From: Acidobacteriota bacterium
GTDB lineage: Bacteria > Acidobacteriota > Thermoanaerobaculia > UBA5066 > Gp7-AA6
Length of the DNA stretch: 64,000 nucleotides
Assembly: GCA_027307335.1 (NCBI GenBank)
Contig: DAHUXD010000064.1
Location: forward strand, 1 to 64,000
Direction: 5' to 3'
Shown: positions 1 to 64,000 of the stretch, one piece after another
How positions within the stretch are numbered: position 1 is the first letter of the stretch
Layout: the number at the start of each line of letters is the position of its first letter
Made by a program: the position numbers and the translations under genes
Notes under the pieces: model-generated
The model's input: the letters and a program-made list of their open reading frames with translations, nothing else
Told to the model about the DNA's origin: nothing
The model's database searches: none

Positions 1-425
1 TCTGAGGGCTCGGCGGCGGCGGCGATCGGAGCCGCCGGCGTCGGCCGGGGCCGCCGCGTCGGCGCGGGGGCCAGCTCCCTCGCCCGGGCCGCGGAGGCGG
101 GAGGCGCGACCACGACCGGCGTCGCGAGGGCGACGGCGTCGGGGGTCGCCATCGCGGCGGGAACCGCCGCGGCGGGCACCGGCTCCGTCGGACAGCGGGA
201 CGGCATCCGCGTGGAGACCTCCGGCGCGATGCGCGCGACGAGCCACGCCCCGACCGCGGCCGCGACCGCCACGCCGCCGAGGATCCCCGCCCAGCGGGCG
301 AGCGATCGCCGCCGCGCGATGGCCGGGTCGGGCATGGGTGTCGGGATCCAGGGTCGCTCGGCCGACCGCGCGGCCGCCTCGTCCGCCGCCAGCGCCCGCT
401 TGAGCGCGTCGTCGATCAGGCTCAT
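1..425 (-). CDS. GspB-like secretion/pilus assembly protein (partial)
   Basis: The reading frame opens at ATG 425 and runs off the left edge, so only the first ~141 residues are visible. The start MSLIDDALKRAL is typical of the small membrane partner encoded beside ExeA/GspA-type ATPases in type II secretion and MSHA-type pilus loci. A cytoplasmic stretch of ~45 residues is followed by one membrane segment (about residues 46-66, WAGILGGVAVAAAVGAW) and then an Ala/Pro-rich periplasmic spacer, the usual GspB layout. The start overlaps the stop of the ATPase gene by ATGA, so the two are translationally coupled. The C-terminal domain is not visible, and the name rests on the N-terminus and the neighbour. 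Confidence 0.6.
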   Translation of the reverse strand, partial: MSLIDDALKRALAADEAAARSAERPWIPTPMPDPAIARRRSLARWAGILGGVAVAAAVGAWLVARIAPEVSTRMPSRCPTEPVPAAAVPAAMATPDAVALATPVVVAPPASAARARELAPAPTRRPRPTPAAPIAAAAEPS

Positions 426-1234
426 GCGACCTCCCCCTCGAGCTCGCGGATCGCCTTGCCGATCGCCCGCCCGTCGAGCGCGTAGGTGCCGTTGACGTAG
501 CCGTACAGAAGCGCCTTGTCGCAGACGGCGTTGATGAGGCGCGGGACGCCTCCCGAGTAGCGATGCACCCTGCGGATCGCCCAGGACGAGAAGCTCGGCC
601 GGCCGTCCGCGCCCGCGACGCGGAGGCGATGACCGATGTAGCGCTCCGTCTCGAAGCGGTCGAGCGGCGAGAGATGGTAGCGCACCGTGATCCGCTGCCG
701 CAGCTGCCGGAGGCTCCGGTGGTTGAGCTTCTCGCGCAGCTCCGGCTGGCCGATCAGGACGATCTGGAGGAGCTTGCGCTGATCGGTCTCGAGGTTCGAC
801 AGGAGGCGGACCTGCTCGAGGAGCTCGGCCTCGAGATCCTGCGCCTCGTCGATCAGGAGCACCACGTCGTGGCCGGCCGCGGCCTGGTCGAGCAGATATC
901 GGTTGAGGAGCTCGATGTACGCCGTGCGGTCCACCTTCCGGGCCTCGAGCCCCAGCTCGACGAGAATCGTCCGCATCAGCTGGGTGGCGGTGACCATGGG
1001 ATTCAAGACGAGCGCCGTGCGGTAGGTCGGGCCGAGCTCCGACAGGATCGCGCGACAGACCGTCGTCTTCCCCGCCCCGACCTCGCCCGTGATCTGGATG
1101 AACCCCTTCCGCTCCCGGATGCCGAACAGCACGTGGTTGAACGCTTCCCGGTGCTTGTCCGAGAAGAAGAGGAACCGGGGGTCCGGAGTGATGTTGAAGG
1201 GGTTTTCCCGAAATCCGTAGAACTCGTTGTACAT
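422..1234 (-). CDS. ExeA/GspA (MshM)-type AAA+ ATPase
   Basis: A 270-residue AAA+ ATPase. It opens MYNEFYGFRENPFN, the signature start of the ExeA/GspA family. Walker A is GEVGAGKTT (residues 50-58) and Walker B is DVVLLIDEAQ (123-132); a sensor region (LLQIVLIGQPELREKL) follows. These ATPases work with a GspB-like partner to help secretins or pilus machinery cross or bind peptidoglycan at the inner membrane. The length is the family core without the C-terminal peptidoglycan-binding domain of ExeA, as in MshM. The gene ends in a 4-base ATGA overlap with the GspB-like gene, which supports a complex. The family call is firm; the pathway served (type II secretion or type IV pilus) cannot be told from this window. 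Confidence 0.88.
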   Translation of the reverse strand: MYNEFYGFRENPFNITPDPRFLFFSDKHREAFNHVLFGIRERKGFIQITGEVGAGKTTVCRAILSELGPTYRTALVLNPMVTATQLMRTILVELGLEARKVDRTAYIELLNRYLLDQAAAGHDVVLLIDEAQDLEAELLEQVRLLSNLETDQRKLLQIVLIGQPELREKLNHRSLRQLRQRITVRYHLSPLDRFETERYIGHRLRVAGADGRPSFSSWAIRRVHRYSGGVPRLINAVCDKALLYGYVNGTYALDGRAIGKAIRELEGEVA

Positions 1235-1274
1235 CGGAGCGCGGCGCTGAACGCTAGCTTAGTGCAGAGACGAA

Positions 1275-1311
1275 GAGACCCTCCCCCCCTTTCTACGGAG
1301 GAGAGGGTCTC
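1275..1311. terminator. Intergenic stem-loop, possible terminator
   Basis: GAGACCCTC (1275-1283) pairs perfectly with GAGGGTCTC (1303-1311) around a 19-base loop. It lies in the ~97-base gap between the MGMT stop (1332) and the ATPase start (1234). There is no clear T-run on either strand, so an intrinsic terminator is only a guess from the position. Confidence 0.4.
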
Positions 1312-1331
1312 GGCGTCGCGCCGCCCGCGGA

Positions 1332-2135
1332 TCAGGAAGCGCGGGCCACCGGCGGCCGGCAGACACGGCAGGGATGGTACCCGGCCGCCATCGCCTCGCG
1401 CTCCGAGCGGAAACGCACGGTGTTCGTCTTGACCAGGTCCTCGATGCCACCGCAGGTCGGATAGCAGAAGCCCTTGCCCTCGGGGTTGCCGAGATAGCGG
1501 ATCCCCGACGCAGCGAGCCGCTCGAGCAGGGCCGGCCGGGTTCCCTCGACCTCGAGGAGGCGCCGCTTGTTCCGGGCGCCGCCGAGCGAATAGTTGCCGA
1601 TGTGGCCGTCGCTCCGCACGACGCGGTGGCACGGGATGAGTAGCGGGACCGGGTTCTTCGCGAGCGCCGAACCGGCCGCGCGCACCGCGCCGGGATGCCC
1701 GATCTCCCGCGCGATCCAGCTGTAGGGACGCACCTCGCCCGAGGGAATCTCCAGCGCCTTGAGCAGCACCGCGCGCTCGAACTCCGAGAGGCCGCGCAGG
1801 TCGTAGCGTAGCTCGCCCCGTCCCTGGCCCTTCACGTTCCGGACGAGCCCGCGCACCTTCGCCGGCGCCGGCGACTTCTCGGGCGCGACCGCGCGGCCGA
1901 AACGCCGCTCGAAGGCCCTTTCGAAGTCCGGCGCCGACGCCGCGCGCGTCACCATCGAGATCCCCGCCTTGCTGTGTGCGACGAACACCGGCCCGACGGG
2001 CGACTCGAGACGCCAGTACGCGTCGCCGAGACCGATCCGCTTCAGAACGGCCGGCAGCAGCGTCGCCGGCGCCGTCGCGACCGGGAGTCTCCGCAGAGAC
2101 TCGATCGCCGCCCCGTTTCCTCTCTCGCTCTTCAT
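1332..2135 (-). CDS. Methylated-DNA-protein cysteine methyltransferase with C-terminal Ada-type zinc domain
   Basis: A 267-residue DNA-alkylation repair protein. The MGMT/Ogt core carries the active-site motif PCHRVV (acceptor Cys ~169), preceded by the helix region around ALEIPSGEVRPYSWIA and followed by GNYSLGGARNKRRLL. After the core comes a second module with four cysteines, CYPTC (224/228) and CRVC (256/259). That is the spacing of the Ada metal-binding/phosphotriester-repair domain, here at the C-terminus and not the N-terminus as in E. coli Ada. The first ~60 residues (RRLPVATAPATLLPAVLKRI) belong to neither domain and resemble the cytosolic linker seen in some anti-sigma proteins; that is only an impression. 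Start ATG 2135 has GGTGAGGAG just upstream and overlaps the sigma factor stop (ATGA). A longer open frame to 2876 is a shadow of the sigma gene. Confidence 0.85.
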   Translation of the reverse strand: MKSERGNGAAIESLRRLPVATAPATLLPAVLKRIGLGDAYWRLESPVGPVFVAHSKAGISMVTRAASAPDFERAFERRFGRAVAPEKSPAPAKVRGLVRNVKGQGRGELRYDLRGLSEFERAVLLKALEIPSGEVRPYSWIAREIGHPGAVRAAGSALAKNPVPLLIPCHRVVRSDGHIGNYSLGGARNKRRLLEVEGTRPALLERLAASGIRYLGNPEGKGFCYPTCGGIEDLVKTNTVRFRSEREAMAAGYHPCRVCRPPVARAS

Positions 2136-2827
2136 CTCCTCACCCCTTCCCGCCGGGACGCCACGAGCGCCTCGCGCAGGGCGTTGACGCCCCGGTGCAC
2201 ATTCGACTTCGCGGTCCCGAGCGGCTGCCCCAGCACGCGCGCGACCTCCTCGAGGCGGAGGCCCTCGACGTACCGCAGCAGGATCGGCGCGCGGTACCGT
2301 TGGGGCAGCCGCGCGACGAGCGTCTCCATGTCCTGACGCCGCCTTCTGCGCTCGTAGATCGCGTCGGGACGCGCGTCTTCCGAGTCGGACGCCTCCCAGG
2401 CCGTTTCCCCGCGCGGCGACAGCGGGTGGTCGAGCGACACGAGCCGGAGCCTCTTGCCGCGAAGCCGGTTGCGCACGACGTTCAGCGTGACCTGGTACAG
2501 CCACGCACGCAGCGCCATCTGGCGGATGCGCTCCGGCGGGTACGTCGCGAGCGCCCGGTAGGCCCGGACGAACGCGTCCTGCGCGGCCTCCTCCGCGTCC
2601 TCGCGGCGGGCGGTCAGCCGCAGCGCGAAGGAGAACAGGCGATCCTGGTACGCACGGACGACCTCCTCGAAGGACCCGTCGAGGTCCTCGGCGAGGCGCT
2701 CTGCCAGGTCGCCGTCTTCGCGGATCGCCAGGGCCGATCTCCCCCTCTGCTGTTCCGGCTGGCCGAGGACCACGTGGAAGCCGCCGGGCGGCCCGGCCGG
2801 CGAACGTGAAATACCGTGGCTGATCAT
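2132..2827 (-). CDS. ECF-type RNA polymerase sigma-70 family factor
   Basis: A 231-residue ECF sigma factor. Region 2 is visible as SFEEVVRAYQDRLFSFALRL and EDAEEAAQDAFVRAYRAL. Region 4 (LPQRYRAPILLRYVEGLRLE, then VLGQPLGTAKSNVHRGVNAL) is the helix-turn-helix that reads the -35 box. The ATG at 2827 has a strong ribosome site (GGAGGAG, 2 bases before CC-ATG), and ~45 poorly conserved residues precede region 2. Instead of the anti-sigma gene often found next, the coupled downstream gene is the MGMT/Ada protein (4-base overlap). This suggests that the repair gene is co-expressed with, or controlled by, this factor. The target regulon is unknown. Confidence 0.85.
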   Translation of the reverse strand: MISHGISRSPAGPPGGFHVVLGQPEQQRGRSALAIREDGDLAERLAEDLDGSFEEVVRAYQDRLFSFALRLTARREDAEEAAQDAFVRAYRALATYPPERIRQMALRAWLYQVTLNVVRNRLRGKRLRLVSLDHPLSPRGETAWEASDSEDARPDAIYERRRRRQDMETLVARLPQRYRAPILLRYVEGLRLEEVARVLGQPLGTAKSNVHRGVNALREALVASRREGVRR

Positions 2828-2882
2828 GGCTCCTCCACCCGTACCCAGAACACGGGTCGAGGGCGCCGGGTTGCAACCCGCT

Positions 2883-3872
2883 CTAGACGCTCACCGGCTG
2901 GAGCCGCCCCGAGATCGCCCGGGCGATCCGCGTCGCGTGATGGCGGCTGTTCTCGATGAAGATCCTGCCGATCTCGCGGCCGCCGAGCATCGCGCCCGCC
3001 AGATACAGGTCCGGCACGTTCGACTCGAGCGTCTCGGGATCGTGGGCCGGCACGCGGTTCTCTCCCTCCAGGCGGATGCCGCAGCGCTCGAAGAGGGCGA
3101 AGTCGGGCTCGTAGCCGATCAGGGCGAAGACGGCGTCGGCGGGCACGATCGTCTCGCCGGCGGGTCCCCGCAACTGCACCGCCTCCGTCTCGATCGCGAC
3201 GATGCGGGACCCGAAAAACGCACGGATCGAGCCGGCCGCGATGCGGTTCTCGAGGTCCGGCTTGATCCAGTACTTCACACGCGGCGAGAGCGCGTCGCCG
3301 CGGTGGACGAGGGTGACGCGCGCGCCGTGGCGGTAGAGGTCGAGCGCGGCCTCGGCCGCGGAGTTCTTGCCGCCGACCACGACGACGTCGCGGCCGTGGT
3401 ACGGGAAACCCGAGACGTAGCGCGCATGGACGTGCGGACGGTCGGCCCCCGGGGCGTCGAGCCGCCGCGGGTTGTCGAAGAAGCCGGTCGCGAGGATCGC
3501 GGCCGGCGCGGTCCAGCGGCGCGCTCCGCGGCGGCCCGAGGCCTCCGCGTCGACACCGCCGCCCCGGCGCGCCGTCACGCGCTCGATCGTGCTCTCGGCG
3601 GCGACGCGAACGCCGAAGCGTTCGGCGACGCTGCGGTAATACGCGAGAGTCTCCAGGCGCGTCGGGTGGGCGTCGGGCGTGCCGAACGGAACGCCGGCGA
3701 TGTCGAGGAGATCGCGCGTCGAGAACCAGCGCATCTCCTCGGGGAACCGCTGGATGGAGTGCAGAATGCCGCCGCGGTCGTGGCAGACGGCGTCGACGCC
3801 CAGGCGGCCGAGCTCGATCGCGCACGCGATCCCCGTCGGCCCGGCGCCCGCGACGACGACCGCCTCCCCCAT
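2883..3872 (-). CDS. ypdA: YpdA-family FAD/NAD(P)H disulfide reductase-like protein
   Basis: A 329-residue two-dinucleotide-binding flavoprotein. The N-terminal FAD motif is VVVAGAGPTGIACAIE (residues ~5-20). A second Rossmann motif, VVVVGGKNSAAEAAL (~165-180), is the NADPH site, with the Asn of the YpdA family replacing the usual Gly/Ala. The C-terminal FAD-closing segment is NVPDLYLAGAMLGG. There is no CxxC, as expected for YpdA, which is described as the bacillithiol-disulfide reductase (Bdr) of low-molecular-weight thiol redox control. Bacillithiol use in this organism is inferred only from this homology. It is a single gene between the sigma factor and the amidohydrolase. Confidence 0.8.
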   Translation of the reverse strand: MGEAVVVAGAGPTGIACAIELGRLGVDAVCHDRGGILHSIQRFPEEMRWFSTRDLLDIAGVPFGTPDAHPTRLETLAYYRSVAERFGVRVAAESTIERVTARRGGGVDAEASGRRGARRWTAPAAILATGFFDNPRRLDAPGADRPHVHARYVSGFPYHGRDVVVVGGKNSAAEAALDLYRHGARVTLVHRGDALSPRVKYWIKPDLENRIAAGSIRAFFGSRIVAIETEAVQLRGPAGETIVPADAVFALIGYEPDFALFERCGIRLEGENRVPAHDPETLESNVPDLYLAGAMLGGREIGRIFIENSRHHATRIARAISGRLQPVSV

Positions 3873-3913
3873 CCCCGCATTCTACCGGCCCGATGCGGCG
3901 CGGCCCGGCCGCG

Positions 3914-5329
3914 TCAGGGAGACGGCGCGCGCAGCTCCGACTGAGGCCGCAGCCCGCCGGCGCGCATCACGAGCAGGACCTTCCGGAGGTTCGCGACGTC
4001 CTTCGTCGGGTCGGCGCCGACGACGATCAGGTCGGCGGACTTGCCCTTCTCGAGCGTCCCCGTGACCGCCTCGACGCCCATCGCCAGGCTCCCGCCGCGC
4101 GTCGATGCCACGATCACCTGCATCGGCGTCAGGCCCGCCGCCTGCATCGCCTCCATCTCGGCGTAGACCGAAGGGCCGTGGAGCGTGAGCGGGTTGCCGG
4201 CGTCGGTGCCCATCGCGATCGGGATGCCGGCGTCGGCCACGCGCTTCAGGTTCGCGGCCATGGTCGACGTCATCCCGGGAACCACCTTTTCGAGCCGCTG
4301 GACGGTGTCGGCCGCCTTCCCCGCCGGCAGCGCGCCGGGCGCCTCGATCCGCTCGACGAGCGCGCGATCGACACAGCCGTTGGGATCGTCGAGCACCGGT
4401 GGCTTGCCGGAGACGGCCGCCTGGTTCAGGCGCAGATAGCCGTGGATGACGGTCAGCGTCGGGCAGTAGATCGTGCCGTTCGCCTTCGCGAGGGACAGGA
4501 ACTCGTCGTCCACCGGCACATCCCACACGCTATGGACGAGAAGGTGCGCGCCCGCCTTCAGGGCGACCTTCGCCTCGTCGAGCCCCGTCGCGTGGACGAT
4601 CAGGGGCCGCCCGACGCGCTTCGCCTCCTCGCCGGCCGCGAGGACCGCCGGCGTGGACGCCTCGGCGGTCTGCTCGGGCGTCACGATGAACCAGACCTTG
4701 ATCGCGTCGGAACCCCGCGCCGCGAGATACCGCGCGCCGCTCCGCGCCGCGTCGGCGTCCTTCAGTTGCAGGAACTGCCGCTCCGCGGGCAGGTTGAGCC
4801 AGAAGTCGATCGTCGAGAGGAGCGGCCCCGCCGAGGCCACTCGCGGCGCGCTCGGGTCGTCGCGCTCGCGATGCGCCATGTCGATCGTCCAAGCGTAGCC
4901 GCCGTTGTCGAAGACCGAGGTGACGCCCGAGCAGAGGTCGGCGCGGAGGATCTTCTCCGGATGGAGCGCGAGCTCCGATTCCACCTGCTCGTACGGAAAA
5001 CGGTCGCGCACGTCGATCGAGTCCGGGCGCCCGTCGGCCCAGCCGGTCTGCGAGAAGTGCACGTGCGCGTCGACGAGCCCGGGCACGATCCACCTTCCCG
5101 AGACGTCGGTCACGGCGGCCCCCGCCGGCACGCGGCAGTCCCGGCCGGCGCACTCGATCCGGCCATCGCGCACGACGACCGTCGCGCCGGAGACCGGAGC
5201 CGCGCCCGTGCCGTCGATCAGCGTCGCGCCCACGAGGGCGCGCGTCCCGTTCGCGCCGACGAGGGCTTGCGGCGCTGGGACTTGCGTCGTTCCCGCGAAG
5301 AGAGCGGCGACGGCGAGCCAGAGAATCAC
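3914..5329 (-). CDS. Secreted amidohydrolase (metal-dependent hydrolase)
   Basis: A 471-residue amidohydrolase-superfamily TIM-barrel enzyme. A signal-like hydrophobic start (MILWLAVAALFAG) precedes the typical small beta-domain (ALVGATLIDGTGAAPVSGAT). The metal ligands are recognisable in order: HVHF after GLVDA, a Lys in DAIKVWF (candidate carboxylated lysine), His in LIVHATG, His in HLLVHSVWD, and Asp in MGTDAGN. The C-terminal end (GTLEKGKSADLIVVGADP) returns to the beta-domain. The closest known groups are imidazolonepropionase-like and prolidase-like amidohydrolases, common in acidobacteria; the substrate cannot be predicted. The gene is free-standing. Confidence 0.82.
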   Translation of the reverse strand: MILWLAVAALFAGTTQVPAPQALVGANGTRALVGATLIDGTGAAPVSGATVVVRDGRIECAGRDCRVPAGAAVTDVSGRWIVPGLVDAHVHFSQTGWADGRPDSIDVRDRFPYEQVESELALHPEKILRADLCSGVTSVFDNGGYAWTIDMAHRERDDPSAPRVASAGPLLSTIDFWLNLPAERQFLQLKDADAARSGARYLAARGSDAIKVWFIVTPEQTAEASTPAVLAAGEEAKRVGRPLIVHATGLDEAKVALKAGAHLLVHSVWDVPVDDEFLSLAKANGTIYCPTLTVIHGYLRLNQAAVSGKPPVLDDPNGCVDRALVERIEAPGALPAGKAADTVQRLEKVVPGMTSTMAANLKRVADAGIPIAMGTDAGNPLTLHGPSVYAEMEAMQAAGLTPMQVIVASTRGGSLAMGVEAVTGTLEKGKSADLIVVGADPTKDVANLRKVLLVMRAGGLRPQSELRAPSP

Positions 5330-5357
5330 GGCCCGCCGACTCTACAACGAGACCGCG

Positions 5358-6308
5358 CTACAGGCCCTGGATCCGGACCGAGCCTCCGCTCGTGTGGAGG
5401 CGTAGCGTGTTGCCGCCCTTGCCGAGGCTCCCCGACAGACTGCCGCGCGAAATCTCGCCCTGCACGCGGAGCGGCAGGTCCGTCTTGACGGAGTTGCCGG
5501 ACGCCTGAATCGAGAGGTCCGCGTCGGGATCGAGCGAGACCTCGATGCCGCCGCCCGAGGTTTCGAGCGTGCCTCCCTTCGAGTTGCCCTTCGTGAACGA
5601 CGCCTCGATCGAGCCGCCCGACGTGTCGGCGTGGACGCGGCCGCCGGCATCGACGATGCGAATGCCGCCGCCCGACGTCTGGGCGTCCAGGTCGCCCGTC
5701 ACCTTCTCGAGCTCGATCGAGCCGCCGGAGGACTCCGCGTGCACGGTGCCGTCGAGATTACGGCCGTCGATGCCGCCGCCGGACGTCTCGACGCGGATCG
5801 CCCCCTTCACGCCGGCGAGTTGAATCGAGCCGCCCGACGTGTTGGCATCGAGATCGCCCGAGAGGTCCTCGACGCGGATGCCTCCCCCCGACGTCTCCAG
5901 CTTCGCATGGCCCCGCAGGCCCGAGATCTGGATCCCGCCGCCCGAGGTGTCGACCGAGACGCGCGTGTCCGCCGGAACTCGGACCTCATACTGGACCCTG
6001 TCGCCGTGGTCGGTGAACCAGGAGTGGTGCTTCTTTTTCGCGATGACGCGCGCCGAGCCGGCCCCCTCCTCGAATCGGAAGACCAGAAGATCGTCCAGAT
6101 CGCGGCCCCTCGAGGTCACGACCACGTGCGCCCCGGAGTCCGGGCTGCCCTTCACGGTCACCGCACCGATGTCCGTCTCGAGACGGAACTCGCCTCCCGG
6201 GTCGAGCTTCAGATCCTTCTCGAGGCGGTTCTCGGCGGCCGCCGGAGCGGCGGAGAGCCAGCTTACGGCCGCCAGGGCGGCGGCTGCGGGCAGTGCGCGA
6301 CGCTTCAT
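5358..6308 (-). CDS. Secreted DUF4097-like beta-repeat protein
   Basis: A 316-residue exported protein. Start ATG 6308 gives a clean signal peptide (MKRRALPAAAALAAVSWLSA, cleavage near APAAAE). After residue ~40 the chain is a run of short beta-repeats in which TSGGGI or SGGSI recurs about every 19-22 residues at least eight times. This gives the regular beta-helix/solenoid expected of the DUF4097/DUF2807 group (putative adhesin-like proteins). No catalytic motif is visible. A longer open frame up to 7511 is a shadow of the alanine dehydrogenase gene. The role is unknown, perhaps envelope-associated. Confidence 0.75.
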   Translation of the reverse strand: MKRRALPAAAALAAVSWLSAAPAAAENRLEKDLKLDPGGEFRLETDIGAVTVKGSPDSGAHVVVTSRGRDLDDLLVFRFEEGAGSARVIAKKKHHSWFTDHGDRVQYEVRVPADTRVSVDTSGGGIQISGLRGHAKLETSGGGIRVEDLSGDLDANTSGGSIQLAGVKGAIRVETSGGGIDGRNLDGTVHAESSGGSIELEKVTGDLDAQTSGGGIRIVDAGGRVHADTSGGSIEASFTKGNSKGGTLETSGGGIEVSLDPDADLSIQASGNSVKTDLPLRVQGEISRGSLSGSLGKGGNTLRLHTSGGSVRIQGL

Positions 6309-6364
6309 GGTCCTTCCCCCTGTCCCCCAGATACGCAGGTCGGGGGCGGAGGTTCCGAACCTCT

Positions 6365-7480
6365 TTACGCCAGCGCTTCCTTCAGCGGCGTATAGCTCCT
6401 GCCCTGGGCGTCCGCGACCGCCTCGTAGGTCAGCTTCCCGGCGTAGGTGTTGACCCCCTCCGCCAGGTGCGCGTCCTCCGCCACGGCCTTCTTCAGCCCC
6501 TTGTTGGCGAGCTGCAGCGCGTAGCGCAGCGTCGAGTTCGTCAGCGCGAAGGTGGACGTGCGCGCGACGGCCCCCGGCATGTTGGCGACGCAGTAGTGAA
6601 TGACGCCGTCGACCGTGTACACCGGGTCCGAGTGCGTCGTCGCGTGGGTCGTCTCGAAGCAGCCGCCCTGGTCGACCGCGACGTCGACCGCGACCGAGCC
6701 GGGCTTCATCTGGGCGATCAGGGCGCGGGAGACGAGCTTCGGCGCGGCCGCGCCCGGAATGAGCACGGCGCCGATGAGGAGGTCGGCGCGCCGGCAGCCC
6801 TCCTCGAGCGTGTGCGAGTTGGACGCGACGGTCTTGACGCGGCCGAGGAAGATGTCGTCGAGCTCGCGCATCCGGTCGGGCGACGTCTCGAGAATCGTGA
6901 CGTCCGCCCCCATGCCGGCCGCGATCTTGGCCGCGTTGGTGCCGACCACGCCGCCGCCGATGATGACGACGTCGGCGGGGGGCACGCCCGGCACTCCCGA
7001 GAGGAGCACGCCGCGGCCGCCGTTGGATTTCTGGAGGTAGTACGCGCCGACGTGGACGCTCATGCGGCCGGCGACCTCGGACATCGGCGTCAAGAGTGGG
7101 AGCGAGCCGTTCGCGGCCGTGATCGTCTCGTACGCGACGCCGGAGACCTGGCGCTCGAGGAGCATGTCGGTCAGGGCCTTCGCCGGAGCGAGGTGCAGGT
7201 ACGTGTAGAGGATCTGCCCCGGGCGCAGTCGCCGGTACTCGGGGCCGACCGGCTCCTTGACCTTGACGATCATCTCGGCCCGCTGGAAGACCTCGTCGGC
7301 CGTCGGGAGGATTTTCGCGCCCGCGGCGACGTACTGGTCGTCGGGGATCCCGGAGCCGGCGCCCGCGGCGTGCTCCACGACCACCTGGTGGCCCGCCGAG
7401 ACCAGGGCGGCGGCGCCGGCCGGCACCAGCCCGACCCGGTTCTCGTTGTCCTTGATCTCCCTGGGAAGCCCGACGATCAT
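6365..7480 (-). CDS. ald: Alanine dehydrogenase
   Basis: A 371-residue NAD-dependent L-alanine dehydrogenase that interconverts alanine with pyruvate and ammonia in the cytoplasm. It starts [18 protein letters not shown], the canonical family N-terminus with the substrate-binding Arg. Further family marks are VKVKEP (catalytic Lys region), LYTYLHLA (catalytic His region) and the Rossmann motif [17 protein letters not shown] (~170-187). The C-terminal part ([19 protein letters not shown]) matches the conserved end. The length is the family norm. No operon partner is obvious; the aldehyde dehydrogenase follows upstream across a hairpin-rich gap. Confidence 0.95.
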
Positions 7481-7514
7481 CCGCCGCTCCTTCTCTCGCG
7501 CGCGGCCGCAAGGG

Positions 7515-7561
7515 CCGCCCCTACGTTCTCGGGACCGTAGGGGCGGGGCTCGTCCCCGCCC
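7515..7561. repeat. Two overlapping GC-rich hairpins between ald and aldehyde dehydrogenase
   Basis: CCGCCCCTACG (7515-7525) pairs with CGTAGGGGCGG (7536-7546). The right arm of that stem is also the left arm of a second stem, GGGCGGGG (7541-7548) with CCCCGCCC (7554-7561). The two stems are mutually exclusive. It looks like a dispersed intergenic palindrome or a termination structure for the aldehyde dehydrogenase transcript; only one copy was noticed here. Confidence 0.5.
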
Positions 7562-7573
7562 GCGTTCCGCCCG

Positions 7574-9076
7574 TCAATGCGTGTCGATCTGCGCCTTCTG
7601 GAGCTTGCCCGAGAAGTCCACGTAGATGGACTTCCACTCGGTGAAGACGTCGAGTCCGGCGATGCCCGCCTCGCGGTGGCCGTTGCCGGTCTCCTTGATG
7701 CCGCCGAACGGCAGGTGCACCTCGGCGCCGATCGTCGACGAGTTGACGTAGAAGATGCCGGTCTCGAATTCGTTCATGGCCTTGAAGGCCTTGTTGACGT
7801 CCTGCGTGTAGATCGAGCCGGAGAGACCGTAGGCGACCGAGTTGGCGACCTGGATCCCCTCCTCGAGAGAGCCGATCGGCACGACCGTCGTCACGGGGCC
7901 GAAGATCTCCTCGCACGCGACGCGCATCTTCGCGTTGGCGTCTGCGAAGACCGTCGGCGCGTGGAACCAGCCCTTGCCGAGCGTGCCCGACGTCAGCTTC
8001 TCGCCGCCCGTGAGGAGCTTCGCGCCCTCGGCCTTGCCGATCTCGACATACTTCGCCACCGTCTCCCGCTGCTTCTCCGACACGCACGGCCCCATGTCGA
8101 CCTTCTCGTCGAGGCCATTCCCGACGCGGAGCGCCTTCACCCGCCCGACGAGCTTCTCGAGGAACGCGTCGTAGACCTTCCGGTGCACGAGGAGGCGCGA
8201 AGACGCCGTGCAGCGCTGGCCCGTCGTGCCGAAGGCGCCCCACACCGAGCCGTCGACGGCCAGATCGACGTCGGCATCGTCCATCACGAGGATCGCGTTC
8301 TTGCCGCCCATCTCGAGGTGGAGGCGCTTGAACGTCGGCGCGCAGGACTTCGAGATCTGGCGGCCGACCTCGGTCGAGCCCGTGTACGAGACGACCTTGA
8401 CGTCCGGGTGCTCCACGAGCGGGTTGCCGACCTCGCCCCCCGAGCCCATCACGACGTTGAACACGCCGGCCGGGAGCCCGGCCTCCTCGAAGACCCTCGC
8501 GAGGGCGACCACGGAGGCGGGCGTGTCGGTGGCCGGCTTGATCACGATCGTGTTGCCGGCGATCAGCGCGGCCATCGATTTCCATGCCGGAATCGCCATC
8601 GGAAAATTCCACGGCGTCACGAACGCGCACACGCCGACCGGCTGCCGCACGCACATGGCCCACTTGTTCGGCAGCTCCGACGGCGTCGTGAAGCCGAACA
8701 GGCGGCGCCCCTCGCCCGCGGCGAGGAACGCCATGTCGATGGCCTCCTGCACGTCGCCGCGCGTCTCGGCGAGGACCTTGCCCATCTCGCGCGTCATCAG
8801 GCGCGCGAGCTTCTCCTTGTCGCGCTTCAGGATCTCGCCGGCCGCGTACAGGACCTCCGCCCGGCGCGGCGCCGGCGTGTTCTTCCAGCCCGGAAAGGCC
8901 TTCTTCGCGGCGGCCACCGCGGCGTCCACGTCGGCCTTGCCGCTCTTCGGAAAGAGCCCGACCAGATCGTCCCGGTCCGCCGGATTCCGGTTCTCGAACG
9001 TCTGCCCCGACGCGGCGGGCACCCAGCGGCCGCCGATGTAGTTCGACTGCGTTTCGACTGCGACTTCCGTGGCCAT
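7574..9076 (-). CDS. NAD(P)-dependent aldehyde dehydrogenase
   Basis: A 500-residue aldehyde dehydrogenase that oxidises an aldehyde to the acid in the cytoplasm. Family motifs in order: [14 protein letters not shown] (cofactor pocket), [14 protein letters not shown], the catalytic Glu in [10 protein letters not shown], the nucleophile Cys in [13 protein letters not shown], and EEIFGPV and [11 protein letters not shown] near the end. Sequence style resembles the semialdehyde/succinate-semialdehyde and ketoglutarate-semialdehyde group, but the substrate is not decided. Start ATG 9076 is preferred: GGAGG lies 7 bases upstream and the codon overlaps the bactofilin stop (TGATG). A GTG one codon earlier is possible. 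Confidence 0.9.
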
Positions 9077-9507
9077 CACGATCCCTCCGATCTCGACGGC
9101 TCCGGGGTGCGCGGCGAGCCTTCGCCCGTCATCGCCACGTTTCCCTGGAGCCGCGCCCCCTCGGCGATCACCACCTTGGGAGCGTTGACGTTGCCCTGGA
9201 CCGTCGCGGACGCGAGGAGCTCCGCGCGTTCGTCGGCCCGTATCTGTCCGTTCACCCGGCCGCCGACGATGACGGTCCGGGCATGGATGTCCCCCTTCAG
9301 CCGACCCGGCTGGGCCACGGTGACCCGGCGCGGGATGTCGATGTTTCCCTCGAACTGTCCGTGGATGACGACGTCCTCGTCGCCGGAGATTTCACCGACG
9401 AACCGGGCGTTCGGACCGATGACGGTCGCCGCCGACGGCGCGCCGGCGCCCTTGTCCGGCGGAGCGGGCGGACCGCTCGCGCCTTCCGGCTTTCCGAAGA
9501 TCGCCAA
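9076..9507 (-). CDS. Bactofilin (polymer-forming cytoskeletal protein)
   Basis: A 143-residue bactofilin. The central ~100 residues are a right-handed beta-helix of short hydrophobic repeats ([58 protein letters not shown]), flanked by disordered Gly/Pro/Ser tails, as in the family. Bactofilins self-assemble into nucleotide-free filaments at the inner membrane and organise wall or stalk synthesis. The start is TTG 9507 with GGAGG a few bases upstream. The stop overlaps the aldehyde dehydrogenase start, so the two are co-transcribed even though no functional link is evident. Confidence 0.88.
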
Positions 9508-9583
9508 TGAGCCTCCCTCGAAAGCCGGCTAGTCTAACAAAGGCCGGCGGCGCCGCCCCCGCATCCGGCTCGGGGCCTCTTCC

Positions 9584-10561
9584 TCAAGGCCGCGGCGTTT
9601 CCTCGCCGCGGGTCCAGTCGACGACGATCTTGCCGGTATTCCGGTTGTCCCGCATCCGCGCAAAGGCCGCGGCCGCCTGCTCGGGCGGATACACCGCGTC
9701 GATCGAGACGGAGAGCGCGCCGTCCTCGAAGCCCGGCAGCATCTCGCTCCGGAAGCGCGCGACGAGCCGCGCCTTCTCCTCGCGCGGGCGCGACCGGAGG
9801 GTCGAGCCGATCAGCCGCGCCGCCTTGCGCATGAGGAGCGAGAGATCGAGCGCCGCCTTCGAGCCGGACATCGTCGCGATCGTCACGATGCGCCCGCCGC
9901 GCGCGAGCACGGCGAGGTCGCCCGGGAGCGTGTCCGCGCCCACCGGATCGAGCACGACGTCGACGGCATCCTTCCCCCAGGCCCGTTCGATCGCGTCCTC
10001 GAAACGCCCGGCCCGCGTGTCGATCGCGAGGTCCGCTCCCGCCGCGGAGAGCGCCGCCAGCTTGTCGGCGCTCCGCGTCGTCGCCGCGACCGTGGCGCCG
10101 AGGCGCCTGGCCGTCTGGATCGCGGCGAGACCAACGCCCGACGCGCCGGCGTGCACGAGCGCACGGCCTCCGGCGGCGAGGGCCCCCTCGACGGCGAGGT
10201 TTACGAAGGCGGTCAGGAACGCCTCGGGAATCGCGGCCGCGTCGACGAAGCTCATGCCCGCGGGGACCGGCATCCAGTGGCCCACGGGCACCGCGGCGAG
10301 CTCGGCGTGCGCGCCGCCGGCCACGAGGGCGCAGACCCGCTCTCCGGTCCCGACGAGCGTCCCCGAGAGCTCGAGGCCGAGGATCTCCGGCTCCCCCGGC
10401 GGCGGAGGGTAGTGGCCGGCGATCTGCGAGAGATCGGCGCGATTCAGCCCCGACGCCGCGACGCGCACGAGCGCCTCGCCCGGTCCGGGCCGCGGATCCG
10501 GCGCCTCCTCGAGGACCGCGCGGTATCCCTGCGCGGACGGCGTCACCGCGAGGCACCTCAC
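9584..10561 (-). CDS. Zinc-independent quinone oxidoreductase (MDR superfamily)
   Basis: A 325-residue medium-chain dehydrogenase/reductase of the quinone oxidoreductase/PIG3 type. The GroES-like N-terminal domain contains VRVAASGLNRADLSQIAGHY, the quinone reductase hallmark. The Rossmann domain carries LVHAGASGVGLAAIQTARRL for NADPH. No structural-zinc cysteine cluster is present. The C-terminal region (YPPEQAAAAFARMRDNRNTG, then KIVV) fits PIG3-like enzymes. The GTG start at 10561 overlaps the stop of the GT87-like gene, so the pair is coupled. It reduces quinones or enones with NADPH; the physiological substrate is unknown. Confidence 0.88.
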   Translation of the reverse strand: MRCLAVTPSAQGYRAVLEEAPDPRPGPGEALVRVAASGLNRADLSQIAGHYPPPPGEPEILGLELSGTLVGTGERVCALVAGGAHAELAAVPVGHWMPVPAGMSFVDAAAIPEAFLTAFVNLAVEGALAAGGRALVHAGASGVGLAAIQTARRLGATVAATTRSADKLAALSAAGADLAIDTRAGRFEDAIERAWGKDAVDVVLDPVGADTLPGDLAVLARGGRIVTIATMSGSKAALDLSLLMRKAARLIGSTLRSRPREEKARLVARFRSEMLPGFEDGALSVSIDAVYPPEQAAAAFARMRDNRNTGKIVVDWTRGEETPRP

Positions 10562-11724
10562 GGCGCCACCGCCTCTCCGGCCGGGAACACCGTCCCGCGC
10601 CGGACGATCGCCGCGGTGAGGAAGATTGCGACCGCGACGAGCGAGAGCGGGTCCCACCACAGCCCGAAGTCGCGCGTCACCCGCCAGAGGAGCTCGGGCA
10701 GAACGCCGACCGACACGAGCACCGCGGCGAGGAAGAGCCCCGCGCGCCGGGCCGGGCCTTCGGAGACGAGAACCGCGGCTGTGAACGCCAGCGCGGGCGC
10801 CGCGATCCCATAGCTGTTCTTCTCGGTCATCGGGTTGAACAGCATCAGGTACGCCGTCGCGAGGAGGACCAGCGTCAATGCGCGCCAGGGCTCCCGCGGG
10901 CGCGCGGCGGCGCGGAGCCACAGCGCGAGCGTCCCGGCGCCCGCGGCGGCGCGCAGCGCCAACGACGCGCCCGGCGACAGCGAGAGGCCGGCCGTGCGCA
11001 GGAGCGCGGTCAGGTCGGCGAACCGGTTCTCGGTCGTCCCCGACCAGCCCGCCAGATGCGCGGCCGCCGAGCGGTACTGATCCGCCGCGAAGGCGGGGGG
11101 CGCCGCGAGAAACGGCAGCGCCGCGAGGAGCGCCAGGCCCGCGAGGAGCGGCGCGCGGAGCCTCGGATACGGCCACGGAGCGAGCAGCGCGAACACCAGG
11201 CCGAGAGGCTTCAGACCGACGAGCAGGACGATCCAGAACGCCGCGGCGTTCCACCGTCCGCCGGCGAGCGCCGCCGCGAGCAGGAGGCACACCCCGCCGA
11301 AGGCGAGATTGGTCTGCCCGTTCCGCAAAGCGCCGAGACAGGGCGTGAGCGCGAGCACCGCCGCGACGACGTACGCGCGCCCGGGATCCGCCGGGCGGCC
11401 GAGGCGGGCGAGCGCCGCGAACCCCGCGAGGACCGCGAGGACCGACAGCGCGCGCCACAGCACGTCGCCGGCCGGCGATGGCAGCGCGTGGAACGGCGCG
11501 AACAGGAGCGCGAACTGCGGGAGGTAGTGGTACCCGCGGGGATCCGCGTAGAGGTCGTGCCGCGCGAACCAGCGCTCCGACGCGAGGTGGAACACGGGCG
11601 TCACCGAGCGGCGCGCGGGGTCGCGCGCCACCATCACGGAGACGACCAGCAGCGCCAGGACCCAAAGCGAGGTCCCGACCACGAAGAGGCGGCGCGTCCG
11701 CGCGGAAGCGGCGGGTGCCGTCAT
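10558..11724 (-). CDS. Multi-pass membrane protein, GT87/DUF2029 family
   Basis: A 388-residue polytopic membrane protein with about ten hydrophobic segments (first: RLFVVGTSLWVLALLVVSVM). The early periplasmic loop DLYADPRGYHYLPQFALLFA and the NGQTNLAFGGVCLLLA stretch are typical of the DUF2029/GT87 family of polyprenol-phosphate-sugar-dependent (arabino/mannosyl-type) transferases. That family places a catalytic Asp in the first loop, consistent with the HDLYADP region. It presumably adds a sugar to a glycan or lipid on the outer face of the inner membrane. The acceptor is unknown. It overlaps the quinone oxidoreductase start. Confidence 0.75.
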   Translation of the reverse strand: MTAPAASARTRRLFVVGTSLWVLALLVVSVMVARDPARRSVTPVFHLASERWFARHDLYADPRGYHYLPQFALLFAPFHALPSPAGDVLWRALSVLAVLAGFAALARLGRPADPGRAYVVAAVLALTPCLGALRNGQTNLAFGGVCLLLAAALAGGRWNAAAFWIVLLVGLKPLGLVFALLAPWPYPRLRAPLLAGLALLAALPFLAAPPAFAADQYRSAAAHLAGWSGTTENRFADLTALLRTAGLSLSPGASLALRAAAGAGTLALWLRAAARPREPWRALTLVLLATAYLMLFNPMTEKNSYGIAAPALAFTAAVLVSEGPARRAGLFLAAVLVSVGVLPELLWRVTRDFGLWWDPLSLVAVAIFLTAAIVRRGTVFPAGEAVAP

Positions 11725-11749
11725 TCCGCGCGGATTCTAACCGCCGCGA

Positions 11750-12997
11750 CTACTCGGGCTTCGGCTCGGGCGGCCTCTCCGGAGGCTTCGCCTTCGCGGG
11801 CGGATGCGCCGGATGATTCGCCGGGGGACGGGAGTGAGCCTGGGAGGCCACGCGCGTGTCCTCACGGGGCTGCCCGTGCGGCGCCTCGCCCCTCGGCGGC
11901 TCGGCCGGTCGGGCCCGGGCGGTCGACGGATTCGGGGCCTCGTGCGCGGGCGCCGTCTCCGGCGGCGACTTCTTCTCCCGCTTCTGCGTCGAGGCGGGCG
12001 CCTTCTCGTGGCTCGGAGCCGCGTGGGTCTGCGGCTGGCCGCGCTCGTTCTTCGGCGCCTCGCTCCTGGCGGCCTGTGCCGGCGGCGCCGCCGCCTCTCG
12101 CCCGGTGGACGGGTGCGCATTCTCGTGCCCGTTGTGCGCCGTGGCCGGCGGCGCCTCGGCCGCGCGGCCCTTGCCATGCGCCTCGTTCTTGGGAGCGGCG
12201 GCGTGGCTCGTCGCCGCCGTCCCGGGCGAGGCCGCGAGCTTCCGCGTCTCCGAAGCGGGCGCCGCGACGCGGATCTTGCCTGCGTTTCCGGCGCCGGCCT
12301 CCGCGAGCGTCGTCGGGCGCGCCTTCACGCGGTCGATCGACACCGGCGCGATTTTCGTGCCCGCCACGCGTTCGATGCGCGCGGGAGGCGGGCCGGCGGT
12401 TCGCACGATGCCGCCCGTCACGCGGTAGTCGGTCGTCTTGACGGTGCGTGCGAAGATCGTCGCGTTGCGCGCGGCGGGGAGCCGAATGGACGCGACGGGA
12501 ACGCCCACGAACTGACGCGTCGGGACGAACACGTAGCGCGTCGCCGGTAGAACGACGGGCGCGCCGACGTATCCGGTCGCCGTGAAGCCGAACGACGGCG
12601 GGATCGGTGCCCAGCCGACGTAGTCGTCGCCGTACGCCCAGGTCACCCAGGCGGGCGCCCACACGGTGCCTGGCACCCAGACCCAGCCGTACGGGTCGGC
12701 CCACGTCCAGGAGCCGTAGTGGAACGGCACGTCGCCGAACGGGTCGTTCGACACCCACGTCCAGCCGTAGTCGGTGTAGACCCACTCACCGTCCACGTAC
12801 GGCGCCCACCCGGCCGCGACGCGCGGCACGAAGCAGCGGCCGTAGGAGCCGACGCCGACCCAGTCGCCGTACGGCGCGAGGTCGTCGTGGAACACCGAGA
12901 TGCTCACGGCCACGGAGCCCTGAGCCGCTCGGGGCGCCGCGACGAGGACCGCTGCCGCCAGCAGAAGAACCGCCAACGCAGTTCGGGATGGTTTCAT
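11750..12997 (-). CDS. Secreted DUF6600-like Tyr/Trp-rich protein
   Basis: A 415-residue exported protein. Signal peptide MKPSRTALAVLLLAAAVLVA, cleaved near AAPRAAQG. Residues ~35-150 are packed with Tyr-Gly-Trp repeats (LAPYGDW, YGWTWVSNDPFG, YGSWTWADPYGWVWVPG), the YxxWxW pattern seen in FecR-associated DUF6600 proteins. From ~residue 200 the chain becomes an Ala/Pro/Lys-rich disordered tail of nearly 200 residues. The function of this family is not established; it is an envelope protein by its signal. No operon partner lies within 20 bases. Confidence 0.7.
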   Translation of the reverse strand: MKPSRTALAVLLLAAAVLVAAPRAAQGSVAVSISVFHDDLAPYGDWVGVGSYGRCFVPRVAAGWAPYVDGEWVYTDYGWTWVSNDPFGDVPFHYGSWTWADPYGWVWVPGTVWAPAWVTWAYGDDYVGWAPIPPSFGFTATGYVGAPVVLPATRYVFVPTRQFVGVPVASIRLPAARNATIFARTVKTTDYRVTGGIVRTAGPPPARIERVAGTKIAPVSIDRVKARPTTLAEAGAGNAGKIRVAAPASETRKLAASPGTAATSHAAAPKNEAHGKGRAAEAPPATAHNGHENAHPSTGREAAAPPAQAARSEAPKNERGQPQTHAAPSHEKAPASTQKREKKSPPETAPAHEAPNPSTARARPAEPPRGEAPHGQPREDTRVASQAHSRPPANHPAHPPAKAKPPERPPEPKPE

Positions 12998-13076
12998 GTT
13001 GCCTCCTCTCGATGGGGTTCGAGCCCTTCGCGAAAGGGTGCAAGGCGGGTGCCACCTTCCGCGCCGCGGATGCGGT

Positions 13077-14750
13077 TCAGCGGGAGCGCCAGTGCCGCGT
13101 TGGGGTGCGGGTCGGCGTCGCCGGAGCGCCCGACGAGTCGGATTCCGAGGGGAACGGCGTGCGCGCGAACTGCACGCCCTCGAAGGCGAAGCGCACCACG
13201 GCGTCGGTGCGCACCGCCCGCCCCTTCTGGCGCGCGGGCTCGAAGCGCCACTGCATCGCGGCCGCGACCGCCGCCGCGTCGACGTCCTCGCGCACGTGTT
13301 TCGTCACCCGCGCCTCGAGCGGCTCGCCCGTCTCGGACACGCGCACGAGCAGGACCACTTCCCCGCGCACCCGCTGCTGCAGCGCGCGCTCGGGATAGAC
13401 CGGCATGATCCGGACGATCGGCCGGGGCGGAACGTCCAGGGACTTCGCCGGCACGAACACGGCGGTCGGCGTCGCCGACGGCGCCCGGGTCGCCGAAGGG
13501 CGGGGCGTCGCCGAGCGCGTCACGGTGGCGGTCGGCGGACGCGGCGTCGAGGTGGCGCTCGGCGGCGAAGTCGGCGTATCGCTCGGCGAAGGAGTCCGCG
13601 TCGCGGACGGTCGCTCGGTGAAGGTCGCGCTCGGAGAGGCCGTTCGCGTCGCCGTGGATGTCGGCGAGGCCGACGCGGTCGGCGTCCGGGAAGGCGAGGC
13701 GGTCGCGGTGCGCGTCGCGGTCGCGGTGCTCGTCGCGCTCGACGTCGCGGTCGCGGTGATCGTCGGACGCGACGTCGCCGTCGCGGTGCGCGTGCTCGTG
13801 GCGGTCGCGGTGCTCGTCGGAGGCGAGGTGGCGGTCGCGGTGCTCGTCGGCCGCCGCGTGGCGGTTGCGGTGGACGTCGGTCGCGAGGTGGCGGTCGCGG
13901 TGCTCGTCGGCGGCGAGGTCGCCGTCGGTGGGACACGCGTCGCGGTCGGGCGAGGCGTCGGCGTCTCGGTGTCCGTCGCCGTCGCGGTGGCGGTCGGCGG
14001 CGCGGCCGTCGGCGTCGGCGGCGCGGGCGTCGGCGTCGGCGGGAGCGGCGTCGCCGTCGGTCGCGGCGTGGGCGTGTCGGAGTCGGTCGGCGCCAACGTC
14101 GGGGCCGGGGTCGCGGTCGACGTTTCGGTCACGGGGGCCGGGACTCCCGGCGCGACCGGCGGAGCGCTCTCGCTCTCGGGCCGCGCCGCCGCCGGCGCCG
14201 GCACGGACGGCGCCGGAGTCTGTGCCGTGCCCGGCTCCCCGCTCGGTTCCGCGGCCGACGCGGCCGCCGGCCGGGGCGTGGGTGTGGGCCGAGGCGGCAC
14301 GGCGCTCCTCGGAATCAGACCGAGATCCGCCGCGAGCGGCGGGACGGAAAGGAGACGCTCCCGTGACAACTGCCGCGAGAGAAGACTCCCGAAACGCGGA
14401 CGGAGATCCGGGTCGAGCGACGCCGGATCGTATTCGGGAAACTGCTCCTCGACCGACAGGAATCGCTCGAGCGTGGCGTCGCGGGCCTTCGTCATCCCTG
14501 CCGCGTCCTCGGCGAGCGCGAGGCGGGCGAGGATCTCGAGGTGCCGCGACGGCTGTTCGAGCGTCAGGAACCGCGCGACACGGAAGTCGCGCACGGCCTG
14601 GGCATATTGCCCCGCGCGAAAGTGGTCCATCCCCGATTCGACGATCGCCTGCTCGTCCTGAGCGCCGGCGCCGGCGGCGAGAAGAAGGACGAGCAGAGCG
14701 GCGCAGCGCCCGGCTCCGCGCGCGGAATGCCCTCGTCGAGATCGCGACAT
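13077..14750 (-). CDS. TonB-like energy transducer with N-terminal TPR-like region and long Pro/Thr linker
   Basis: A 557-residue secreted or anchored protein. A signal peptide or anchor (GAGRCAALLVLLLAAGAGA) is followed by a helical region resembling one TPR unit (GMDHFRAGQYAQAVRDFRVA). A low-complexity stretch of ~240 residues made of Thr/Pro/Ser/Ala then spans the periplasm. The last ~90 residues are a TonB C-terminal domain (PVYPERALQQRVRGEVVLLV, then AAMQWRFEPARQKG). TonB domains pass proton-motive energy to outer-membrane receptors; TPR-plus-TonB_C proteins in acidobacteria are mostly uncharacterised, and no ExbB/ExbD is nearby. The start is ATG 14750; the longer open frame is a shadow of the M13 gene. 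Confidence 0.72.
   Translation of the reverse strand: MSRSRRGHSARGAGRCAALLVLLLAAGAGAQDEQAIVESGMDHFRAGQYAQAVRDFRVARFLTLEQPSRHLEILARLALAEDAAGMTKARDATLERFLSVEEQFPEYDPASLDPDLRPRFGSLLSRQLSRERLLSVPPLAADLGLIPRSAVPPRPTPTPRPAAASAAEPSGEPGTAQTPAPSVPAPAAARPESESAPPVAPGVPAPVTETSTATPAPTLAPTDSDTPTPRPTATPLPPTPTPAPPTPTAAPPTATATATDTETPTPRPTATRVPPTATSPPTSTATATSRPTSTATATRRPTSTATATSPPTSTATATSTRTATATSRPTITATATSSATSTATATRTATASPSRTPTASASPTSTATRTASPSATFTERPSATRTPSPSDTPTSPPSATSTPRPPTATVTRSATPRPSATRAPSATPTAVFVPAKSLDVPPRPIVRIMPVYPERALQQRVRGEVVLLVRVSETGEPLEARVTKHVREDVDAAAVAAAMQWRFEPARQKGRAVRTDAVVRFAFEGVQFARTPFPSESDSSGAPATPTRTPTRHWRSR
13700..13960 (-). repeat. In-gene ~30-base tandem repeats encoding a Pro/Thr linker
   Basis: Inside the TonB-like gene a ~30-base unit recurs, encoding PTSTATATSP, PTSTATATRR and similar decapeptides. 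The unit is degenerate and in frame throughout, so copy number can change without breaking the protein. It is a coding tandem repeat, not a CRISPR array. Confidence 0.75.
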
Positions 14751-14788
14751 GACGTCGCCGATCGCTACAGCAAAGGACGCGCCAGTCC

Positions 14789-16855
14789 TCACCAGACCCG
14801 GACGCGCGCGGAGGGCTCGAGGTACAGCGCCTGCCCCGGCTGGACGGAAAAGGCCGCATACCAGGGATCGAGATTGCGCACGCAGTCCGCGCGGAACGGG
14901 CCGGGCGAGTGGCCGTCGGTGAGGATCTGCCGCCGGACCGCTTCGGGCCGGGCCTTGCGCCGCCAGGCCTGCGCGTACGCGATGAAGAACCTCTGGTCCG
15001 CGTCGAATCCTTCGACCGCCCGCGGGGCCTCGGCCGCCGCGGCGCTCCGATATCCGTCGAAGGCCGCGGAGACGCCGGCGACGTCGGCGATGTTCTCCGA
15101 GAGCGTGAGCTTGCCGTTGACGTGCAGGCCCGGCAGCGGCTCGTACGCGTCGTACTGCGCGACGAGCCGCGCCGCCGCCGCCTCGAAGTGCTCGAGGTCC
15201 TTCGGCGTCCACCAGTTGCGGAGAGCCCCCGTCTCGTCGAACTGGCTGCCCTGGTCGTCGAAGCTGTGGCTGATCTCGTGCCCGATCACCGCTCCGATCG
15301 CGCCGTAGTTCTGCACGGGATCGCCGGCGGCGTCGAAGAACGGAGGATTCAGGACCGCCGCGGGAAAGTTCATCGCGTTCTGGAGCGGCAGGTTCACCGC
15401 GTTGACCGTCTGCGGCGACATCGCCCATTCGGTCTTGTCGACGGGCCTCCCGAGCTTCGCGAGCGAGGCGCGGTAGTCGAAGAGCTCCGTCCGCTGCCGG
15501 TTGCCGAGGGCGTCGCCCCTCTCGATCCGGAGGCCGTCGTAGCTCCTCCAGCGCTCCGGGTATCCGATGCCGACGTAGAGCGTCTCCAGCTTCGCCTTCG
15601 CCTTCGCGCGGGTCACCGGCGACATCCAGTCGAGCGCATCGATGCGCCGGCGGAAGGCGGCGACGATGTTCGCGACCATCGCCTGGGCCTGGGCCTTCGC
15701 CTCGGGCGGAAAATACCTCCCCACGTAGAGGCGGCCGACCGCGTCGCCGAGGGAGGCGCTCGTCGCCGCCACCGCCCGCTTCCACCGGTCGCGCGGCTTC
15801 TGGGCGCCGGTGAGCGTCGTCTCGTAGAAGCGGAACTGCTCCTCGGCGAAGGCTCGCGGGAGGAGCGCCGAGGCGCGATCGAGGGCGCGGAAGGTCAGGT
15901 ACTCCTTCCACGTGTCGAGCGGCTCGCTCCCGGCGAGCGCCGCGATGCCCTTCGCCGCGTCGGCCTGCCAGACCATGATCTTCGGCTGGGCGGACAGTCC
16001 GGCCGCCTCGAGGTAGGTCTTCCAGTCGAGCCCGGGAGCCCGCGATGCGAACTCGGCGAGCGTCCAGGGATTGTTCGCGCGGTGGACGTCCACGGACTCG
16101 GTCCGGCTCGCGTGCGCGTCGGCGATCCGCTTCTCGAGATCGTAGATGCGCCGGGCCTTCGCGTCGGGGTCCGCGGCGCCCGCGAGCCTCAGCACGGCGA
16201 CGATGTGCGTCCGATAGCCGTTCTGGATCTCGACGGCCTTCGCATCGGTGTTCTCGTAGTAGTCGCGGTCCGGCATCCCCAGGCCGCCCTGCATCAGGTA
16301 GGCGACGTAGCGGCCGGGCTCGGCGAAGTCGGGCGCGGCCCAGAGGCCGAACAGGCGGTCGGTGTGGAACTGCGCGCGGTTCAACGCGTCCACGTCGGCG
16401 CGCAGCTGTTCGCCGAGCACGCGGGCGAGGGAGCTCCGGTCGCGGATCCCCGCGATCGCGTCGAGCTCGGGCCGGACCCCCGCGAGGCCGCGCTTTTCGA
16501 TCGCCTCCTCGTCCATGAACGCCGCGTAGAAGCTCTTCGCGAGTCCCGCGGACGCGTCCGGATCGCCGGCCGGCTTCACGCCGCCGTCGAGCAGGCCGCG
16601 CAGCCGCTCGGCGATCTGCTCGTCGAGGATCGTGAAGGCGCCGAAGCTGGCGCGATCGGGAGGGATCTCCGTCGCCTGCATCCAGGCCCCGTTGGCGTAT
16701 TCGTAGAAGTCGTCGCCCGGGAGGATCCGGCGATCCATGCCGGCCACGTCGACGCGGTACGCCGGAGCCGGAGCCGGAGCCGCCGCGCCCCCGAGAGCGC
16801 CGGCCACGGTCGCGGCCAGCGCGCCCGCCCCGACGAGTCGGATCGGATTCGTCAC
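14789..16855 (-). CDS. M13 family zinc metallopeptidase (neprilysin-like), copy 1
   Basis: A 688-residue exported M13 peptidase. GTG 16855 has GGAGG seven bases upstream and gives a signal peptide ending near AAPAPAPAYRVDVAGMDR. Catalytic features: HEISH (zinc His pair and general-base Glu, from residue 526), ENIAD (third zinc ligand Glu, ~587), and the N-terminal substrate domain VNLPLQNAMNFPAAVL. The C-terminal WYAAFSVQPGQALYLEPSARVRVW is the conserved M13 tail. It cleaves oligopeptides outside the cytoplasm. A paralogue follows immediately (next gene), separated by ~28 bases. Confidence 0.93.
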   Translation of the reverse strand: MTNPIRLVGAGALAATVAGALGGAAAPAPAPAYRVDVAGMDRRILPGDDFYEYANGAWMQATEIPPDRASFGAFTILDEQIAERLRGLLDGGVKPAGDPDASAGLAKSFYAAFMDEEAIEKRGLAGVRPELDAIAGIRDRSSLARVLGEQLRADVDALNRAQFHTDRLFGLWAAPDFAEPGRYVAYLMQGGLGMPDRDYYENTDAKAVEIQNGYRTHIVAVLRLAGAADPDAKARRIYDLEKRIADAHASRTESVDVHRANNPWTLAEFASRAPGLDWKTYLEAAGLSAQPKIMVWQADAAKGIAALAGSEPLDTWKEYLTFRALDRASALLPRAFAEEQFRFYETTLTGAQKPRDRWKRAVAATSASLGDAVGRLYVGRYFPPEAKAQAQAMVANIVAAFRRRIDALDWMSPVTRAKAKAKLETLYVGIGYPERWRSYDGLRIERGDALGNRQRTELFDYRASLAKLGRPVDKTEWAMSPQTVNAVNLPLQNAMNFPAAVLNPPFFDAAGDPVQNYGAIGAVIGHEISHSFDDQGSQFDETGALRNWWTPKDLEHFEAAAARLVAQYDAYEPLPGLHVNGKLTLSENIADVAGVSAAFDGYRSAAAAEAPRAVEGFDADQRFFIAYAQAWRRKARPEAVRRQILTDGHSPGPFRADCVRNLDPWYAAFSVQPGQALYLEPSARVRVW

Positions 16856-16883
16856 TGCATTTCCTCCGTCGGCCGGAGCGGCG

Positions 16884-18941
16884 TCACCAGACCCCGACCC
16901 GCGCATCCTTGCCGAGATACAGCTTCTCGTTCGGCCTGACCGTGAAGGCGGCATACCAGGCGTCCACGTTGCGGATGGTGTCGGCGCGGAATTCGGCGGG
17001 CGCATGGCCGTCCACCCGGATCAACATGCGCAGCGACTCGGGACGGGTCTTGCGTCTCCAGGCCTGCCCGAACGCGATGAAGAAGCGCTGGTCCGGAGAA
17101 AAGCCCTGGATTTCCGGGAGCTTTCCGCCGTAGGCGGCCCGATAACCGTCGAACGATGCGGACACGCCGGCCACGTCGGCGATGTTCTCGGAAAGCGTGA
17201 GTTTCCCGTTCACGTGCAGGCCGGGCAGGGGCTCGTAGGCGTCGTATTGCGCGACCAGGCGCCGGCCCGCCGCCTGGAAGCGAGCGAGATCTTCCGGCGT
17301 CCACCAGTTGACGAGACGGCCGTCCGCGTCGAACTGAGCCCCCTGGTCGTCGAAGCTGTGGCTGATCTCGTGACCGATGATCGAGCCCATCGCGCCGTAG
17401 TTCTGGACGGGATCCCCGTTTCCGTCGAAGAACGGGGGATTCATGATCGCCGCCGGGAAGTTGAGGGCATTCTGGAGCGGCAGGTTCACGGCATCGACGG
17501 TCTGCGCCGTCATGCACCACGCCGCCTTGTCGACGGGCTTCCCGAGCCGACGGACGGCCGCCTGATAGACGAAGAGGTCGACGCGCTGCTGGTTGCCCAG
17601 AGCGTCGTCCCGCTCGAGACGAAGGCCCGAGTCATCGCGCCAGTGCTCCGGGTAACCGATGCCGACGTAGAGGGTGTCGAGTTTCGCCTTGGCCTTCGCC
17701 TTCGTCGCCGCCGACATCCAGTCGAGCGCGTCGATGCGCCGGCGGAACGCCGCCACGATGTTGTCGACCATGGCCCTGCCCTGCGTCTTGTACTCGGGCG
17801 GGAAGTAGCGCTCGACGTAGAGCCGGCCGACCGCGTCGCCGAGGGCGTCGCTCGTGGCCCGGACCGCCCGCTTCCATCGGTCGCGGGGCTTCGTGGCGCC
17901 GGTCAGGGCCGTCCCGTAGAAGCGAAACGCCTCGTCGGCGAACGCCTTCGGCAGCAGTGCCGAGGCCCGATCGAGAGCGCGGAACGTCAGGTAGTCCTTC
18001 CAGACCTCGAGCGGCTCGCTGCCGACGAGCGCGGCGATGCCGGCCGTCGCGGTGGGGTGCCAGACCATGATCATCGGCTGCGAGGCGAGCCCCGCCGCTT
18101 CGAAGTAGGCGGTCCAGTCCAGACCGGGAGCGCGGGCGGCGAACTCGGAGAGCGGCCACGCATTGTTGGCCTTCTGCACGTCGACCGAGTCGGTCCGGCT
18201 GACGTGCACATTCGCGATCTTCGCCTCCAGCTCGTAGACACGGGAGGCGCGTGCCGACGCGTCTCGCTGCTTCGTGAGATCGAAAACGGCCTGGATGTGC
18301 GCCCGATACTTGCCCTGGAGCTCGCGGCTGCGGTCGTCCGTGTTGCGGTAGTCGTCCCGATCCGGGAGACCGAGACCGCCCTGCAGCAGGTAGGCGACGT
18401 AGTGGTCCGGGCTCGAGAAGGCCGGCGCCGCCCAGAGACCGAAGATCCGGTCGGTGTGGAAATTGGTGCAGTTGAGCGCGTCGACGTCCGCGCGCAGGCC
18501 CGACCCGAGGACCCTGGACAGAGACGTCCGGTCGGAGATGCCGGCGATCGCCGATAGCTCCGGCTGGAGCGAGGCGAGGCCTCGCTTCTCGATCGCCGCT
18601 TCGTCCATGTAGGCCGCATAGAACGTGCCCACGAGGGCCGAGGGCGAGCCCGAGGGCGCGTTCCCCTTCTCGGCCTCCTGGATCAGTCCCTGCGTCCGTT
18701 CGTTCACCTTCTCGTCCAGGATCGAGCCCGATCCCCACGAGGCTCGGTCCGCCGGGATCTCCGCCGTCCTGATCCAGCCGCCGTTGGCGTACGCGAAGAA
18801 GTCGTCGCCCGGGAGCACGCTCCGGTCCATGCCGGCCACATCGACGCGGTACGTCGGAGCGGGCGCGGCAGCGCCTCCGAGGAAGGTCCACGCTGCGAGG
18901 GCGAGCGCACCGGCAGCCACGAGCGGCTTTCTATCGACCAC
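16884..18941 (-). CDS. M13 family zinc metallopeptidase, copy 2
   Basis: A 685-residue close paralogue of the preceding gene, conserved throughout: HEISH starts at residue 524, ENIAD follows, and the ends are WYAAFTVRPNEKLYLGKDAR and GVW. Start GTG 18941 has GGGAGGAG a few bases upstream and gives a signal peptide (PLVAAGALALAAWTFLGG). The longer upstream open frame overlaps the next gene and has no support. The pair probably arose by tandem duplication; the retained active sites suggest both are functional, perhaps with different peptide preference. Confidence 0.93.
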   Translation of the reverse strand: MVDRKPLVAAGALALAAWTFLGGAAAPAPTYRVDVAGMDRSVLPGDDFFAYANGGWIRTAEIPADRASWGSGSILDEKVNERTQGLIQEAEKGNAPSGSPSALVGTFYAAYMDEAAIEKRGLASLQPELSAIAGISDRTSLSRVLGSGLRADVDALNCTNFHTDRIFGLWAAPAFSSPDHYVAYLLQGGLGLPDRDDYRNTDDRSRELQGKYRAHIQAVFDLTKQRDASARASRVYELEAKIANVHVSRTDSVDVQKANNAWPLSEFAARAPGLDWTAYFEAAGLASQPMIMVWHPTATAGIAALVGSEPLEVWKDYLTFRALDRASALLPKAFADEAFRFYGTALTGATKPRDRWKRAVRATSDALGDAVGRLYVERYFPPEYKTQGRAMVDNIVAAFRRRIDALDWMSAATKAKAKAKLDTLYVGIGYPEHWRDDSGLRLERDDALGNQQRVDLFVYQAAVRRLGKPVDKAAWCMTAQTVDAVNLPLQNALNFPAAIMNPPFFDGNGDPVQNYGAMGSIIGHEISHSFDDQGAQFDADGRLVNWWTPEDLARFQAAGRRLVAQYDAYEPLPGLHVNGKLTLSENIADVAGVSASFDGYRAAYGGKLPEIQGFSPDQRFFIAFGQAWRRKTRPESLRMLIRVDGHAPAEFRADTIRNVDAWYAAFTVRPNEKLYLGKDARVGVW

Positions 18942-18963
18942 GGTCTCCTCCCGGGCCGAGAGG

Positions 18964-20457
18964 TTATACCGAAGGAGAGGAGGTCCGGGTCCCGGCGCCT
19001 CCGGAGTCCGCCACCTCCGCGTCGGCTTCGATCTCGACGAGATACTCGTCGCCCACCAGGCGCGCGGACACGAGCGTGTTCGCGGGCTGGATGCGGCCGA
19101 AGCGCTCGCCATGGGCGCGGGCGACGGCCGGCCAGTCCGCGACGCGCGCCACGAACACCCGCGTGCGGACCACGTCCTCCAGCCTCGCCCCGAGCGACTG
19201 GAGCGCGCCCTCGATCTTGTCGATCGCGAAATGCATCTGCGCGGCGGGATCCGTGCCGCCGATGACCCGGTCCCGGTGCGTCGCGGTCGTGCCCGATACC
19301 TGAACACGGCTGCCGCTGCGCGTCGCGCGGGAGTAGCCGGCCATCGACTCCCACGGCGTGCCGCTCAGGCACAACAGGCGGCCGTCGGCCCGGCGCTCGA
19401 CCGCGTACGGCGCCGGGAAAGACTCCACGTGGTGGCTCAGGTCGCCGGACGCGGTGAGGAACGGAGGCTTGCGGTACTCGTCGCCGCAGTCGCCGGGAAT
19501 CGGAACGAGCGTGGCGAGCCCGGCCTCCAATTCCGCGCGGTCCTCGCCGGTCAGGGCGAACGAGAAGACCCGGAGATTGTCGGCGACGTGCTCTCTTTCG
19601 CCGGGCCGGGCGCCCACGATGACCCCCGCGACGGCGGGCTGCTCGAGGACCCAGCGCACCGCGACGTTGGCGATCGACACGCCGTGCCGGCGCGCCACCC
19701 CGTCCGCCGCGCGCAGCACGCGCTGCAGCGCGCCCCAGCCGCCGGCGACGCGCAGGAAGCGCCCGTACTTCATCTGCGACCAGGTCCCCTGCCGCTCCCA
19801 GTCGGGCTCGGGCTTCGCCAGCCAGCGGTCCGACAGCCAGCCGCCCGCGAGCGTGCCGTAGGCGAGCAGCCGCGCGCCGCGCGCCCGGCACACGTCCGAC
19901 ATCGCGCCGGCCGCGCGCCGGTCGAGCAGCGAGAAGCAGACCTGGTTCGAGACCACCGGGATGCCGGTGGCGAGCACCATGTTGAGGTGGGCGGCGTCCA
20001 CGTTCGTCAGGCCGAGATGACCGATGAGCCCCTCGCCCTGGAGCTTCTGCAGATGCAGCAGGCCGTCCAGCCAGCTCGGATCGGCGTAGCTCCACGCGTG
20101 GAACTGCAGCAGATCGATCCGGTCCGTGCGGAGCCGTTCGAGCGAGCGCTCGACCGCCGCCCGCGCGTCGGAGAGCGCCAGCGGGCCCGGCTTCGGCACC
20201 CACTTCGTGAATCGCTGCACCGGCACGTCCCCCAGACGGCCCGCCACGACCTCCGCCGACCCGTAGTGGTCGGCCATGTCGAAGGACGTGAGGCCGGCGT
20301 CGACGTACGGGCGCAGCGCCCGCGCCGCCACATCGGGGTCGAGCGCGCGGCCGTCCCGCTCCATGTCGGCGATCTGCCAGAGGCCCGTGAGCACGCGGGA
20401 GATGGAGAGGCCAGGGGCGAGTTCGGTGCGTTCGACGGCGGGAGGCATCGCTCTCAT
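18964..20457 (-). CDS. Aldo/keto reductase fused to a RidA-like domain
   Basis: A 497-residue two-domain protein. Residues ~1-330 are an aldo/keto reductase barrel: DAGLTSFDMADHYGSAE (catalytic Asp and Tyr), WVPKPG (Lys region), LLQFHAW (His), and GVIVGARPGEREHVADNL for the cofactor. Residues ~360-490 form a RidA/YjgF-type fold, visible as QVSGTTA, then FAIDKIEGALQSLGARLEDV, VRTRVFVARVADWPAVARAH and NTLVSARLVGDEYLVEIEAD. The conserved RidA Arg occurs in the VRTRVFV segment. Coupling to the upstream permease (ATGA overlap) suggests reduction and imine clearance of a compound imported by it, an inference. The ATG at 20457 decides the start; the frame continues open further upstream only as a shadow. 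Confidence 0.85.
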   Translation of the reverse strand: MRAMPPAVERTELAPGLSISRVLTGLWQIADMERDGRALDPDVAARALRPYVDAGLTSFDMADHYGSAEVVAGRLGDVPVQRFTKWVPKPGPLALSDARAAVERSLERLRTDRIDLLQFHAWSYADPSWLDGLLHLQKLQGEGLIGHLGLTNVDAAHLNMVLATGIPVVSNQVCFSLLDRRAAGAMSDVCRARGARLLAYGTLAGGWLSDRWLAKPEPDWERQGTWSQMKYGRFLRVAGGWGALQRVLRAADGVARRHGVSIANVAVRWVLEQPAVAGVIVGARPGEREHVADNLRVFSFALTGEDRAELEAGLATLVPIPGDCGDEYRKPPFLTASGDLSHHVESFPAPYAVERRADGRLLCLSGTPWESMAGYSRATRSGSRVQVSGTTATHRDRVIGGTDPAAQMHFAIDKIEGALQSLGARLEDVVRTRVFVARVADWPAVARAHGERFGRIQPANTLVSARLVGDEYLVEIEADAEVADSGGAGTRTSSPSV

Positions 20458-21965
20458 CCGGGCGGCAGCGCCGCGAACCGGGCGTCGAGGTCGACGCCCT
20501 GGCGGCGCAGCCTCCGCGTCTCGCGGAGATAGACGATCGAGCCGGCGGCCATCACGAGCAGCCACAGCGGCGTCGAGCGAAAGTACCACGCGGCCGCCGG
20601 CGCGGTGACGTCCCTCCACGTGTGCACGCCGAGAAACAGCGCGAGCACGGCGACGGCCGCCGCCGCGAGCGGCACCTGCGCGGACCGCGACGGCATCACC
20701 GTGACCTCCCGGGCGAGCGCGGCATTGCGCCCGGGCAGCGTCAGCACCGACACCGCCATCAGGAGGAAGTTGACGAGCATCGAGGTCACGAGGATGTCGA
20801 TGCCGAGGAAGAAGTCCCCGGCCACGTGGCAGCCGAGGATGCCGAGTGTGGCCATGCCGGCGCTCGCGAGGATCGCGGCGTGGGGCGTGCGGAAGCGCGG
20901 ATGCACCGCGGCGATGCCGCGCGGGAAGATCCCGTCCTCGGCCCACGCGAACATCAGCCGCGACACCCCGAGCAGCATCGCGGGCAGGTCCTTGATCAGC
21001 GCGACCGCCGCGCCGGCGACGATCACGACCGTCCACGCCGGAGGGAGCAGCATCCCGAGGAGGCCGGGGGCCGTCACGTCGCGGCGCCGCGCCTCGTCCG
21101 CAATGAACGGCCAGGGGACCGCGTGGTAGACCGCCGCGGTGAAGAGCATGTAGAAGATCCCGACCGACACGACGGAGATGCCGATCGCGAGCGGCAGGTT
21201 CCGTCCGGGATTGCGGGACTCGCCGCCCGCCTGCGCGATCGAGTCGAACCCGATGAAGGACGCGAACAGCAGCGCCGAGGCGGGCAGCAGGACCGACGGC
21301 GTGAGCGGCGCCGCCGCGACCGCGGGCACGGCGCGGCCCTCGCGGGCGAGCAGCGCGGCCGCGAACGCGGCATGGTCGAAGGAGAACCCGGCCACGATCA
21401 CGACGCCGCCGAGGAGGAACGTCAGGAACATCAGCGGCACGATCAGGCGCTCGTAGGCCTTCACGCCGCGGACGTTGACGAGCACCGCGGCCCAGAGGAA
21501 CGCGAGCGAGATCGCCAGCCGGATCGGCCCCGTCTCCAGGGCGGACGCCAGCGCCGCGGCGCCCGCGGCCACGGCGACGTCCCGCAGGAACGGCACGATC
21601 AGGTACGAAACCACGCCGATCGCGACACAGAGCGAGAACCACTGGGAGAAGGAGGCGACGAAGCCGAGGTAGGGGTCGAGCGCGCGGCTCGCGTAGACGT
21701 AGCTGCCGCCGGCGCGCGGCATCGCCGAGGCGAGGACCGCGTACGCGAGGCCCGCCAGCGCGGCCGGCAGCGCCGCGAAGACGAAGGCCGGCAGCACGTG
21801 CGGACCGATGCCCGGCGCGTGGCGCTGGATCATGAACGGGATGACGTTGACGCCCGCGCCGATCATCGAGCACACGCCGGTCGCGACCAGGCCGAGCAGC
21901 CCCATCTCGCGGGCCAGCCCCGGTTGCGGGAGCGCGGCGGGAGCCTGGCCTCGGGGTGTCGCCAT
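20454..21965 (-). CDS. APC-family amino acid/amine permease
   Basis: A 503-residue transporter with about twelve hydrophobic helices. The unwound TM1 substrate motif is GLVATGVCSMIGAGVNVIPF, followed by a TM6 region of the type FASFIGFDSIAQAGGESRNP, both APC superfamily hallmarks. The Glu-rich turn after TM6 (GGESRNPGRNLPLAI) is well conserved in amino acid permeases. It probably imports an amino acid or amine with protons across the inner membrane; the substrate is unknown. It is coupled to the aldo/keto reductase-RidA fusion by a 4-base overlap. Confidence 0.9.
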   Translation of the reverse strand: MATPRGQAPAALPQPGLAREMGLLGLVATGVCSMIGAGVNVIPFMIQRHAPGIGPHVLPAFVFAALPAALAGLAYAVLASAMPRAGGSYVYASRALDPYLGFVASFSQWFSLCVAIGVVSYLIVPFLRDVAVAAGAAALASALETGPIRLAISLAFLWAAVLVNVRGVKAYERLIVPLMFLTFLLGGVVIVAGFSFDHAAFAAALLAREGRAVPAVAAAPLTPSVLLPASALLFASFIGFDSIAQAGGESRNPGRNLPLAIGISVVSVGIFYMLFTAAVYHAVPWPFIADEARRRDVTAPGLLGMLLPPAWTVVIVAGAAVALIKDLPAMLLGVSRLMFAWAEDGIFPRGIAAVHPRFRTPHAAILASAGMATLGILGCHVAGDFFLGIDILVTSMLVNFLLMAVSVLTLPGRNAALAREVTVMPSRSAQVPLAAAAVAVLALFLGVHTWRDVTAPAAAWYFRSTPLWLLVMAAGSIVYLRETRRLRRQGVDLDARFAALPPG

Positions 21966-22025
21966 GCGTGGCGCTTCTGTATCACGGGGCGGGATCGACG
22001 CTCCCCGAGCCCGCCTCCGTCGCGA

Positions 22026-23441
22026 TCAGTCGGACGAATGTCCCGGACTGCCGACGTCGGCCACCGCGAAGAACTCGCCGCGCGGCAGCTGGATGTACGT
22101 CTCGTTGCCGCGATTCCAGCTGTAGCGCAACGTGCCGAGGTCGCCGGGAATGGTCCACCAGTCGCCGACGGCATAGAGGTGACCCCGCGCGTCGGCGGCC
22201 ATGCCCGGCAGCCGCCACGGCTTGCGCCCGTCCTGATCCACGATCAGGCCGTAGTCGGTGATCGCGTGTTCGGTGCCTGCTTCGAGCGAGACGCTCAGCA
22301 GGTGGAAATCCTGGAATTCCTGGTTTCCGAACGCGCGATTCGCCCGCTGGTAATAGAACACGCGGTTCCCGCCGATCGCGATGCCGCCGAGGTAGTTGAA
22401 GCCGATGTGCCGGATGGGGGTGAACGCGGACGCCATGGGTCGGGTCGAGTCGAACTCGTAGAGCATGCCGCCGTGATCCGACATCGTGAGCAGGGCGCGG
22501 TCCCCGTCGAGCGGCTGCATCCACTCGATCGAGCGGGCGGCCTGGAGAGCCTTCTTCGACTCGACCTCGTTCGAGTCCCACCGAACGAGGGCGGGCAGCG
22601 CCCCGTCGTGGACCTCGATGACGCCCGTGTCCCCGTGGACCTGCTGCAGGTCCCCGTTCTGGTTCCTGAGAGAGAACCAGACGTCGCCGCGCCGGTCGAC
22701 GAAGGTCCAGTAGCACGCAAAATCGTAGTTGTTGCGATTCGGGGCGCTGACCTGGCCGAGGTTCTTCTTCTCGCCGGTTGCGATGTCGATCCGATACATG
22801 TAGGCCGCCTGGCCGGCGTCCTTCCCCGTGACGAAGACGTAGAGGAGCCGGCGCACGGGATCGACGCCGATGGCCGAGTAGGTCGTGTATCCCGGATGGA
22901 CGACGCCGAAGTCCCGCCAGCGCCCGGTCGCGAGCTCGTAACCGAGGGCGTGGGAACCGGTCCAGGTCTTGTAGACGCCGGGCTTTTCGGCCGAAAAATG
23001 CGTCGCCATGTAGAGCCAGCCGTTCGCCTCGACGATGTCGCTGTGGATCTTTCCCTGGGGATTCGTTTGAGGATCTTCACCGCAGATTTCCGTGATGTCG
23101 TGAACCAGCTCGGTGATCTGCGCGGTCCTGGGGTCGTACTTGAAGAACGAGGCGCCATGATGCGCCGAGTGCGTCGAGCTCGCGAAGTACACGTTGCCGT
23201 CGGACGCGAGACGAATGCCTTCCCATTGGCCGTCCAGTTCGCGCTTGTACGTGTTGAGGGCGAAGGTCCGCATCGGCGCCTGCGCCGGGCCCTTCGGGCC
23301 GGCCGGCGCGGGCGCTGCCGGGGCCGCGGTGGGCGCCGGAGTGTTCGTGCAGGCGGAAAGGGCGATGAGGGCGGCGGCGATGCCGAGCGACACGACCAGC
23401 CCGGGGAGAGAAACGGCGGCGATCCTGGGGCGGTGGGTCAT
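22026..23441 (-). CDS. Beta-propeller lipoprotein
   Basis: A 471-residue lipoprotein. The ATG at 23441 starts a signal peptide with lipobox IALSAC; the Cys is followed by a short Pro/Ala linker. The body is built of repeated blades with Asp/Gly turn signatures (LASDGNVYFASSTHSAHHGA, YELATGRWRDFGVVHPGY, RRGDVWFSLRNQNGDLQQ, MAADARGHLYAVGDWW), a six- to seven-bladed propeller like SMP-30/NHL-type proteins. No catalytic residue set was identified. This is the last chromosomal gene before the tRNA scar. Confidence 0.7.
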   Translation of the reverse strand: MTHRPRIAAVSLPGLVVSLGIAAALIALSACTNTPAPTAAPAAPAPAGPKGPAQAPMRTFALNTYKRELDGQWEGIRLASDGNVYFASSTHSAHHGASFFKYDPRTAQITELVHDITEICGEDPQTNPQGKIHSDIVEANGWLYMATHFSAEKPGVYKTWTGSHALGYELATGRWRDFGVVHPGYTTYSAIGVDPVRRLLYVFVTGKDAGQAAYMYRIDIATGEKKNLGQVSAPNRNNYDFACYWTFVDRRGDVWFSLRNQNGDLQQVHGDTGVIEVHDGALPALVRWDSNEVESKKALQAARSIEWMQPLDGDRALLTMSDHGGMLYEFDSTRPMASAFTPIRHIGFNYLGGIAIGGNRVFYYQRANRAFGNQEFQDFHLLSVSLEAGTEHAITDYGLIVDQDGRKPWRLPGMAADARGHLYAVGDWWTIPGDLGTLRYSWNRGNETYIQLPRGEFFAVADVGSPGHSSD

Positions 23442-23530
23442 CAAAGTCAGCTCCTCGGCTCGCGAGGGGCTCCGCGAGCTTACGCGAATCCCGAGACGAG
23501 CGCGCGGATGGGGACAGCCCTCACCACAAA

Positions 23531-23584
23531 CCCCTCTCCCCTGCTGGGGCGAGGGGCTTTGATGTTCGCGCGCTCTCGCGCGCG
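23531..23584 (-). terminator. Two hairpins downstream of the tRNA remnant
   Basis: Reading on the minus strand after the tRNA 3' end: CGCGCGC-GAGA-GCGCGCG (23584-23567), then CCCCTC-GCCCC-AGCA-GGGG-A-GAGGGG (23556-23531), the latter followed by TTTGTGG. They sit where a terminator for the original tRNA gene would be. The T-run is short. Confidence 0.45.
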
Positions 23585-23598
23585 GATGGGTCTCTGTC

Positions 23599-23643
23599 TG
23601 GAGCGGGCAACCGGGATCGAACCGGCGACATCCAGCTTGGGAA
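23599..23643 (-). tRNA. 3' fragment of tRNA-Gly(CCC), attachment site remnant
   Basis: On the minus strand these 45 bases run from the anticodon loop TTCCCAA through the 3' anticodon stem (GCTGG), the T-arm (GCCGG-TTCGATC-CCGGT) and the acceptor strand (TGCCCGC) with discriminator T and encoded CCA. The matching 5' half, which should begin GCGGGCA and include CCAGC before the loop, is absent: the bases beyond 23,643 share nothing with it. A cut exactly at the anticodon loop is the classic crossover place of tyrosine-recombinase elements. It is read as the distal att site; the reconstituted intact tRNA should lie past the far end of the element. Confidence 0.88.
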
Positions 23644-23734
23644 TAGGAGCCGAGGCTTCGGGATATTTCCGTACGCTTCCGCATCAACCACTTAGAGCCC
23701 ATCACCGAGCGTCCTGAAGCCTCCCCGAGCATCC

Positions 23735-23767
23735 TTTGAACCCCGTTTGAACTCTCCGTTGAACTCT
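23735..23767. repeat. Three phased TTGAAC direct repeats near the att site
   Basis: TTGAAC occurs at 23736-23741, 23747-23752 and 23759-23764, at 11- and 12-base steps (about one helix turn). The last two share the longer core GTT(T)GAACTCT. About 100 bases inside an att site this resembles arm-type integrase or excisionase binding sites. No protein evidence is available. Confidence 0.5.
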
Positions 23768-23785
23768 TCCTCGTATACCACGCCC

Positions 23786-23799
23786 CTCTATATATAGAG
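23786..23799. promoter_or_regulatory. 14-base perfect palindrome CTCTATATATAGAG
   Basis: A perfect AT-centred palindrome in a GC-rich context, 143 bases inside the element end. A near copy (TCTATATGTAGAGA, 13 of 14 matching in the shifted frame) lies just before the first RuvC-like gene at 59,547-59,560. It may be a regulator or recombinase site. Confidence 0.4.
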
Positions 23800-23821
23800 A
23801 AGGTCCTCGCCCGCCTCCGAC

Positions 23822-24041
23822 TCCGTTTCGAACCTCTCGGTAGCTGATTGACACCCAGCGTTCACCCTTCGCGCGGCAGCTCGATAGGCGAGCTCGCATG
23901 ACGGAAGGAGTTGGCCCTGCAGACGATCACCGTTTCCATCCAGGGAGGTTTGAGCGTTGCCCAAAGCCTACAGCTCGATGCCGCCGCCGCCCTCCCACTA
24001 TTCGTCAATCTGAAGATCGTTCTTCGGGGCGCCCAGGAGCG
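23822..24041 (+). repeat. Duplicated leader-plus-module block, copy A
   Basis: This block aligns without gaps, at an offset of 1,187 bases, to 25,009-25,228. It contains a leader with a 6-bp hairpin (23,878-23,894: AGCTCG-ATAGG-CGAGCT), a purine-rich ribosome site (AAGGAG) and the first ~40 codons of the methyltransferase frame (TITVSIQGG... LPLF... LK.VL). Hairpin arms differ between the copies yet both pair perfectly (TA pair here, CG in copy B). Confidence 0.75.
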
Positions 24042-25002
24042 CCGACCCGACATTTCAGCAAGCCCGCTGCCAAGCGACTTACTGAACAGAGTGATCCATG
24101 GCGACTGCCTGACTGTCATGAAGCGCCTGCCCGATGAATGTGTCGACTGCGTCGTGACAAGCCCTCCTTACTTCGGGCTTCGCGACTACGGAGCAGATGG
24201 ACAGATTGGCCTCGAGGAGACGCCCGACATGTACACCCGGAGGTTGGTTGAACTCTTCCGAGAAGTCAGAAGAGTTCTCAAGACCGAAGGCACCCTGTGG
24301 CTGAACCTTGGCGATAGCTACGCGGCCGGCGGAAACGGTGGGCACGGAAAGAAACAGCAGAGCAACCGTGGGACGCGGGCGATAGCCGGTACGGCGAAGA
24401 AGGCGCCCGCCGGCTTGAAGCCGAAGGATCTCGTCGGCATCCCGTGGCGCGTGGCTTTCGCCCTCCAGGCCGATGGCTGATATCTGCGGCAAGACATCAT
24501 CTGGGTGAAGCCGAACCCCATGCCCGAGTCCGTTACCGATCGCTGCACGAAGAGCCACGAGTATGTCTTCTTGCTTGCGAAGAGCAGGAGCTATTTCTAC
24601 GACAACGACGCGATCCGAGAGCCGCTAAAGGAAGTCTCGATCTTGAGAACGAAATATGGATGGCACGGTAAGGGAGATCATGGCCAAGGAAATTACGCAG
24701 GGTTGCGGCATATGGAAGTGATGGGTGCGCGGTTTGCGAATCCGAAGGGTCGAAATAAGCGCTCCGTCTGGAATGTGAATCCGAAGCCCTTCCGTGGCGC
24801 CCACTTCGCCACTTTTCCCGAGGGTCTCGTCACCCCAATGATTCTGGCCGGGTGCCCAAGAGGTGGGCTCGTTCTCGACCCGTTCATCGGCGCGGGCACG
24901 ACGGCTGTCGCGGCAAGACGGCTCGGGCGAAATTATCTCGGAATCGAGCTGAACCCTGAGTACATCGAGATCGCGGAGCGGCGACTCGCAGCGTCAGCGT
25001 AA
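23911..25002 (+). pseudogene. Beta-class DNA methyltransferase, interrupted by one in-frame TGA
   Basis: A site-specific DNA methyltransferase (adenine-N6 or cytosine-N4). The catalytic motif is TSPPYFGLRDYG; the SAM-binding motif comes late (LDPFIGAGTTAVAARRLG, then NYLGIELNPEYIEIAERR), the beta-class order. A single TGA at 24,478-24,480 splits it where relatives have Trp in the context ADG-W-YLRQDIIW; reading resumes in the same frame with intact motifs. TGG encodes Trp elsewhere in the same frame, so general UGA recoding is unlikely. The first ~45 residues are not methyltransferase but the duplicated module. The alignment with copy B places the start at CTG 23,917; TTG 23,911 is an alternative. 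No restriction enzyme gene is adjacent. It could be a point mutation or a sequencing error. Confidence 0.82.
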
Positions 25003-25008
25003 TCCCAT

Positions 25009-25228
25009 TCCGTTTCGAGCGTCTCGGTCGTTCTTCCACACCCCGACTCCACACTCCGCGTCGCAGCCCGATAGTCGGGCTCGCAAGACGAAAGGAGTCG
25101 TGGTTGCACACGATCACGGTATCGATTCAGGGAGACGTCAGCGTCCAGGAGAGCGTCGAGGTGAGCGACGCCGAGGCGCTTCCGCTCTTTATCCGGCTGA
25201 AGTCGGTTCTCCAGGCGGAGGGAGCTGC
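25009..25228 (+). repeat. Duplicated leader-plus-module block, copy B
   Basis: Second copy, beginning 7 bases after the methyltransferase stop. Hairpin 25,065-25,081 is AGCCCG-ATAGT-CGGGCT, with the same AUAG loop start as copy A and a compensating base-pair change. It is followed by CTCGCA-A-GACG-A-AAGGAG and TTG 25,104. The leader and the first ~40 codons are conserved; the copies diverge after LK.VL. Confidence 0.75.
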
Positions 25229-25340
25229 CACGCCTGCTCGCCGCCGAGGACGGCCGCGCAAAGAGAGACCGGCCAGCGAGGGCGCCGGACATGACCCCCT
25301 TCCGCAGAATGGCGAAGCCGCTGAACCGAGCGAGGCTTGA
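25104..25340 (+). CDS. Small protein with duplicated N-terminal module and AT-hook-like tail
   Basis: A 78-residue protein not matching any family I know. Residues 1-40 (HTITVSIQGDVSV, then ALPLFIRLKSVLQ) are the same module that begins the methyltransferase frame. Residues ~46-56 contain RRRGRPRKERP, a textbook AT-hook core (GRP flanked by basic residues), so minor-groove DNA binding is plausible. The tail is acidic and low-complexity. TTG 25,104 is chosen because AAAGGAG lies 6 bases upstream and the aligned paralogue supports it. Its stop overlaps the next start (TGATG), making it the first gene of the 25.1-28.3 kb operon. Confidence 0.65.
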   Translation: MHTITVSIQGDVSVQESVEVSDAEALPLFIRLKSVLQAEGAATPARRRGRPRKERPASEGAGHDPLPQNGEAAEPSEA

Positions 25341-25612
25341 TGACGGCCGCCGTCGGGATCGTCTCATCGCTCCAGGTCGGGGGCGGCGGTGGAGGCGCCG
25401 CCTCGCCCAGAGCGCTCGACTGTCTGGGGCTCCTCCTCGCCCTCGTCGTTCTGCCGATCCTTGCGTATTGCTTTCTCAAGTTTCGAGGCTCTCTCAACCG
25501 CTCTGACAAAGCGAAGCCTGACTTCACGAGCATTCGCTCGATGGGCAAGACCATCGTCAGCGCCCCTCCACCGGATGACGACGACCTGAATCAATTCGGA
25601 GATGTGAATTGA
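25340..25612 (+). CDS. Small single-pass membrane protein
   Basis: A 90-residue protein. A Gly-rich N-terminus (QVGGGGGGAAS) leads into one membrane helix (LGLLLALVVLPILAYCFLKF, residues ~29-49), then a basic/polar cytoplasmic tail ending in acidic DDDDLNQFGD. It is coupled on both sides: TGATG with the gene before and a 4-base overlap with the ATPase after. The position next to a coupling-type ATPase suggests a membrane anchor or partner for it, but no family is recognised. Confidence 0.7.
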   Translation: MTAAVGIVSSLQVGGGGGGAASPRALDCLGLLLALVVLPILAYCFLKFRGSLNRSDKAKPDFTSIRSMGKTIVSAPPPDDDDLNQFGDVN

Positions 25613-27213
25613 ATCTTTCCCGCTCCTTCTTCAGGCTCTTTCGCCGCGAGCACAGCCGCCGCGCGGCGGATGAAGAACGACGGAGCGCCGGCGCGCCCGC
25701 CCGGGCGGCCGAGGCCGTCATCGAGGCAGCTCTGAACAGCCTCGGCGGCTCCTCCGCGATCCCGATCGGCACTACCGACTCGGGCAGAGTCCTCTCGGTC
25801 GATCATTCGACCCTCGTCTCGAGCGGCCTCGTCGTGGGCGCGACCGGAGCCGGAAAAAGCCGGTTTCTGGTTGGACTCATCCTCCAGCTCCTTGAGCGCC
25901 TCGCATCCGGCGTCGAAATCGAGCTCGTCGATCCGAAGTACGAAACTTACGATCTTCTGAGCCTCGCGCTCGCCGCCCTCTGGTTGAAGACGAGCCCCTG
26001 GAAACGGGACGAGCTCTCCTCGCGTATCCGGGTCATCGACTGGGCGCGCGACTGGATCACTCCTTCGGCGCCTTTCGAGCGGGTGAGCGCCGATGTCTCC
26101 GACGCCTACCTCGCGCGCCTCCGTGCCGACGTCGTCGTCCAGGCGAACGCCCGCGACTACACCGATGCCATGCGGCACGGCTACTTCATGCTCGGGCGCC
26201 TTCTCATCGAAAAGCAGTTCCCCATGAACCTGCGCTTCGTAACCAAGCTCTTCCGCGACGAGCCCTTTCGTCGCCGGATCTCCTCAGGGATCGCCGACCC
26301 GGACGTGCGCGAGTACTTTCGCGACCTGGACCGCAATCTCCCCAAGCAGACGAGCGAGGGACTGCTCCGCCGCATCCAGGAGGACTTCTCGTTCCCTGAG
26401 ATCCGGTACTCGGAAGGCATCCCGCCCGCGGCTCTGAGGAAGCTCGTACCAACGGGCGCGCCCGCAATCGTCCTCGGCAACTACAGCTCGCGCATGAGCC
26501 TCCCTCAGTCGAAGGCGATCGAGCGAGCGAACCACAGAATCGTCGACGTACTTCTGAAAGCCCCGCGCCGGAGTCAGCTCCGGCCGGGGCTTCTTCTTCT
26601 TGAAGAGTCCCCGGTGCTCCTCTCGCGCTCCTCAGAATTGATCGACCCCTTGACCACCGCCGCGCGAACTCTGCGCTCCGTCGGCATGGGCATCGTCCAC
26701 CTTGCGCAGGACTTCTCGAATGCGCTGCCCGCAGACCTCGTCCGGACGCTTGTCCTCAATTCCCGGTGGACTGCGATGTTTCGCGTGCGGGAGGACGCGG
26801 AGCTGATCTACCCCCACGTGCTCTGGCTCGACGAGCCGCAGAAAGCCATGCCGGAATCGGTCAAGCGAAAGGTCTTCGCAAAGACGATGGAGGGGCTTCC
26901 CCAGCGCCGCTTCTATTTCCATGCGAAGGGCTACCCCGCTCTCCCGGCTACGTCTCTCGAGGTCCAGGACTTCGCGCAATCTGCCGGCGTCTCGTCGGAT
27001 GACGAGCTGCGGGAGATCTTCAGCCGCGAGATCGCGTCCCGCTGGGTGATCCCGACCTCGCTCGCCGCACGGTTGATCGCCGAGTGGGAAGCCGAGGTCA
27101 TCGATCGAGCGGAAGTTGCGCCCTCCTCTCCAAAGGCAGGAGGGAAACGCCCGCACAAAAGCCTCTCCGACCTCCTGAGAGATCTCGGCAAAGACGAGGA
27201 GGCCCCGGAATGA
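25609..27213 (+). CDS. Type IV coupling protein-like/HerA-FtsK superfamily ATPase
   Basis: A 534-residue P-loop ATPase. Walker A is GATGAGKS (residues 77-84) and Walker B-like LLLLEESP lies near residue 332. After it come an Arg/sensor stretch (AARTLRSVGMGIVHLAQDF) and SRWTAMFRVREDAELI, the pattern of TraD/VirD4-like coupling ATPases and related HerA-type pumps that feed DNA to a conjugation channel. There are no N-terminal membrane helices; the preceding 90-residue membrane protein may supply the anchor. TTG 25,609 has GGAG upstream. The start overlaps the gene before by 4 bases and the stop overlaps the next gene (ATGA). It is probably cytoplasmic and hexameric. Confidence 0.75.
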   Translation: MNLSRSFFRLFRREHSRRAADEERRSAGAPARAAEAVIEAALNSLGGSSAIPIGTTDSGRVLSVDHSTLVSSGLVVGATGAGKSRFLVGLILQLLERLASGVEIELVDPKYETYDLLSLALAALWLKTSPWKRDELSSRIRVIDWARDWITPSAPFERVSADVSDAYLARLRADVVVQANARDYTDAMRHGYFMLGRLLIEKQFPMNLRFVTKLFRDEPFRRRISSGIADPDVREYFRDLDRNLPKQTSEGLLRRIQEDFSFPEIRYSEGIPPAALRKLVPTGAPAIVLGNYSSRMSLPQSKAIERANHRIVDVLLKAPRRSQLRPGLLLLEESPVLLSRSSELIDPLTTAARTLRSVGMGIVHLAQDFSNALPADLVRTLVLNSRWTAMFRVREDAELIYPHVLWLDEPQKAMPESVKRKVFAKTMEGLPQRRFYFHAKGYPALPATSLEVQDFAQSAGVSSDDELREIFSREIASRWVIPTSLAARLIAEWEAEVIDRAEVAPSSPKAGGKRPHKSLSDLLRDLGKDEEAPE

Positions 27214-27533
27214 ACTTTCCATGGAAAGTAATCCTGCGCGCTTCGCTCATCGGCACGCTCTATGCCCTGGCCGCGCCGGTCTACATCGTCCTCGGAGCCG
27301 TACGCCTCAACCGCCTCTTCGAAGCGTTCGTGACGATACGCTCAGGGTGCCTCACCTGCATCCACTGCGGCCACGACAATGTCTTGAACCGCCTCGCGAC
27401 GTGCAACCGATGCCGCGCGACCGAGTACGGCTCGCTCCTCTATTGTTCCTTCTGCGGCCAGGTCTCGCGGTACCTGCCGTGCGGAGGGTGTGGCGTCACG
27501 CTTCGCGTCCTCCCGGGAGCGGGGGCGAAGTGA
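27210..27533 (+). CDS. Membrane-anchored double zinc-ribbon protein
   Basis: A 107-residue protein. One N-terminal membrane helix (LIGTLYALAAPVYIVLGAV, ~13-31) is followed by four Cys pairs: CLTCIHC, CNRC, CSFC and CGGC, i.e. two zinc ribbons. The start overlaps the ATPase stop (ATGA) and the stop overlaps the next start (GTGA), so it belongs to the same operon. Zinc ribbons of this style often mediate protein or nucleic-acid contacts; its role in the transfer cluster is unknown. Confidence 0.7.
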   Translation: MNFPWKVILRASLIGTLYALAAPVYIVLGAVRLNRLFEAFVTIRSGCLTCIHCGHDNVLNRLATCNRCRATEYGSLLYCSFCGQVSRYLPCGGCGVTLRVLPGAGAK

Positions 27534-28321
27534 AGGACCCCCGACAGGCGCATCGGGCGTTGAAGCGAGACCTCGAGGCGGGAGCCTGGATCGGAAGGGG
27601 CTACGAAGTCGCTCAGTACCAGCTCCACGAGGCCGTCTTTTTCGGCAAGTCGCCGGTCGTCGTCTCGCGCTTCACGAAAAGGTGGCGCGAGCGCGGATAT
27701 CTCTTCGTCGAGCGCTGGAACCGCGTCGGCATGAACCGTCTGCGGCTCACGTCCAAAGGCCGCGACTTCCTGCTGCTCCATGCCGCAGCCGACACTGAAG
27801 ACCTTTTTGTCCCCGCGCGAGCGGTGGCTCCCAAAGACCTCGCTCATCGGCTCTGGATTAACGACCTGCGTGTCGTGCTGGGACGCATGTCCCCGAAGCC
27901 CGAGCTCCTGCTGCCAGCGTGGGCACTGGAACGCCGCTTCGTCCCGCGCCTGCCGGCCATTCCCGATGTGCTCTCGGTAACACGCGGCGGCGCATCGACT
28001 AGAGCTCTAGCCGTCGAAGTGGACTTGGGCGGCGAGCCGCTTCGAAGCGTCTTTGTCCCGAAGCTCGCCGTTCTGCAGGACGTCCTCCAGGGCATGTCGA
28101 AGGAGGGCTCCGCCGCGATTCTTGTCTTGACCTCGAGCGACAGGCGGCGGGACACGATTGCCGCCTTGACCTCTAACCTCGATGGCTCGATTCCGATTGC
28201 CGTCGAAACGCTGCCCAGGGAGTGCGGCCGCGATGGTCTTCTCTCGCTCGAGCGGATGTTCAATCCAACCGTGAACCCGACTTCACAGCCCGAAGCGGAG
28301 AAGGCTCGATGTTTCAGCTAG
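27530..28321 (+). CDS. Replication-relaxation-like (Replic_Relax) winged-helix protein
   Basis: A 263-residue protein. The N-terminal half is a winged helix (VVVSRFTKRWRERGYLFVER, then NRLRLTSKGRDFLLLH). The second half contains LAHRLWINDLRVVLG and an acidic nuclease-fold-like strand (ALAVEVDLGGEPLRSV). Both features fit the replication-relaxation family carried by conjugative plasmids and ICEs next to TraD-like ATPases. Such proteins are thought to help nick or bind transfer DNA, though the activity is poorly established. GTG 27,530 overlaps the preceding stop. This is the last gene of the transfer-like operon; no recognisable relaxase (HUH motif) is present in the window. Confidence 0.65.
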   Translation: MKDPRQAHRALKRDLEAGAWIGRGYEVAQYQLHEAVFFGKSPVVVSRFTKRWRERGYLFVERWNRVGMNRLRLTSKGRDFLLLHAAADTEDLFVPARAVAPKDLAHRLWINDLRVVLGRMSPKPELLLPAWALERRFVPRLPAIPDVLSVTRGGASTRALAVEVDLGGEPLRSVFVPKLAVLQDVLQGMSKEGSAAILVLTSSDRRRDTIAALTSNLDGSIPIAVETLPRECGRDGLLSLERMFNPTVNPTSQPEAEKARCFS

Positions 28322-28355
28322 TTGCGTTTTCGGCGAGGGCGGCGCTTAGGGAGGA

Positions 28356-29261
28356 TCACTCGCGGACGTGCCTCTCCAAAATCAAATCGAGAATCCTCTT
28401 CAACTCCACCAACGAGTTCCGGACGATCTCGCCATCGGCCCAAGCACCCTTTCCTCGGTGACTCAGGTTATTCCGCACCTGGTAATAGTAGAGGGCTGCC
28501 TTCGGAGGATTTGCGGGGTCGAGTACGTAGACGTCAGTTGGATCCCGTGAATCACAAACTTGGTCTCGGCGTGTGATGCCTGCCTTCCTGAAGGCCGCTT
28601 GAAATACCTCGTGTTTCCCAAGACTCTTTACTCTCGCCAAGGGACCAAGGCCAGGACCAAGAAGAAGAGCTGTATAGCGTTCAACGGCAGACCACAAGAG
28701 CAGGTAAGCCATCTGCAGCCGGAAGAACCGCGGCCAGTCCGGCCAATCGAAACCAGCGCCGGCTTCGGAAGAGGTCGAACTCTCGACCTCAGGGAGGCCG
28801 TAGCTGAAAACCGGGTCATCGCAGAGTGTCCAGGATGATGTCTCGAGCAGCGCGGCCCGACCCTTCTCTAGCTTCTTTCCGACGAGCACGTTCACCGGGG
28901 CCCGCGGGTCGCGCAGTCTTACGTCATCCTTCCAGAAGTAGTGGTTCCGCGGCTCGAAGGCGCAAATGGTCGCGTAAGCCTGCTCACTCAACTCCGGCCT
29001 AAACGACAGAAGAAATCCATCGATCAATTCCTTCTCCGGCGAATCCAGCTCCAGCAGAGGCAGACCGTCCCGGATCCAAAGCCTGCCGTCGATTGTTGCC
29101 GGCGAGGGAGCCTGTGAGAGAAATCGCTCGACCTGATGGTGCGCCGGTTCCCGTGGCTTCAGCGACCCGTACGCGAAGAACGGCAAGCTCGTGTCTCGAG
29201 GAGGAGGAATGCTTCCGCCCTCGCTCTCGGTACCATCTGAAGGTGGTGGGTCTTTTTTCAT
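28356..29261 (-). CDS. GGCT/AIG2-like domain fused to a HEPN-like domain
   Basis: A 301-residue protein. The N-terminal ~130 residues look like a gamma-glutamylcyclotransferase/AIG2 fold: FFAYGSLKPREPAHH (YGSL at 31-34) and, at ~105-120, CAFEPRNHYFWKDDV with the Glu and aromatic residues of that family. The C-terminal ~130 residues are helical (FFRLQMAYLLLWSAVERYTA) and end in VRNNLSHRGKG (Arg263, His268), the R-x4-H motif of HEPN ribonucleases. HEPN domains act in toxin-antitoxin and anti-phage systems. The fusion is unfamiliar to me. It stands alone on the minus strand, 44 bases downstream of the J-domain gene, with no cognate antitoxin evident. Domain assignments are by motif only. Confidence 0.6.
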   Translation of the reverse strand: MKKDPPPSDGTESEGGSIPPPRDTSLPFFAYGSLKPREPAHHQVERFLSQAPSPATIDGRLWIRDGLPLLELDSPEKELIDGFLLSFRPELSEQAYATICAFEPRNHYFWKDDVRLRDPRAPVNVLVGKKLEKGRAALLETSSWTLCDDPVFSYGLPEVESSTSSEAGAGFDWPDWPRFFRLQMAYLLLWSAVERYTALLLGPGLGPLARVKSLGKHEVFQAAFRKAGITRRDQVCDSRDPTDVYVLDPANPPKAALYYYQVRNNLSHRGKGAWADGEIVRNSLVELKRILDLILERHVRE

Positions 29262-29304
29262 TCAGCAGCCGACTTGAGCGAGCCGGCTGCGAGGATCATA
29301 TCGG

Positions 29305-30420
29305 TCAGGGAGAAGACCGGCGGCTATGGTCGATACATCGGACGCGACGCCCGCCGGGGAGCTCCCACCAGCCGTCGATGCATCCGCTCCCAACCGTTGC
29401 GCGATGCACAGGCGTCGACCGAAGGCGCCAGGGCTCGTTCACTGAGCTCGCGGATTCACTCTCCCAGACCGCCTGCCATAACCCCCGATTCTGCGGCGTC
29501 TCCCACGTACCCCGAATTCGCTCTGAGGACACGTCGGAAGCGACCAGGGTCATCGAAAACTCTTTTCGCTCACATCTTTTGTTGAGCGCGACGGTCAATT
29601 CCGTCACGGAACCACGAATCGTCGCCCGCCAGATTCTTCTGTCGTGGGTTTCTGTCGAGAACCCTGAAATCTCGTCTCCGCGTTGCTCAAGACGCATGAC
29701 GAACGGCACCCTCGTACCGAACCAATCGAAGCTGCCCCGCCATTTCCCGGAGAGATGAACCGGACGGAGAGATTGGGTCGGCTCCGGTGCGGACGGCGTC
29801 GGCTCTGACGCGACAGGAGTCGGTGTCGGCGTGGGCGGCTCCGGTTCTCGCGTGGGCGTCGGCACGGGGATAGTCGGCGTTTGTTCAGGGGTCACCGGAA
29901 CTGCCGTGGGTTCCTTCTCCCTCTCGACGGCCTCAGCTCGTCCCGGCGGAGAGATGCTCTGCGCCTGCTCAGTCGATGCCCTGTGGCAAGCCACATAGGA
30001 AACGAGAGCCAGAACCACAATGGCGCCCGCGGCAGCTCCGCCGACGAGCACGCCGCGTAAAAAGAACAGGTATCGATAGGCGCCTTGCGCCGAGGGCGGA
30101 GGCGCCGCGGCCTGTGCCCCGGCCGAGCTCGAAAACCCTGACGGGGGAGGAGGCGGTGGAGCACTAGCCCCGGTGGAACTGAAGCCCGAGGTTGCACCGG
30201 CCTTCCGACTCTGACCCAAGTCATAGTCGTAGATCTGCCGGCGGCTGGGATCTCCGAGAACCTGATAAGCGAGATTGATCTCCTTGAACTTCTCCTCGGC
30301 GCCCTTTCTCTTGTTTCGGTCGGGGTGGTACTTCTTCGCGAGCCGGCGATACGAGCGCTTGATCTCGTCCTGGGTCGCCGCTTCGGAGACCTCGAGAGTC
30401 TCGTAGTGAGTGCGGCTCAC
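29305..30420 (-). CDS. Membrane-anchored J-domain (DnaJ-like) protein
   Basis: A 371-residue protein. Residues 1-70 are a J-domain ([23 protein letters not shown] at 32-34, [20 protein letters not shown]) able to recruit Hsp70 and stimulate its ATPase. A Pro/Ser linker and one membrane helix ([20 protein letters not shown], ~128-150) follow, then a Pro/Thr spacer and a ~110-residue beta-rich C-terminal domain ([20 protein letters not shown], then [15 protein letters not shown]) that I do not recognise. The start overlaps the VWA gene stop by 4 bases. The J-domain faces the cytoplasm and the beta domain the other side. Confidence 0.82.
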
Positions 30421-31142
30421 TTCGAGCTCGAGGTCCTCGCCGGCAGAAGCCGAGCCGCGGAGGAGATGGCGACTTCGAGCTCGCTGTCGGCAACCGTCGT
30501 CGCGAGGCCGGAGGCCGTCGCGAGCTTCTTCAAGAAGTCATCGTCGGCGTCATGGGTGCCGATCGCGATGATCGTGATGTCATGCCGCTTCGCCTCCCTG
30601 GCTGCGGCGAGTGCGGAGTCGGCGCTGTCGGGATAGCCGTCGGTCACGAGAACGATCGCGCGGGGGCCTTGCCGGTCTGCGAGCTTTGAGCCGGCTAGGT
30701 TGATCGCGGCGGCCATGTTCGTTGTCGCCTGAAGTCCGACCTCGGAGAGTCCGGAGCGGATCGGGGGAAGGCTCGTCGTCGGATTGGTCCGAACTGAGGC
30801 CCAGCTCGAGAAGTGGACGATGCCGACCGCATAGCCCTTTCCGATCGCGTCCTCGGCAAAGGAAAGACCGCCGTCTTTCGCCTGGCGGAGCTTCGCCTCG
30901 TCCATGCTGGCGGAGATGTCGAGGAGCAGGTACACGGTTGCACGACCGGTAGCCTCGGGCGTTGGAGTGCTTAGTGCCCGCGAAGGCGGGACGGAGCGTT
31001 CGATGGCGGAGCTTCCTCGCGCTTCGCCCGGCGCTGTGAGCAGGCGATCGAGAATGGTTTGAAGTCCTTTCATGGCGGGAAGCATGCGGTCCACCCTGCC
31101 TTTCGAACCCGAGGCCATCGAAATGGCCAAGGGCTCCAGCAA
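30417..31142 (-). CDS. von Willebrand factor A-domain protein
   Basis: A 241-residue VWA protein with a complete MIDAS metal site: DISAS (75-79) after YLLL, Thr in [12 protein letters not shown] (~141), and Asp in [12 protein letters not shown] (168). No signal peptide or membrane helix, so it is cytosolic. It is translationally coupled to the J-domain protein (ATGA). VWA proteins often scaffold chaperone-like AAA+ complexes, and VWA/chaperone pairs occur in bacterial conflict systems; here the partner is a J-protein. The start is uncertain: ATG 31,142, or the internal Met of MKGLQ (~31,073), neither with a strong ribosome site. Confidence 0.8.
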
Positions 31143-31444
31143 GGAATCTTTCGATGTACTTCGGACGAATGATGTCCGAGTGGGGAGGCACAGCCGGGGG
31201 CGAGGCTTTCAGCGCGCCGATAACCGGAGTAATGAAGCAAGGCTTGGGGTCGCTTCTATGGTCGGCTCAAGCCCTACCGAACCCTCTGTTGGCTCATCAC
31301 GTGCGGAGGGGTCTTGTGCGGCTGTATCCGTGTGGCACAATTAGAGAAAGTCCTACCGATTCACAGCTCACAGCTCAGAATCTGGCCTCGGCGGTTTAGC
31401 TCACGGCGATACCTGTCGGCCGGATTGCAGGGCCCCCTCTTTCC
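31143..31444. other. Intergenic, divergent spacer
   Basis: About 300 bases between the minus-strand VWA gene and the plus-strand zincin-like gene. An 81-codon frame at 31,154-31,399 (plus) has no ribosome site and an unconvincing protein sequence. Divergent promoters are expected here, but none matches a consensus well. Confidence 0.4.
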
Positions 31445-32404
31445 ATGGAACCCAATCCCGAACGCAAATCAGGTGTATCCAGAGTACTCTCGGAGTCCCC
31501 AGAGCGGGAAGCTGCCCTCTCGAAGCGCTTCGAAGATGCTCTTCGAACGCAGGAGTTCGGTTCATTCGAGCGATCTCCAACCCCCGAGGAGGGTGCCGTT
31601 ATTGTTCAACTGATTCCCGCCGTTGCAGAGTTCGTAGAGAAGTATGGAGGAACTCCCGTCGACAGCATCTCCGCCGCGAACATCCATCTCCTAGACCCGG
31701 ACCGCCTTGCCCCTGAGGACCGCGAGGCAATTGATCGTATGAACATCGGGGGCGTGTACGACCGTGAGCGCCAGGCCGTCTTCATAGCTCCCGCCGATTC
31801 ACTGCTGACGACGGCTCAGCGAATTGCACATGAGCTCCTCCATTTCCACAGTTATCAGTCGGTGCACGACGAAGGTCCCGAAGGTCGGCCCTCGCCGCGG
31901 CGCATCGGATTCGGAGCGTTCGATAAGTCCATGACGACACGGTATTTCCGCGATCTCGACGAGGCAATCGTCGAGGAACTTGTTCTTCGGCTTGACGATC
32001 AATGCTTCAAGAAATTCGAAGCCTTGACCTCCGCTTTGACACGGCGAGAGCGGTTCAGGCTCACAACGAGAGCGCCGCGGGAGATCGCGGCTGTCACTGA
32101 TCAGCAACTACCAGACGGCACCTGGCAAACGCGACTCGAGAGCTGGAGGTACAGCCGACCGCGAGCTCAACTTGGCACCCTCCTCAAGGACATCTGCGAT
32201 CGAAATCGCGGCCGGTTCAGCGACCCGGAAGCGGTCTTCGAAGTATTCGCGCGAGCCGTCTTTACGGGGCGACTCCTTGAGCTCGCACGCCTCGTGGAGG
32301 ACACTTTCGGCAAGGGCTCTTTTGCGACACTCGCCAAGGAAACGATGTCTTCTGACCGCCTCAGCGCTGCTCAAGACCCTGTCGACGACAGGAGCGCCCC
32401 CTGA
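31445..32404 (+). CDS. Putative zinc metallopeptidase (HExxH protein)
   Basis: A 319-residue protein of no family I can name. It contains HELLHFH (His129, Glu130, His133, plus His135) at the end of a helix (TAQRIAHELLHFHS), the gluzincin/zincin zinc site. About 40 residues later an acidic helix (DLDEAIVEELVLRL) could supply the third ligand. No signal peptide or membrane segment is seen, so it would act in the cytoplasm, or be delivered by another route. The ATG at 31,445 has only a weak purine stretch upstream. Its neighbours are stress/conflict-type genes, so a proteolytic toxin or effector is possible but unproven. Confidence 0.55.
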   Translation: MEPNPERKSGVSRVLSESPEREAALSKRFEDALRTQEFGSFERSPTPEEGAVIVQLIPAVAEFVEKYGGTPVDSISAANIHLLDPDRLAPEDREAIDRMNIGGVYDRERQAVFIAPADSLLTTAQRIAHELLHFHSYQSVHDEGPEGRPSPRRIGFGAFDKSMTTRYFRDLDEAIVEELVLRLDDQCFKKFEALTSALTRRERFRLTTRAPREIAAVTDQQLPDGTWQTRLESWRYSRPRAQLGTLLKDICDRNRGRFSDPEAVFEVFARAVFTGRLLELARLVEDTFGKGSFATLAKETMSSDRLSAAQDPVDDRSAP

Positions 32405-32408
32405 AAGG

Positions 32409-32603
32409 CTACTTCTTGTCTACCTCACCTCGGGAGTACTTCTCTCCCGCGTTCCGGTCCGCCTCGTCGCGACTCCAGCCATGGCCGGTATACGTGTTGT
32501 CGTCCTTATGAACGACGGTCACGTCCTGAGTGATCTTGTGGCCGATTACGAATTCCGTGTCGTGTGTTACCTTATCCGGAGCGCTCTCGTCATCCTTCGC
32601 CAT
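32409..32603 (-). CDS. Small acidic protein, hypothetical
   Basis: A 64-residue charged protein (MAKDDESAPDKVTHDTEF to SRGEVDKK). ATG 32,603 is chosen because AAGGAGG lies five bases upstream; an upstream in-frame start at 32,636 lacks one. No domain recognised. Its 3' end abuts the convergent zincin-like gene. Confidence 0.6.
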   Translation of the reverse strand: MAKDDESAPDKVTHDTEFVIGHKITQDVTVVHKDDNTYTGHGWSRDEADRNAGEKYSRGEVDKK

Positions 32604-32677
32604 GGCGTCCTCCTTCTCACAGAGCCCTGCAATCACTCACCGTTGCCGGCACAAACTGTACCGTGCATATCGTCACG

Positions 32678-32950
32678 CTATTTGGTGGGAAGGAAAAACG
32701 TCGTGGTCCCGCTTGTCGCCACGACCTCGTGAGCTTTGCCCGCAGCGGTCGCAGCCTCGCGACCGATCTGGCAGCCCTTCGCAGAATCCACGTTGACCGC
32801 GTAGTACTCTGCCGGGGGAAGAGCATAAGTCCGGTTGTCGTTGCCCCTAATCGTCCGCGAGAAGCCGCGCCTCGCCATCTCCTGATGTAGCTCCTCGTAG
32901 TCCGCCTCCGTCGCGTACCCTTTCAACTCAACTCGAACAATGCAGTCCAT
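32678..32950 (-). CDS. Small DUF2622/GhoS-like protein
   Basis: A 90-residue protein with MDCIVRVELKGYATEADYEE followed by LHQEMARRGFSRTI and ALPPAEYYAV. This pattern (VRVEL.G....DY..LH..M...GFSRTI) resembles small proteins annotated as DUF2622 or GhoS-like, a ferredoxin-fold family that includes the antitoxin RNase of a type V toxin-antitoxin pair. No GhoT-like membrane toxin peptide is visible beside it, so a toxin-antitoxin role is not supported. A GGAGGG site lies ~10 bases before ATG 32,950. Confidence 0.5.
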   Translation of the reverse strand: MDCIVRVELKGYATEADYEELHQEMARRGFSRTIRGNDNRTYALPPAEYYAVNVDSAKGCQIGREAATAAGKAHEVVATSGTTTFFLPTK

Positions 32951-32989
32951 TGCAGTTGCGCCCTCCACGCCGCCTGGGCCTTAGGTCGA

Positions 32990-33298
32990 CTACTTCCTCT
33001 CTACAGGAAAAGGCCGCTCTGAACGGCCGGCTGCCTGGGCAGCAAGCGTTGGGCGCACAGCGACCGCTGCGACGTGCAACTTCCTCAGTGCGTGCGGGGC
33101 CGCGCCCGTGTCGGCTACCTTGGGTTCACGGTCGGAGATGTACGCGACGACCCTGAGGTCCCCGTCGTCGGCCTTGACTCGCGCCTGAACGATCGCCTCA
33201 TGCGCAGAGATCTCGAGCTCCGCGTCGACGCCCGCCTCACGCAGACACTCCTGGAGCCTTCGTGCCAGTTCGTCCTTGACTTGGCTGTGCTTCGGCAT
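32990..33298 (-). CDS. Small hypothetical protein
   Basis: A 102-residue protein (MPKHSQVKDELARRLQECLR start), alpha/beta in character with a Ser/Arg-rich end. It has a very good ribosome site (GGGAGGACCC-ATG). No family is recognised. It forms a loose minus-strand run with the two small genes that follow it, spacings 39 and 74 bases. Confidence 0.6.
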   Translation of the reverse strand: MPKHSQVKDELARRLQECLREAGVDAELEISAHEAIVQARVKADDGDLRVVAYISDREPKVADTGAAPHALRKLHVAAVAVRPTLAAQAAGRSERPFPVERK

Positions 33299-33352
33299 GG
33301 GTCCTCCCTATCGAGGAAGCAGGGCGAGCGCGACGCTTTGGTTCAGACTCGA

Positions 33353-34581
33353 TCAGGCCATGCTTGTCACCAGGGATCCGTCAGTCCCGCGGTCGGGGAG
33401 GCTGTGTGCATCGGCGACCGAGGTACCGTTCTGTATCCAGGTTGGTGGAAGGAGGACCGTCGGAATGGCCACCCCCGCGCCGAGGAAGGGACCGTGATCA
33501 CCGGATTGAGCGCGCTTCACGGCATTTCGAACATGACGGGTAGCGAGAGCCGTACGAAGTCTAAAGTGGGTCGCCCAATCACCTGGATAAGCGAATGGAT
33601 TCTGACGCCTCTGGATAGTGGGAGCATCGACCAGCGCTGAGAACGGCGCATCCACGGCGAAGACGTTATGGTGAGGGACATCCGGGCGAGGCAGCCAGCC
33701 GTCTTCGCCATAGCCACCGGTGAACAGACAGCGATCGAATCCCCCGCCAACTGTCGGCGGATCGGGCGAGGCATATCCCTCGTGCTGCGTCCACATCGAC
33801 GAATTCACCCACCTCTCGGTGATGAAGCCTAGAAACTTCGGATCCTGAACAGCTTCATCCACTGTCGGAGCCTTCTTGGGGTCGTCGATGTACGCCAAGA
33901 CCATTGCAGCAAAGTTGGAGTGAGCATAGAAATCGGCGATCGCATGACAGGCCAGACCGTACGGTACGGCTTCAGAACTGCCTGAAGCAACGGTGTGAAG
34001 CGGGGTCTCCCCATCCCACCTTAGCCGGTCGTCGAGCAGGGCTATCGACTCGAGAATCATGGAGTTGTCAAAGTGTTCTCGAGGATCGTAGTTGGGATGG
34101 GTCCAGGGATCGTCCACCCGAAAATTCACCCGGTTGATATCGTCGATGACAGAGAAATCGAACATCCCTTTCAGAGCGCTGTTGTTGATGTCGCTGTGTA
34201 TCGATATGAAAAATTGCGGGCGCAGGTTCTCGAGTTCATCAGCCGATGCAGCCGTCCAAACTAGCTCTCCATCGAAGAGCGCCAAGGGCTGTAACTCGTG
34301 CCGGGGTGCGGGTTGGCAGGGTCGATGGTGATAGAGGATCCGCGTACTCGGTCGAGTAGCCACGCGTGATCTACGACAGCACCGCTTTGAAGACGAAGAC
34401 GGCCGACCGCCAAGAGGCCATGGCTTAGCTTGTTCTCGTGAAATCTCCTGACGGCCACACGCAGACACGCACCCCAAGTAGACGGGTAATCAGCGGAACC
34501 TGAACTGGAGCGGATGAAATCACGAATCTCCCGGCCTAAGCTCCAGTTGGGCTCAACCATTGGTTCCAAGCGGGAGTTCAT
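33353..34581 (-). pseudogene. HET-C-like protein, frameshifted
   Basis: The ATG at 34,581 has AAGGAG eight bases upstream and starts a frame with a natural-looking sequence (DHAWLLDRVRGSSITIDPAN) that ends at 34,261. A second frame, overlapping and shifted by one base, carries the rest: LFDGELVWTAASADELENLR, HFDNSM, and the HET-C/phospholipase-like motif CHAIADFYAHSNFAAMVLAY. The sense would be continuous if one C were restored in the run near 34,287 (AGC-CCT-TGG read as AGC-CCC-TTG). The joined product would be ~409 residues. HET-C relatives are predicted metal-dependent, phospholipase/nuclease-like lytic proteins. No slippery heptamer is apparent, so this is a mutation or a sequencing error, not programmed frameshifting. 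Confidence 0.65.
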
Positions 34582-34717
34582 CTGACTTCTCCTTGCCTAA
34601 TTCACCGCAGCCGTTACGCGCCTGGCTTCCCTGAATCGAGCTCGCCGAAGCCGTCGCGCAAGCCGACTCGTCGTTGTGCTGATCAAGATTCGCCATCCCG
34701 ACCGCTGATCTCCTCGC

Positions 34718-34936
34718 TTACGGAGTCTCGCTTCTGATTACCCTCATGCCCTTGATTCGAGAGGCCTCCTCGGAGGCGGCTGCCGTTATCCGAAGCAGCG
34801 CGACATCGATAAAAGCCCGAGCACTCAATAGCGCTACCGAGGCGACCGCCTCATCCTCCACACGCTCGAGCGCCTCATCAACCTCGGAGGCCGCGCGCTT
34901 GAGACTCTCTTCGATCATCCGGGATCGTTCATCCAC
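34718..34936 (-). CDS. Small helical protein, hypothetical
   Basis: A 72-residue, almost wholly alpha-helical, Ala/Glu/Arg-rich protein (MIEESLKRAASEVDEALERV). GTG 34,936 is the start; the ribosome site is weak. It lies alone between the HET-C-like and beta-helix genes and is possibly a coiled-coil partner. No function can be given. Confidence 0.45.
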   Translation of the reverse strand: MDERSRMIEESLKRAASEVDEALERVEDEAVASVALLSARAFIDVALLRITAAASEEASRIKGMRVIRSETP

Positions 34937-35054
34937 TGTTCAGGGTTCCCTTGTGGTACATCCGAGTGTCATCCCGGTCATTTCCACAACTAACGAAAGC
35001 TCTTTCGATCGACCGCCCCGGAAGCGCTTCCGATTCCTTAGGTTAGCCACCGGT

Positions 35055-37445
35055 TTATTGCAGATTGAACGTCTTCGTCAGGAAGACGGCCATCTGTCCC
35101 CGGGTGTTCGGGTTGCTCGGACAGTAGTTCCCACCGCCGCAGCCTCCGGTGATGCCCTCGGCCGCCAGCCGCTCGATCCAGTTCGCGAAGGCGCTGGGGC
35201 ACATCACGTCGAGGAAGACTCCGGTGCATGCGGGTGGGTTGTACGCCGGCCCGTGCTCGGTCTTCAAAAGAAACACGGCCATTTGCGCGCGAGTCACAGG
35301 ATTCGAGGGGCAGTAGTTTCCGCCGCCGCACCCGCCGGTGATGCCTTCGGCTGCGAGGCGCTCGATCCAATTCGCAAAGGCGCTGGGGCAGGTCACGTCC
35401 GCAAAGATCCCCGTGCACATTGGCGGCACGTACGTTGAGCCGTGCTCGGCCTTCAGCAGAAAGACCGCCATCTGAGCGCGGGTCACCGAGGCGTAGCGGC
35501 AGTAGTTGCCGCCGCCGCATCCGGCCGTGATCCCGTTTCTGGCAATCTTGATCACGTAGTCGTGGAACGGGTCCGAGGGTGGCACGTCGAGAAAGTCCAC
35601 CTGAATCGCCAGGATCGCCTCCGGCGAGGCGCAGGAGCCGACCGACTCGACGACACCCGCCTGCATGGTCGTTCCAGGCGAGCCGGCGTCAAACGTGATC
35701 TGGTTCGAGCCCTGCCCAGCCGTGATCGTGCCCCCCGTGAGCGTCCAGGCATAGGTCGAGCCGGTATTGTTCGTGACGCTGGCGAGGTTGCCCATGGAGC
35801 CAACGCCGACCGACTCGGGCGCGACGATGACCGGCAGCACCGGCGAGTCGTTGACGGTGAGCGTGGCGGCCGCCGACGTTACCATCTGGCCAAACCCGTC
35901 GGTCACGACCACGGCGTAGCTGGCCGAGTCGCCGGGGACCGTCGAGGTGATCATGAGTTGTGATGTGGTCGAGCCGGAGATCCTCCCGCCGTCGGACAGA
36001 GGATTCCCTCCGTCGAGCCACTGGTATGTCAGGGTGGGCGCGCCGGTGGCCGTCACACTGAAAACCGCCGTTGCCCCCGCACAGAGGGTCAGGTTCGAGG
36101 GCGCGGTCACGGAGAGAGGAACCCGCTCGTACGCGCCCATGTCGACAATCGGCGGCGTGCCCGCACCGGTATCGGGCACCGCCGGATCGTCGTAGAACCG
36201 CGGAAGGCCGGATATGTCCGTGGTGACCCCGCCCGGGACGGCGCCGTTGTTGCCCGCGTCCACTGCGGGGGACGGAGTGCCCAGACGCAGGTCCGTCGGA
36301 AAGTTCCGAAACAGCGGATCGGCGAAAATGTTGCCGGTACCCGTCAGGGCGTCCTGCGTGTCGCAATACGTCGCTGAGAGACTCGAAAAGCCGTCGTTGA
36401 AGACTCCGGCCACGGCGTTTCCCCAGACGATCGTGTTGGTCATCGTGTTGCTGTTGCTCGCGAGGAGTGACACGCCGTAGGCCTGATTGCCCGCTATCGT
36501 GCAGTTCTCGAGCGTATTACTGTCGGCGATCAGATCGAGACCGTCAGGCGCGTTGCCGGCGATGATCGTATTGACGAGCGTCATGCCCCCGGCGCTCTCG
36601 ACTCCTCCCGAGCCGACCGAGGCGCCGGAGATCTGGTTCGACAGGAAGAAGCAGTCCGTCGCTGTCACCGTACTGCCGCCGCCAGACTTGAACCCGCCGC
36701 CGGCGCCGCCAAAGGCGACGACGTTGGCGACGAAGGTGCAGTGATTCAGTGCCGGAGACCCGCTCGTCACCCGCATGCCCCCGCCTTCGAAGCTGGCGAA
36801 GTTGGCGCTGAAAATGAGGTTGCCGAGGGTCGGCGCCCCTGCGTTGTCCCACATCCCTCCGCCCCGCTCGTTCGGCGACGAGGCGGCATCCGCCTGGCCG
36901 GCCGTGATCGTGAACCCATCGAACACGCCGGTGGCCGTGACGGTGCCGTCCGCCGTGACAACATGGTAGCTGTTGTCCGTCGCTGTGCCAGGTGTCCCGA
37001 TGTCGCCGGAAAGGATCGTCACGTTGACTGTCGGGTTGCGCTGCGAACGCTGCGTCTCTGTGCCATTGAAGCCGCCGTAGACGCCGACGTTGTTCTTGAG
37101 CGCGAAGCTGATCGTCCGATCGGTCGTCGTCGTCGGCTTGTACGTCGCCGCGGCGACCCAGATCTCGTCGCCCGAGCCGGCCGCGGACAGACCCGACTGC
37201 AGACTCGTGAAGGCGTCCATCCAACTCGAGCCGTTGTTGGAGCCGGTGGCGGCGGCGTTGACGTAGATGACCGAGGCGCGCGCAACGCTCCCGAAGACGA
37301 CTGCCAACGCCATAACGCCCAATGACAATCCGGATGGCCGGCAACGCGAGCCTGACCGCGCCAGCCGCAAAAGAAGCCCCCGCACCGACGAACACACAGG
37401 CTCGGCCAGCCGTTTGTAGCACTGGCCACGCAAGACGAGTTGCAT
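35055..37445 (-). CDS. Secreted beta-helix protein with Ig-like and three SLH domains
   Basis: A 796-residue surface protein. ATG 37,445 follows GGAGAAGGC; a signal/anchor segment (LSLGVMALAVVFGSVARASV) ends near residue 60. Residues ~65-390 are a right-handed parallel beta-helix (GGGMWDNAGAPTLGNLIFSA, GGMRVTSGSPALNHCTFVAN). An Ig-like domain follows (LTLCAGATAVFSVTATGAPT). The last ~190 residues are three S-layer-homology repeats, each with the Cys-rich signature ITGGCGGGNYCP or a variant and RAQMAVFLLK. SLH repeats tether proteins to the cell envelope. The SLH triplet matches that inside the neighbouring RHS protein. Confidence 0.85.
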   Translation of the reverse strand: MQLVLRGQCYKRLAEPVCSSVRGLLLRLARSGSRCRPSGLSLGVMALAVVFGSVARASVIYVNAAATGSNNGSSWMDAFTSLQSGLSAAGSGDEIWVAAATYKPTTTTDRTISFALKNNVGVYGGFNGTETQRSQRNPTVNVTILSGDIGTPGTATDNSYHVVTADGTVTATGVFDGFTITAGQADAASSPNERGGGMWDNAGAPTLGNLIFSANFASFEGGGMRVTSGSPALNHCTFVANVVAFGGAGGGFKSGGGSTVTATDCFFLSNQISGASVGSGGVESAGGMTLVNTIIAGNAPDGLDLIADSNTLENCTIAGNQAYGVSLLASNSNTMTNTIVWGNAVAGVFNDGFSSLSATYCDTQDALTGTGNIFADPLFRNFPTDLRLGTPSPAVDAGNNGAVPGGVTTDISGLPRFYDDPAVPDTGAGTPPIVDMGAYERVPLSVTAPSNLTLCAGATAVFSVTATGAPTLTYQWLDGGNPLSDGGRISGSTTSQLMITSTVPGDSASYAVVVTDGFGQMVTSAAATLTVNDSPVLPVIVAPESVGVGSMGNLASVTNNTGSTYAWTLTGGTITAGQGSNQITFDAGSPGTTMQAGVVESVGSCASPEAILAIQVDFLDVPPSDPFHDYVIKIARNGITAGCGGGNYCRYASVTRAQMAVFLLKAEHGSTYVPPMCTGIFADVTCPSAFANWIERLAAEGITGGCGGGNYCPSNPVTRAQMAVFLLKTEHGPAYNPPACTGVFLDVMCPSAFANWIERLAAEGITGGCGGGNYCPSNPNTRGQMAVFLTKTFNLQ

Positions 37446-37457
37446 GCCTTCTCCCTA

Positions 37458-37805
37458 TTACGGCAACTCCAGGAATCGCGACGTCAACGACCAATACCAG
37501 GCGCCTGCCGCGGCGGCACTCACGAGAACCCTACCAATCCTTGGCGCTACGGGCGCACCCCGGCGGACTATGCACCAGATAGGAGCCACGATCCCAGCGA
37601 CCGCAGCGAGTGGCACGACGACGACAAACAACAAGTAGCCGATCAGAAGTGCCACCTGCGCGGCGCCCGCCGGTGAGGCCTCCATTCCCTTACCCGTAGC
37701 CAAGCCAAACCCCAGATAGGTGACCGAGATCGCGCCGGCCACGAACCAAGACCATTTGTCTAACAATTGGTCCATCCTCGTAGCCATCGTGCGCGACTCG
37801 GCCAT
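37458..37805 (-). CDS. Small membrane protein (three helices)
   Basis: A 115-residue protein with three hydrophobic segments (WFVAGAISVTYLGFGLATG, VALLIGYLLFVVVVPLAAVA, VLVSAAAAGAWYWSLT). No family recognised. It lies 29 bases below the 144-residue membrane gene and is a possible second immunity candidate for the RHS toxin tip, by position only. Confidence 0.6.
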   Translation of the reverse strand: MAESRTMATRMDQLLDKWSWFVAGAISVTYLGFGLATGKGMEASPAGAAQVALLIGYLLFVVVVPLAAVAGIVAPIWCIVRRGAPVAPRIGRVLVSAAAAGAWYWSLTSRFLELP

Positions 37806-37834
37806 CGACTACCTTAGAACCCTCTGCCGTCGCG

Positions 37835-38269
37835 CTACTCCGCGCCACTGGTCGCCCCTCTCAGCAATGCGCGACCGATCGGGACTGCCGCACCAGCTAG
37901 AACGCCCACAAGCAACCACGCAGTGACCTCGGGCACCGCAGGCACGATCGTCGGTTCCGCAATCGGCGCAACCAGCTGGGTCCACGCTACAACCGCGGCC
38001 GCACCGAGCACACCCATCATCACCCAGTCAAGTAGACCCACCGCTCTTACACGCTGGCGCGTAGCTACGATTCCGGTTCCGAACGTCGTGCCCAAACTGA
38101 ACACAGCAATTCGAGGGAGGTAGACGAGAACCGTCAGCGACGCGAGTTCGCGGCTACGCTCGCCTTCCGCAAGAGTTATCGACTGGAAGACTGCCCAGGC
38201 AAGAAACGGTGCAGTCGCTGTTGAGGCTGTCACGAGCCAGCCCAACGGTATTCTAGCCGAGCGTGTCAT
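37835..38269 (-). CDS. Small four-helix membrane protein, immunity candidate
   Basis: A 144-residue protein with about four membrane segments (GWLVTASTATAPFLAWAVF, LTVLVYLPRIAVFSLGTTF, WVMMGVLGAAAVVAWTQLV, VTAWLLVGVLAGAAVPIG). It starts 13 bases after the RHS gene stop on the same strand, the standard slot for the immunity protein of a polymorphic toxin. There is no sequence support beyond position and its membrane nature. Confidence 0.6.
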   Translation of the reverse strand: MTRSARIPLGWLVTASTATAPFLAWAVFQSITLAEGERSRELASLTVLVYLPRIAVFSLGTTFGTGIVATRQRVRAVGLLDWVMMGVLGAAAVVAWTQLVAPIAEPTIVPAVPEVTAWLLVGVLAGAAVPIGRALLRGATSGAE

Positions 38270-38282
38270 CCTCTTTGCGATA

Positions 38283-41200
38283 TCAGAAGTTACCCGGGCA
38301 TGGCTGATACCACCCAGGTGCGCGAAGCCTGAAGGTTTGGTCTAGGTGCGTATAGGGGTCGACATAGATGCCACACTTGCTCGCAACACAGCTCGCGAAG
38401 GTATTGCTATTCCTGCCGTTTCCGATGCCCAGATTTGCAAACACGTAGCTATACCGCTCCACAGGATATTGCGCCGAATTGCTTCGCGCGCAGGTCTCGA
38501 GGCGGCCACAAGGATCTGATCGCCATGGTGAACACTGCCCACCTGTATCGGATGGGTCGTTCATTCGGTAGACACCATTGCCATCCTGAATGTGTAGGCC
38601 GAACGTGCGACGTTGGTTGTTGCTGTTCGACTCCAAGTAGCAGTGCTTGTAGCCACTGAGCACCTTAGAGTCAAGAGGACGGCAGCAGACACGAACATCC
38701 AGACCGTAAGGATCGACGAAGCGAACCGGCGTACCCTTAGCGTAGCTGAAGAGGTCTACGTCGGCGTCCAGCCCCACCGGATCCGCCTCTGCATATCTAC
38801 CCCAATTTGGTCGGTACCATCTGAAGATGTTGTACTCACGTTCGGACATGCCGTTGACGGAGTTGGTGGGCTGCTGCTCGACTTCCTGGCCCGGAAGGCG
38901 GAGGACCTGGTGCTGGTCGGCGAGGCCAGAAGGTCGTTTGGTCCAGACTCTTCCGTAGGGTTCGTACTCGACGCGCCAGTAGGTGTTGACGGAGGAATCG
39001 GTTTGCATGATGGGAGCGCCGAGGTGGTCGGTTAAGGTCCAGTGCGTTGTCGAGGTTACGGTATCGACTTCGGCGACGGGGGCGCCGCCCATCCAGACGT
39101 GCTCGTAGGAGATGACAGGGTGGTAGGTGGTGTTCCAGTCGGTCTCGGTGATGATGGAGAGCTCCGGGGAGTAGACGAAGTAGCGTTTGTTGCCGGCGGG
39201 GGTGACGTTGGCGGTAAATCCCCAGGTCTTCGTAAGGAACGTGGCCATCTGGGCACGGGTGACAGGGTTGGTCGGGCAGTAGTTTCCTCCGCCGCATCCT
39301 CCGGTGATACCGCGGCGGGCGATTTCTTCGATATAGGGGGCATGGGGGGCGGTCTTTGGAACGTCCGAGAAGACGCCGACGGCGGGAGGAGGCACGTAGG
39401 TCGAGCCTTCGAGTCCGAAGAGGAGGAAGTTCGCCATGGTCTCGCGGGTGACCGCGGTGGATGGGCAGAACTGCAGGGGGCTCAAAACGCAGGCGTCCAT
39501 GATTCCCTGGTGATAAGCGTCTTCGACCCAGTTGGCGAACTGGCTGGGACAGGCGACGTCCTGGAAGATGCCGGTGCAGTTGGGCGGCGTGTACCCGGAG
39601 CCGTTCTTGGCCTTCAGGAGAAAGACCGACATCTGGTCGCGATGAATAGAGCTCCCGGAACCGAACTGCCCTCCCCCGATTCCAGCCGTGATGCCGCGGG
39701 CCGCGATGATCGTCACATAGGGGTAGAAGGGGTCGGTGTTGGGCTCGTCGGAGAAGTCGACGACGAAGTTGGTTGAGTTGCTCGTCGAGGCGCCGTCGGT
39801 GACCGTGATCGGGGCCAGCGTCCCTGCGGAGGCGATGTCGGACGCGTTGATGGTGGCGTGGATCTGGTTGATGGAGTCGAGCGTCGTCGTGCGAGCTGAG
39901 CCGATCCACTTGACGACGGAGGAGCCGGTGAACTTGGCTCCATAGACGTAGAGGGTGAAGGCGGCGCCGCCTGCGGCTGTCGAGGCGGGGGAAAGCCCGG
40001 TGATCGAGAGGGCGTTGTCACGGGCGATGGTCCGGACACCCCGGGCGTCGTAGTTGTACGCGAATCCGGCTGCCGGATCGACCGAGGATACGGCCAGGAA
40101 GTTGCGGGCGGAGTACAGGAAGGAGTTTGCCGTCGAACCGACCTGGGTCTCATTGCCCGCGGAATCGTACGCCACTGTCCGGGAGCCGATGGGCGACTGC
40201 TCGGTGACCGAGGAGAGCTTCGGGGTGGTTCCAGAATACGTGAAAGTGGCTGACCGCATGGTGCCACCGCTCGAGAGCGAGAGGCTCGTGACGTTGCCCA
40301 TGGAGTCGTAGTTGTAGGAGCCGGTCGACCAGAGGTTGCTGCCGGTTGAGGCGGTCTTCAAGCGGTTCAGGTCGTCGTAGGCCATCGCCGTACGGCTGTA
40401 AGTTGAATCCAGGGCATCCGGGATCGAGGTCACGTTACCGACACCATCGTAGCCGATCGTGTGGTAGTCGGCGAGGGTCACCGAGCCTGCGTCCTTGACG
40501 AGCTTGTTCAAGGTCATTCGGTAGCGCTGGTCGTATTGCATCGTCCGGGTCGTGCCGTTGCCGAACTTCAGCTGGGTGGGCGGGCCGAAGGGAGCGTAGG
40601 TGGTTGCTCCCGCGGTAGGAGAGACATAGGTCGTGGAGCCGGAGGCGGCTGAAAGCGGCCGATCGGCAAAGTCGTAGGTATAGGTGAGGGTCTTCTGGGA
40701 GGGGTAGATGATCGAGGTACGGTTGCCGTTCTGGTCATAGGCGTACTGGGTCTCGAAGGTATTGTCCCAGACGGCCTTGCGCTCGGCCTTGAGCAAGCCG
40801 CGGCGATCGTAGTTGTACTGAGTCGTGCCGGTGGGCTCGGTGACTCTGCCCACCCGTCCGCCGCCGTAACCACCGAGGGTCGTGTTGTCGTAAGCCCAGC
40901 TCACGGTCTCGGTCGCCCGGTTCGAGCGGGTGGAGGTCGACGTCACCACCCGGTTCGCGGCGTCGTAAGTTCGGGTCGTCGTGGCCGCGTTCGCGTCGGT
41001 CACGGTCAGAAGGTTCCCGGCCGGGTCGTAGCTGTAGGTGGTCGTCCCTGTGACGGGGCTGACCTGCTTCTGCATCCTGCGGAAGTCGTCGTAGTTGTAG
41101 GTGGTCTGGTTGGTGTTCGGGTCGGTGACGCTCACCAAGTTGTCGTGGGCGTCGTAGCCGTACGAGGTTGAGGCCGACCCTGCGCCCAGAGTCTGCGAGA

Positions 41201-44048
41201 CGTTCGTCAGGTGGCTTAAGCCGTCGTAGGTATAGGTCGTGTTGGCGGTACTGTGGTTCTCGTCCTTGACCGTCTTTAGGTTGCCGCGCGTGTCGTACGT
41301 GTAGTCGATGTGAGTGTTGCCGGGATCGGTGTGCGTGATTTTCTGAAGTCGGTTGTGGGTGTCGTAGGCGAAGGCATCGGTCTTGGCCGCGGCTGCCCAG
41401 GAGGAACATGAGGAGGCCGGTGACGAACACGTCTGGTAGTCCTCCTGGATCTTGTCGCCGATCGTGTTCAGGGTCAGATGGATCCGCTCCTGCTGCTTGC
41501 CTGTGGCATCGACGCGGATGGTGTCCGTCAGGCGGTTCGTCCCGTCCTCGTACGCGTAGCTCGTCGAGTTCCCGACGGGGAGAGCGATCGAGGTCAGGCG
41601 ATCTCTGGTGTCGTAGGTGTAGGTGGTCGTGTAGGGGCCGGGCTCGTTCGTATCGGCTGACGGCGCGACGGACTGCACTGTCTGGACTCTCCCGCGGACA
41701 TCGGTCCCGGTTACTGTTTGCGCGCCGTTTGGATCGGTCACCGTCCCAGGGGTGCCGTACAGGTCGTACGTATTACTCGCGACGGAGGTGTCGAGGTGCG
41801 TCGTTGCGCTCGTATACACCTGGGTGAGGTTGCGCCGGCCGCCGTCGTTCGTGGCCGCGTTCGCGTTGAAACCGTAGGCGATCTGCTGGTTCGTGGCCGG
41901 CCCTGAGACGTCCGTCAATCGGTGCTTGGGTGCTGTTGCCGGGCTGTCAAAGGTCGAGGTCGTCCCGTAGGTGATGCTCACTAACGAGTTCAGATACCCC
42001 GTGACCTGCGTTGTCAGCGTTGTCTCAGGAGTACCGGAGCTGTTCCAGGCAAAAGTAGTGAACTTGGTCTGCCCGGGAACAACAACCCCCTGCTCGGTCA
42101 ACTTCGTCATGAAGGCCGGCCAAGCTGGCGTGCCCACGGGTGGCGTATAGGCGTACTCGTAGCTCGTCGTCCGCTGCTCGGGCTTGCCGACGGCCTCGAT
42201 CTTCTCGGTCAACATCCCGTTGCCGTCGTAAGTGTACTGGGTCTCGACCTGCTCGCCTTGGGCGGGGTCCCCGTCCTTGCGGTCGATGACGTGGTTCGAA
42301 TAGTCGTAGCTGAAGATCTCGAGGTTCGCGTCCGCTCCGCCGCAGGTGGCGCAGTTGCCCGAGATCTGTGTCGGCAGCCACCGGCCGACGAGGTAGGCGA
42401 GAGCGAAAGTGGTCGTCTGGTTCGTGGAGCCGTCGATCGTGTGAGTCACGGTCCGTTGCGTTGCCGAGTCGTAGGAGACGGACACGTTGCTCTTTGTTCC
42501 GCCCGCCTGCGAGGACGTCAGGCCTCTGTCTGTCCCGGTTCCTGGGGTGTTGTCGTACGTATGGCCCTCGAGCTCGATCGAGGCGTCGTCCTTGATCGAG
42601 GAAAGGAGGCGCTGGGCTCCCAAATGGTCGCTGAGGTACGAATACGTCCTCCAGTTCGTGGACGTGTGGAGCGGATCCTTGGTGGCCGTCATGAGCCCGC
42701 TGCTCAAGGTCAGCTTCCAGGTCTGAGAGTTCGGCAGCGTGATCGTCACCAGGCTCGAGGTATAGGAGATCGTGATGTTCCGCCCCGCCGAGTCGGTGAT
42801 CGTCGTCAACTGACCTGACGAGTACGTTCCCGAAATCGTGTTGCCCCAGCGGTCAACCGTCTTGTTCCAGTGGCCCGTCGTCGTGTCGAAGTGGGTGACC
42901 GTGCCGTTCAAGTCCGTCAGCAGGTACTCCGACCCAGAGGTCGTCACCGTGCCCCGGACCTCACCTGGGTTGATGGCGGACCAGGTCGTAGCCGGCGACA
43001 CCCGCAGGTACTCCTCCTCGTACCCCTCCGCGGTGGTCCGATAGAGCCGGTTCCCGCTCGTTCCAGGCTCAGCTACCAGGATCTGGTTGTACTCATGCGT
43101 CCAGCCCTTGCCAACGGGTTCGCTGATGAGCGTCGGAAACATCGCCGTCGAGCTGTGGTACGTGAGCGTGAACGGCAAAGACATAGGCTCTTGGGCGATC
43201 ACAAAGAGTGGTTGCCTCACCATCACGTCACCGGATCCGACGTTGATCGGCAGCCCTACCGAGGTCCCGCCGCCACCCCCGCACGCACGACGATCGGCAC
43301 AGGTCCCCGTCAACATTTCCGTGTCGGTAGCAGTATTCAACTGAACGAGACTGTTTAGGTATGTGATCGTAGCTGTTACGGATTCGCCGGCGCCATTGCA
43401 CGGGAGATCTACCCCGGTGTCCCAGGAGCCGATTTCGTAATAGATGTAGGCGGCGACGTTGAAACCAGGACCGGTAACAAGTAGATTGTCGGTTTGAGCC
43501 GAAGGCGGCCCGCACGTGATGCCAGGCGGCCAGTCGCCCGTATTTTGGCAATAGTAACTCGGTGCCGTGTAGTCGACCCAGACGCGCGTACCTACCATCC
43601 GCAGAGCCACGGATGGAGTAGCCGGGGGGGCTCCGCTATTGTTTGTGCAGGGGCAGTTCGGGAATCCGACTGTGATTTGGGCATGGCAGTTCGCGGGGTT
43701 TGGAAACTGGAGGCCTTGGCTCCATTGCACGCCTCGTATAGCCACCGGGTCGCACCAGGTCAAGGGGCCGATCGTGTCCGGAAAGCACTGCTGCGGCTCG
43801 TTAGCTCCGCACCCTCCCGACAGTACAGTGCAGTTTGGCGGAAACGGTGGCGGGCAGGTGGATTGACCACTGGCGGCAGCCGCGAAGGCGACGAGAGAAG
43901 CAACGAATGCTAGAAGTACTCGAAGTGGGCTCGGCACTTCTGATGTCGTCGAAGTAACTGTCATCAGGCTGCTTGACATTGGGCCGGGCTGATCTAGCAA
44001 TGCCTGAATCCGCTCAAGATCCCCGACGTTCACCCGTAAATTGCTCAT
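38283..44048 (-). CDS. RHS/YD-repeat polymorphic toxin-like protein with IPT and SLH insertions
   Basis: A 1,921-residue protein. ATG 44,048 follows GAGGTGGGAC; ~45 residues precede a signal segment (PLRVLLAFVASLVAFAAAAS). A DUF6531-like region (NVGSGDVMVRQPLFV) leads into dozens of YD repeats (YDANGNRT-type motifs) that form the RHS cocoon. Between the repeats and the core lie an IPT/TIG domain (~39,730-40,000) and three SLH repeats (~39,215-39,745). The RHS core follows (YNIFRWYRPNWGRYAEADPV, ending DPYGLD, ~38,700-38,880). The last ~135 residues (KHCYLESNS, GLHIQDGNGVYRMN, NSNTFASCVASKCG) form a distinct Cys-rich tip, the usual toxin position; its fold is unknown, possibly papain/NlpC-like. 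Confidence 0.85.
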   Translation of the reverse strand: MSNLRVNVGDLERIQALLDQPGPMSSSLMTVTSTTSEVPSPLRVLLAFVASLVAFAAAASGQSTCPPPFPPNCTVLSGGCGANEPQQCFPDTIGPLTWCDPVAIRGVQWSQGLQFPNPANCHAQITVGFPNCPCTNNSGAPPATPSVALRMVGTRVWVDYTAPSYYCQNTGDWPPGITCGPPSAQTDNLLVTGPGFNVAAYIYYEIGSWDTGVDLPCNGAGESVTATITYLNSLVQLNTATDTEMLTGTCADRRACGGGGGTSVGLPINVGSGDVMVRQPLFVIAQEPMSLPFTLTYHSSTAMFPTLISEPVGKGWTHEYNQILVAEPGTSGNRLYRTTAEGYEEEYLRVSPATTWSAINPGEVRGTVTTSGSEYLLTDLNGTVTHFDTTTGHWNKTVDRWGNTISGTYSSGQLTTITDSAGRNITISYTSSLVTITLPNSQTWKLTLSSGLMTATKDPLHTSTNWRTYSYLSDHLGAQRLLSSIKDDASIELEGHTYDNTPGTGTDRGLTSSQAGGTKSNVSVSYDSATQRTVTHTIDGSTNQTTTFALAYLVGRWLPTQISGNCATCGGADANLEIFSYDYSNHVIDRKDGDPAQGEQVETQYTYDGNGMLTEKIEAVGKPEQRTTSYEYAYTPPVGTPAWPAFMTKLTEQGVVVPGQTKFTTFAWNSSGTPETTLTTQVTGYLNSLVSITYGTTSTFDSPATAPKHRLTDVSGPATNQQIAYGFNANAATNDGGRRNLTQVYTSATTHLDTSVASNTYDLYGTPGTVTDPNGAQTVTGTDVRGRVQTVQSVAPSADTNEPGPYTTTYTYDTRDRLTSIALPVGNSTSYAYEDGTNRLTDTIRVDATGKQQERIHLTLNTIGDKIQEDYQTCSSPASSCSSWAAAAKTDAFAYDTHNRLQKITHTDPGNTHIDYTYDTRGNLKTVKDENHSTANTTYTYDGLSHLTNVSQTLGAGSASTSYGYDAHDNLVSVTDPNTNQTTYNYDDFRRMQKQVSPVTGTTTYSYDPAGNLLTVTDANAATTTRTYDAANRVVTSTSTRSNRATETVSWAYDNTTLGGYGGGRVGRVTEPTGTTQYNYDRRGLLKAERKAVWDNTFETQYAYDQNGNRTSIIYPSQKTLTYTYDFADRPLSAASGSTTYVSPTAGATTYAPFGPPTQLKFGNGTTRTMQYDQRYRMTLNKLVKDAGSVTLADYHTIGYDGVGNVTSIPDALDSTYSRTAMAYDDLNRLKTASTGSNLWSTGSYNYDSMGNVTSLSLSSGGTMRSATFTYSGTTPKLSSVTEQSPIGSRTVAYDSAGNETQVGSTANSFLYSARNFLAVSSVDPAAGFAYNYDARGVRTIARDNALSITGLSPASTAAGGAAFTLYVYGAKFTGSSVVKWIGSARTTTLDSINQIHATINASDIASAGTLAPITVTDGASTSNSTNFVVDFSDEPNTDPFYPYVTIIAARGITAGIGGGQFGSGSSIHRDQMSVFLLKAKNGSGYTPPNCTGIFQDVACPSQFANWVEDAYHQGIMDACVLSPLQFCPSTAVTRETMANFLLFGLEGSTYVPPPAVGVFSDVPKTAPHAPYIEEIARRGITGGCGGGNYCPTNPVTRAQMATFLTKTWGFTANVTPAGNKRYFVYSPELSIITETDWNTTYHPVISYEHVWMGGAPVAEVDTVTSTTHWTLTDHLGAPIMQTDSSVNTYWRVEYEPYGRVWTKRPSGLADQHQVLRLPGQEVEQQPTNSVNGMSEREYNIFRWYRPNWGRYAEADPVGLDADVDLFSYAKGTPVRFVDPYGLDVRVCCRPLDSKVLSGYKHCYLESNSNNQRRTFGLHIQDGNGVYRMNDPSDTGGQCSPWRSDPCGRLETCARSNSAQYPVERYSYVFANLGIGNGRNSNTFASCVASKCGIYVDPYTHLDQTFRLRAPGWYQPCPGNF

Positions 44049-44385
44049 GTCCCACCTCAGCTCTCGAAGCCCTGCGCGATTGCCCAGACCGGGCAACGTC
44101 CGCAGGCCCTCCCACAGATGAAGTGCGTTTCGGGAGGAGAAATTGGGACACAGAGAGGAGCGAAGCTGGCGGTGCGGCGTGCCTGAAGCAGCCCCAAGGG
44201 ATGGGATTCACATCGACTTCAGGCCGCCCGTCTCGGCGTCGGGGATCTTGTGCCAGGGATGTTCTTTGACGGAGTTCGGGCCTTTGCTTGCCTAACGCCG
44301 AAGCGGAGCTCAGGAAAAATCCGCTCGACACTCCCAGCCCCTCCTGAGATAGAGTTGCCTCACTTTTCTCGGGGCGTCGAAGCGA
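44049..44385. other. Divergent promoter region between RHS and ECF sigma genes
   Basis: 337 bases. It contains a 6-bp stem-loop, TTGCCC-AGACC-GGGCAA (44,080-44,096), which would be in the RHS gene leader. No convincing -35/-10 pair was found; the neighbouring ECF factor may read its own non-consensus promoter here. Confidence 0.35.
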
Positions 44386-44895
44386 GTGATCGAAGCGGAA
44401 GCTGCGCGGACCAGCCTGCAAGCCGCTGAGGCGGTCCTTCTGGACCGGAAGGCTCAGAAGAAGCTCTTCTCATACGCGCGATCGCATTTCGGAATCCCTG
44501 TCGTCGACGCGGAGGACCTTCTCGGAGAGACGGTTCTCGAGCTTATCCGTCGCCCGAGCTACATCCGAAAGCCCGACGGCTTTCTCTTCGCAGTCTTCCA
44601 CTCACGATGCGTACGCTTCGCGGCGGGCCGAAGAACACGCGGCAGGGAAATCTCGATCGAAGGGTCCCCTGGCGACCGCTCTCCGGTATCAGCCCTACAT
44701 GAAACGGCCTACCAGCGGGTTGCCGTCCGCGAGGCCCTGGCCGGGATCTCTCGCGCCTGCCGGCGCCTCCTGACCGCCTACTACCTCGAAGGTCAGTCGC
44801 TCAGGGAGGCGGCGGGTACGGCCTCGCTGCGATACTCTAGTATGGCGAAGTCGATAAGCCGCTGCGTCGAGCAGCTGCGGAAATACATGCGATGA
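44386..44895 (+). CDS. ECF-type RNA polymerase sigma factor (element-borne)
   Basis: A 169-residue sigma factor. Region 2 is SYARSHFGIPVVDAEDLLGE plus TVLELI, and region 4 ISRACRRLLTAYYLEGQSLR plus EAA with the helix-turn-helix. The start is GTG 44,386, without a strong ribosome site. Its last codons overlap the next gene (ATGA), which encodes a zinc-finger protein of the anti-sigma kind. The two form a classic sigma/anti-sigma pair that probably controls the cargo run downstream and/or the divergent RHS gene; that target is inferred from position. Confidence 0.8.
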   Translation: MIEAEAARTSLQAAEAVLLDRKAQKKLFSYARSHFGIPVVDAEDLLGETVLELIRRPSYIRKPDGFLFAVFHSRCVRFAAGRRTRGREISIEGSPGDRSPVSALHETAYQRVAVREALAGISRACRRLLTAYYLEGQSLREAAGTASLRYSSMAKSISRCVEQLRKYMR

Positions 44896-46283
44896 AACCG
44901 CACGTCGACGATTTCACGCTCCTCCGGCTGGTCGCAGGAGAACTGGCCGACCGAGATCGCCAAAGGGCGGAAGCTCATCTCTTCGCGTGTCGCCCGTGCG
45001 GGGTCGCGCTCTCCGAAGTGAGGAGGCTCGACCGCGGCTTGCGAGAGCTTGCGGCGACTGGAGACTTTGAGGCCGCGCCGACCGAGGCGGCCGGGTTTCC
45101 CCCAAACGACCCTTTCCGCCGACGCCCTCCACCGCAGAGTCCTGCCCGTAATACCCTGGCCATCGGCACGGAGGCGATCGCCGCCGCTGAAGCGGCGAGG
45201 CTCGCGGCCACCAGATCGCTACAGACGGTGGGCGGCGAGCCCCGGAGCCGGGCGCGAGTTTCGCTCCGGACAGCGGAGAGCCGCCTAGCTCTCCTCTACG
45301 AGCTTCAGGAGGCTGGTCGCAACATTGCCGAGGATCCGGTTCGTGCGCTCGAGTTGGCAAGATCAAAGATCAACGGCTTGCTTCGTGCCAGACCGAACGC
45401 TGCGGCCAGAGCTAGCGTCGCCGAAAAGGTTGTCCCCTGGGACATCTTAATCGGCCAGGCGCATGTCCTAGCGGCTCAGGCCCATATCTGGACCAAGGAA
45501 TTCGCCCGGGCGGGCTCGCACCTTCGCGTCGCGTACCGCTCCTTTGGCCGGGCGGGAGATGAGACGAGTCTCGCCATCGTGGAGCTGAACGAGGCCCAGC
45601 GGCGCTCCTTCATCGGGCAGGGACGAACGGCGCTGCTTCTCGCCTCTCGTGCCCGGGCGACCTTCGAGGAGCGTGAGCTTGACGAGCTTGCCGCAAGGGC
45701 GAGAGTTGTCGAAGGTCTGGCTCATTTCGACCTGGACGACCAGGAAGCCGCCGTCGCCGCATACCGCGAGGCTATTCCGATCTTCGAGCGCTATAGCCTT
45801 TGGAGCAATTTCGTCGGCGCGCTGAATAGCATCGCAACATCCCTCACGCGCCTCGGCCGACTTGACGAGGCGCGTCGCGAATACGCTCGAGTTCTCCACC
45901 GATTTTCGAGGAAAGAGCATCGCTCCTGGCATGGGTTCGTCCGAATCGGTCTTGCGGAGATTCTCTTCTCAGCCGGCCGGTTTCAAGAGGCCGCGCACTC
46001 CGCGGCGAGCGCTGGAAGGGCTTTTTCGGAGTGCGGCCTTTACGCAAATGCCCTGATCGTCTGGCTCCTCGAGGTTGAAGCTTGGGCACGCCACGGAGAT
46101 CTCCAACGGGCAAGGCGTCGGCTCGACGCCTTCTCGCGTGCCGCACAAGCTCAGCGAGCGATCGACGGCGCGGTCAGGCGCCAACTCGAGGACGCCCTCA
46201 CGGGCGTCAATCCTGATTTCGGTCAGCTGGCGAGACTCAGATCCAGCCTCGACGAGACCCTGCTAAGACTCTCTTACCGGTAA
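44892..46283 (+). CDS. Zinc-finger anti-sigma-like protein with TPR array
   Basis: A 463-residue protein. The first ~45 residues are a zf-HC2-type motif (TLLRLVAGELADRDRQRAEA, HLFACRPCG) of ECF anti-sigma factors, His-x3-Cys-x2-Cys. The remaining ~350 residues are helical repeats of TPR type (ARAGSHLRVAYRSFGRAGDE, AVAAYREAIPIFERYSLWSN, EARREYARVLHRFSRKEHRS), a protein-interaction platform. There is no membrane segment, so the sensor would be cytoplasmic. It is coupled to the sigma gene by the ATGA overlap. Confidence 0.78.
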   Translation: MKPHVDDFTLLRLVAGELADRDRQRAEAHLFACRPCGVALSEVRRLDRGLRELAATGDFEAAPTEAAGFPPNDPFRRRPPPQSPARNTLAIGTEAIAAAEAARLAATRSLQTVGGEPRSRARVSLRTAESRLALLYELQEAGRNIAEDPVRALELARSKINGLLRARPNAAARASVAEKVVPWDILIGQAHVLAAQAHIWTKEFARAGSHLRVAYRSFGRAGDETSLAIVELNEAQRRSFIGQGRTALLLASRARATFEERELDELAARARVVEGLAHFDLDDQEAAVAAYREAIPIFERYSLWSNFVGALNSIATSLTRLGRLDEARREYARVLHRFSRKEHRSWHGFVRIGLAEILFSAGRFQEAAHSAASAGRAFSECGLYANALIVWLLEVEAWARHGDLQRARRRLDAFSRAAQAQRAIDGAVRRQLEDALTGVNPDFGQLARLRSSLDETLLRLSYR

Positions 46284-46945
46284 CCCCTTTCGCCGGTCCC
46301 GGTTTCTTTCCTAACGTTGTCCCAATCAAGCCCTAGTTTCGGCACTTCACCACTGAACGTGAAGGCGGAACGGAGCGCTCCACAAACCGCCTCTAGGCCG
46401 GCTCAGCCATTGGGCAGGCAAGGAGGTTTGTGTGAACGGTCTGAACGGTCCGGTCCCGAACTAGGTACGAGAAGCGACGGGAGAAGTCGGCGGGCGTACG
46501 GCCTCGGAGGGTCGACGCCCGCCGGCACAATCGCTGTCGAGGCGAGCATGAAGCTGCATCAGACACAGGCTTGGCCCCCTCGGGCATTTACTCATAGACC
46601 TGAAGTCTCGCCCCGCGGCGCGGCTGGACACCGGGTGCTGATCGGCAGAGAATCCAGGCGATGCGCAAGCACGGTCCCCCGAGCGAAGAGGAACCGGGAA
46701 ACCAAGGCCCTCCTGCCAAACCCACTCTCGAACCGAGAGGGGAAAGCAGGTTGCGGTACAGTCCCGCGCCGCCACGGCCCACGAAACCGGCACGAATTCA
46801 TCCTCGACGACCCCTGCCGACGATTCCAGAGAAGTCACCCGCCAAGGGTCGGGAGATCGAACCAGAATCACCCAACGCGTAGCGCGTCGCCCCTCCTCTC
46901 TACAACCTTCTCGTCCGTAACCGACCGTCCCGCACGGAGGCTTCG
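46284..46945. other. 660-base intergenic stretch
   Basis: No convincing long gene. A 210-codon frame (46,317-46,949) has an unnatural Arg/Pro/Ser composition. The only item of interest is a 73-codon frame at 46,661-46,882 (see separate entry). No strong promoter, hairpin or RNA gene was recognised. Confidence 0.45.
46661..46882 (+). CDS. Possible 73-residue peptide resembling the N-terminus of the next gene
   Basis: The frame reads MRKHGPPSEEEPG and later PTKPARIHPRRPLPTIPE. The following large gene begins MKKRPPARTSEKK and later has FVKPRRIHPRRILPLVRE. The same spacing and motif (KPxRIHPRRxLP) suggests a real paralogous peptide or a decayed 5' copy. There is no good ribosome site. Confidence 0.3.
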   Translation: MRKHGPPSEEEPGNQGPPAKPTLEPRGESRLRYSPAPPRPTKPARIHPRRPLPTIPEKSPAKGREIEPESPNA

Positions 46946-49378
46946 ATGAAGAAGCGCCCGCCCGCCCGAACTTCGGAGAAGAAACAAGTGCCCACCGCTA
47001 GAGGCATCCCACTAGACTCGCCTTCCCGAACAGCTGTCCAAGTCTCACATCTCGACTCCCCTCCAAAGTTCGTGAAGCCCCGGCGTATCCACCCTCGTCG
47101 CATCTTGCCCCTGGTGCGAGAAGGCTATGAACGTGGATTCCACTCCGCGACGCTCGCGATCAACGCGCCCATCGTTCGACGCTTCGCTGAACCTGCTCTA
47201 CAGCCTGGAGTGGACATTCTGATCTCGACCAACACGGAGCTCTCAGGACCGGGTGAGCAATTGACGGCATCCAACGTCGATGAGCCAAGTGTGGCCCTTA
47301 ACGGCGATGTCGTTCTATTCACAGGGAATTGGTACGCCGCGATCTCGACTGATGCCGGCAAGACTTTCCAATTCATCAGTCCCGCCAACGCCTTCGCCAA
47401 CAAGGACCCTAAAGACTCGCATTTCTGCTGCGACCAAGTCGCGCAGTACATCAGCCAGATCGACTGCTTCGTCTGGCTTCTGCAGTACGGCCCGGACAAG
47501 GACAATTTGCAGCGTCTGGCCTTTGCGCGGACGGCCGACGCGGCCGCAGGACATTGGAGCATCTTTGATCTCACAACACAGATTCTCGGCGTTCCGGGAG
47601 CCTTTCTCGATTTTCCTGACCTCGCCGTTGGAGCGAACTCCCTCTACGTAACGACGAATATCTTCCTACCAGACAAGGTCGGTTCTGGGGTGGTTCGAAT
47701 TCCCATTCAGTCGATCGAGGCTGCTACTCAGGACCCCGCCAGCGCCAAGGCTCCCACGGTTGTCCCCTTCGTGTCTTTCGACTTTCAGAGCTTCAGAGTG
47801 GCGCAGCACACCGGGGAGACGGCCTTCTTTGCCGCCCACGAGGACACGAGCACGTTGCGTGTCTTTTCTTGGCCCGAAGGACAGGCTCAGCCGACCTCGA
47901 GCTCCGTGGGTGTCGCGCGCTGGATAGGTGGCAATGGATACCGGTCCAAGACACCCGACGGCCGGCGATGGCTTGACCGTGCCGATCCGCGAATTACCGG
48001 AGCGACCCTGCGGGGAGACGAGATCTGGTTTGCGTGGTCGGTTGATCAGGGCTCGAACCAACGACCGCAACCGTTCATTCAAATTGCGAGGATTGCGGCC
48101 TCAAACCTCACGCTCCTCGACAACATCAACGTATTCGACCCGACAGCCGCGACGTGCTACGGCGCCATCGTTGCTAACGCTGGTGGCGACGTCGGAATCT
48201 CCTACGCCATCGGTGGAGGAGACCGCTTCCCCTCCCACATGGTGGGGATCCTGACGGATCCACGCAAAGATGCCCTTGCTGCCGCTGGCGATCGGGGCCC
48301 GCAGTTCGATCCGGACACGGGCAAGGGCGAATGGGGCGACTATCTCACGATCCGCCGCGCCTTCCCCGCGGAAAACCAGTTCGCAGCCACCGGCTACACC
48401 CTCAAGGGCCAAGATTCACCAGGTGAAGGAGGCCGGACACTCGATGCGACGCCGCGATACGTCGTCTTCGCCCGTACGGGAACTGGACCTTCAGCCAAGG
48501 CCTCAGGTCCGATTGCCGCCGCACGTGGGGTACCGGCCGCCGCCGGCGGGGAGCCGATCACAGACGTCAGCAAGCTTCCCCTCGTGAGCCAGGAGGTAGC
48601 GGCCCAGATAAAGATGGCGGCCGGCATCTCCGCGGTGCCGCTCGCGCGACCGCTGCTCGCGCCGATGGCGCCGCAGCTGGTCACGAGCCCGGGCGTCGAA
48701 AGATGGCCAGTCAAGACCGGACAGGACACAGATATCGCATTGGTCGGTAAGAATGTGATCGGAGGCAGCGACCTAGGCCCAGGGATCGTTCCTTCCACCG
48801 TCGAAGAGCTTGCCGGTGTTCCGAGACCGCCGGAGATGCCGGATCTGGCATCCCTTAATCCTGCCTATCAGGCCAGGCGTTCATCGCCGGTCGAAATTGT
48901 CATATGGCAACTGGATGCAACGATCACGGTTCTCAAGCTCGAGGCCGACGGCGATTACCACCTCGTACTGCAAGGTTCGAGCGGCCAGACGATCATCGGA
49001 GAGGTCCCAACACCGACAACCCGCTTCATCGGTCAAAGTCCCTGGATGAAAAACATCAGTGAGGCGCGAAAGGCAGTCGACGACAAGCTCGTAAGCCCTC
49101 TACACCCGGCGGACTTCGTGCAGGTTGGTGACAAGCTCGTACCTCGGCAGGCGCTCACAATCGGGGCGCCAGTACAGGCATTCCCTAACCTGCCAGTATC
49201 CTTCCGCACACCACCGGCTGGTCAGGAGGCGACGGTTCCGCCCTTCCAGACGAGTGTTCCGCCGACGCGAGCGAGGCTGACCGGTGTCGGGTTCTTTGAC
49301 AAAGTCCACGGTCAGACCGGTGTCTCACAGCTGAACGGGATCGAGCTGCACCCGATCCTACGAATCGAATGGCTGTAG
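46946..49378 (+). CDS. Large beta-propeller protein with conserved C-terminal domain
   Basis: An 810-residue protein; GGAGG five bases before ATG 46,946. No ordinary signal peptide: a basic Pro-rich N-terminus with KPRRIHPRRILP (~residues 47-58). Residues ~95-520 are propeller-like with sialidase-style Asp-box turns (AISTDAGKTFQFIS) and repeated strands. The C-terminal ~200 residues are separate: EIVIWQLDATITVLKLEADG, DYHLVLQGSSGQTIIGEVPT, then ARLTGVGFFDKVHGQTG and NGIELHPILRIEW, a conserved module frequently found in acidobacterial hypothetical proteins. The enzymatic role is not known. Confidence 0.65.
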   Translation: MKKRPPARTSEKKQVPTARGIPLDSPSRTAVQVSHLDSPPKFVKPRRIHPRRILPLVREGYERGFHSATLAINAPIVRRFAEPALQPGVDILISTNTELSGPGEQLTASNVDEPSVALNGDVVLFTGNWYAAISTDAGKTFQFISPANAFANKDPKDSHFCCDQVAQYISQIDCFVWLLQYGPDKDNLQRLAFARTADAAAGHWSIFDLTTQILGVPGAFLDFPDLAVGANSLYVTTNIFLPDKVGSGVVRIPIQSIEAATQDPASAKAPTVVPFVSFDFQSFRVAQHTGETAFFAAHEDTSTLRVFSWPEGQAQPTSSSVGVARWIGGNGYRSKTPDGRRWLDRADPRITGATLRGDEIWFAWSVDQGSNQRPQPFIQIARIAASNLTLLDNINVFDPTAATCYGAIVANAGGDVGISYAIGGGDRFPSHMVGILTDPRKDALAAAGDRGPQFDPDTGKGEWGDYLTIRRAFPAENQFAATGYTLKGQDSPGEGGRTLDATPRYVVFARTGTGPSAKASGPIAAARGVPAAAGGEPITDVSKLPLVSQEVAAQIKMAAGISAVPLARPLLAPMAPQLVTSPGVERWPVKTGQDTDIALVGKNVIGGSDLGPGIVPSTVEELAGVPRPPEMPDLASLNPAYQARRSSPVEIVIWQLDATITVLKLEADGDYHLVLQGSSGQTIIGEVPTPTTRFIGQSPWMKNISEARKAVDDKLVSPLHPADFVQVGDKLVPRQALTIGAPVQAFPNLPVSFRTPPAGQEATVPPFQTSVPPTRARLTGVGFFDKVHGQTGVSQLNGIELHPILRIEWL

Positions 49379-49435
49379 CCACAGTGCAAGGCCTCATGAC
49401 CGACACGTGGCCCGCCTGAGCCGGGCCCACAAATC

Positions 49436-50017
49436 ATGGGTGCTTTCATCCTTGCGTACCTGACGGTCCTCGCGGCAGAGCTCGTGGGCGACAAATCGCT
49501 TTACGCCATTGCGTCGCTCTCGATGCATCTCAGCGCGCTGAGCGTACTCACGGGTGCCGTGCTCGCGTTCATGCTGAAGATGCTCGTCGCCGTTCTGCTC
49601 GGGAGCGCCCTCTCGCGAATCCCGCCAGCCTGGACGGCCCTGCTGAGTAGCGCCGGTTTCGCAACCTCTGCGCTACTCGTGATCCGGCGGAGCTCGCCAG
49701 CCGCTTCACGACAGCTTTCAGAACTATCCCATCGGCGAGCCGTCGCCGTCTCCGGAGGCTCGCTGCTTCTCGCGGAATGGGCCGATGCCGGCCAGTTGGC
49801 GGCCGCGGCCTTGTCTGCGCAGACCGGTGCCCCGGCCGCCGTCTGGCTCGGCGGCACATTGGCACTGCTCTCGAAGGCTCTGGTCGCCCTATTCGTCGGT
49901 CGCCGACTTGGCCCCATGCTTCCCGACCGGGCTCTGCGCTTCGTCACCAGCGGAACCCTCAGCATCCTAGCCGCAGTCTCGTTGGTGCGAGGTCTCCGAA
50001 GTCTTCACGGTTTCTGA
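49436..50017 (+). CDS. GDT1/UPF0016-family membrane transporter
   Basis: A 193-residue six-helix membrane protein. Two inverted repeats each begin with the family acidic motif: ELVGDKS (E-x-G-D-K-S) in helix 1 and EWADAGQ in the second half. UPF0016/GDT1/TMEM165 proteins export Mn2+ or Ca2+. The pattern EWADAGQ is a slight departure from the usual E-x-G-D-K/R-[TS] in the second repeat. It is probably a metal-cation exporter in the inner membrane. Confidence 0.78.
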   Translation: MGAFILAYLTVLAAELVGDKSLYAIASLSMHLSALSVLTGAVLAFMLKMLVAVLLGSALSRIPPAWTALLSSAGFATSALLVIRRSSPAASRQLSELSHRRAVAVSGGSLLLAEWADAGQLAAAALSAQTGAPAAVWLGGTLALLSKALVALFVGRRLGPMLPDRALRFVTSGTLSILAAVSLVRGLRSLHGF

Positions 50018-50061
50018 GTAAGGCAGTGATGTGATGAAACGGCCCTGCACGAGGTAGCGCA

Positions 50062-50841
50062 ATGTCAGGCGAGGATCCAGACCCTTCAGCGCCTCACGAC
50101 GAGCCTGCGGGTCGCACGGTAAAGTTCTTGGGCATCGAGTTCCCTGCACCGTCCTGGGTCGGCTACTGCTTAGGCGGACTCGTCATCGTGGGCTTCGGGG
50201 CAGCTGTCTACCTTAAGGTGATCGTGCCCATCATAGAAGAGCAGGCGGGTCAGCTGCACCGCGTCTCCGAACTCAACGAATACCAGCGGCACCTAAGTGA
50301 GGTGTTGCTCCACAAGTCAACGGTGCTCGAAGGCCCTGAGCTTGGCGTTCTCACTGTTGGCTATTACGCTTCCGACGGCTGTCTCCTAATCACGGCGACT
50401 CCTCCCGGGAATCAAGGTTCATTGCATCACTTCATCCAAAAGGCCGCCTATGCGGGGCCACCACCAGGTCCTACCCTCGGAGGGCGATCAGCGGACAACA
50501 TCGGCACGTCGCCGGAGATTCGGCCTGGCGCGCGAAATTCGGCCCGAGAGTTCCGCGACGCAGCTCCACAGGCGACAAATGGGGCGCTTACTATCGCCAC
50601 CGTTCTCTTGGCCAACACAACCGCCGGTAGCTCCGGTCAGGGTTGTACCGGTCGTTGTACGAGCCCACACCCTGGCCCGTTCCGGTCGTGGAATGGCGAC
50701 AGAAATGGATGCTGGTTGGCGATCTGGCGCCAGTGGGCTGACGGCTGTACCCACTACCAGTGGTACAACACTTGCAACGGAGCCTGGGACTCGAATCCCG
50801 ACGGCTCACCTAAAGTCTGGTGGACCTGCTGTGTCCATTGA
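50062..50841 (+). CDS. Single-pass membrane protein with Cys/Trp-rich C-terminus
   Basis: A 259-residue protein; one membrane helix (GYCLGGLVIVGFGAAVYLKV, ~33-52) follows a short cytoplasmic tail. A coiled-coil-like stretch (EEQAGQLHRVSELNEYQRHL) comes next. The C-terminal ~70 residues are rich in Cys and Trp (CTGRC, GCWLAIWRQW, CTHYQWYNTCNG, VWWTCCVH), suggesting a disulphide-bonded extracytoplasmic domain. Unknown family. GAGG precedes the ATG by eight bases, and the stop overlaps the next gene. Confidence 0.65.
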   Translation: MSGEDPDPSAPHDEPAGRTVKFLGIEFPAPSWVGYCLGGLVIVGFGAAVYLKVIVPIIEEQAGQLHRVSELNEYQRHLSEVLLHKSTVLEGPELGVLTVGYYASDGCLLITATPPGNQGSLHHFIQKAAYAGPPPGPTLGGRSADNIGTSPEIRPGARNSAREFRDAAPQATNGALTIATVLLANTTAGSSGQGCTGRCTSPHPGPFRSWNGDRNGCWLAIWRQWADGCTHYQWYNTCNGAWDSNPDGSPKVWWTCCVH

Positions 50842-51892
50842 CGTCAGCCGCTTCCAGAAGCGGCCGAGGCAGCTCGATCATCGGCCGAACCAGCCCTCAG
50901 CCTCGCCGATCGAGCGCTTTGTAGTCCTCTTGGTGATGCTGCTGGCTCCTACTCTGGCTGTCTCTCAAACGGCGACGCCCTCAGCGCAGACACTCGCTGC
51001 ATCCTCGGCTTCGGCCGATCGCCCTGGCGATGACTGCATGAAGCGGTGGGAGGGCAGGCTCGGTGACCTTGTGTTGACAGACGACAAGTCGCAACTACGA
51101 CTTGACGCTTGCAACTCTAAGACACTCGTAACGGTCGTTGTCGGTGACCGGCCCCTCCGCGACTGGCTTGGGTCGAAGGATAGGAACCCGAACGACATCG
51201 TTCATCTTGAGTTCCGCGGCGCGGGAGACTCGATAACGCTTGACGCAGCAAAGGATGCCTCTGACGAAGGGTTCTCTGGCTGGACGCGGGCGATCGCGCT
51301 TGTCCTCGCCGAGCTCATGCTCCTCGCCCTGGTGAGGCTCTTTGTGGGACAGAGCACCGCCGCGCTGATCCTCGGAGAGGACAACCGATATAGCAAGTCA
51401 AAGTTTCAGATGGCCGTATGGTTCAGCGTCTTGATCGCAAGCTACGGTGCAACCGTGACTCTACGGCTGCTGTCGAAGCACCCGGTCGTGGTCGGCGGGG
51501 TCGATATCCCGCCCCATCTAGCCCTGCTGTCGGGGCTAAGCGCTTTCACGTTCGCTGCAGCCAAGGGAATAACCACAGCAAGCGATCAGAAGGCGAAGGT
51601 CGCGGCTGCCTCGGGAAAACCCCTGGGCCCGCCGAAGACGTACAACCCGGGACGCGCCTCATTCCCGTCGGATTTAGTCATGGATGACGATGGCCGGCCC
51701 GACCTCGGCGACTTCCAGATGATCGTTGTAACGCTGCTCGCAGTGATCGTCTATCTCGTGGCCGTTTACCGCTTCCTAGGAACGCTGCCGCTCGGCGCTC
51801 GCGTATCGCTTCCAGATGTGGACACGACGATTCTCGCAACCTTCGGACTGGGTCAGGGAGCCTACCTTGCCAAGAAGGCGGTAAGCCAATGA
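50831..51892 (+). CDS. Multi-pass membrane protein, hypothetical
   Basis: A 353-residue protein with an N-terminal signal/anchor (RFVVLLVMLLAPTLAVSQ), a ~100-residue extracytoplasmic domain containing two Cys, and four further membrane segments (AIALVLAELMLLALVRLF, MAVWFSVLIASYGATVTL, LALLSGLSAFTFAAAKGI, MIVVTLLAVIVYLVAVYR). GTG 50,831 is chosen because it overlaps the stop of the preceding gene by 11 bases; a longer frame reaching 50,450 is a shadow of that gene. No family recognised; perhaps partner of the 50,062 gene. Confidence 0.65.
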   Translation: MSIDVSRFQKRPRQLDHRPNQPSASPIERFVVLLVMLLAPTLAVSQTATPSAQTLAASSASADRPGDDCMKRWEGRLGDLVLTDDKSQLRLDACNSKTLVTVVVGDRPLRDWLGSKDRNPNDIVHLEFRGAGDSITLDAAKDASDEGFSGWTRAIALVLAELMLLALVRLFVGQSTAALILGEDNRYSKSKFQMAVWFSVLIASYGATVTLRLLSKHPVVVGGVDIPPHLALLSGLSAFTFAAAKGITTASDQKAKVAAASGKPLGPPKTYNPGRASFPSDLVMDDDGRPDLGDFQMIVVTLLAVIVYLVAVYRFLGTLPLGARVSLPDVDTTILATFGLGQGAYLAKKAVSQ

Positions 51893-51916
51893 AGGCGAAG
51901 CGCGGCGGAGGCACAC

Positions 51917-53338
51917 GTGGGTAAGGCTACGAAGGCGGCGGCAGGAGCAGCGAACCGGATCAGTCACGTCGTCGTTCTGATGCTCGAGAACCGGTCGTTC
52001 GATCACATGCTCGGGTCGCTTCAGAAGGAGCTGGGCCTCGACGGGGTTGACACCGACGCGCCGCCGCGGTCAAACCAAGCCGCAGGCGCCCCATATCAAC
52101 AGATTCCGGGAGCGCTTCGTGTCTTTCCCGACAACATGGACCCGAGGCACGAGTACCCGAACGTAAGGCAGCAAGTCAACGCTGGCGCGATGGATGGATT
52201 CGCGCAGGACTTTGCATCCAGCGTTCCTCACGCTCAGCCGCCCGACATCCAACAAGTGATGAGCTATTTCATGCCAGGCGACCTCCCTGCCCTTCACACC
52301 CTCGCACGGAACTTCACCGTGTGCGACCGCTGGTTCGCTTCCGTGCCCGGTCCCACCTGGGCGAATCGGTTCTTCGCCCACAGCGGCACCTCGCTCGGGC
52401 ACCTTGCGATGCCGGAGGGCCTCTTCAACCTTCACCTGCATTGGTATTCGCAGGACACCATTTATGACAGGCTCAACGACGCGAAGTGCGACTGGAAGAT
52501 CTACTACGGGGACGTTCCCCAGTCTCTTCTGCTCGTGCACCAGCTTGCGCCGGCGAACCTCGGTCGCTATCAGCGGCTCGCGCAGTTCTACGCCGACGCG
52601 GCCGGCGACGCGAATAGCTTTCCCACGTTTTCCTTCATAGAGCCCGAGTATTACTCGCCGGGACAGAGTGACGACCACCCGCCGCACGACGTTCTAAATG
52701 GCGATCACCTCATCGGGACCGTCTACAACGCCTTGCGGAGGAACGAGGCGCTTTTCCAAGAGACGCTTCTGGTGGTCGTCTGGGATGAGCACGGCGGCTT
52801 TTACGACCACGTGAAGCCAGCTCCCGCCGAGCCCCCCGACAACCGACCTGGCGAGTTCGACTTTGACTTCCGGACTTTGGGTGTCCGCGTCCCGGCGATC
52901 CTCGTCAGTCCCTGGACGGCCCGGAGGGTCTCGAGCGACGTATTCGATCACACAAGCGTTCTGCGCTTCGTTATTGAGGAAAACCACCTAGCGCCGCTTG
53001 GCAACCGTGTCGCGACGATGACGAGCGTCGGCGCAGCACTGCTCGCAGAGCCGCGACCTCTTTCTCAGTTACCTCCTTCGATTCCGGGCTTGAGCCCTCT
53101 TGAGACCACCCGTCCGACGAGCAGTCCCGACAGACTCAACGAGAACCAGCGAGGTCTCGCGGCCTACTCGCAGTACCTCGCGACCCAGACACCCGAGGAT
53201 CCCATCCGGGCGACCGAGCGGACAGCCGCCATGATGACGAGCGCTCGGGCGCAGATCGATACCTCCTACGACAACTTCGACCGATACCTCACTGCATTTC
53301 GGCCGACACAGGGAGTGAAGAATGGCAACTCCGGCTAA
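51917..53338 (+). CDS. Phospholipase C/AcpA-type phosphoesterase without signal peptide
   Basis: A 473-residue alkaline-phosphatase-superfamily phosphoesterase (bacterial phospholipase C/acid phosphatase group). The catalytic N-terminal motif is ENRSFDHMLG (residues 24-33). Other conserved sections: GPTWANRFFAHSGTS, FSFIEPEY, VWDEHGGFYDHV (metal ligands) and DHTSVLRFVIEE. GTG 51,917 with GGAGG a few bases upstream starts it. Secreted members normally have a Tat or Sec signal; this one has none, so it is retained in the cytosol or exported by a machine. The stop overlaps the next gene by 17 bases. Confidence 0.87.
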   Translation: MGKATKAAAGAANRISHVVVLMLENRSFDHMLGSLQKELGLDGVDTDAPPRSNQAAGAPYQQIPGALRVFPDNMDPRHEYPNVRQQVNAGAMDGFAQDFASSVPHAQPPDIQQVMSYFMPGDLPALHTLARNFTVCDRWFASVPGPTWANRFFAHSGTSLGHLAMPEGLFNLHLHWYSQDTIYDRLNDAKCDWKIYYGDVPQSLLLVHQLAPANLGRYQRLAQFYADAAGDANSFPTFSFIEPEYYSPGQSDDHPPHDVLNGDHLIGTVYNALRRNEALFQETLLVVVWDEHGGFYDHVKPAPAEPPDNRPGEFDFDFRTLGVRVPAILVSPWTARRVSSDVFDHTSVLRFVIEENHLAPLGNRVATMTSVGAALLAEPRPLSQLPPSIPGLSPLETTRPTSSPDRLNENQRGLAAYSQYLATQTPEDPIRATERTAAMMTSARAQIDTSYDNFDRYLTAFRPTQGVKNGNSG

Positions 53339-54017
53339 GCTCTCAGAGTTCCTCGACCAGTCAGTCGCGCAGGCGGGCGACGCGAGCCTGTTCCAGGGAG
53401 CCATCGTGTTCGTCGCCCTCAACCGGATGCTCGACCGGGTCATCCAGCAGGCCCTCGCCCTCGATGACTACCACCGCGGAAGCCCGAGCCCCTGGTCGCA
53501 CTGCTTCTTGCTCGCCGAGCCCTATCACGGACCGGCCACCGCGCTTATCGAGTGCAGTGTCCGCACGAAAGACAACCGGGTTATTTGGGACGAAGACCAC
53601 GTTGACCCTATTAAGGTTCTGAGCGGCGAGGACGTGAAGAGCGGCCGCTGTCAGGGGCAGATCGCTGACTACGACGACCCGCGCGTCACCCGATGGGGCG
53701 TGAAGTGGCTGGACAATCTCCTGCCTTCGCAGCGACAGGAGATCGCGGTCGATGCCCTCGATCCGAAGTGGGCGCCCTACCGCTACGACTTTCCCGGTCT
53801 CTTGCGCGATCTTATTCGCCTCATATCGGGCGGCGCGATCGACCTCCCCGCCGGGAAGAACCTGCTGTTCTGCAGCGCCTTCGGTCAATCCGTGTACACC
53901 GATGTCCTGGCCGACCACGGGCACTTTGCACCGGGAATCACGGACGCCGGTACATCACCTGATGACCTTTGGTACTCGGATCTTGGCTCCCGGATTGGAC
54001 CAATGCCCGCGTCCTAG
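53322..54017 (+). CDS. Permuted papain-like (YiiX/NlpC-type) protein
   Basis: A 231-residue protein. A His early in the chain (SPWSHCFLL, His60) precedes a beta-strand with Glu (ALIECSV), and a Cys late in the chain (LLFCSAFGQSVYTDVLA, Cys184) sits at a helix start. That order (His, then Cys) is the circular permutation typical of YiiX/YebB-like NlpC/P60 relatives, which are amidases or thiol esterases. The assignment is by motif arrangement only. The ATG at 53,322 has GGGAG upstream and overlaps the phospholipase gene, so the two are co-produced. Confidence 0.6.
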   Translation: MATPAKLSEFLDQSVAQAGDASLFQGAIVFVALNRMLDRVIQQALALDDYHRGSPSPWSHCFLLAEPYHGPATALIECSVRTKDNRVIWDEDHVDPIKVLSGEDVKSGRCQGQIADYDDPRVTRWGVKWLDNLLPSQRQEIAVDALDPKWAPYRYDFPGLLRDLIRLISGGAIDLPAGKNLLFCSAFGQSVYTDVLADHGHFAPGITDAGTSPDDLWYSDLGSRIGPMPAS

Positions 54018-54227
54018 GTGCCTATCGCAGGCCAGAGTCAATGCATCAGTTTGGTCAAATGCGCATGTCTCACGGCCCGTCATTGACCGTGGTGTCGCTC
54101 CCAGTCACCAACCACGCCACCATCGACCGACAGCCAGACCAAAGACAACTTCGAACGCTTTCTAGAACATCGCGGTGCCGCGCGCGCTACGTACGCGCTG
54201 ACGACACCGCGAGAGGTGTGATGAGCC

Positions 54228-55193
54228 ATGAGATCCGGCTACCAAGGCAGCGTTGTCGCAGCGGGAGTCGAGGAGCCGCCGATAGCCGGAAATCGCCGGC
54301 TCAGGCCGTCTACACGCCGCTGGCTCTCCCCGTGGTCAACCGCGTCGCGCTGGCAGCAGGGCTTCGTACTCCTGCTCTCGGCATTCGTCGCGGCACGCTG
54401 CGGAACTACTGCGACCGGTTATCCTGCCCAGTCAGGCTACACCGCCGCAGACCTTCACGCGCTCGATCAATACTTCGCGCCGGACGTCCTTGCCACTTAC
54501 CACACCAAGGATTCGAGCCCAGACGAGCAGCGTCAATACCGGGACGTTGTCATCAACTCGCGGATCAGGGCCATTGACCTACGCTACACGGCCTTCGAGC
54601 AAGCCCTCACACGGGACATGGCCGCCATCAACGTGGGGACTGATTGGGCCGTCATCGGTCTCAGTGCAGCAGGAGCTATCGTTGGAAGCGCCACCACGAA
54701 GAGCATCCTTGCAGCTATCTCGGGAGGCCTCACAGGCGCAAAGGGCTCGATTGACAAGAATGTCTTCTATAACAAGACGCTCCCTGTTCTCTTCACACAG
54801 ATGGATGCGCTGCGCCGGACCGCGCTCGTAACCATTCGAACCGGAATGCAAGCCTCAACGACCGAATACCCTCTCGAGCAGGCGCTTCTCGATGTCGCTG
54901 ACTACTACAACGCCGGCACGATCCCGCGGGCTCTCACCGGTATCACAGCGGCAGCTGGGGCGCAAAGCAGCGAGAAGACACAACAGCTGGAAGACATCTA
55001 CAAGAGCGACGCGGCGACTAGCCAACTGCGCGCGTTCTGGAAGCCTGATGGACACACCAAGGACCCGGACAATGACAAGACGCTGCGCGACTGGCTTAAG
55101 AGTCACGGGCTCGACATTTCGATTACGTTCTTCTTGCACGCCCAGCAGTATAGCGACCAGCGACGGCAGGCCGCGGCGGAGCTGATCAAGTGA
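54228..55193 (+). CDS. Putative lipoprotein, hypothetical
   Basis: A 321-residue protein. After an unusually long Arg-rich N-region the hydrophobic stretch FVLLLSAFVAARCGTT gives a lipobox-like AARC, so Cys at ~59 is a lipidation candidate. A true start nearer the helix is possible but none with a good ribosome site was found. The mature chain is helical with a Gly/Ala hydrophobic hairpin (VIGLSAAGAIVGSATTKSIL). No family recognised. It lies ~210 bases after the papain-like gene in the same direction. Confidence 0.6.
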   Translation: MRSGYQGSVVAAGVEEPPIAGNRRLRPSTRRWLSPWSTASRWQQGFVLLLSAFVAARCGTTATGYPAQSGYTAADLHALDQYFAPDVLATYHTKDSSPDEQRQYRDVVINSRIRAIDLRYTAFEQALTRDMAAINVGTDWAVIGLSAAGAIVGSATTKSILAAISGGLTGAKGSIDKNVFYNKTLPVLFTQMDALRRTALVTIRTGMQASTTEYPLEQALLDVADYYNAGTIPRALTGITAAAGAQSSEKTQQLEDIYKSDAATSQLRAFWKPDGHTKDPDNDKTLRDWLKSHGLDISITFFLHAQQYSDQRRQAAAELIK

Positions 55194-55216
55194 CAGACAC
55201 TAGCGCAAGGCTCGAT

Positions 55217-55233
55217 GGGAGACGACGCCAAGG
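55217..55233 (+). repeat. 17-base direct repeat, copy 1
   Basis: GGGAGACGACGCCAAGG occurs here, 11 bases before the 73-residue protein start, and again at 56,138-56,154. Both copies lie in gaps just upstream of cargo genes and both are preceded by CAAGGC. Confidence 0.6.
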
Positions 55234-55243
55234 AGTAGCGTGA

Positions 55244-55465
55244 ATGCCGCGAACTGAGACACTTCGAAACGTTCCCGACGCGGACCTGGACGAAGTTGTT
55301 GCCGACTTCAAGAGTGAAGGAGCCAGTGTCACGACCGACCGCCAGCCGAACGGCCAGTGGACCGTTACTGCTACGTTTCCGGATGGAGCCCAGGCAGGGC
55401 CGAGTACACGCGCAGCGCCCAAGCCAGCGCGTGGTGGTGGGCGTGCCAGGAAGCCGCAGCCATGA
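55244..55465 (+). CDS. Small basic-tailed protein, hypothetical
   Basis: A 73-residue protein: an alpha/beta start (TLRNVPDADLDEVVADFKSE, then GQWTVTATFPDG) followed by a Pro/Arg/Lys tail (PARGGGRARKPQP). AAGGAG lies 8 bases before ATG 55,244. Similar 60-70 residue proteins exist widely as hypotheticals; no function is assigned. Confidence 0.6.
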   Translation: MPRTETLRNVPDADLDEVVADFKSEGASVTTDRQPNGQWTVTATFPDGAQAGPSTRAAPKPARGGGRARKPQP

Positions 55466-55594
55466 GCGGAGCGGAGCGCGCCACGCTGCGTAGACGCGGT
55501 CGGCTAGCCGCGATAGGGGCCTCAGAGCAACGGAGACGTTCCACGCAATACCCCACAGATTCGGGCGCACCATGGTGAAGCGATGGAGGGATGC

Positions 55595-56059
55595 ATGGCA
55601 GGCGACGTAGATGAATTGATCGGCCGGGTGAAGGGGCTCAAGTCAGATGAACTCGAAACCTTCTCAACGAGCCTTCCGCAGTCTCTCGACCCCTCCAGCC
55701 TGGCGCTATTCGTCAATAAGGGAATGCTTCCCGCGTTTGACGAGTTGCCACCCGCGGAAAAGAGTAAGGCGCTGGCTGGCGCTGTCTCGTCTCAAACTCC
55801 GGAGGAGAGACAGCGGCTCCTCCGTGAGATCGCTGGAATGCCTCCGCCAACGCCTCGGGCCAGGGACCGCTTGTGGCTGATCGTCGTCATCGCATTCGCG
55901 CTCGTTCTCGTTGGGAGCTTCCTTACACTGTCGGCTGCTGTGTTTGCGATCGGCGGCAAGGCAAGCCCTGAGCTAATCCTCACGATGTTCACGAGCGTTG
56001 TAGGATTTCTCGCGGGCCTCTTCGTACCGAGCCCGGTCGGCCGAGACGAGAAGGACTAG
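55595..56059 (+). CDS. Two-helix membrane protein, hypothetical
   Basis: A 154-residue protein. A helical N-terminal region (VDELIGRVKGLKSDELETFS) is followed by two membrane segments (LWLIVVIAFALVLVGSFLTL and ILTMFTSVVGFLAGLFVPS). ATG 55,595 is chosen because GGAGG lies five bases before it; ATG 55,583 is in frame but has no site. No known family. Confidence 0.6.
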   Translation: MAGDVDELIGRVKGLKSDELETFSTSLPQSLDPSSLALFVNKGMLPAFDELPPAEKSKALAGAVSSQTPEERQRLLREIAGMPPPTPRARDRLWLIVVIAFALVLVGSFLTLSAAVFAIGGKASPELILTMFTSVVGFLAGLFVPSPVGRDEKD

Positions 56060-56137
56060 AACAGCCATGCTCGGCAAAGACCTTTTGCTACTCCGACCGA
56101 ACAGTCTCCGGCAGAGTTTGGCAAGGCCTTTCAGGCG

Positions 56138-56154
56138 GGGAGACGACGCCAAGG
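56138..56154 (+). repeat. 17-base direct repeat, copy 2
   Basis: Second copy of GGGAGACGACGCCAAGG, in the 217-base gap upstream of the 225-residue gene. The rest of the gap holds a 6-bp stem, GGAGGC-AGGCGGA-GCCTCC (about 56,171-56,189), and nothing else recognisable. Confidence 0.6.
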
Positions 56155-56276
56155 GTGTGCTTCCTGCTACCTGCTAGAAAGGAGGCAGGCGGAGCCTCCG
56201 CTCAGACCGCGACGGGCCTGGCGACCCTCCGCGCCGAGACGACCGCCGGAGTCCTTACCCACGAGGATGCCCGGCG

Positions 56277-56954
56277 GTGAACGGGCTCTCGAGCATGTGT
56301 GCTTTCGTCACGTCGCCGCTTGCCAGGGCTAGCCTTCCGCCCGAAAGCGGAGCTGTCCCCTTCTCTGAAGGTCCGTGGCAGGTCGGCACGTCGATTGTAG
56401 CAATCATCGGCGGCTTGATAGCTGCATTCAAGGCGGTTCAGGAAATGGGTCTCGCGCGGCGGCAGCGGGAACGCGAATTCGCCTGGAACCAAGCGAAGGA
56501 ATGCGCTGCTCTTTTGAGTCAACTCGACTCGAGCGCTGCCAGCTCTGCGCTGCTCATGCTGGATTGGTCCAATCGTGCCTACACCCTCGCTTCAGGCGAC
56601 GTCGTTCTGATCAACGCCGAGCAAGTTCACCGAGCGTTGCGAACTACAGCACTCAACCTTACAGCCACCGAGGGTTTCATTCGCGATCGTTTTGACGCTC
56701 TCTTCGGACTCTTCGAACGCGTCGAGCGAGCGATTCAAGTCGGCTTGGTGCGAGAGGAGGACCTACTGTCCTCTCTTGGGTACTACATTAAGAAGATGGC
56801 CGAGGCGCAAGACACATTTGAGAACTTCATGGCGACCTACGGTTATCGACAGGCTCTTCAATTCGCAGCTCGCCTTCCCGCTTGGCGATTCAACGAGACA
56901 GTAAGGAGACAAAAGTATGAAAAAGGAGCCGAGACAAGTCAAGCCGAAGGCTAG
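56277..56954 (+). CDS. Membrane-anchored helical protein, hypothetical
   Basis: A 225-residue protein with one membrane segment (WQVGTSIVAIIGGLIAAFKA, ~35-55) then a long helical cytoplasmic domain (LARRQREREFAWNQAKECAA, GYYIKKMAEAQDTFENFMAT). GTG 56,277 is the outer start; ATG 56,295 would remove six residues. No family; resembles DUF4760-like single-pass helical proteins only in outline. Its 3' end overlaps the 51-residue gene. Confidence 0.6.
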   Translation: MNGLSSMCAFVTSPLARASLPPESGAVPFSEGPWQVGTSIVAIIGGLIAAFKAVQEMGLARRQREREFAWNQAKECAALLSQLDSSAASSALLMLDWSNRAYTLASGDVVLINAEQVHRALRTTALNLTATEGFIRDRFDALFGLFERVERAIQVGLVREEDLLSSLGYYIKKMAEAQDTFENFMATYGYRQALQFAARLPAWRFNETVRRQKYEKGAETSQAEG

Positions 56955-57072
56955 TGCCAAGAAGTCACGCCCTCGACGCGTCCGACCGATCGTGGATAAG
57001 AGGCGGGGGATTATCACTCTGCCGTCCGGAAAGACGAAAGCGCTGTGGAAAGAGGAAGAGCCCCCGGAATAG
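56917..57072 (+). CDS. 51-residue very basic small protein overlapping the gene before
   Basis: This frame has a strong ribosome site (AAGGAG, eight bases upstream) and encodes MKKEPRQVKPKASAKKSRPR and later GIITLPSGKTKALWKEEEPP. It overlaps the last 38 bases of the preceding gene in another frame. The basic body with an acidic tail suggests a nucleic-acid or protein-binding peptide. It is too short for ordinary gene callers. Confidence 0.6.
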   Translation: MKKEPRQVKPKASAKKSRPRRVRPIVDKRRGIITLPSGKTKALWKEEEPPE

Positions 57073-57164
57073 GTGTTGACCGGCCTTGTCAACGCTGGCA
57101 GTGAGGGTCTTCCCGCGGTACCCATCAGTAGGCCGACCAAAGCGGTATGTAAGGAGAACATGGC

Positions 57165-57770
57165 GTGGAAGCCGTACTGAAAACCCTAAAGGATGCACCG
57201 GTTGCAAACGTTCTCTTGCTTCTCGGGTTTCTACTGCTGCTCGCGGCCGCCAGTGGCCGCGCCATCGTCATCACGGCACGGCTCGATCCGTCTGGAAGAC
57301 GCCTGAGCGGCTGGGCAGGCGCAGTCGCTATGCTCTTCGGCGCCTACATCGGCTATCGAATCAGTAACACAACCATCAAAGGCTCGTCTCAGCCCCCACA
57401 CGAAACCGTGGTCCGGCCCACTTCCAGCGATACGCGGCCGACGACGTTGGCGGGCAGCCCCACGCCCACACCCGTCTCGGCTCCCACGACCGTTGACTCT
57501 CCCGAGACATACGTTGACTGGAATTGCGAAGAGCCTAAGACCGCAGGACTCGAGTACCAACTGCCGGTCGGTGCCCACTTTCTGACGGCGAGCGTTCAGA
57601 TCCGAGAAGTCGACAAGGCCAAGGCCTACTCACTTTCGCCGGTCACTTATGATGAAGCATCACGCACGGCACGTGCCTCTGCCACGTTCGTCGGCTTGGA
57701 CAAATTCCTATTCAACTGTGCAGGCGGCGGTCACGCGCGAATCTTCTTGCGAGTCTCCTACGTTCCCTGA
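57165..57770 (+). CDS. Two-helix membrane protein with extracytoplasmic domain, hypothetical
   Basis: A 201-residue protein; two membrane segments (VANVLLLLGFLLLLAAASGR and LSGWAGAVAMLFGAYIGYRI), a Thr/Pro linker, and a ~90-residue beta domain with two Cys (DWNCEEPKTAGLEYQLPVG; LFNCAGGGHARIFLRVSYVP). GTG 57,165 follows AAGGAG by nine bases. No known family. Last of the closely packed plus-strand run. Confidence 0.6.
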   Translation: MEAVLKTLKDAPVANVLLLLGFLLLLAAASGRAIVITARLDPSGRRLSGWAGAVAMLFGAYIGYRISNTTIKGSSQPPHETVVRPTSSDTRPTTLAGSPTPTPVSAPTTVDSPETYVDWNCEEPKTAGLEYQLPVGAHFLTASVQIREVDKAKAYSLSPVTYDEASRTARASATFVGLDKFLFNCAGGGHARIFLRVSYVP

Positions 57771-58005
57771 CATATGCGTCCGCCAGCCCCAGAGGGTGAG
57801 CGCACCCGATTTCCGAGGCGACAGCGCGTCGACGGCATAGGCTCAGTGACGGCCCCACGGGTACTTTCTTCCTATCCTAGCCTCATCCCCTGAGTTCGCC
57901 GTAGCATTCCGCGATCTCAATAGCGTTTCGCGGCCTGGCCTGCACAGGTAACGAACTCCACGCTTGGGTTATGATCGGGTTAGTTCCTAGTAGGTAGGCG
58001 GTCAG
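57771..58005. other. Intergenic, 235 bases
   Basis: No gene seen. TTATGAT at about 57,968-57,974 could be a -10 box for the next gene but lacks a good -35. The stretch AGTAGGTAGGCGG just before ATG 58,006 shares AGGTAGGCG with the operator at 59,006. Confidence 0.35.
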
Positions 58006-58569
58006 ATGCTTCTCAAGCGAACAACAGAGCATGTTCTGGTCACGGCGCTGCTAGTCATCAGCTGGGTGTTGCTCGACAAGTTTGGACACCGGCCGCCGGG
58101 TCGCTCCCAGGCCTTGCTTGAGGCTGGATACTACCTAGTAGTCGTCGAGTATTTCCTAGAAAGGCTCAGGGGCGTTCTGCGAGTTCTCCAGTCCAAGGAA
58201 CTTCGCCCCGTCGTTAAGGCACTCGTGCTACTCGTACTGATAGGTCTCGGGATGCTTCTCTTCGCGTTTGGCTTTCTCTTTGCGCTGTTTGCCTTTGCCG
58301 TGCTCCTTCTGTGGCGCTCGATCAAGTCACCGTCGAAGTGGTTCAACTGGCTGGCGGCACTCGTTCTTGCGGCCCCGGTTATTGTGGGCCGAAGCACCGG
58401 CCGCGTACGGCTCGAGCTTCCATTCCTCGACGTGTACACTCGAGAATCTAAGGCGATATGGATGCTTGTGCCACCGCTCACGACGGCTGGGGTGGTTTTG
58501 GCATGCGCGTCACTTCTCGCTGTAATGGCGCAGCGCGCGGGTACACATGCGGCGGCGGAAAACTCCTAG
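58006..58569 (+). CDS. Polytopic membrane protein, hypothetical
   Basis: A 187-residue protein with four to five hydrophobic segments (VLVTALLVISWVLLDKFG, ALVLLVLIGLGMLLFAFGFL, FNWLAALVLAAPVIVGRS, LVPPLTTAGVVLACASLLAV). No family recognised and no strong ribosome site. It ends 16 bases before a stem-loop terminator. Confidence 0.6.
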   Translation: MLLKRTTEHVLVTALLVISWVLLDKFGHRPPGRSQALLEAGYYLVVVEYFLERLRGVLRVLQSKELRPVVKALVLLVLIGLGMLLFAFGFLFALFAFAVLLLWRSIKSPSKWFNWLAALVLAAPVIVGRSTGRVRLELPFLDVYTRESKAIWMLVPPLTTAGVVLACASLLAVMAQRAGTHAAAENS

Positions 58570-58585
58570 GAACTCGGCAAAGGAA

Positions 58586-58607
58586 AACCCACCCGGTCGG
58601 GTGGGTT
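58586..58607 (+). terminator. Stem-loop terminator after the cargo run
   Basis: AACCCACCC-GGTC-GGGTGGGTT is a perfect 9-bp stem with a tetraloop. TTTTT follows ten bases later rather than directly, so termination may be partial. It separates the plus-strand run from the convergent minus-strand module. Confidence 0.65.
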
Positions 58608-58651
58608 GAGGGTGACTTTTTGGCCAGGGACAGCGGACGGGTCGTTCTCGG

Positions 58652-58897
58652 TCAACGAGCAGGCGGTGTCCGCCGGAGTAGAAAGTTCGCGGCGTACACA
58701 AGACCCAAGAATGGCGCTGTGATCATGCCTTCGACGCCTGCGATGCGCAACACGGAGTCCTGGAGGTAATCACCGCGACCGACAACGCCGGCGAAGCCCG
58801 TCACGAGAAGAGCGAGTAGGGTCAGGTCGAGTAGGACAGCAAGCAGGAGACTCCATATGACGACCACGAGATACAGTCTTGGCAGTCGCTCCCTCAA
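58652..58897 (-). CDS. Small two-helix membrane protein
   Basis: An 81-residue protein with two hydrophobic segments (YLVVVIWSLLLAVLLDLTLL and GMITAPFLGLVYAANFLL). TTG 58,897 overlaps the stop of a 17-codon leader frame (TTGA), so translation is probably by coupling. It is the sole structural gene behind a strong, operator-bearing promoter and could be a membrane-acting regulator or toxin-like peptide; no family is known. Confidence 0.6.
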   Translation of the reverse strand: MRERLPRLYLVVVIWSLLLAVLLDLTLLALLVTGFAGVVGRGDYLQDSVLRIAGVEGMITAPFLGLVYAANFLLRRTPPAR

Positions 58898-58947
58898 GAA
58901 ATCAAAAAATCCTCCAGCGGAAACGTGGGTGCAATTGACTCGGACAT
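58894..58947 (-). CDS. 17-residue leader peptide
   Basis: ATG 58,947 follows AAAGGAG by five bases and encodes MSESIAPTFPLEDFLIS, stop TGA 58,894-58,896. The stop overlaps the TTG start of the 81-residue membrane protein. It lies directly behind the promoter at 58,999-59,027. Either a regulatory leader or a peptide in its own right. Confidence 0.55.
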   Translation of the reverse strand: MSESIAPTFPLEDFLIS

Positions 58948-58998
58948 TACCGACTCCTTTCTCCCTTTCGGGGGTATTAAGTTTTGAGATCTGCCTGA

Positions 58999-59027
58999 AG
59001 TGTAGCAGGTAAGCGCCTACCTGTCAA
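58999..59027 (-). promoter_or_regulatory. Strong promoter with palindromic operator
   Basis: Minus strand: -35 TTGACA (59,027-59,022), 17-base spacer, -10 TACACT (59,004-58,999). The spacer holds an inverted repeat CAGGTA-N6-TACCTG (59,006-59,023) that overlaps the -35, a typical repressor site. It reads into the leader peptide and membrane protein, starting right after the first RuvC-like gene. The XRE protein of the same module is an obvious candidate regulator (inference). Confidence 0.75.
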
Positions 59028-59031
59028 TAGG

Positions 59032-59547
59032 TTATACCCGATCAACTCCTCGCCGCGTATCGGCGACTGCGAGACCAATCGCCACCGCATCGAACATGTT
59101 CCCGTGGTATCTGGCCCTCCACTTGGTTGTCTGGCGGAGGTAGGCCTTAAGCTCGAGGTATTGCCGCGCCGCGGCGCGCGCGACTTGCTCTTTGCTGGCG
59201 CGCCCGTTGCCGGTGACGAGCTTCTTCACCGTGCTTGCGGCCTTCGTGATTACTTCCACGCCTTCGCGCCGCCCGATACGCCGGGTCTCGCTGACGACGG
59301 CGTGAAGACGAGACCTGGCTCGACTGCCGCCGATTGAGTTCTCCTCTATTGTTAGGACCTTCGGCCGGAAGTCCTGTAGGAGCTCCTGAAGAAGCACCCG
59401 TGTATTCCGCCGCACGGCCGCAAGCTGCCGGCGATAAAGCATTGCCAGTACGCCGTGGTAGATCAACCGAGATCCATGGAACACGGCGATTCCGACATGC
59501 CGCGTGCCGGGGTCGATGGCTAGGATTCGTGGGCGTTGTCTGCTCAT
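59032..59547 (-). CDS. RuvC-like Holliday-junction nuclease, first of pair
   Basis: A 171-residue RNase H-fold protein with the RuvC acid pattern: Asp12 in ILAIDPGTRHVGIAVF, Glu68/69 in VLTIEEN, Asp153 in NMFDAVAIGLA, and a Lys-rich helix (KKLVTGNGRASKEQVARAAA) contacting junction DNA in RuvC. Probably cuts four-way or branched DNA during element replication or excision. The initiating ATG (59,547) sits right behind the palindrome TCTATATGTAGAGA with no Shine-Dalgarno seen. It is 14 bases after the second RuvC-like gene. Confidence 0.8.
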   Translation of the reverse strand: MSRQRPRILAIDPGTRHVGIAVFHGSRLIYHGVLAMLYRRQLAAVRRNTRVLLQELLQDFRPKVLTIEENSIGGSRARSRLHAVVSETRRIGRREGVEVITKAASTVKKLVTGNGRASKEQVARAAARQYLELKAYLRQTTKWRARYHGNMFDAVAIGLAVADTRRGVDRV

Positions 59548-59560
59548 CTATATGTAGAGA
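59547..59560. promoter_or_regulatory. TCTATATGTAGAGA near-palindrome between the RuvC-like genes
   Basis: It abuts the start codon of the first RuvC-like gene. It differs by one base from TCTATATATAGAGA at the element end (23,787-23,800). Possible shared regulator or recombinase site. Confidence 0.35.
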
Positions 59561-59561
59561 G

Positions 59562-60101
59562 TCATGCCGCCTCGACGAGGACCGACTCGGTGCGCTTCGG
59601 CAGTCTTTCGAAGTACGTGACTGCGAGGGATGTCGCATCGAAGAGATTCATGCGCTCGTCCTCGCTCTCGTAGCACTTTCGCTCATCCGGAAGGCGCGGA
59701 GAGAGCTCGGGATATCGCCTGGCGAGTTCCGCGGCGATCGAGTGCTTCGTCGGCCGGCGGAGGGCGGGAAACACTCCTCTTACATCCCGGCGGGAGAATG
59801 CCCGGTGGTGAATACCGCACGAGAGCGCCAGCGCTTCGATGCTCCGGATGAGGGCACGGACCCGCGGCTTTCGGTGCGAACCGGCGCCGTCGTAGTCTTC
59901 AAGAACGATGACCTCGGGATCGTACCGGGCGACAAGGTCTCGGATCCTGGCCATGCACTTCGGATTCTTCTTATCCTGCCTTACCTGGCTTAACCCCCAC
60001 TCGATGAGAAGGTCGGGTCCCTCGAACACGGTGTAGGCAAAGCCCCTCGTCGTCGGGTCGATCGCGAGAACCCTCGGGTATGTTGAGTGGCCTCCGATCA
60101 T
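59562..60101 (-). CDS. RuvC/RNase H-fold nuclease-like protein, second of pair
   Basis: A 179-residue paralogue-like protein: Asp15 in VLAIDPTTRGFAYTVFE, Glu68/Asp69 in VIVLEDYDGAG, Asp155 in MNLFDATSLAVTYF. Overall fold is as in the other RuvC-like protein, but the helix motifs differ, so the two have diverged and may act as a heteromer or on different DNA branches. The ATG overlaps the XRE regulator stop (ATGA). Confidence 0.72.
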   Translation of the reverse strand: MIGGHSTYPRVLAIDPTTRGFAYTVFEGPDLLIEWGLSQVRQDKKNPKCMARIRDLVARYDPEVIVLEDYDGAGSHRKPRVRALIRSIEALALSCGIHHRAFSRRDVRGVFPALRRPTKHSIAAELARRYPELSPRLPDERKCYESEDERMNLFDATSLAVTYFERLPKRTESVLVEAA

Positions 60102-60442
60102 TGCGTGATGGTTCTCCGAAGGACTGCGGCGATCGACTGAAGCCTCTGCAGGATCGAAGGAGTCTCGGGTTTCGCCGAGAGCCGCCGACGGAGGAACGCG
60201 GCACGGCGCCGGACAGACCTTCTCGCCTTCGCAAAGCGTCCCGCAAAGAGCTCGCGGGGCGGAATGCCAAAGACCGCCTCATAGGCAAGCGCCGTGTCAA
60301 GGCTCGGCTGCCGGCCGCCCCGCTCGTAGCGGGAAACTTTCGCGCCGTCCCGCGTGCCGAGTAGGTATGCCAATTCATCCTGGGAGAAACCGGATCGCTT
60401 GCGATACGTCCGCAGATAGTTGTCCAGCTTGTGGACGGCCAT
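60098..60442 (-). CDS. XRE-family transcriptional regulator
   Basis: A 114-residue DNA-binding protein. Cro/C1-type helix-turn-helix at ~5-60 (LRTYRKRSGFSQDELAYLLG, then VSRYERGGRQPSL), and a C-terminal Arg-rich helical tail. It is coupled to the second RuvC-like gene. It probably represses the module promoters (59,000 and 60,640). No Shine-Dalgarno is visible before ATG 60,442, so expression may be low. Confidence 0.85.
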   Translation of the reverse strand: MAVHKLDNYLRTYRKRSGFSQDELAYLLGTRDGAKVSRYERGGRQPSLDTALAYEAVFGIPPRELFAGRFAKARRSVRRRAAFLRRRLSAKPETPSILQRLQSIAAVLRRTITQ

Positions 60443-60528
60443 GGGAGTTTGGCTTCATCGTAGGGAACTGGTATGGGGTTTGTAGGCGGTGAAAGTTGCC
60501 GCATTCGACAAGAAATGGTTGATGACGC

Positions 60529-60642
60529 AAATAAAATCGGGCCTTTCGGGCCCGGGTCTTAGATTCGCCGGTGGGCTTCCCGAGAGGGAAGGTTGGCTAG
60601 TTTGGACTCGTATAGTATGCCATAAGTCATTTAGTTTGTCAA
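60529..60642 (-). ncRNA. Promoter plus ~80-nt two-hairpin terminated RNA or attenuator
   Basis: Minus strand: -35 TTGACA (60,642-60,637), 17-base spacer, -10 CATACT (60,619-60,614). A transcript starting near 60,607 would fold CTTCCC-TCTC-GGGAAG (60,591-60,576), then CGGGCC-CGAAA-GGCCCG (60,554-60,538) followed by ATTTTATTT (60,537-60,529), an intrinsic terminator. It lies upstream of the XRE gene (60,442), so it is either an attenuator in its leader or an independent small RNA. Confidence 0.6.
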
Positions 60643-60748
60643 GGTTACGACTTCTGCGCCACCGGTAGGCTGGGTGCATGACTTCACTGTCGCGGGCAGG
60701 TAGATAGCCGCTGGGCCGGTCGTTAAGTAAGTAGGTTGAGGGGTACAG

Positions 60749-61435
60749 ATGAGCAAAGCGCTGGAACTCTTCGACGCCTATCTAGAGAACCTCATTGAAT
60801 CCGGGAAATGCGTACCGACTGACTCGGAAAGCATTCTGTGCCCGCTTTGCCTCAACACCATTCGGCGCATCGATGTCGAGGAGGGAAGAGTCTCCCTGGA
60901 ACACATCGTTCCACAACATGCGACGGTTCAGCGCCAACAGAAGGCGCGGGAGACTCAGCTGGGCAACAAAACGACGCGCTCTGGCGTGACGCTAACCTGC
61001 GCCGATTGCAACCAGAAAAAGGGGCGCGAGCTCGATTGGATCATGAGAGATCTGATCGGACCCGGGCCACGAGAGGAAGCCGACTACCCGCGACGCGCGG
61101 GCGTCGCGATTCTTATCTACGCCTACCTGCTCGCATTCTCGACCCATGGATACGAGTACATTCTCGCGCCGGGTCTAGAGACTATTCGTGAGCAGTTTCG
61201 AGAACCGGATCGAGACGTTTCGGAATGGCTTCAGCACGCAAGAGTCGATCGTGAAGGTCGTCAACCGATCGTTGCTACCGAACATGGGGGACCTTCCGTC
61301 GTTCGCATCGGCGGAGACGGCCCTCTCGAGGTTTTCTTCTGGCGGTTTCGATCACTTCTTCCACCGGTAGGTAGTGTGATCCATCCGGTCAGAATCCCTG
61401 CGTCGCTCACGGACACCACACAGTGGGAGGGCTAG
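60749..61435 (+). CDS. HNH endonuclease-like protein
   Basis: A 228-residue protein. Zinc-bound HNH core: CPLC (31-34), SLEHIVPQH (Glu51-His52), TCADCNQKKG (Cys84, Cys87). The remaining ~135 residues are unlike known HNH partners. AGGGG precedes the ATG. HNH proteins cut or nick DNA; next to an origin-like repeat set and a helicase/primase pair this could be a replication or homing-type nicking enzyme, or a defence nuclease. Confidence 0.75.
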   Translation: MSKALELFDAYLENLIESGKCVPTDSESILCPLCLNTIRRIDVEEGRVSLEHIVPQHATVQRQQKARETQLGNKTTRSGVTLTCADCNQKKGRELDWIMRDLIGPGPREEADYPRRAGVAILIYAYLLAFSTHGYEYILAPGLETIREQFREPDRDVSEWLQHARVDREGRQPIVATEHGGPSVVRIGGDGPLEVFFWRFRSLLPPVGSVIHPVRIPASLTDTTQWEG

Positions 61436-61555
61436 AGTGCGGCTCCATCACCAGGCCCTTCCCCCGTCCCAGGCACTCCGTGGGCTCCGAACCGTGGCTG
61501 CCTTGGTCTTGGAACCCTGACGGGACCATCGTTGCTACTCGAGGTCGGCAATCGA

Positions 61556-61669
61556 GGGACATTGGGACATTGGGTGACATTGCCGGGGACGACAGTCCCG
61601 GCAAAGCCACGTCTTTCAAGGCCTCATCTTTCCTACATCGCCTCCGGGTCCATCCCGTATCAATGTCCC
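61556..61669. repeat. Iteron-like GGGACATTG repeats and hairpin, candidate origin
   Basis: GGGACATTG at 61,556-61,564 and 61,564-61,572, GTGACATTG at 61,574-61,582, and the inverted copy CAATGTCCC at 61,661-61,669 (inside the end of the helicase gene). Between them is a hairpin near 61,583-61,604 (GCCGGGGAC-GACA-GTCCCGGC, one bulge). They lie immediately beside the helicase and primase genes, as in iteron-controlled origins. Confidence 0.55.
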
Positions 61670-63054
61670 CCAAAGTCCTGAAGTCCTGGAGCCGGGGTGA
61701 AGAAGTCCTGCGCTGCCGCCTCCGCGGGTCGATCACCGGCGGGTTCGTCGCCCGCAAGTCCGTACTTAATATAGAGGCGCTTGAGCTTTGGTAGCTCGGC
61801 CGGCAATATCACGAAGACACCGTTCACGCGCTCGGGCTGGACCCGGAGCCTTTTCCGAATGAGCGAGCCAACCCACTTCGGTGTGACCTTGCGCTCGTAG
61901 TCCTCTCCGTGCCGGTCCGCGAACCAGTTGGCGACCTCCTTCACCGAGACCGTTCCATCGGTTGAGGCGGCCACGGCGTCGCGGATCACCTCGAGGAGCT
62001 GGGCCTCGATTTCCATGCCGCGCTCGGAAACGAGCTCCTTGTTGTACCGATGGAGAAGGGTCTTGAGATTTTCCCTGGCCTCGGGATCCTGAGTCACCGC
62101 CAGAAGCGGAGCGAAGATCTGGTTCAAGCGCGGCTCGATCGCCCGGTCGACGGCCGCGTCCACTCGAAAGCCTTTCCTGAGGCTGCGGAACCGAAAAAGA
62201 AGCAGCTTGTTTCGAAGGCGCCGGGCCTCTTCCTTGTGGTGCTCGTCCAGGTTGAGCGGGATGTCGTCGCGCAGGGACGCCTGCCCCATATCCTCCGTGA
62301 TGCAGCGGCTCTCGAGAGCCCGATCCTCGAAGAACCCGCGCGTCGCGACGAGCTTCGGCCCGAAGACTTCATAGGCCCGAGGATCGAATTCCTTCTTGCC
62401 GTTGGCTTCGCTTCGGAGCACCGGGAATCCGCAGGCATTTCCGTTATTCAGGATCTTCACGACTTCCGCCTTCTCGTCGGAAAGCCGGAAGTCCCCCTCG
62501 TCGATGATGAGGGTCCCGCGGAACGCATCGAGGATGCGAAAGAGCGGCGAAACGGTCGACGAGCCGCTTGCGAAGATGGGCTTGTAGCAGATCGAACCGA
62601 CCGTGAGGAGAAAACGGGTCTTGCCGCTTCCGAAGTCTCCGCGGACACGGAGATACGGCAGCTCGTTGAAGGCGTCGTAGATCCAGGTGAGGAGCACGTA
62701 GTAGCTCGCGATCTCTTCGAAGAGCGGCGAGACGTCCACGTAGCGATGGATGAAGGACCGAATCTCCCCGAGAAGCTCGGAGTCCGAGCCGTACTCCTCC
62801 GGACCCGACGGCAGGAGCACCACCTCGTGCTTCAGCAAGTTGTTTCGGGGCGAGTACGGGACGAGCCGCTCGCCGCTCGCGAGGTCAATTTCGTTGACGT
62901 ATTCGAAAAGGCCCTGATCGTCGGATCGCACGAATAGCGTGCTCCGCTCCTCGGGGCGATACACCATCTCGATCAGTTCGCCCGTGTCGAGGGCAACCGA
63001 CGCCACCGGGGTCGCTGGCTGCACCGGAGGGTTATGCGGCGGGTTTTCGGTCAT
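61660..63054 (-). CDS. AAA+ helicase-like replication ATPase
   Basis: A 464-residue protein. Walker A GDFGSGKT (139-146) and Walker B GTLIIDEGD (~180-188) with intervening conserved VSPLFRILDAFR, then PKLVATRGFFEDRALESRCI (sensor/Arg region), the pattern of replicative ATPases in integrated plasmids and phages (DUF3631-like/DUF927-like group). The C-terminal ~100 residues form a winged-helix (SVKEVANWFADRHGEDYERK). It overlaps the primase by 23 bases, so it probably unwinds DNA for it. Confidence 0.75.
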   Translation of the reverse strand: MTENPPHNPPVQPATPVASVALDTGELIEMVYRPEERSTLFVRSDDQGLFEYVNEIDLASGERLVPYSPRNNLLKHEVVLLPSGPEEYGSDSELLGEIRSFIHRYVDVSPLFEEIASYYVLLTWIYDAFNELPYLRVRGDFGSGKTRFLLTVGSICYKPIFASGSSTVSPLFRILDAFRGTLIIDEGDFRLSDEKAEVVKILNNGNACGFPVLRSEANGKKEFDPRAYEVFGPKLVATRGFFEDRALESRCITEDMGQASLRDDIPLNLDEHHKEEARRLRNKLLLFRFRSLRKGFRVDAAVDRAIEPRLNQIFAPLLAVTQDPEARENLKTLLHRYNKELVSERGMEIEAQLLEVIRDAVAASTDGTVSVKEVANWFADRHGEDYERKVTPKWVGSLIRKRLRVQPERVNGVFVILPAELPKLKRLYIKYGLAGDEPAGDRPAEAAAQDFFTPAPGLQDFGGH

Positions 63055-64000
63055 GCGAGCTTGGCAATGTTCTTTCGAGCGACGACAGCGCTTCGGAAAA
63101 TGTCAGGTTCCTGGCGAGCATCAGGAAGTTCACGACGTCGCCTCCCGCTCGGCACCCGAAGCAGTGAAAGGACCGGGTCTCCGGGAAGACGACGAGAGAG
63201 GGTGAGCGGTCAGAGTGGAACGGGCAGCGGCCGATGAGATTCCTTCCTGACGGGCGGAGCTCCACGTACTGCATGGCCAGCTCTTCGATCGGGATGGCTT
63301 CCTTGACCCGCGCGATCCGGGACGAGAGTTCGATCGAAGTTGCCGAGATCGAAGACGATCGCCGTTCCTCACGAATCTCCGGAGAGGCTGGCTGGGCAGC
63401 GGCGAGGAGCGAGCCGAAGTCTTCCGGGGTGCGTCCCAGGCGCACGAAGAAGTCGGTTACATCGCCGCCCTCTCCCACCTCATTCGGCAGTGTCACGATC
63501 CGAGCATTCGGGGTCTGCCTGGCGACTCTGAGAGCGCCTGACTCCCCCGCTTCATCACGGTCGTAGCAGACGAAGACCTCTGGGATATCGCTCAGGGCAT
63601 CCGACCACTCCGGGCGCCAGGAGCCGGCGCCGCCGGTCGAGGTCACGGCGTCGAAGCCTTGCGCCTCGAGAACCAGACGGTCGAACTCCCCCTCGGCGAT
63701 GATGAGCCGCCGGGGTTTTCGGGCGACGACCTCCCAGCCGTACAGCTCGATCGTTGATCCCGGCGTGGCGTACATCTTCGGGCTTCCGGAAGTGTCATCG
63801 GGATCTCTCCCGAGCTTGAAGAAGGCGGCCTCGCGATTGCGGTTAGGGATTGGAATTGTGATCCGTCCGCTCCAACCGAGGAAGTGGCGATGGATCAGCT
63901 CGTCCGGGATGCCACGGGCGTTCAGGTAGTGGCGGATTCGGTCTGGAAGCTGGCGGTGGTAGTGGAGGGCGAGGTCGTGGAGGCCTTCGTTGGTGGGCAT
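63032..64000 (-). CDS. DNA primase with Toprim first and CHC2 zinc finger at the C-terminus
   Basis: A >=322-residue primase reaching the right edge; the Met at 64,000 may be the start, or the gene may begin outside. Order: DnaG-like core strand (RIRHYLNARGIPDELIHRHF), Toprim (LIIAEGEFDRLVL ~99-111, Glu103; CYDRDEAG ~145-152), then a C-terminal CHC2 zinc finger (RCPFHSDRSPS, Cys259/His262; FHCFGCRAGGD, Cys280/Cys283). In DnaG the zinc domain comes first, so this is a circularly rearranged primase. It lays RNA primers with the coupled helicase. Confidence 0.8.
   Translation of the reverse strand: MPTNEGLHDLALHYHRQLPDRIRHYLNARGIPDELIHRHFLGWSGRITIPIPNRNREAAFFKLGRDPDDTSGSPKMYATPGSTIELYGWEVVARKPRRLIIAEGEFDRLVLEAQGFDAVTSTGGAGSWRPEWSDALSDIPEVFVCYDRDEAGESGALRVARQTPNARIVTLPNEVGEGGDVTDFFVRLGRTPEDFGSLLAAAQPASPEIREERRSSSISATSIELSSRIARVKEAIPIEELAMQYVELRPSGRNLIGRCPFHSDRSPSLVVFPETRSFHCFGCRAGGDVVNFLMLARNLTFSEALSSLERTLPSSHDRKPAA

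Follow-up and report, generated by a model that had tools for sequence, protein, structure and literature searches.

A duplicated leader predicted to hide its ribosome-binding site at the left end of an integrated element from an Acidobacteriota bacterium

An integrated element in an Acidobacteriota genome carries two copies of a 5' leader: the duplication is old, the leader has stayed conserved, folding predicts that it occludes the Shine-Dalgarno site beyond what is seen in controls, and a comparable arrangement occurs in related elements. One copy (copy 2) apparently heads the transfer operon of the element, and the other (copy 1) precedes a broken DNA methyltransferase gene. We would give an even chance to the reading that the occluded ribosome site gates the element's first transfer gene and was reused, by duplication, for a captured methyltransferase. 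The features are collected in Table 1 with their positions in the window, that is, the whole 64,000-base stretch of DNA analyzed, which comprises bases 1-64000 of a 100,898-base contig.

Table 1. Features at the left end of the element, with positions in the window
Feature	Position	Strand	Basis
Left attachment site: 45-bp exact repeat of tRNA-Gly 3' end	23599..23643	.	exact-repeat match
GTTTGAACTC-like repeats, possible integrase arm sites (putative function)	23743..23768	+	
Box, copy 1: 18/20 identical to copy 2	23822..23841	+	alignment
Hairpin and Shine-Dalgarno, copy 1 (inner stem 23878-23883/23889-23894, loop 23884-23888)	23866..23910	+	RNA folding
Module fused to N6_N4_Mtase (PF01555)	23911..25002	+	in-frame TGA at 24478-24480
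Module, copy 1 (39 codons)	23917..24033	+	alignment
Box, copy 2	25009..25028	+	alignment
Hairpin and Shine-Dalgarno, copy 2 (inner stem 25065-25070/25076-25081, loop 25071-25075)	25049..25103	+	RNA folding
78-aa small protein, native home of the module	25104..25340	+	ORF; predicted two strands and helix, disordered tail
91-aa membrane-type ORF (type judged from sequence), overlapping the stop of the small gene	25337..25612	+	
FtsK-like ATPase (PF01580), overlapping the stop of the preceding ORF	25609..27213	+	25.1 vs cut-off 24 bits
ORF with Replic_Relax domain (PF13814; residues 134-290)	27221..28321	+	26.2 vs cut-off 25.3 bits

The blocks 23822-24041 and 25009-25228 align without gaps at an offset of 1,187, as the preliminary description of this DNA had reported; 143/220 positions are identical, as against 8/20 and 5/20 in the flanking blocks. 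Within them lie the two hairpins recorded there, AGCTCG-ATAGG-CGAGCT (23878-23894) and AGCCCG-ATAGT-CGGGCT (25065-25081), which have six perfect pairs each and differ by a compensating change in the stem, one pair being altered on both sides (U-A in one, C-G in the other). At up to 3 mismatches, the 21-nt pattern made up of the hairpin and 4 further nt matches just these two places in the window, while 100 shuffles gave a mean of 0.07 matches, with one shuffle reaching 2. The chance that two random changes among the 12 stem positions would hit one pair and compensate is ~0.03, for a pair chosen post hoc.

Over its 95 nt the leader is identical at 70 positions (74%), distributed as 18/20 in the box, 14/25 in the middle part, 37/45 in the hairpin plus Shine-Dalgarno and 1/5 in the last five positions. 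The modules that follow agree at 22/39 residues and 57/78 first plus second codon positions, and at 15/39 third codon positions and 5/14 four-fold sites. The silent sites are therefore near saturation and the duplication is old, which excludes a recent or slipped duplication; nothing was found to support a transposon end. Judged from the aligned codons, both copies of the module were kept as protein. The leader is more conserved than the third codon positions (Fisher p 1.7e-4) and the four-fold sites (0.010), and the box plus hairpin more than the remaining leader (p 8e-4, for islands picked after viewing the alignment). Since the leader is conserved while third positions are near saturation, parts of it appear to have been under selection since the old duplication.

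The predicted folds extend beyond the inner hairpins to the ribosome-binding site. In copy 1 the outer pairs 23866-23870/23904-23908 (CCUUC/GAAGG) reach the Shine-Dalgarno AAGGAG (23905-23910), and in copy 2 the outer pairs 25053-25057/25094-25098 (ACUCC/GGAGU) and 25049-25052/25100-25103 (CCAC/GUGG) cover the Shine-Dalgarno GAAAGGAG (25090-25097). The anti-Shine-Dalgarno of the organism is assumed here, as the assembly gave no match to a pattern of the 16S 3' end. Copy 2 (69 nt) is more stable than shuffles (z -3.96, 1/200 as stable); copy 1 alone is not (z -0.40, 61/200 as stable), and the 139-nt folds of both copies are moderate (z -1.80 and -1.43). The consensus fold of a 55-nt part is better than 989/1000 column shuffles; consensus folds of the whole leader, its first 45 nt and the module are without distinction, with 166/1000, 462/1000 and 635/1000 shuffles as good. 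Among the 14 pairs in the shared register, one is changed on both sides and one to G-U, so that in place of several independently compensated pairs across homologs there is one such pair in two sequences. The suggestion in the preliminary description that the stems reflect selection on RNA structure is supported in part: selection on the leader by its conservation, and a structural role by the extended fold covering the Shine-Dalgarno and by the counterparts in related elements. The covariation on which it was based is thin.

For the window leaders and those of related elements, we computed an opening cost, defined as the free energy required to expose GGAG in a segment of 80 nt upstream plus 12 nt of the gene, and compared it with 300 shuffles. 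The simpler measure, mean accessibility of the Shine-Dalgarno, gave ranks from 4/500 to 428/500 and is a poor one, for which reason the opening cost was used instead. Copy 2 costs 8.9 kcal/mol to open (5/300 shuffles as high), and the leaders at L005 and L015 12.5 (3/300) and 11.4 kcal/mol (1/300): in these three, occlusion exceeds that of shuffles. The leader at L006 (7.4 kcal/mol, 22/300) is borderline to clear, those of copy 1 (5.9 kcal/mol, 26/300) and L009 (5.2 kcal/mol, 41/300) are borderline, and that at L027 shows no occlusion by this measure with 80 nt (1.9 kcal/mol, 204/300 and 208/300). Shortening the upstream part to 50 nt weakens the window leaders (copy 1 148/300 and 98/300, copy 2 50/300 and 21/300) and puts L009 at chance (150/300, 133/300). 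Combined, the seven leaders, which are not independent of each other, give p from 7e-5 to 2e-3 over the four settings tried. The 65 control rows, drawn from the same loci and having a GGAG site, show a median cost of 3.5, a maximum of 8.7 and flat shuffle ranks; some of their starts are wrong because they were chosen by the presence of GGAG, and two of them, L013:7289 (small gene of L006, cost 7.4) and L013:13018 (cost 5.5), belong to this leader type. All 65 are exceeded by L005, L015 and, barely, copy 2, which makes three of the seven leaders. In L005 the predicted fold is CCGUCCUCC-caucgaaa-GGAGGACGG, immediately upstream of the start, and that of L015 is similar; the Shine-Dalgarno of L006 has a different, weaker pairing partner. 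The leaders of the same gene in three related elements are also predicted to hide the ribosome site.

The operon that copy 2 appears to head begins with the small protein, the membrane-type ORF and the FtsK-like ATPase, whose reading frames overlap end to start (TTGATG at 25337-25342, TTGA at 25609-25612), which would allow translational coupling. The ATPase also has a weak FtsK/SpoIIIE-like match in PHROGs (E 2.3e-6). The true start of the Replic_Relax ORF is uncertain, as up to 27533 it shares its first part with another ORF in a different frame. The same order of small protein, membrane-type ORF and FtsK-like gene is found at L005 (G342), at L006 and L009 (both G176) and at L015 (the G493 contig), the slot of the membrane-type ORF being taken in the related elements by an ORF of 128-138 aa, and at L018 another gene precedes the membrane-type ORF. 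Five related loci whose records are named come from metagenome assemblies labeled Thermoanaerobaculia, Acidobacteria or Acidobacteriota. The FtsK-like protein occurs in 11 of the 148 genomes of the class, and its profile in 6 of 396 genomes in a sample of the phylum, all inside the class; viral contigs contained no match to the profile, and plasmids none to the protein by tblastn. Just downstream of the transfer operon, on the opposite strand, a DnaJ-domain gene stands beside a vWA-domain gene (29305-31142).

The module had been described as beginning two unrelated proteins. The ORFs are indeed as described, one joining it to a methyltransferase (23911-24480) and the other being the 78-aa protein, which is better seen as the native home of the module than as an unrelated protein. 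The module stands at the start of one real small-protein gene, which recurs at the corresponding position in related elements, and of one fusion; nothing suggests a promiscuous domain. It is without a known family, as claimed, there being no match up to E 1 in Pfam, PHROGs or NCBIfam. For the small protein of the window, PDB yielded no profile match at E<=0.001 (the best, at E 0.01, is a repressor chain) and Foldseek on its model 0 matches at E<=0.001; its relative at L005 reaches E 0.05-0.09 at best in PHROGs. In the model (mean pLDDT 71.8, pTM 0.39), residues 2-42 are predicted to form two strands and a helix, with pLDDT 86-93 over the first 40 residues, followed by a disordered basic tail, from which one might guess at a role in nucleic acid binding. 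A profile of the small protein matches 9 of the 148 class genomes at E<=0.01, and the strong matches (E<=1e-11) are all sequences that were already rows of the alignment. Five weak places (E 5e-4 to 0.006) comprise four in genomes without a strong match and one in G342. Searched singly, the small protein is found in 5 of the 396 genomes of the phylum sample, in two of them weakly and in the tail only, and tblastn against phages gave none.

In copy 1 a CTG is aligned with the TTG start of copy 2, and an in-frame TTG lies two codons upstream, at 23911. From there the ORF runs to the TGA at 24480, and the remainder of the fused frame is open as 24505-25002; a real mutation or an assembly error would fit this stop equally. 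The methyltransferase domain starts near residue 59, so that about 58 residues are accounted for by the module and a linker. The second half shows ~46-54% identity to the ten best-listed phage and ten best-listed plasmid records and matches 10 of the 148 class genomes, the best other one at 46%. The protein resembles the site-specific DNA methyltransferases (PF01555) of phages and plasmids in this half and differs from them in its 58-residue N-terminal extension and the TGA break.

Both copies lie near one end of the element. The partner of the attachment repeat in Table 1 lies at contig 93679-93723, within an intact tRNA-Gly(CCC); adjoining this right end are a tyrosine integrase and a protein of the AlpA/HTH_17 kind; the G+C content per kb is 0.66-0.76 upstream of 23 kb and 0.57-0.66 beyond; and GTTTGAACTC-like repeats occur near both ends, with CCGTTTGAAC also near the right end at contig 93585. 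Together, the attachment repeats in tRNA-Gly, the integrase, the G+C shift and the end repeats place the duplicated leaders at the left end of a 70-kb integrated element. With attachment repeats at a tRNA, an integrase, a coupling-type ATPase and a relaxase candidate, it has the features of an integrative conjugative or mobilizable element, its mobility being predicted from its genes. The GTTTGAACTC repeats resemble the 20-nt box but differ from it by inserted bases, which bears on the box as a possible integrase arm site. A CsrA-type site was considered and dropped, and a LexA-type box was considered as well.

Leaders of a second kind, termed f2, are found in the related elements and share a box AGTTCGAC.. 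and an extended Shine-Dalgarno CGAAAGGAGG; they are predicted to occlude the site by pairing sequences other than those of the window leaders. In G176 the f2 box and CGAAAGGAGG occur again 5.7 kb further on (L013:12938-13019, G176:C36), ahead of a gene whose zinc-ribbon and vWA matches are weak (below cut-off) and which is followed by PP2C-phosphatase and FHA-kinase genes; here the prediction has the Shine-Dalgarno pairing in part with the first codons of its own gene and not with an upstream arm. Across the 148 genomes, the pattern AGTTCGAC-N(40-70)-CGAAAGGAGG matches 4 times, in 3 genomes, always in these loci and at places known beforehand, and its reversed control never matches. A loose two-part pattern gave 10 matches in 12 loci, six being leaders described here and the other four, which were set aside, lying at L012:8130 and L013:9411 within the FtsK gene, and at L014:9246 and L025:1063. 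As the window-type leader occurs twice and the f2 leader twice, two elements belonging to different families each use a two-part leader twice.

Further copies with paired changes in other genomes, whose absence the preliminary description had named as refuting it, have so far not turned up: a covariance model run over the 148 class genomes found no convincing one besides the window pair, the four additional matches having E 0.011 to 0.09, and over 17 loci the best other match (E 0.036) has broken pairs. It is this outcome that speaks most against a widespread RNA family. The exact hairpin pattern has 0 matches in the viral collection, and the view that the RNA belongs to no known family stands, with 0 Rfam matches at the gathering score in the 64-kb window. 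Among the papers listed, judged by titles and the starts of abstracts, none concerned this leader or the small protein.

In the reading that we put at even chances, the duplicated unit would consist of the 5' control region and the first ~40 codons of the first gene of the transfer operon. Its extended Shine-Dalgarno, folded into the hairpin, would leave the ribosome site closed by default, and the operon, with its first three frames overlapping at their ends, would be poorly translated until some factor opens the hairpin; the 20-nt upstream box is probably a transcriptional control site. An old second copy would have put a captured methyltransferase of phage/plasmid type under the same control by in-frame fusion to the module, the fused gene having been broken since. 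The translational control by the hairpin, the coupling by overlaps, the opening signal and the role of the box are what we infer in this scheme. If it is true, a little-studied group of elements of Acidobacteriota may hold its transfer genes off at translation; a captured gene would have been brought under control by duplicating a leader with the first 40 codons; and default-closed initiation would have been kept while the sequences of the pairing arms were replaced, a situation that ordinary covariation searches would miss. The small protein is an uncharacterized one that recurs as the first gene of these operons.

Dimer-binding DNA sites typically are inverted repeats whose changes are symmetric. 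The main rival holds that the conserved inverted repeat and the box are promoter or operator sites in the DNA for a repressor or activator encoded by the element, the RNA fold being a by-product. Such a palindromic site explains the paired change equally well, the box, the most conserved part, does not form a hairpin in both copies, and the element does encode an HTH regulator, an HTH_3 protein at 60098-60442. We nonetheless regard this as rather unlikely, as it does not account for a fold that extends to the Shine-Dalgarno in both copies, nor for the occlusion of the sites of related elements by unrelated pairing sequences.

Translational gating by the leader could also be cast more broadly, with the box and the occluded extended Shine-Dalgarno acting as a portable switch before several operons (transfer, methyltransferase and vWA/phosphatase/kinase) that are kept silent and are all opened at transfer by a signal specific to the element. 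This we hold to be unlikely; if it were true, mobile elements would have a new RNA-based regulon that conserves occlusion even as its pairing sequences are replaced.

Two further alternatives strike us as improbable. In one, the hairpin is where the module protein or some other protein binds the RNA to repress its own translation, and through the fusion the methyltransferase stays under that repressor. A small protein with a basic tail is encoded directly after the hairpin and the module remains attached to the leader in both copies, but the f2 leaders lack this hairpin sequence and yet encode a related protein, the start of the protein after the second G176 leader is not module-like, and Pfam, PHROGs and NCBIfam gave no match to an RNA-binding family. 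In the other, just as improbable, the leader and module are a neutral remnant, duplicated when the methyltransferase was acquired and alike through descent or occasional gene conversion. The broken methyltransferase and the CTG at the aligned start of copy 1 agree with this, whereas the near-saturated third positions stand against the 74% that the leader retains, in islands. Gene conversion could keep the leaders alike, but their scattered differences are unlike a conversion tract.

That the leader is a Frpo-type promoter in single-stranded DNA, working on the strand that enters during conjugation, is highly improbable. Orphan methyltransferases are reported, in the part of PMC11541004 drawn on here, to be prominent among leading-region functions, some leading-region genes being regulated by Frpo promoters. 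The orphan-type methyltransferase of the window and its structured sequence upstream of element genes recall the Frpo/ssi promoters described there, but the window leaders lack promoter hexamers (0 -35/-10-like pairs on either strand of 23600-25400, shuffles having a mean of 0.3, in a scan for sigma-70-type sites only), and the DNA fold of copy 1 is no improvement on shuffles (z 0.68, 0.50), that of copy 2 a moderate one (z -1.87, -2.12).

Leaders that hide the ribosome-binding site are known as a kind; what is unusual here is the reuse of one within a single element, once together with the first 40 codons, and also, on the predicted folds, the retention of occlusion while the partner sequences change. 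The erm mRNAs, with their inhibitory stem-loop, exemplify leaders in which a hairpin hides the ribosome-binding site. The window leader resembles them in its predicted local hairpin, which pairs the Shine-Dalgarno of the first gene. It differs in that no leader peptide, ligand or Rfam match was found for it, and in being reused before different genes of one element and copied with the first 40 codons.

As to the element, PMC5357655 describes integrative and mobilizable elements whose coupling proteins are FtsK-like (TcpA) or whose relaxases are of the PF13814/MobC kind. The window element shares with those in the portion of that account drawn on here the tyrosine integrase, the AlpA/HTH protein, the tRNA-Gly attachment repeats, the FtsK-like ATPase and the PF13814 protein, and is unlike them in its 70 kb and an extra TrwB-like ATPase. 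A pairing of TcpA with PF13814 was not found in streptococcal elements according to the same part of PMC5357655, and the window element has an FtsK-like ATPase and PF13814. The second coupling-type ATPase, besides the FtsK-like one at 25609, is a TrwB_AAD_bind protein (PF10412) encoded at contig 73870-75069 (L010:9870-11069). This element, which bears a tyrosine integrase, also encodes a large serine recombinase with Resolvase and Recombinase domains (contig 64390-66096, L010:390-2096). Finally, two small proteins encoded side by side look similar: that at 59032-59547 matches RuvC (PF02075), and that at 59562-60101 starts much alike.

What the first reader, a model, noticed from the sequence alone, without database searches (positions are those of the whole stretch)
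28356..29261. GGCT/AIG2-HEPN fusion: candidate new toxin or anti-phage effector
The N-terminal half shows gamma-glutamylcyclotransferase-like motifs (AYGSL, E....Y.W..V) and the C-terminal half the R-x4-H motif of HEPN RNases in a helical context. I know of no described system with this pairing. It sits in an accessory block with VWA/J-domain and zincin genes.
Basis: partly seen in the sequence, partly recalled or inferred. Interest (0 to 1): 0.7.

Follow-up and report, generated by a model that had tools for sequence, protein, structure and literature searches.

The report
Cyclotransferase-HEPN fusion, probable RNA-cutting toxin
A rare, undescribed protein that joins a gamma-glutamyl-cyclotransferase fold to a HEPN-type RNA-cutting fold turns up in distantly related bacteria and archaea, in some hosts with a dedicated partner gene, which makes it a good candidate for a new kind of regulated toxin or anti-phage effector; its activity is untested.

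Summary
Window 28356-29261 (-) encodes 301 aa. The N-half is a GGCT/AIG2 fold (Pfam PF06094 above cut-off; Foldseek probability 1.00 to human GGACT). The C-half is a HEPN fold (Foldseek 0.96 to 1wwp; the plausible top hits are HEPN toxins), with R263-x4-H268 at the end of the penultimate helix and E194 in an earlier long helix, as in HEPN RNases. The pairing is no local accident: 14 further copies lie on haloarchaeal plasmids and in eight bacterial phyla. In the 14 sequences aligned, both sites are invariant. The family is sporadic and often near mobile or defence genes. In four loci from three phyla it is coupled to an undescribed small partner gene, found only in genomes that carry the fusion. 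A related partnerless copy has H changed to N. The window's copy lacks that partner, and its VWA/J-domain neighbourhood is not conserved elsewhere. Best reading: a HEPN endoribonuclease effector of a toxin-antitoxin or abortive-infection module, gated by a GGCT-fold domain. Folds, fusion and linkage are shown (by prediction and comparison); RNase activity, partner function and defence role are inferred. New variant of a known kind.

The parts
28356..29261 (-). GGCT-HEPN fusion ORF, 301 aa
28818..29204 (-). GGCT/AIG2-fold domain, residues about 20-148; YG motif at 31-32, predicted catalytic E103
   Evidence: PF06094 24.1 bits; Foldseek 1v30, 3jud, 1vkb probability 1.00
28359..28817 (-). HEPN-fold domain, residues 149-301; E194-R195, YYYQVR263NNLSH268RGK
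   Evidence: AF2 pLDDT 90.1; Foldseek 1wwp 0.96, 1wty 0.85, 8xeh_D HEPN-MNT 0.75; R-x4-H invariant in 14 aligned sequences
29305..30420 (-). J-domain protein, same strand, 43 nt upstream; link not conserved in other loci
   Evidence: PF00226 4.6e-26
30417..31142 (-). VWA-domain protein, overlaps the J-domain ORF by 4 nt; link not conserved in other loci
   Evidence: PF00092 4.6e-17

Best explanation
It is the effector of a mobile toxin-antitoxin or abortive-infection type module. The C-terminal HEPN domain is a metal-independent endoribonuclease (E194, R263, N265, H268) that would cut host or phage RNA when released. The N-terminal GGCT-fold domain, with its ligand motif (YG..K/RPG) and catalytic-type Glu (E103) kept, holds or triggers the HEPN domain by binding or cyclising a gamma-glutamyl ligand or a gamma-glutamyl mark. 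In some lineages a small coupled partner protein (GGADVII/ELSWL family) restrains it. In the window this partner is missing, and control would be by the GGCT domain alone or by an unrecognised antitoxin. Shown: the ORF, both predicted folds, residue conservation, fusion in distant lineages, partner linkage. Inferred: RNase activity, GGCT activity, restraint by the partner, defence.
For: N-half GGCT. C-half HEPN fold with R-x4-H at the end of helix 252-268 and E194 in helix 176-201, the placement described for HEPN RNases in PMC3710099. Both sites invariant over 14 sequences from bacteria and archaea. Sporadic distribution: 1 of 396 genomes of its own phylum, 1 of 399, 1 of 395 and 3 of 75 in three other taxa. 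On plasmids or near an integrase, transposases, HsdS, HsdM or a defence-type HNH gene. Region of lowered GC in the window. Partner overlapping or adjacent in four loci of three phyla, in both gene orders, and found only in genomes with the fusion. The partnerless relative in G141 has N at the His position.
Against: No sequence-level match to a HEPN family; Foldseek E-values are weak (0.17-0.69 for the HEPN hits in ranks 1-7). Ten copies with an intact motif, the window's included, have no partner in their genome or record. No PADLOC match of the window protein. No background rate for mobile or defence neighbours was measured. The J/VWA run in the window may be the real operon here, with another function.
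Confidence: 0.6

Rival explanations
1. A gamma-glutamyl metabolic enzyme (GGACT-like) carried as cargo; the HEPN-like half serves for dimerisation or RNA binding and does not cut RNA.
For: Catalytic-type Glu invariant and YG motif nearly so; some HEPN domains are non-catalytic (PMC3710099).
Against: YYYQVR.N..HRGK is the most conserved stretch of the protein; sporadic distribution; no conserved metabolic neighbours; it is the only PF06094 protein in its own genome and absent from 100 relatives.
Confidence: 0.15
2. An antitoxin or immunity-type component: the fusion neutralises the small partner or another toxin, for example by removing a gamma-glutamyl mark.
For: Partner adjacency in both orders; GGACT enzymes act on gamma-glutamyl amines (established knowledge).
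Against: A small partner restraining a larger catalytic HEPN effector is the commoner arrangement; ten copies have no partner.
Confidence: 0.1
3. Part of a local VWA/J-domain chaperone-type operon with no toxin role.
For: Same-strand run with a 4-nt overlap and a 43-nt gap.
Against: No other locus shares VWA or J-domain genes within 8 kb.
Confidence: 0.1

Closest known systems
HepT/MntA (HEPN-MNT) type VII toxin-antitoxin
   Same: HEPN RNase fold with R-x4-H; nearest solved structures are of this group (1wwp, 8xeh, 7ae8); in four loci the toxin-like gene is next to a small coupled gene
   Different: Fused to a GGCT domain; the partner matches no Pfam family and is not recognised as a nucleotidyltransferase
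ApeA and other HEPN fusion effectors (PMC3710099)
   Same: N-terminal domain fused to a C-terminal HEPN; some copies near R-M genes
   Different: Different N-terminal fold; no Pfam match to HEPN_Apea and no profile-profile match to a shallow ApeA alignment
GGACT / AIG2-like gamma-glutamylamine cyclotransferases (PF06094)
   Same: Fold, YG motif, catalytic-type Glu
   Different: HEPN half added; mobile and sporadic distribution

Membership tests
GGCT/AIG2-like (PF06094) | Profile match above the curated cut-off | tested here: met
   24.1 against 22.8 bits; only 4 of the 14 aligned members match the profile at E up to 10
GGCT/AIG2-like (PF06094) | GGCT fold | tested here: met
   Foldseek probability 1.00 to 1v30, 3jud, 1vkb
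GGCT/AIG2-like (PF06094) | Catalytic Glu conserved | tested here: met
   E103 invariant in 14 sequences, by eye placed like the Glu of LDDFEG...YMR in a PF06094 protein of a relative (L059); not superposed on GGACT E82
GGCT/AIG2-like (PF06094) | Cyclotransferase activity | not testable with these tools
   needs an assay
HEPN superfamily | R-x4-6-H motif with a polar residue after R | tested here: met
   R263/H268 invariant in 14; N or S follows R
[quoted passage not shown]
   Foldseek 1wwp 0.96, TMt 0.61
HEPN superfamily | Profile match to a known HEPN family | tested here: not met
   No Pfam HEPN hit; hhalign to shallow ApeA and PF05168 alignments not significant. Not decisive: HEPN families are known to be poorly conserved outside the motif (PMC3710099)
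HEPN superfamily | RNase activity | not testable with these tools
   needs an assay
HEPN-MNT toxin-antitoxin | Adjacent nucleotidyltransferase antitoxin | tested here: not met
   Partner has no Pfam match; no such gene next to the fusion in the window
Toxin-antitoxin module | Small coupled antitoxin gene | tested here: inconclusive
   Partner in four other loci but not in the window genome

The most novel reading that the evidence does not exclude
The GGCT domain chemically controls the HEPN RNase by forming or removing a gamma-glutamyl linkage (on the HEPN domain, on the partner, or on a phage or host trigger): a new enzymatic switch for a toxin or defence effector.
Probability: 0.12. Interest if true: 0.8.

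Novelty: new variant of a known kind. Interest (0 to 1): 0.52.

Why it matters
It would add a new regulatory domain to HEPN ribonuclease effectors, tie gamma-glutamyl chemistry to a toxin or defence role, and name a new partner family with it. The plasmid homologues are annotated simply as gamma-glutamylcyclotransferase, so the HEPN half has been overlooked.

Tried and rejected
Chance motif: rejected by invariance in 14 aligned sequences. Frame or annotation artefact: rejected by full-length homologues in bacteria and archaea. VWA/J operon as the conserved system: rejected, not shared. Partner in the window genome: not found even at E up to 10. Phage origin: no hit in phage records or in three scans of viral contigs, nor the partner in viral contigs. 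PDB sequence searches gave nothing or only chance matches. hhalign to shallow HEPN alignments gave nothing. An idea that a neighbour in L007 is SIR2-like had no Pfam support and was dropped. Pyrococcus island PYG1 and ICE papers mention a gamma-glutamylcyclotransferase only as separate cargo.

Full report
Observation. The ORF at 28356-29261 (-) is 301 aa with an ATG start. PF06094 (GGACT, AIG2-like) matches residues 28-116 at 24.1 bits against a cut-off of 22.8; no Pfam family matches the C-half, and no NCBIfam or PADLOC family matches the window protein.

Family. Full-length relatives covering both halves were found on two haloarchaeal plasmids (Haloplanus, Halalkalicoccus) and in 11 genome contigs labelled Omnitrophota, Verrucomicrobia, Thauera, Chthonomonas, Rubrivivax, Kuenenia, Abditibacteria, Scalindua, Brocadia, Bacteroidetes and Acidobacteria (the Kuenenia copy is cut by its contig end). 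One further copy came from a Brocadia-class genome. In the alignment of 14 (A2) the others are 32-47% identical to the window protein; 33 columns are invariant, including G59, E103, W110, E194, R195 and YYYQVR.N..HRGK. The R-x4-H is at one column in all 14; by composition alone one such motif is expected about 0.5 times in a protein like this, so it matters only because it is conserved. The tree mixes phyla: the window groups with Omnitrophota and Verrucomicrobia, and the Kuenenia-bin copy with Thauera (that MAG contig may be misbinned, which was not tested). The family is sporadic: 0 of 100 relatives besides its own genome, 1 of 396 genomes of its phylum (itself), and 3 of 75, 1 of 399 and 1 of 395 in groups chosen around known carriers. 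It is not in phage records or viral contigs. It is the only PF06094 protein in its own genome.

Structure. AF2 of the whole protein from 12 sequences gives pLDDT 87.5 and pTM 0.84. Foldseek finds GGCT folds for the N-half at probability 1.00 (1v30, 3jud, 1vkb, 2qik) and HEPN proteins (1wty 0.87, toxin 7ae8 0.57) as the sensible matches of the C-half. The C-half alone (pLDDT 90.1, pTM 0.86) matches HEPN proteins first: 1wwp 0.96 (TMt 0.61), 1wty 0.85, 8xeh_D 0.75, 8xdj 0.66; E-values are weak, 0.17-0.69. R263-H268 closes helix 252-268, and E194 lies in helix 176-201. This matches the description of HEPN active sites in PMC3710099, which also lists 1wwp as a HEPN structure. Sequence profiles do not reach HEPN families, so membership rests on fold and motif.

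Neighbourhood. In the window, VWA (30417-31142), J-domain (29305-30420) and the fusion run on one strand with a 4-nt overlap and a 43-nt gap. Nearby are a DNA methylase, an FtsK/HerA-like ATPase and a replication-relaxation protein. GC falls from about 0.72 to 0.61 near 22 kb, and the gene's GC3 is 0.66 against 0.88-0.96 for two stretches before that point, so the region looks acquired. Elsewhere the gene sits on plasmids, or near a tyrosine integrase (L013), transposases (L006), HsdS (L005), an HsdM fragment (L014), or an HNH gene resembling CBASS-type and PDC-M68A effectors (L004). No background rate for such neighbours was measured.

Partner. An all-against-all comparison of neighbours shows one recurring gene: 123-168 aa, GGADVII and ELSWL motifs, no Pfam match. 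It lies upstream with a 17-nt overlap in L011 and L012, downstream with overlap in L013, and 12 nt downstream in L005. It was found only in genomes with the fusion: 2 of 75 Brocadia-class genomes, the two whose HEPN motif is intact, and 1 of 395 Bacteroidota, the one with the fusion (fusion). The third Brocadia-class copy (G141, L025 4443-5261) has no partner, and its motif reads IRSITLNRGK, with H changed to N. This is one case and fits a toxin that is tolerated without its restraint only when inactive, but ten other copies with an intact motif, the window's among them, also lack the partner in their genome or record. So the partner is not an obligatory component, or other copies use a different one.

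Mechanism. The most likely reading is a HEPN endoribonuclease effector whose release is controlled by a GGCT-fold domain and, in some hosts, by a small partner. The catalytic-type Glu and binding motif of the GGCT half are kept, so ligand binding or real cyclotransferase chemistry is expected. Activity, target RNA and trigger are unknown.

Known or not. Searches for cyclotransferase plus HEPN in 5.39 million open papers return none, and the HEPN survey PMC3710099 does not mention cyclotransferase. Subscription papers are not covered, so priority cannot be claimed with certainty. The plasmid copies are annotated as gamma-glutamylcyclotransferase only.

Noticed in passing
window 23911-25002 (+): DNA methylase (N6_N4_Mtase) ORF interrupted by one in-frame TGA at 24478-24480; both parts match the family. 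Nonsense mutation, sequencing error or decayed gene.
   Followed up: partly
window about 22000: GC content drops from about 0.72 to 0.61 and stays low to the end of the window: boundary of an acquired region or a contig mis-join.
   Followed up: partly
L011 9580-10005, L012 9568-10005, L005 4464-4967, L013 10800-11168: Undescribed small protein family (GGADVII, ELSWL) tightly linked to the fusion; no Pfam match.
   Followed up: yes
L025 4443-5261 (-): Partnerless relative with degenerate HEPN motif (H to N).
   Followed up: yes
L004 467-2764: Apparent operon of a defence-type HNH gene, a separate GGCT-like ORF (ILGWGSLLWD by eye, no Pfam hit) and the fusion, the last two overlapping by 4 nt (ATGA).
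   Followed up: partly
window 35055-37445 and 38283-44096 (-): Two large ORFs, one RHS-like, share repeats of the type GGCGGGNYC..NPVTRAQMAVFLLKTEHG.
   Followed up: no
window 25609-27213 (+): FtsK/HerA-like ATPase with a PADLOC mad8 match (34.6 bits).
   Followed up: no

Follow-up and report, generated by a model that had tools for sequence, protein, structure and literature searches.

The plus-strand gene run at positions 50,062–57,770 of the 64,000-nucleotide stretch of Acidobacteriota DNA analysed here (the window) is cargo of an integrative element inserted at a tRNA-Gly gene, and one of its genes encodes a phospholipase C (PLC) that has no export signal. We propose, with a probability of roughly 40%, that the run encodes an element-borne effector that would act on its own cell by hydrolysing the inner membrane, with the product of the gene preceding PLC, m480, as a membrane partner. 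This proposal draws on the lack of room for a signal in the PLC frame, the catalytic motifs shared with plant NPC4, the mostly signal-less homologues, the immune genes next to some of these, the exact ends of the element and the OLD/GajA-like and TIR-like genes that it also carries.

Genes of the run

The run opens with m259 (50,062–50,841), which has one transmembrane (TM) helix and a Cys/Trp-rich C-terminal part and belongs to no family, and m480 (50,831–51,892), which has a signal or TM helix, a small extracytoplasmic beta domain and about five TM helices. These are followed by PLC (51,917–53,338), a signal-less phospholipase C of the phosphoesterase type, pap231 (53,322–54,017), a signal-less 231-aa protein that is putatively a permuted papain-like (YiiX/C92-like) enzyme, and lip321 (54,228–55,193), a 321-aa protein of a lipoprotein family. 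Further downstream are a 73-aa open reading frame (ORF; 55,244–55,465) with a weak coding signal, m158 (55,583–56,059), with two TM helices toward its C-terminal end and no family, m225 (56,277–56,954), with one TM helix and a helical domain, and m201 (57,165–57,770), which is membrane-anchored and of no known family. The multi-TM protein m187 (58,006–58,569) is encoded in the same direction just beyond the run.

A preliminary description of this DNA had reported overlapping or closely spaced plus-strand genes, and it was right about their coordinates and order. With GTG at 50,831 as the best start, m480 overlaps m259 by 11 nt; m480 and PLC are separated by 24 nt, the last 17 nt of PLC are shared with pap231, and 210 nt lie between pap231 and lip321. 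Judged from the sequence, the m259–m480–PLC–pap231 core looks co-translated.

First-order Markov DNA of the same composition served as a random control. It contains about one ORF of at least 200 aa per 8.6 kb, and its longest ORF measures 220 aa on average. The plus strand of the run holds seven genes of at least 200 aa, mostly with the codon-position GC typical of real genes, and homologues of PLC, pap231, m480, lip321 and m225 exist in other genomes. Because of the ORF excess over Markov DNA, the codon-position GC and the homologues, we consider the genes of the run to be real.

The integrative element

The window covers positions 1 to 64,000 of contig C57, which is 100.9 kb long and belongs to a 96.5% complete draft genome of 4.37 Mb. 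The GC content drops from about 0.72 to 0.61 at 22–24 kb and goes back up at about 94 kb of the contig. The left attachment repeat, at window positions 23,599–23,643 (no strand assigned), reproduces the 3′ part of tRNA-Gly(ccc) exactly over 45 bp, and the second copy (contig 93,679–93,723) lies within the intact tRNA-Gly(ccc) gene (contig 93,679–93,753). This gene is adjoined by that of a tyrosine integrase on the minus strand (contig 92,099–93,298; Phage_integrase, 1.4e-29). Both hallmarks of a tRNA-integrated mobile element, a direct repeat at a tRNA gene and an integrase, are thus present, and the GC step, the repeat and the integrase place the run in an integrative element of about 70 kb, which reaches 29.7 kb past the end of the window.

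Other genes of the element encode FtsK/HerA-like and Replic_Relax proteins, a coupling protein resembling TrwB, an ATPase of the OLD/GajA-like kind and a protein with weak TIR likeness. At window positions 59,032–60,101, two RuvC-like genes lie side by side, one of which matches Pfam RuvC.

A phospholipase C without an export signal

PLC matches Pfam Phosphoesterase (PF04185) with an E-value of 3.8e-76 over residues 15–354, the catalytic domain. Its closest solved relative is plant NPC4 (PDB 8hav), to which its catalytic motifs ENRSFD, PGPT, DDHPPHD and WDEHGGFYDH align intact. By sequence, PLC is a member of the PF04185/NPC-type phospholipase C family, for which hydrolysis is predicted. Against TIGR03396, the model of secreted PC-PLC, it scores 157.6 bits, below the equivalog cut-off of 580.25. 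NPC4 resembles PLC in keeping these motifs and in having no export signal in its sequence; unlike PLC, it is a plant signalling and lipid-remodelling enzyme, and the likeness is a sequence match (E = 9e-48), so that a shared function is putative. According to the literature, NPC4 is located at the plasma membrane, and plant NPCs remodel lipids under phosphate starvation.

The open frame of PLC is 481 codons from stop to stop and ENRSFD begins at residue 24, so that an export signal cannot fit, as the preliminary description had held. The stop-to-stop frame of pap231 (232 codons) likewise excludes an export signal. For both proteins, the lack of a signal thus follows from the DNA itself, whichever start codon is chosen.

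We fetched 42 homologous PLC loci. In a FastTree phylogeny of 42 sequences, the only four with N-termini that look export-like by eye (L031, L038, L039 and L041) cluster apart, and all others either lack a signal or begin with other N-terminal domains. The concern that PLC homologues might all be secreted nutrient-scavenging enzymes was thus not borne out in this set. For the window PLC itself, the role of a secreted scavenger is ruled out by the frame length and the mostly signal-less homologues.

Neighbours of PLC relatives in other genomes

Several PLC relatives adjoin genes of known immune systems. In a Microbacteriaceae MAG (L007, 6,031–8,516), the PLC gene ends at 7,374 and that of a CD-NTase starts at 7,383, 8 nt apart; this cyclase is a CBASS-type CD-NTase by its PADLOC match (7.2e-90). 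At L008, the order is TPR-S/patatin, PLC and TIR/FGE, followed by a patatin on the opposite strand, and at L026 PLC is followed by an nSTAND3 ATPase. L021 holds PLC, a patatin, a relative of m480 (35%) and OmpA, with an integrase, recognised by eye, nearby.

By raw count, a direct immune neighbour is present at only about 4 of the 42 loci, and this proportion counts against an effector. So does the clade of the window PLC, which comprises L003 and two Silvimonas copies (support 0.989), since no immune neighbours are visible at these loci. Most neighbours of PLC genes elsewhere are ordinary genes. This favours the alternative that accessory genes with little or no relation to one another, for instance for lipid turnover or envelope maintenance, have collected in the run, which would then have no single function. 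PLC can remodel lipids in such a setting, as plant NPCs do, and the PLC/pap231 pair is not conserved (see below). Against an accessory store stand the start/stop overlaps across four genes and the recurrence of partner classes (m480, patatin, lipoprotein, m225 and HET-C), and we regard it as somewhat unlikely.

Signal-less PLC relatives also occur in a conserved block on at least six uncultivated virus contigs (L122–L128), several of which carry portal-, prohead protease- and terminase-like genes by eye. PLC might accordingly be a lysis or host-takeover enzyme that helps a phage-like or mobile element to open the host membrane. However, the viral copies share only 30–36% identity with the PLC of L021, which served as query, 50,697 phage records contained no PLC relative, and holin, endolysin or capsid genes were not noticed in the island, which makes a lysis enzyme quite improbable.

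Other arrangements were seen as well. On Azospirillum/Sinorhizobium plasmids (L078, 7,531–10,081; L079, 6,667–9,973), a gene for a PUD1-like protein, PLC and an overlapping small Cys-rich gene form a set; the PUD1-like call comes from the related L042 copy, which matches Pfam PUD1_2. At L014 (1,328–4,368), PLC adjoins a papain C1 peptidase gene, with a chagasin-like gene on the opposite strand.

The m480 family

Close relatives of m480 were found at L021, L058 and L059. On a Gloeothece plasmid (L058, 10,504–12,894), a bacterial gasdermin gene (bGSDM, 6.6e-64), beside which no protease was seen, is directly followed by the m480 relative. None of three gasdermins from the phylum of our genome adjoins m480, their neighbours being CHAT-type or ordinary; given this reverse test, the gasdermin–m480 link rests on one case. 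Among 13 newly fetched loci of the wider family, one (L100) has the m480 relative in a single run with a Tle1-like lipase (1.9e-84). The link between PLC and m480 at L021 is partly ascertained, as this locus was retrieved through its PLC.

An AlphaFold2 model of m480, made from an alignment with one row omitted, has low confidence, reaching moderate values in the TM helices only, and matched no PDB fold at E < 0.001. Sequence searches of the PDB gave no match for m480 or pap231, and close homologues of either were absent from virus contigs. A secreted family with the pattern GESVNC...LFFD..H...WEIHP recurs beside pap231 and m480-like genes (L049, 7,256–8,095; L099, 4,805–5,644; L100, 7,363–8,298).

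pap231, lip321 and the HET-C-like protein

The reported papain-like nature of pap231 stands in part. The residues SxWxH...CS are conserved in a five-member alignment, with H60 and C184 invariant, and their order, His first and Cys later, is that of permuted papain-like C92/YiiX enzymes. In contrast, no family model, Pfam C92 included, matched pap231 above the cut-off, and a distant relative scores 0.067 for C92. The AlphaFold2 model has a pLDDT of 32, and a profile search reached two stand-alone distant relatives.

Close homologues of pap231 (46%) occur only in genome G007, twice, and none was found in phages or plasmids. In G007, pap231 has a transglutaminase/HET-C-like protein after it and, in one copy, a relative of m225 before it; m225 homologues also occur on Pseudomonas megaplasmids. 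The element itself encodes a HET-C-like protein on the minus strand (33,353–34,477), which had no credible match among PDB sequences and whose G007 homologue, next to pap231, is fused to a transglutaminase-like domain. The neighbourhood survey that had been suggested for PLC and the 231-aa protein argues against a conserved pair, which we reject: none of the 42 PLC loci contains a pap231 homologue, and no PLC of the window type was found in G007. Since pap231 of G007 has relatives of the HET-C-like protein and m225 beside it without PLC, the partners are shared between genomes but shuffled.

The lipoprotein call for lip321 is likewise mixed: its lipobox, FVAARC, is poor, whereas that of a homologue, VALAGC, is canonical. 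On two conjugative plasmids (L072, 10,007–12,311; L073, 9,977–12,212), lip321 homologues lie directly upstream of genes for signal-less DUF2272 wall hydrolases, one of which also has a SleB-type hydrolase domain. We take DUF2272 to be a papain fold because one copy also matches CHAP. By this sequence comparison, a putative papain-fold enzyme adjoining a lipoprotein is a theme that repeats on the plasmids with lip321 homologues, and pap231 and lip321 may form a second, separate amidase/lipoprotein module.

These plasmid loci also bear on the possibility that the run is an antagonism module, in which PLC and pap231 would act as effectors after delivery into other cells, with immunity conferred by lip321 or the membrane proteins, as in T6SS Tle/Tli pairs. 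In line with this, a lipoprotein-like gene follows PLC at L009, and immunity proteins to T6SS lipases are frequently lipoproteins (PMC13133936). Nevertheless, the genome, 96.5% complete, contains neither the T6SS protein VipB nor a phage or contractile sheath family (the controls worked, VipB being detected in E. coli), no PAAR/VgrG-like part was recognised in the run, and the lip321 lipobox is poor. We therefore consider an antagonism module unlikely.

Comparison with known systems

PADLOC gave no match for m259, m480, PLC, pap231, lip321, m158, m225, m201 or m187, and family-profile and PADLOC scans recognised no sensor (CD-NTase, STAND or TIR) in the cassette, which also counts against an effector. 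Like the patatin CapV of CBASS, PLC could be a cytoplasmic phospholipase that attacks its own inner membrane, and its L007 relative directly precedes a CD-NTase; in contrast to CBASS, the nine scanned cassette proteins include no CD-NTase, and PLC is a PF04185 phospholipase C and not a patatin. A review of CBASS names only patatin-type CapV and TM Caps as membrane-damaging effectors. The likeness to bGSDM systems lies in the Gloeothece plasmid, but our genome has no bGSDM gene and the sampled gasdermins of its phylum have no m480 alongside. With T6SS Tle/Tli pairs the run shares a signal-less lipase near a lipoprotein-family gene, and the m480 family has a member close to a Tle1-like lipase; however, sheath genes are absent and PLC lies outside the Tle families. 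As their defining parts were tested for and are absent, the run is not a CBASS, T6SS or gasdermin system. In the part of the literature covered, a search for a connection between Tle1, gasdermin and PLC found no earlier description of phospholipase C as an effector of these systems.

Discussion

The observations in the preliminary description are confirmed, and its interpretation as a contact-killing, self-lysis or phage-triggered membrane-damage system with its own immunity is partly supported, the phage trigger and the immunity being putative. Membrane damage fits the recurrent neighbours (CBASS cyclase, TPR-S/patatin-TIR, nSTAND3, patatin, gasdermin and Tle1-like lipase), whereas contact killing of the T6SS type is improbable given the missing VipB and sheath. 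For the same reason, we favour an attack by a cytoplasmic PLC on the membrane of its own cell over delivery.

It is plausible that PLC works like a membrane-degrading immune effector. We infer the cytoplasmic target of PLC, its trigger, the role of m480 and any protection against phages as follows. PLC most likely remains in the cytoplasm and, when activated, would remove the headgroups from the inner-membrane phospholipids of its own cell. The resulting membrane damage would lead to growth arrest or death and protect kin or the element, as an effector of the abortive-infection type does. The probable part of m480 is to anchor, restrain or trigger PLC, for which it would use its extracytoplasmic domain.

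A wider proposal, which we put forward as rather doubtful, is that signal-less NPC-type PLCs are an unrecognised class of prokaryotic immune effectors, used in CBASS-, TPR-S/TIR- and STAND-type systems and in sensor-less element cassettes, and that m480 represents a new membrane family serving PLC, patatin, Tle1-like lipase and gasdermin. If true, phospholipase C would be an added enzyme class in bacterial cell suicide, linked to the plant NPCs; m480 would be a marker family for finding more membrane-killing systems; and this mobile element would carry a membrane-suicide device outside a recognised sensor operon.
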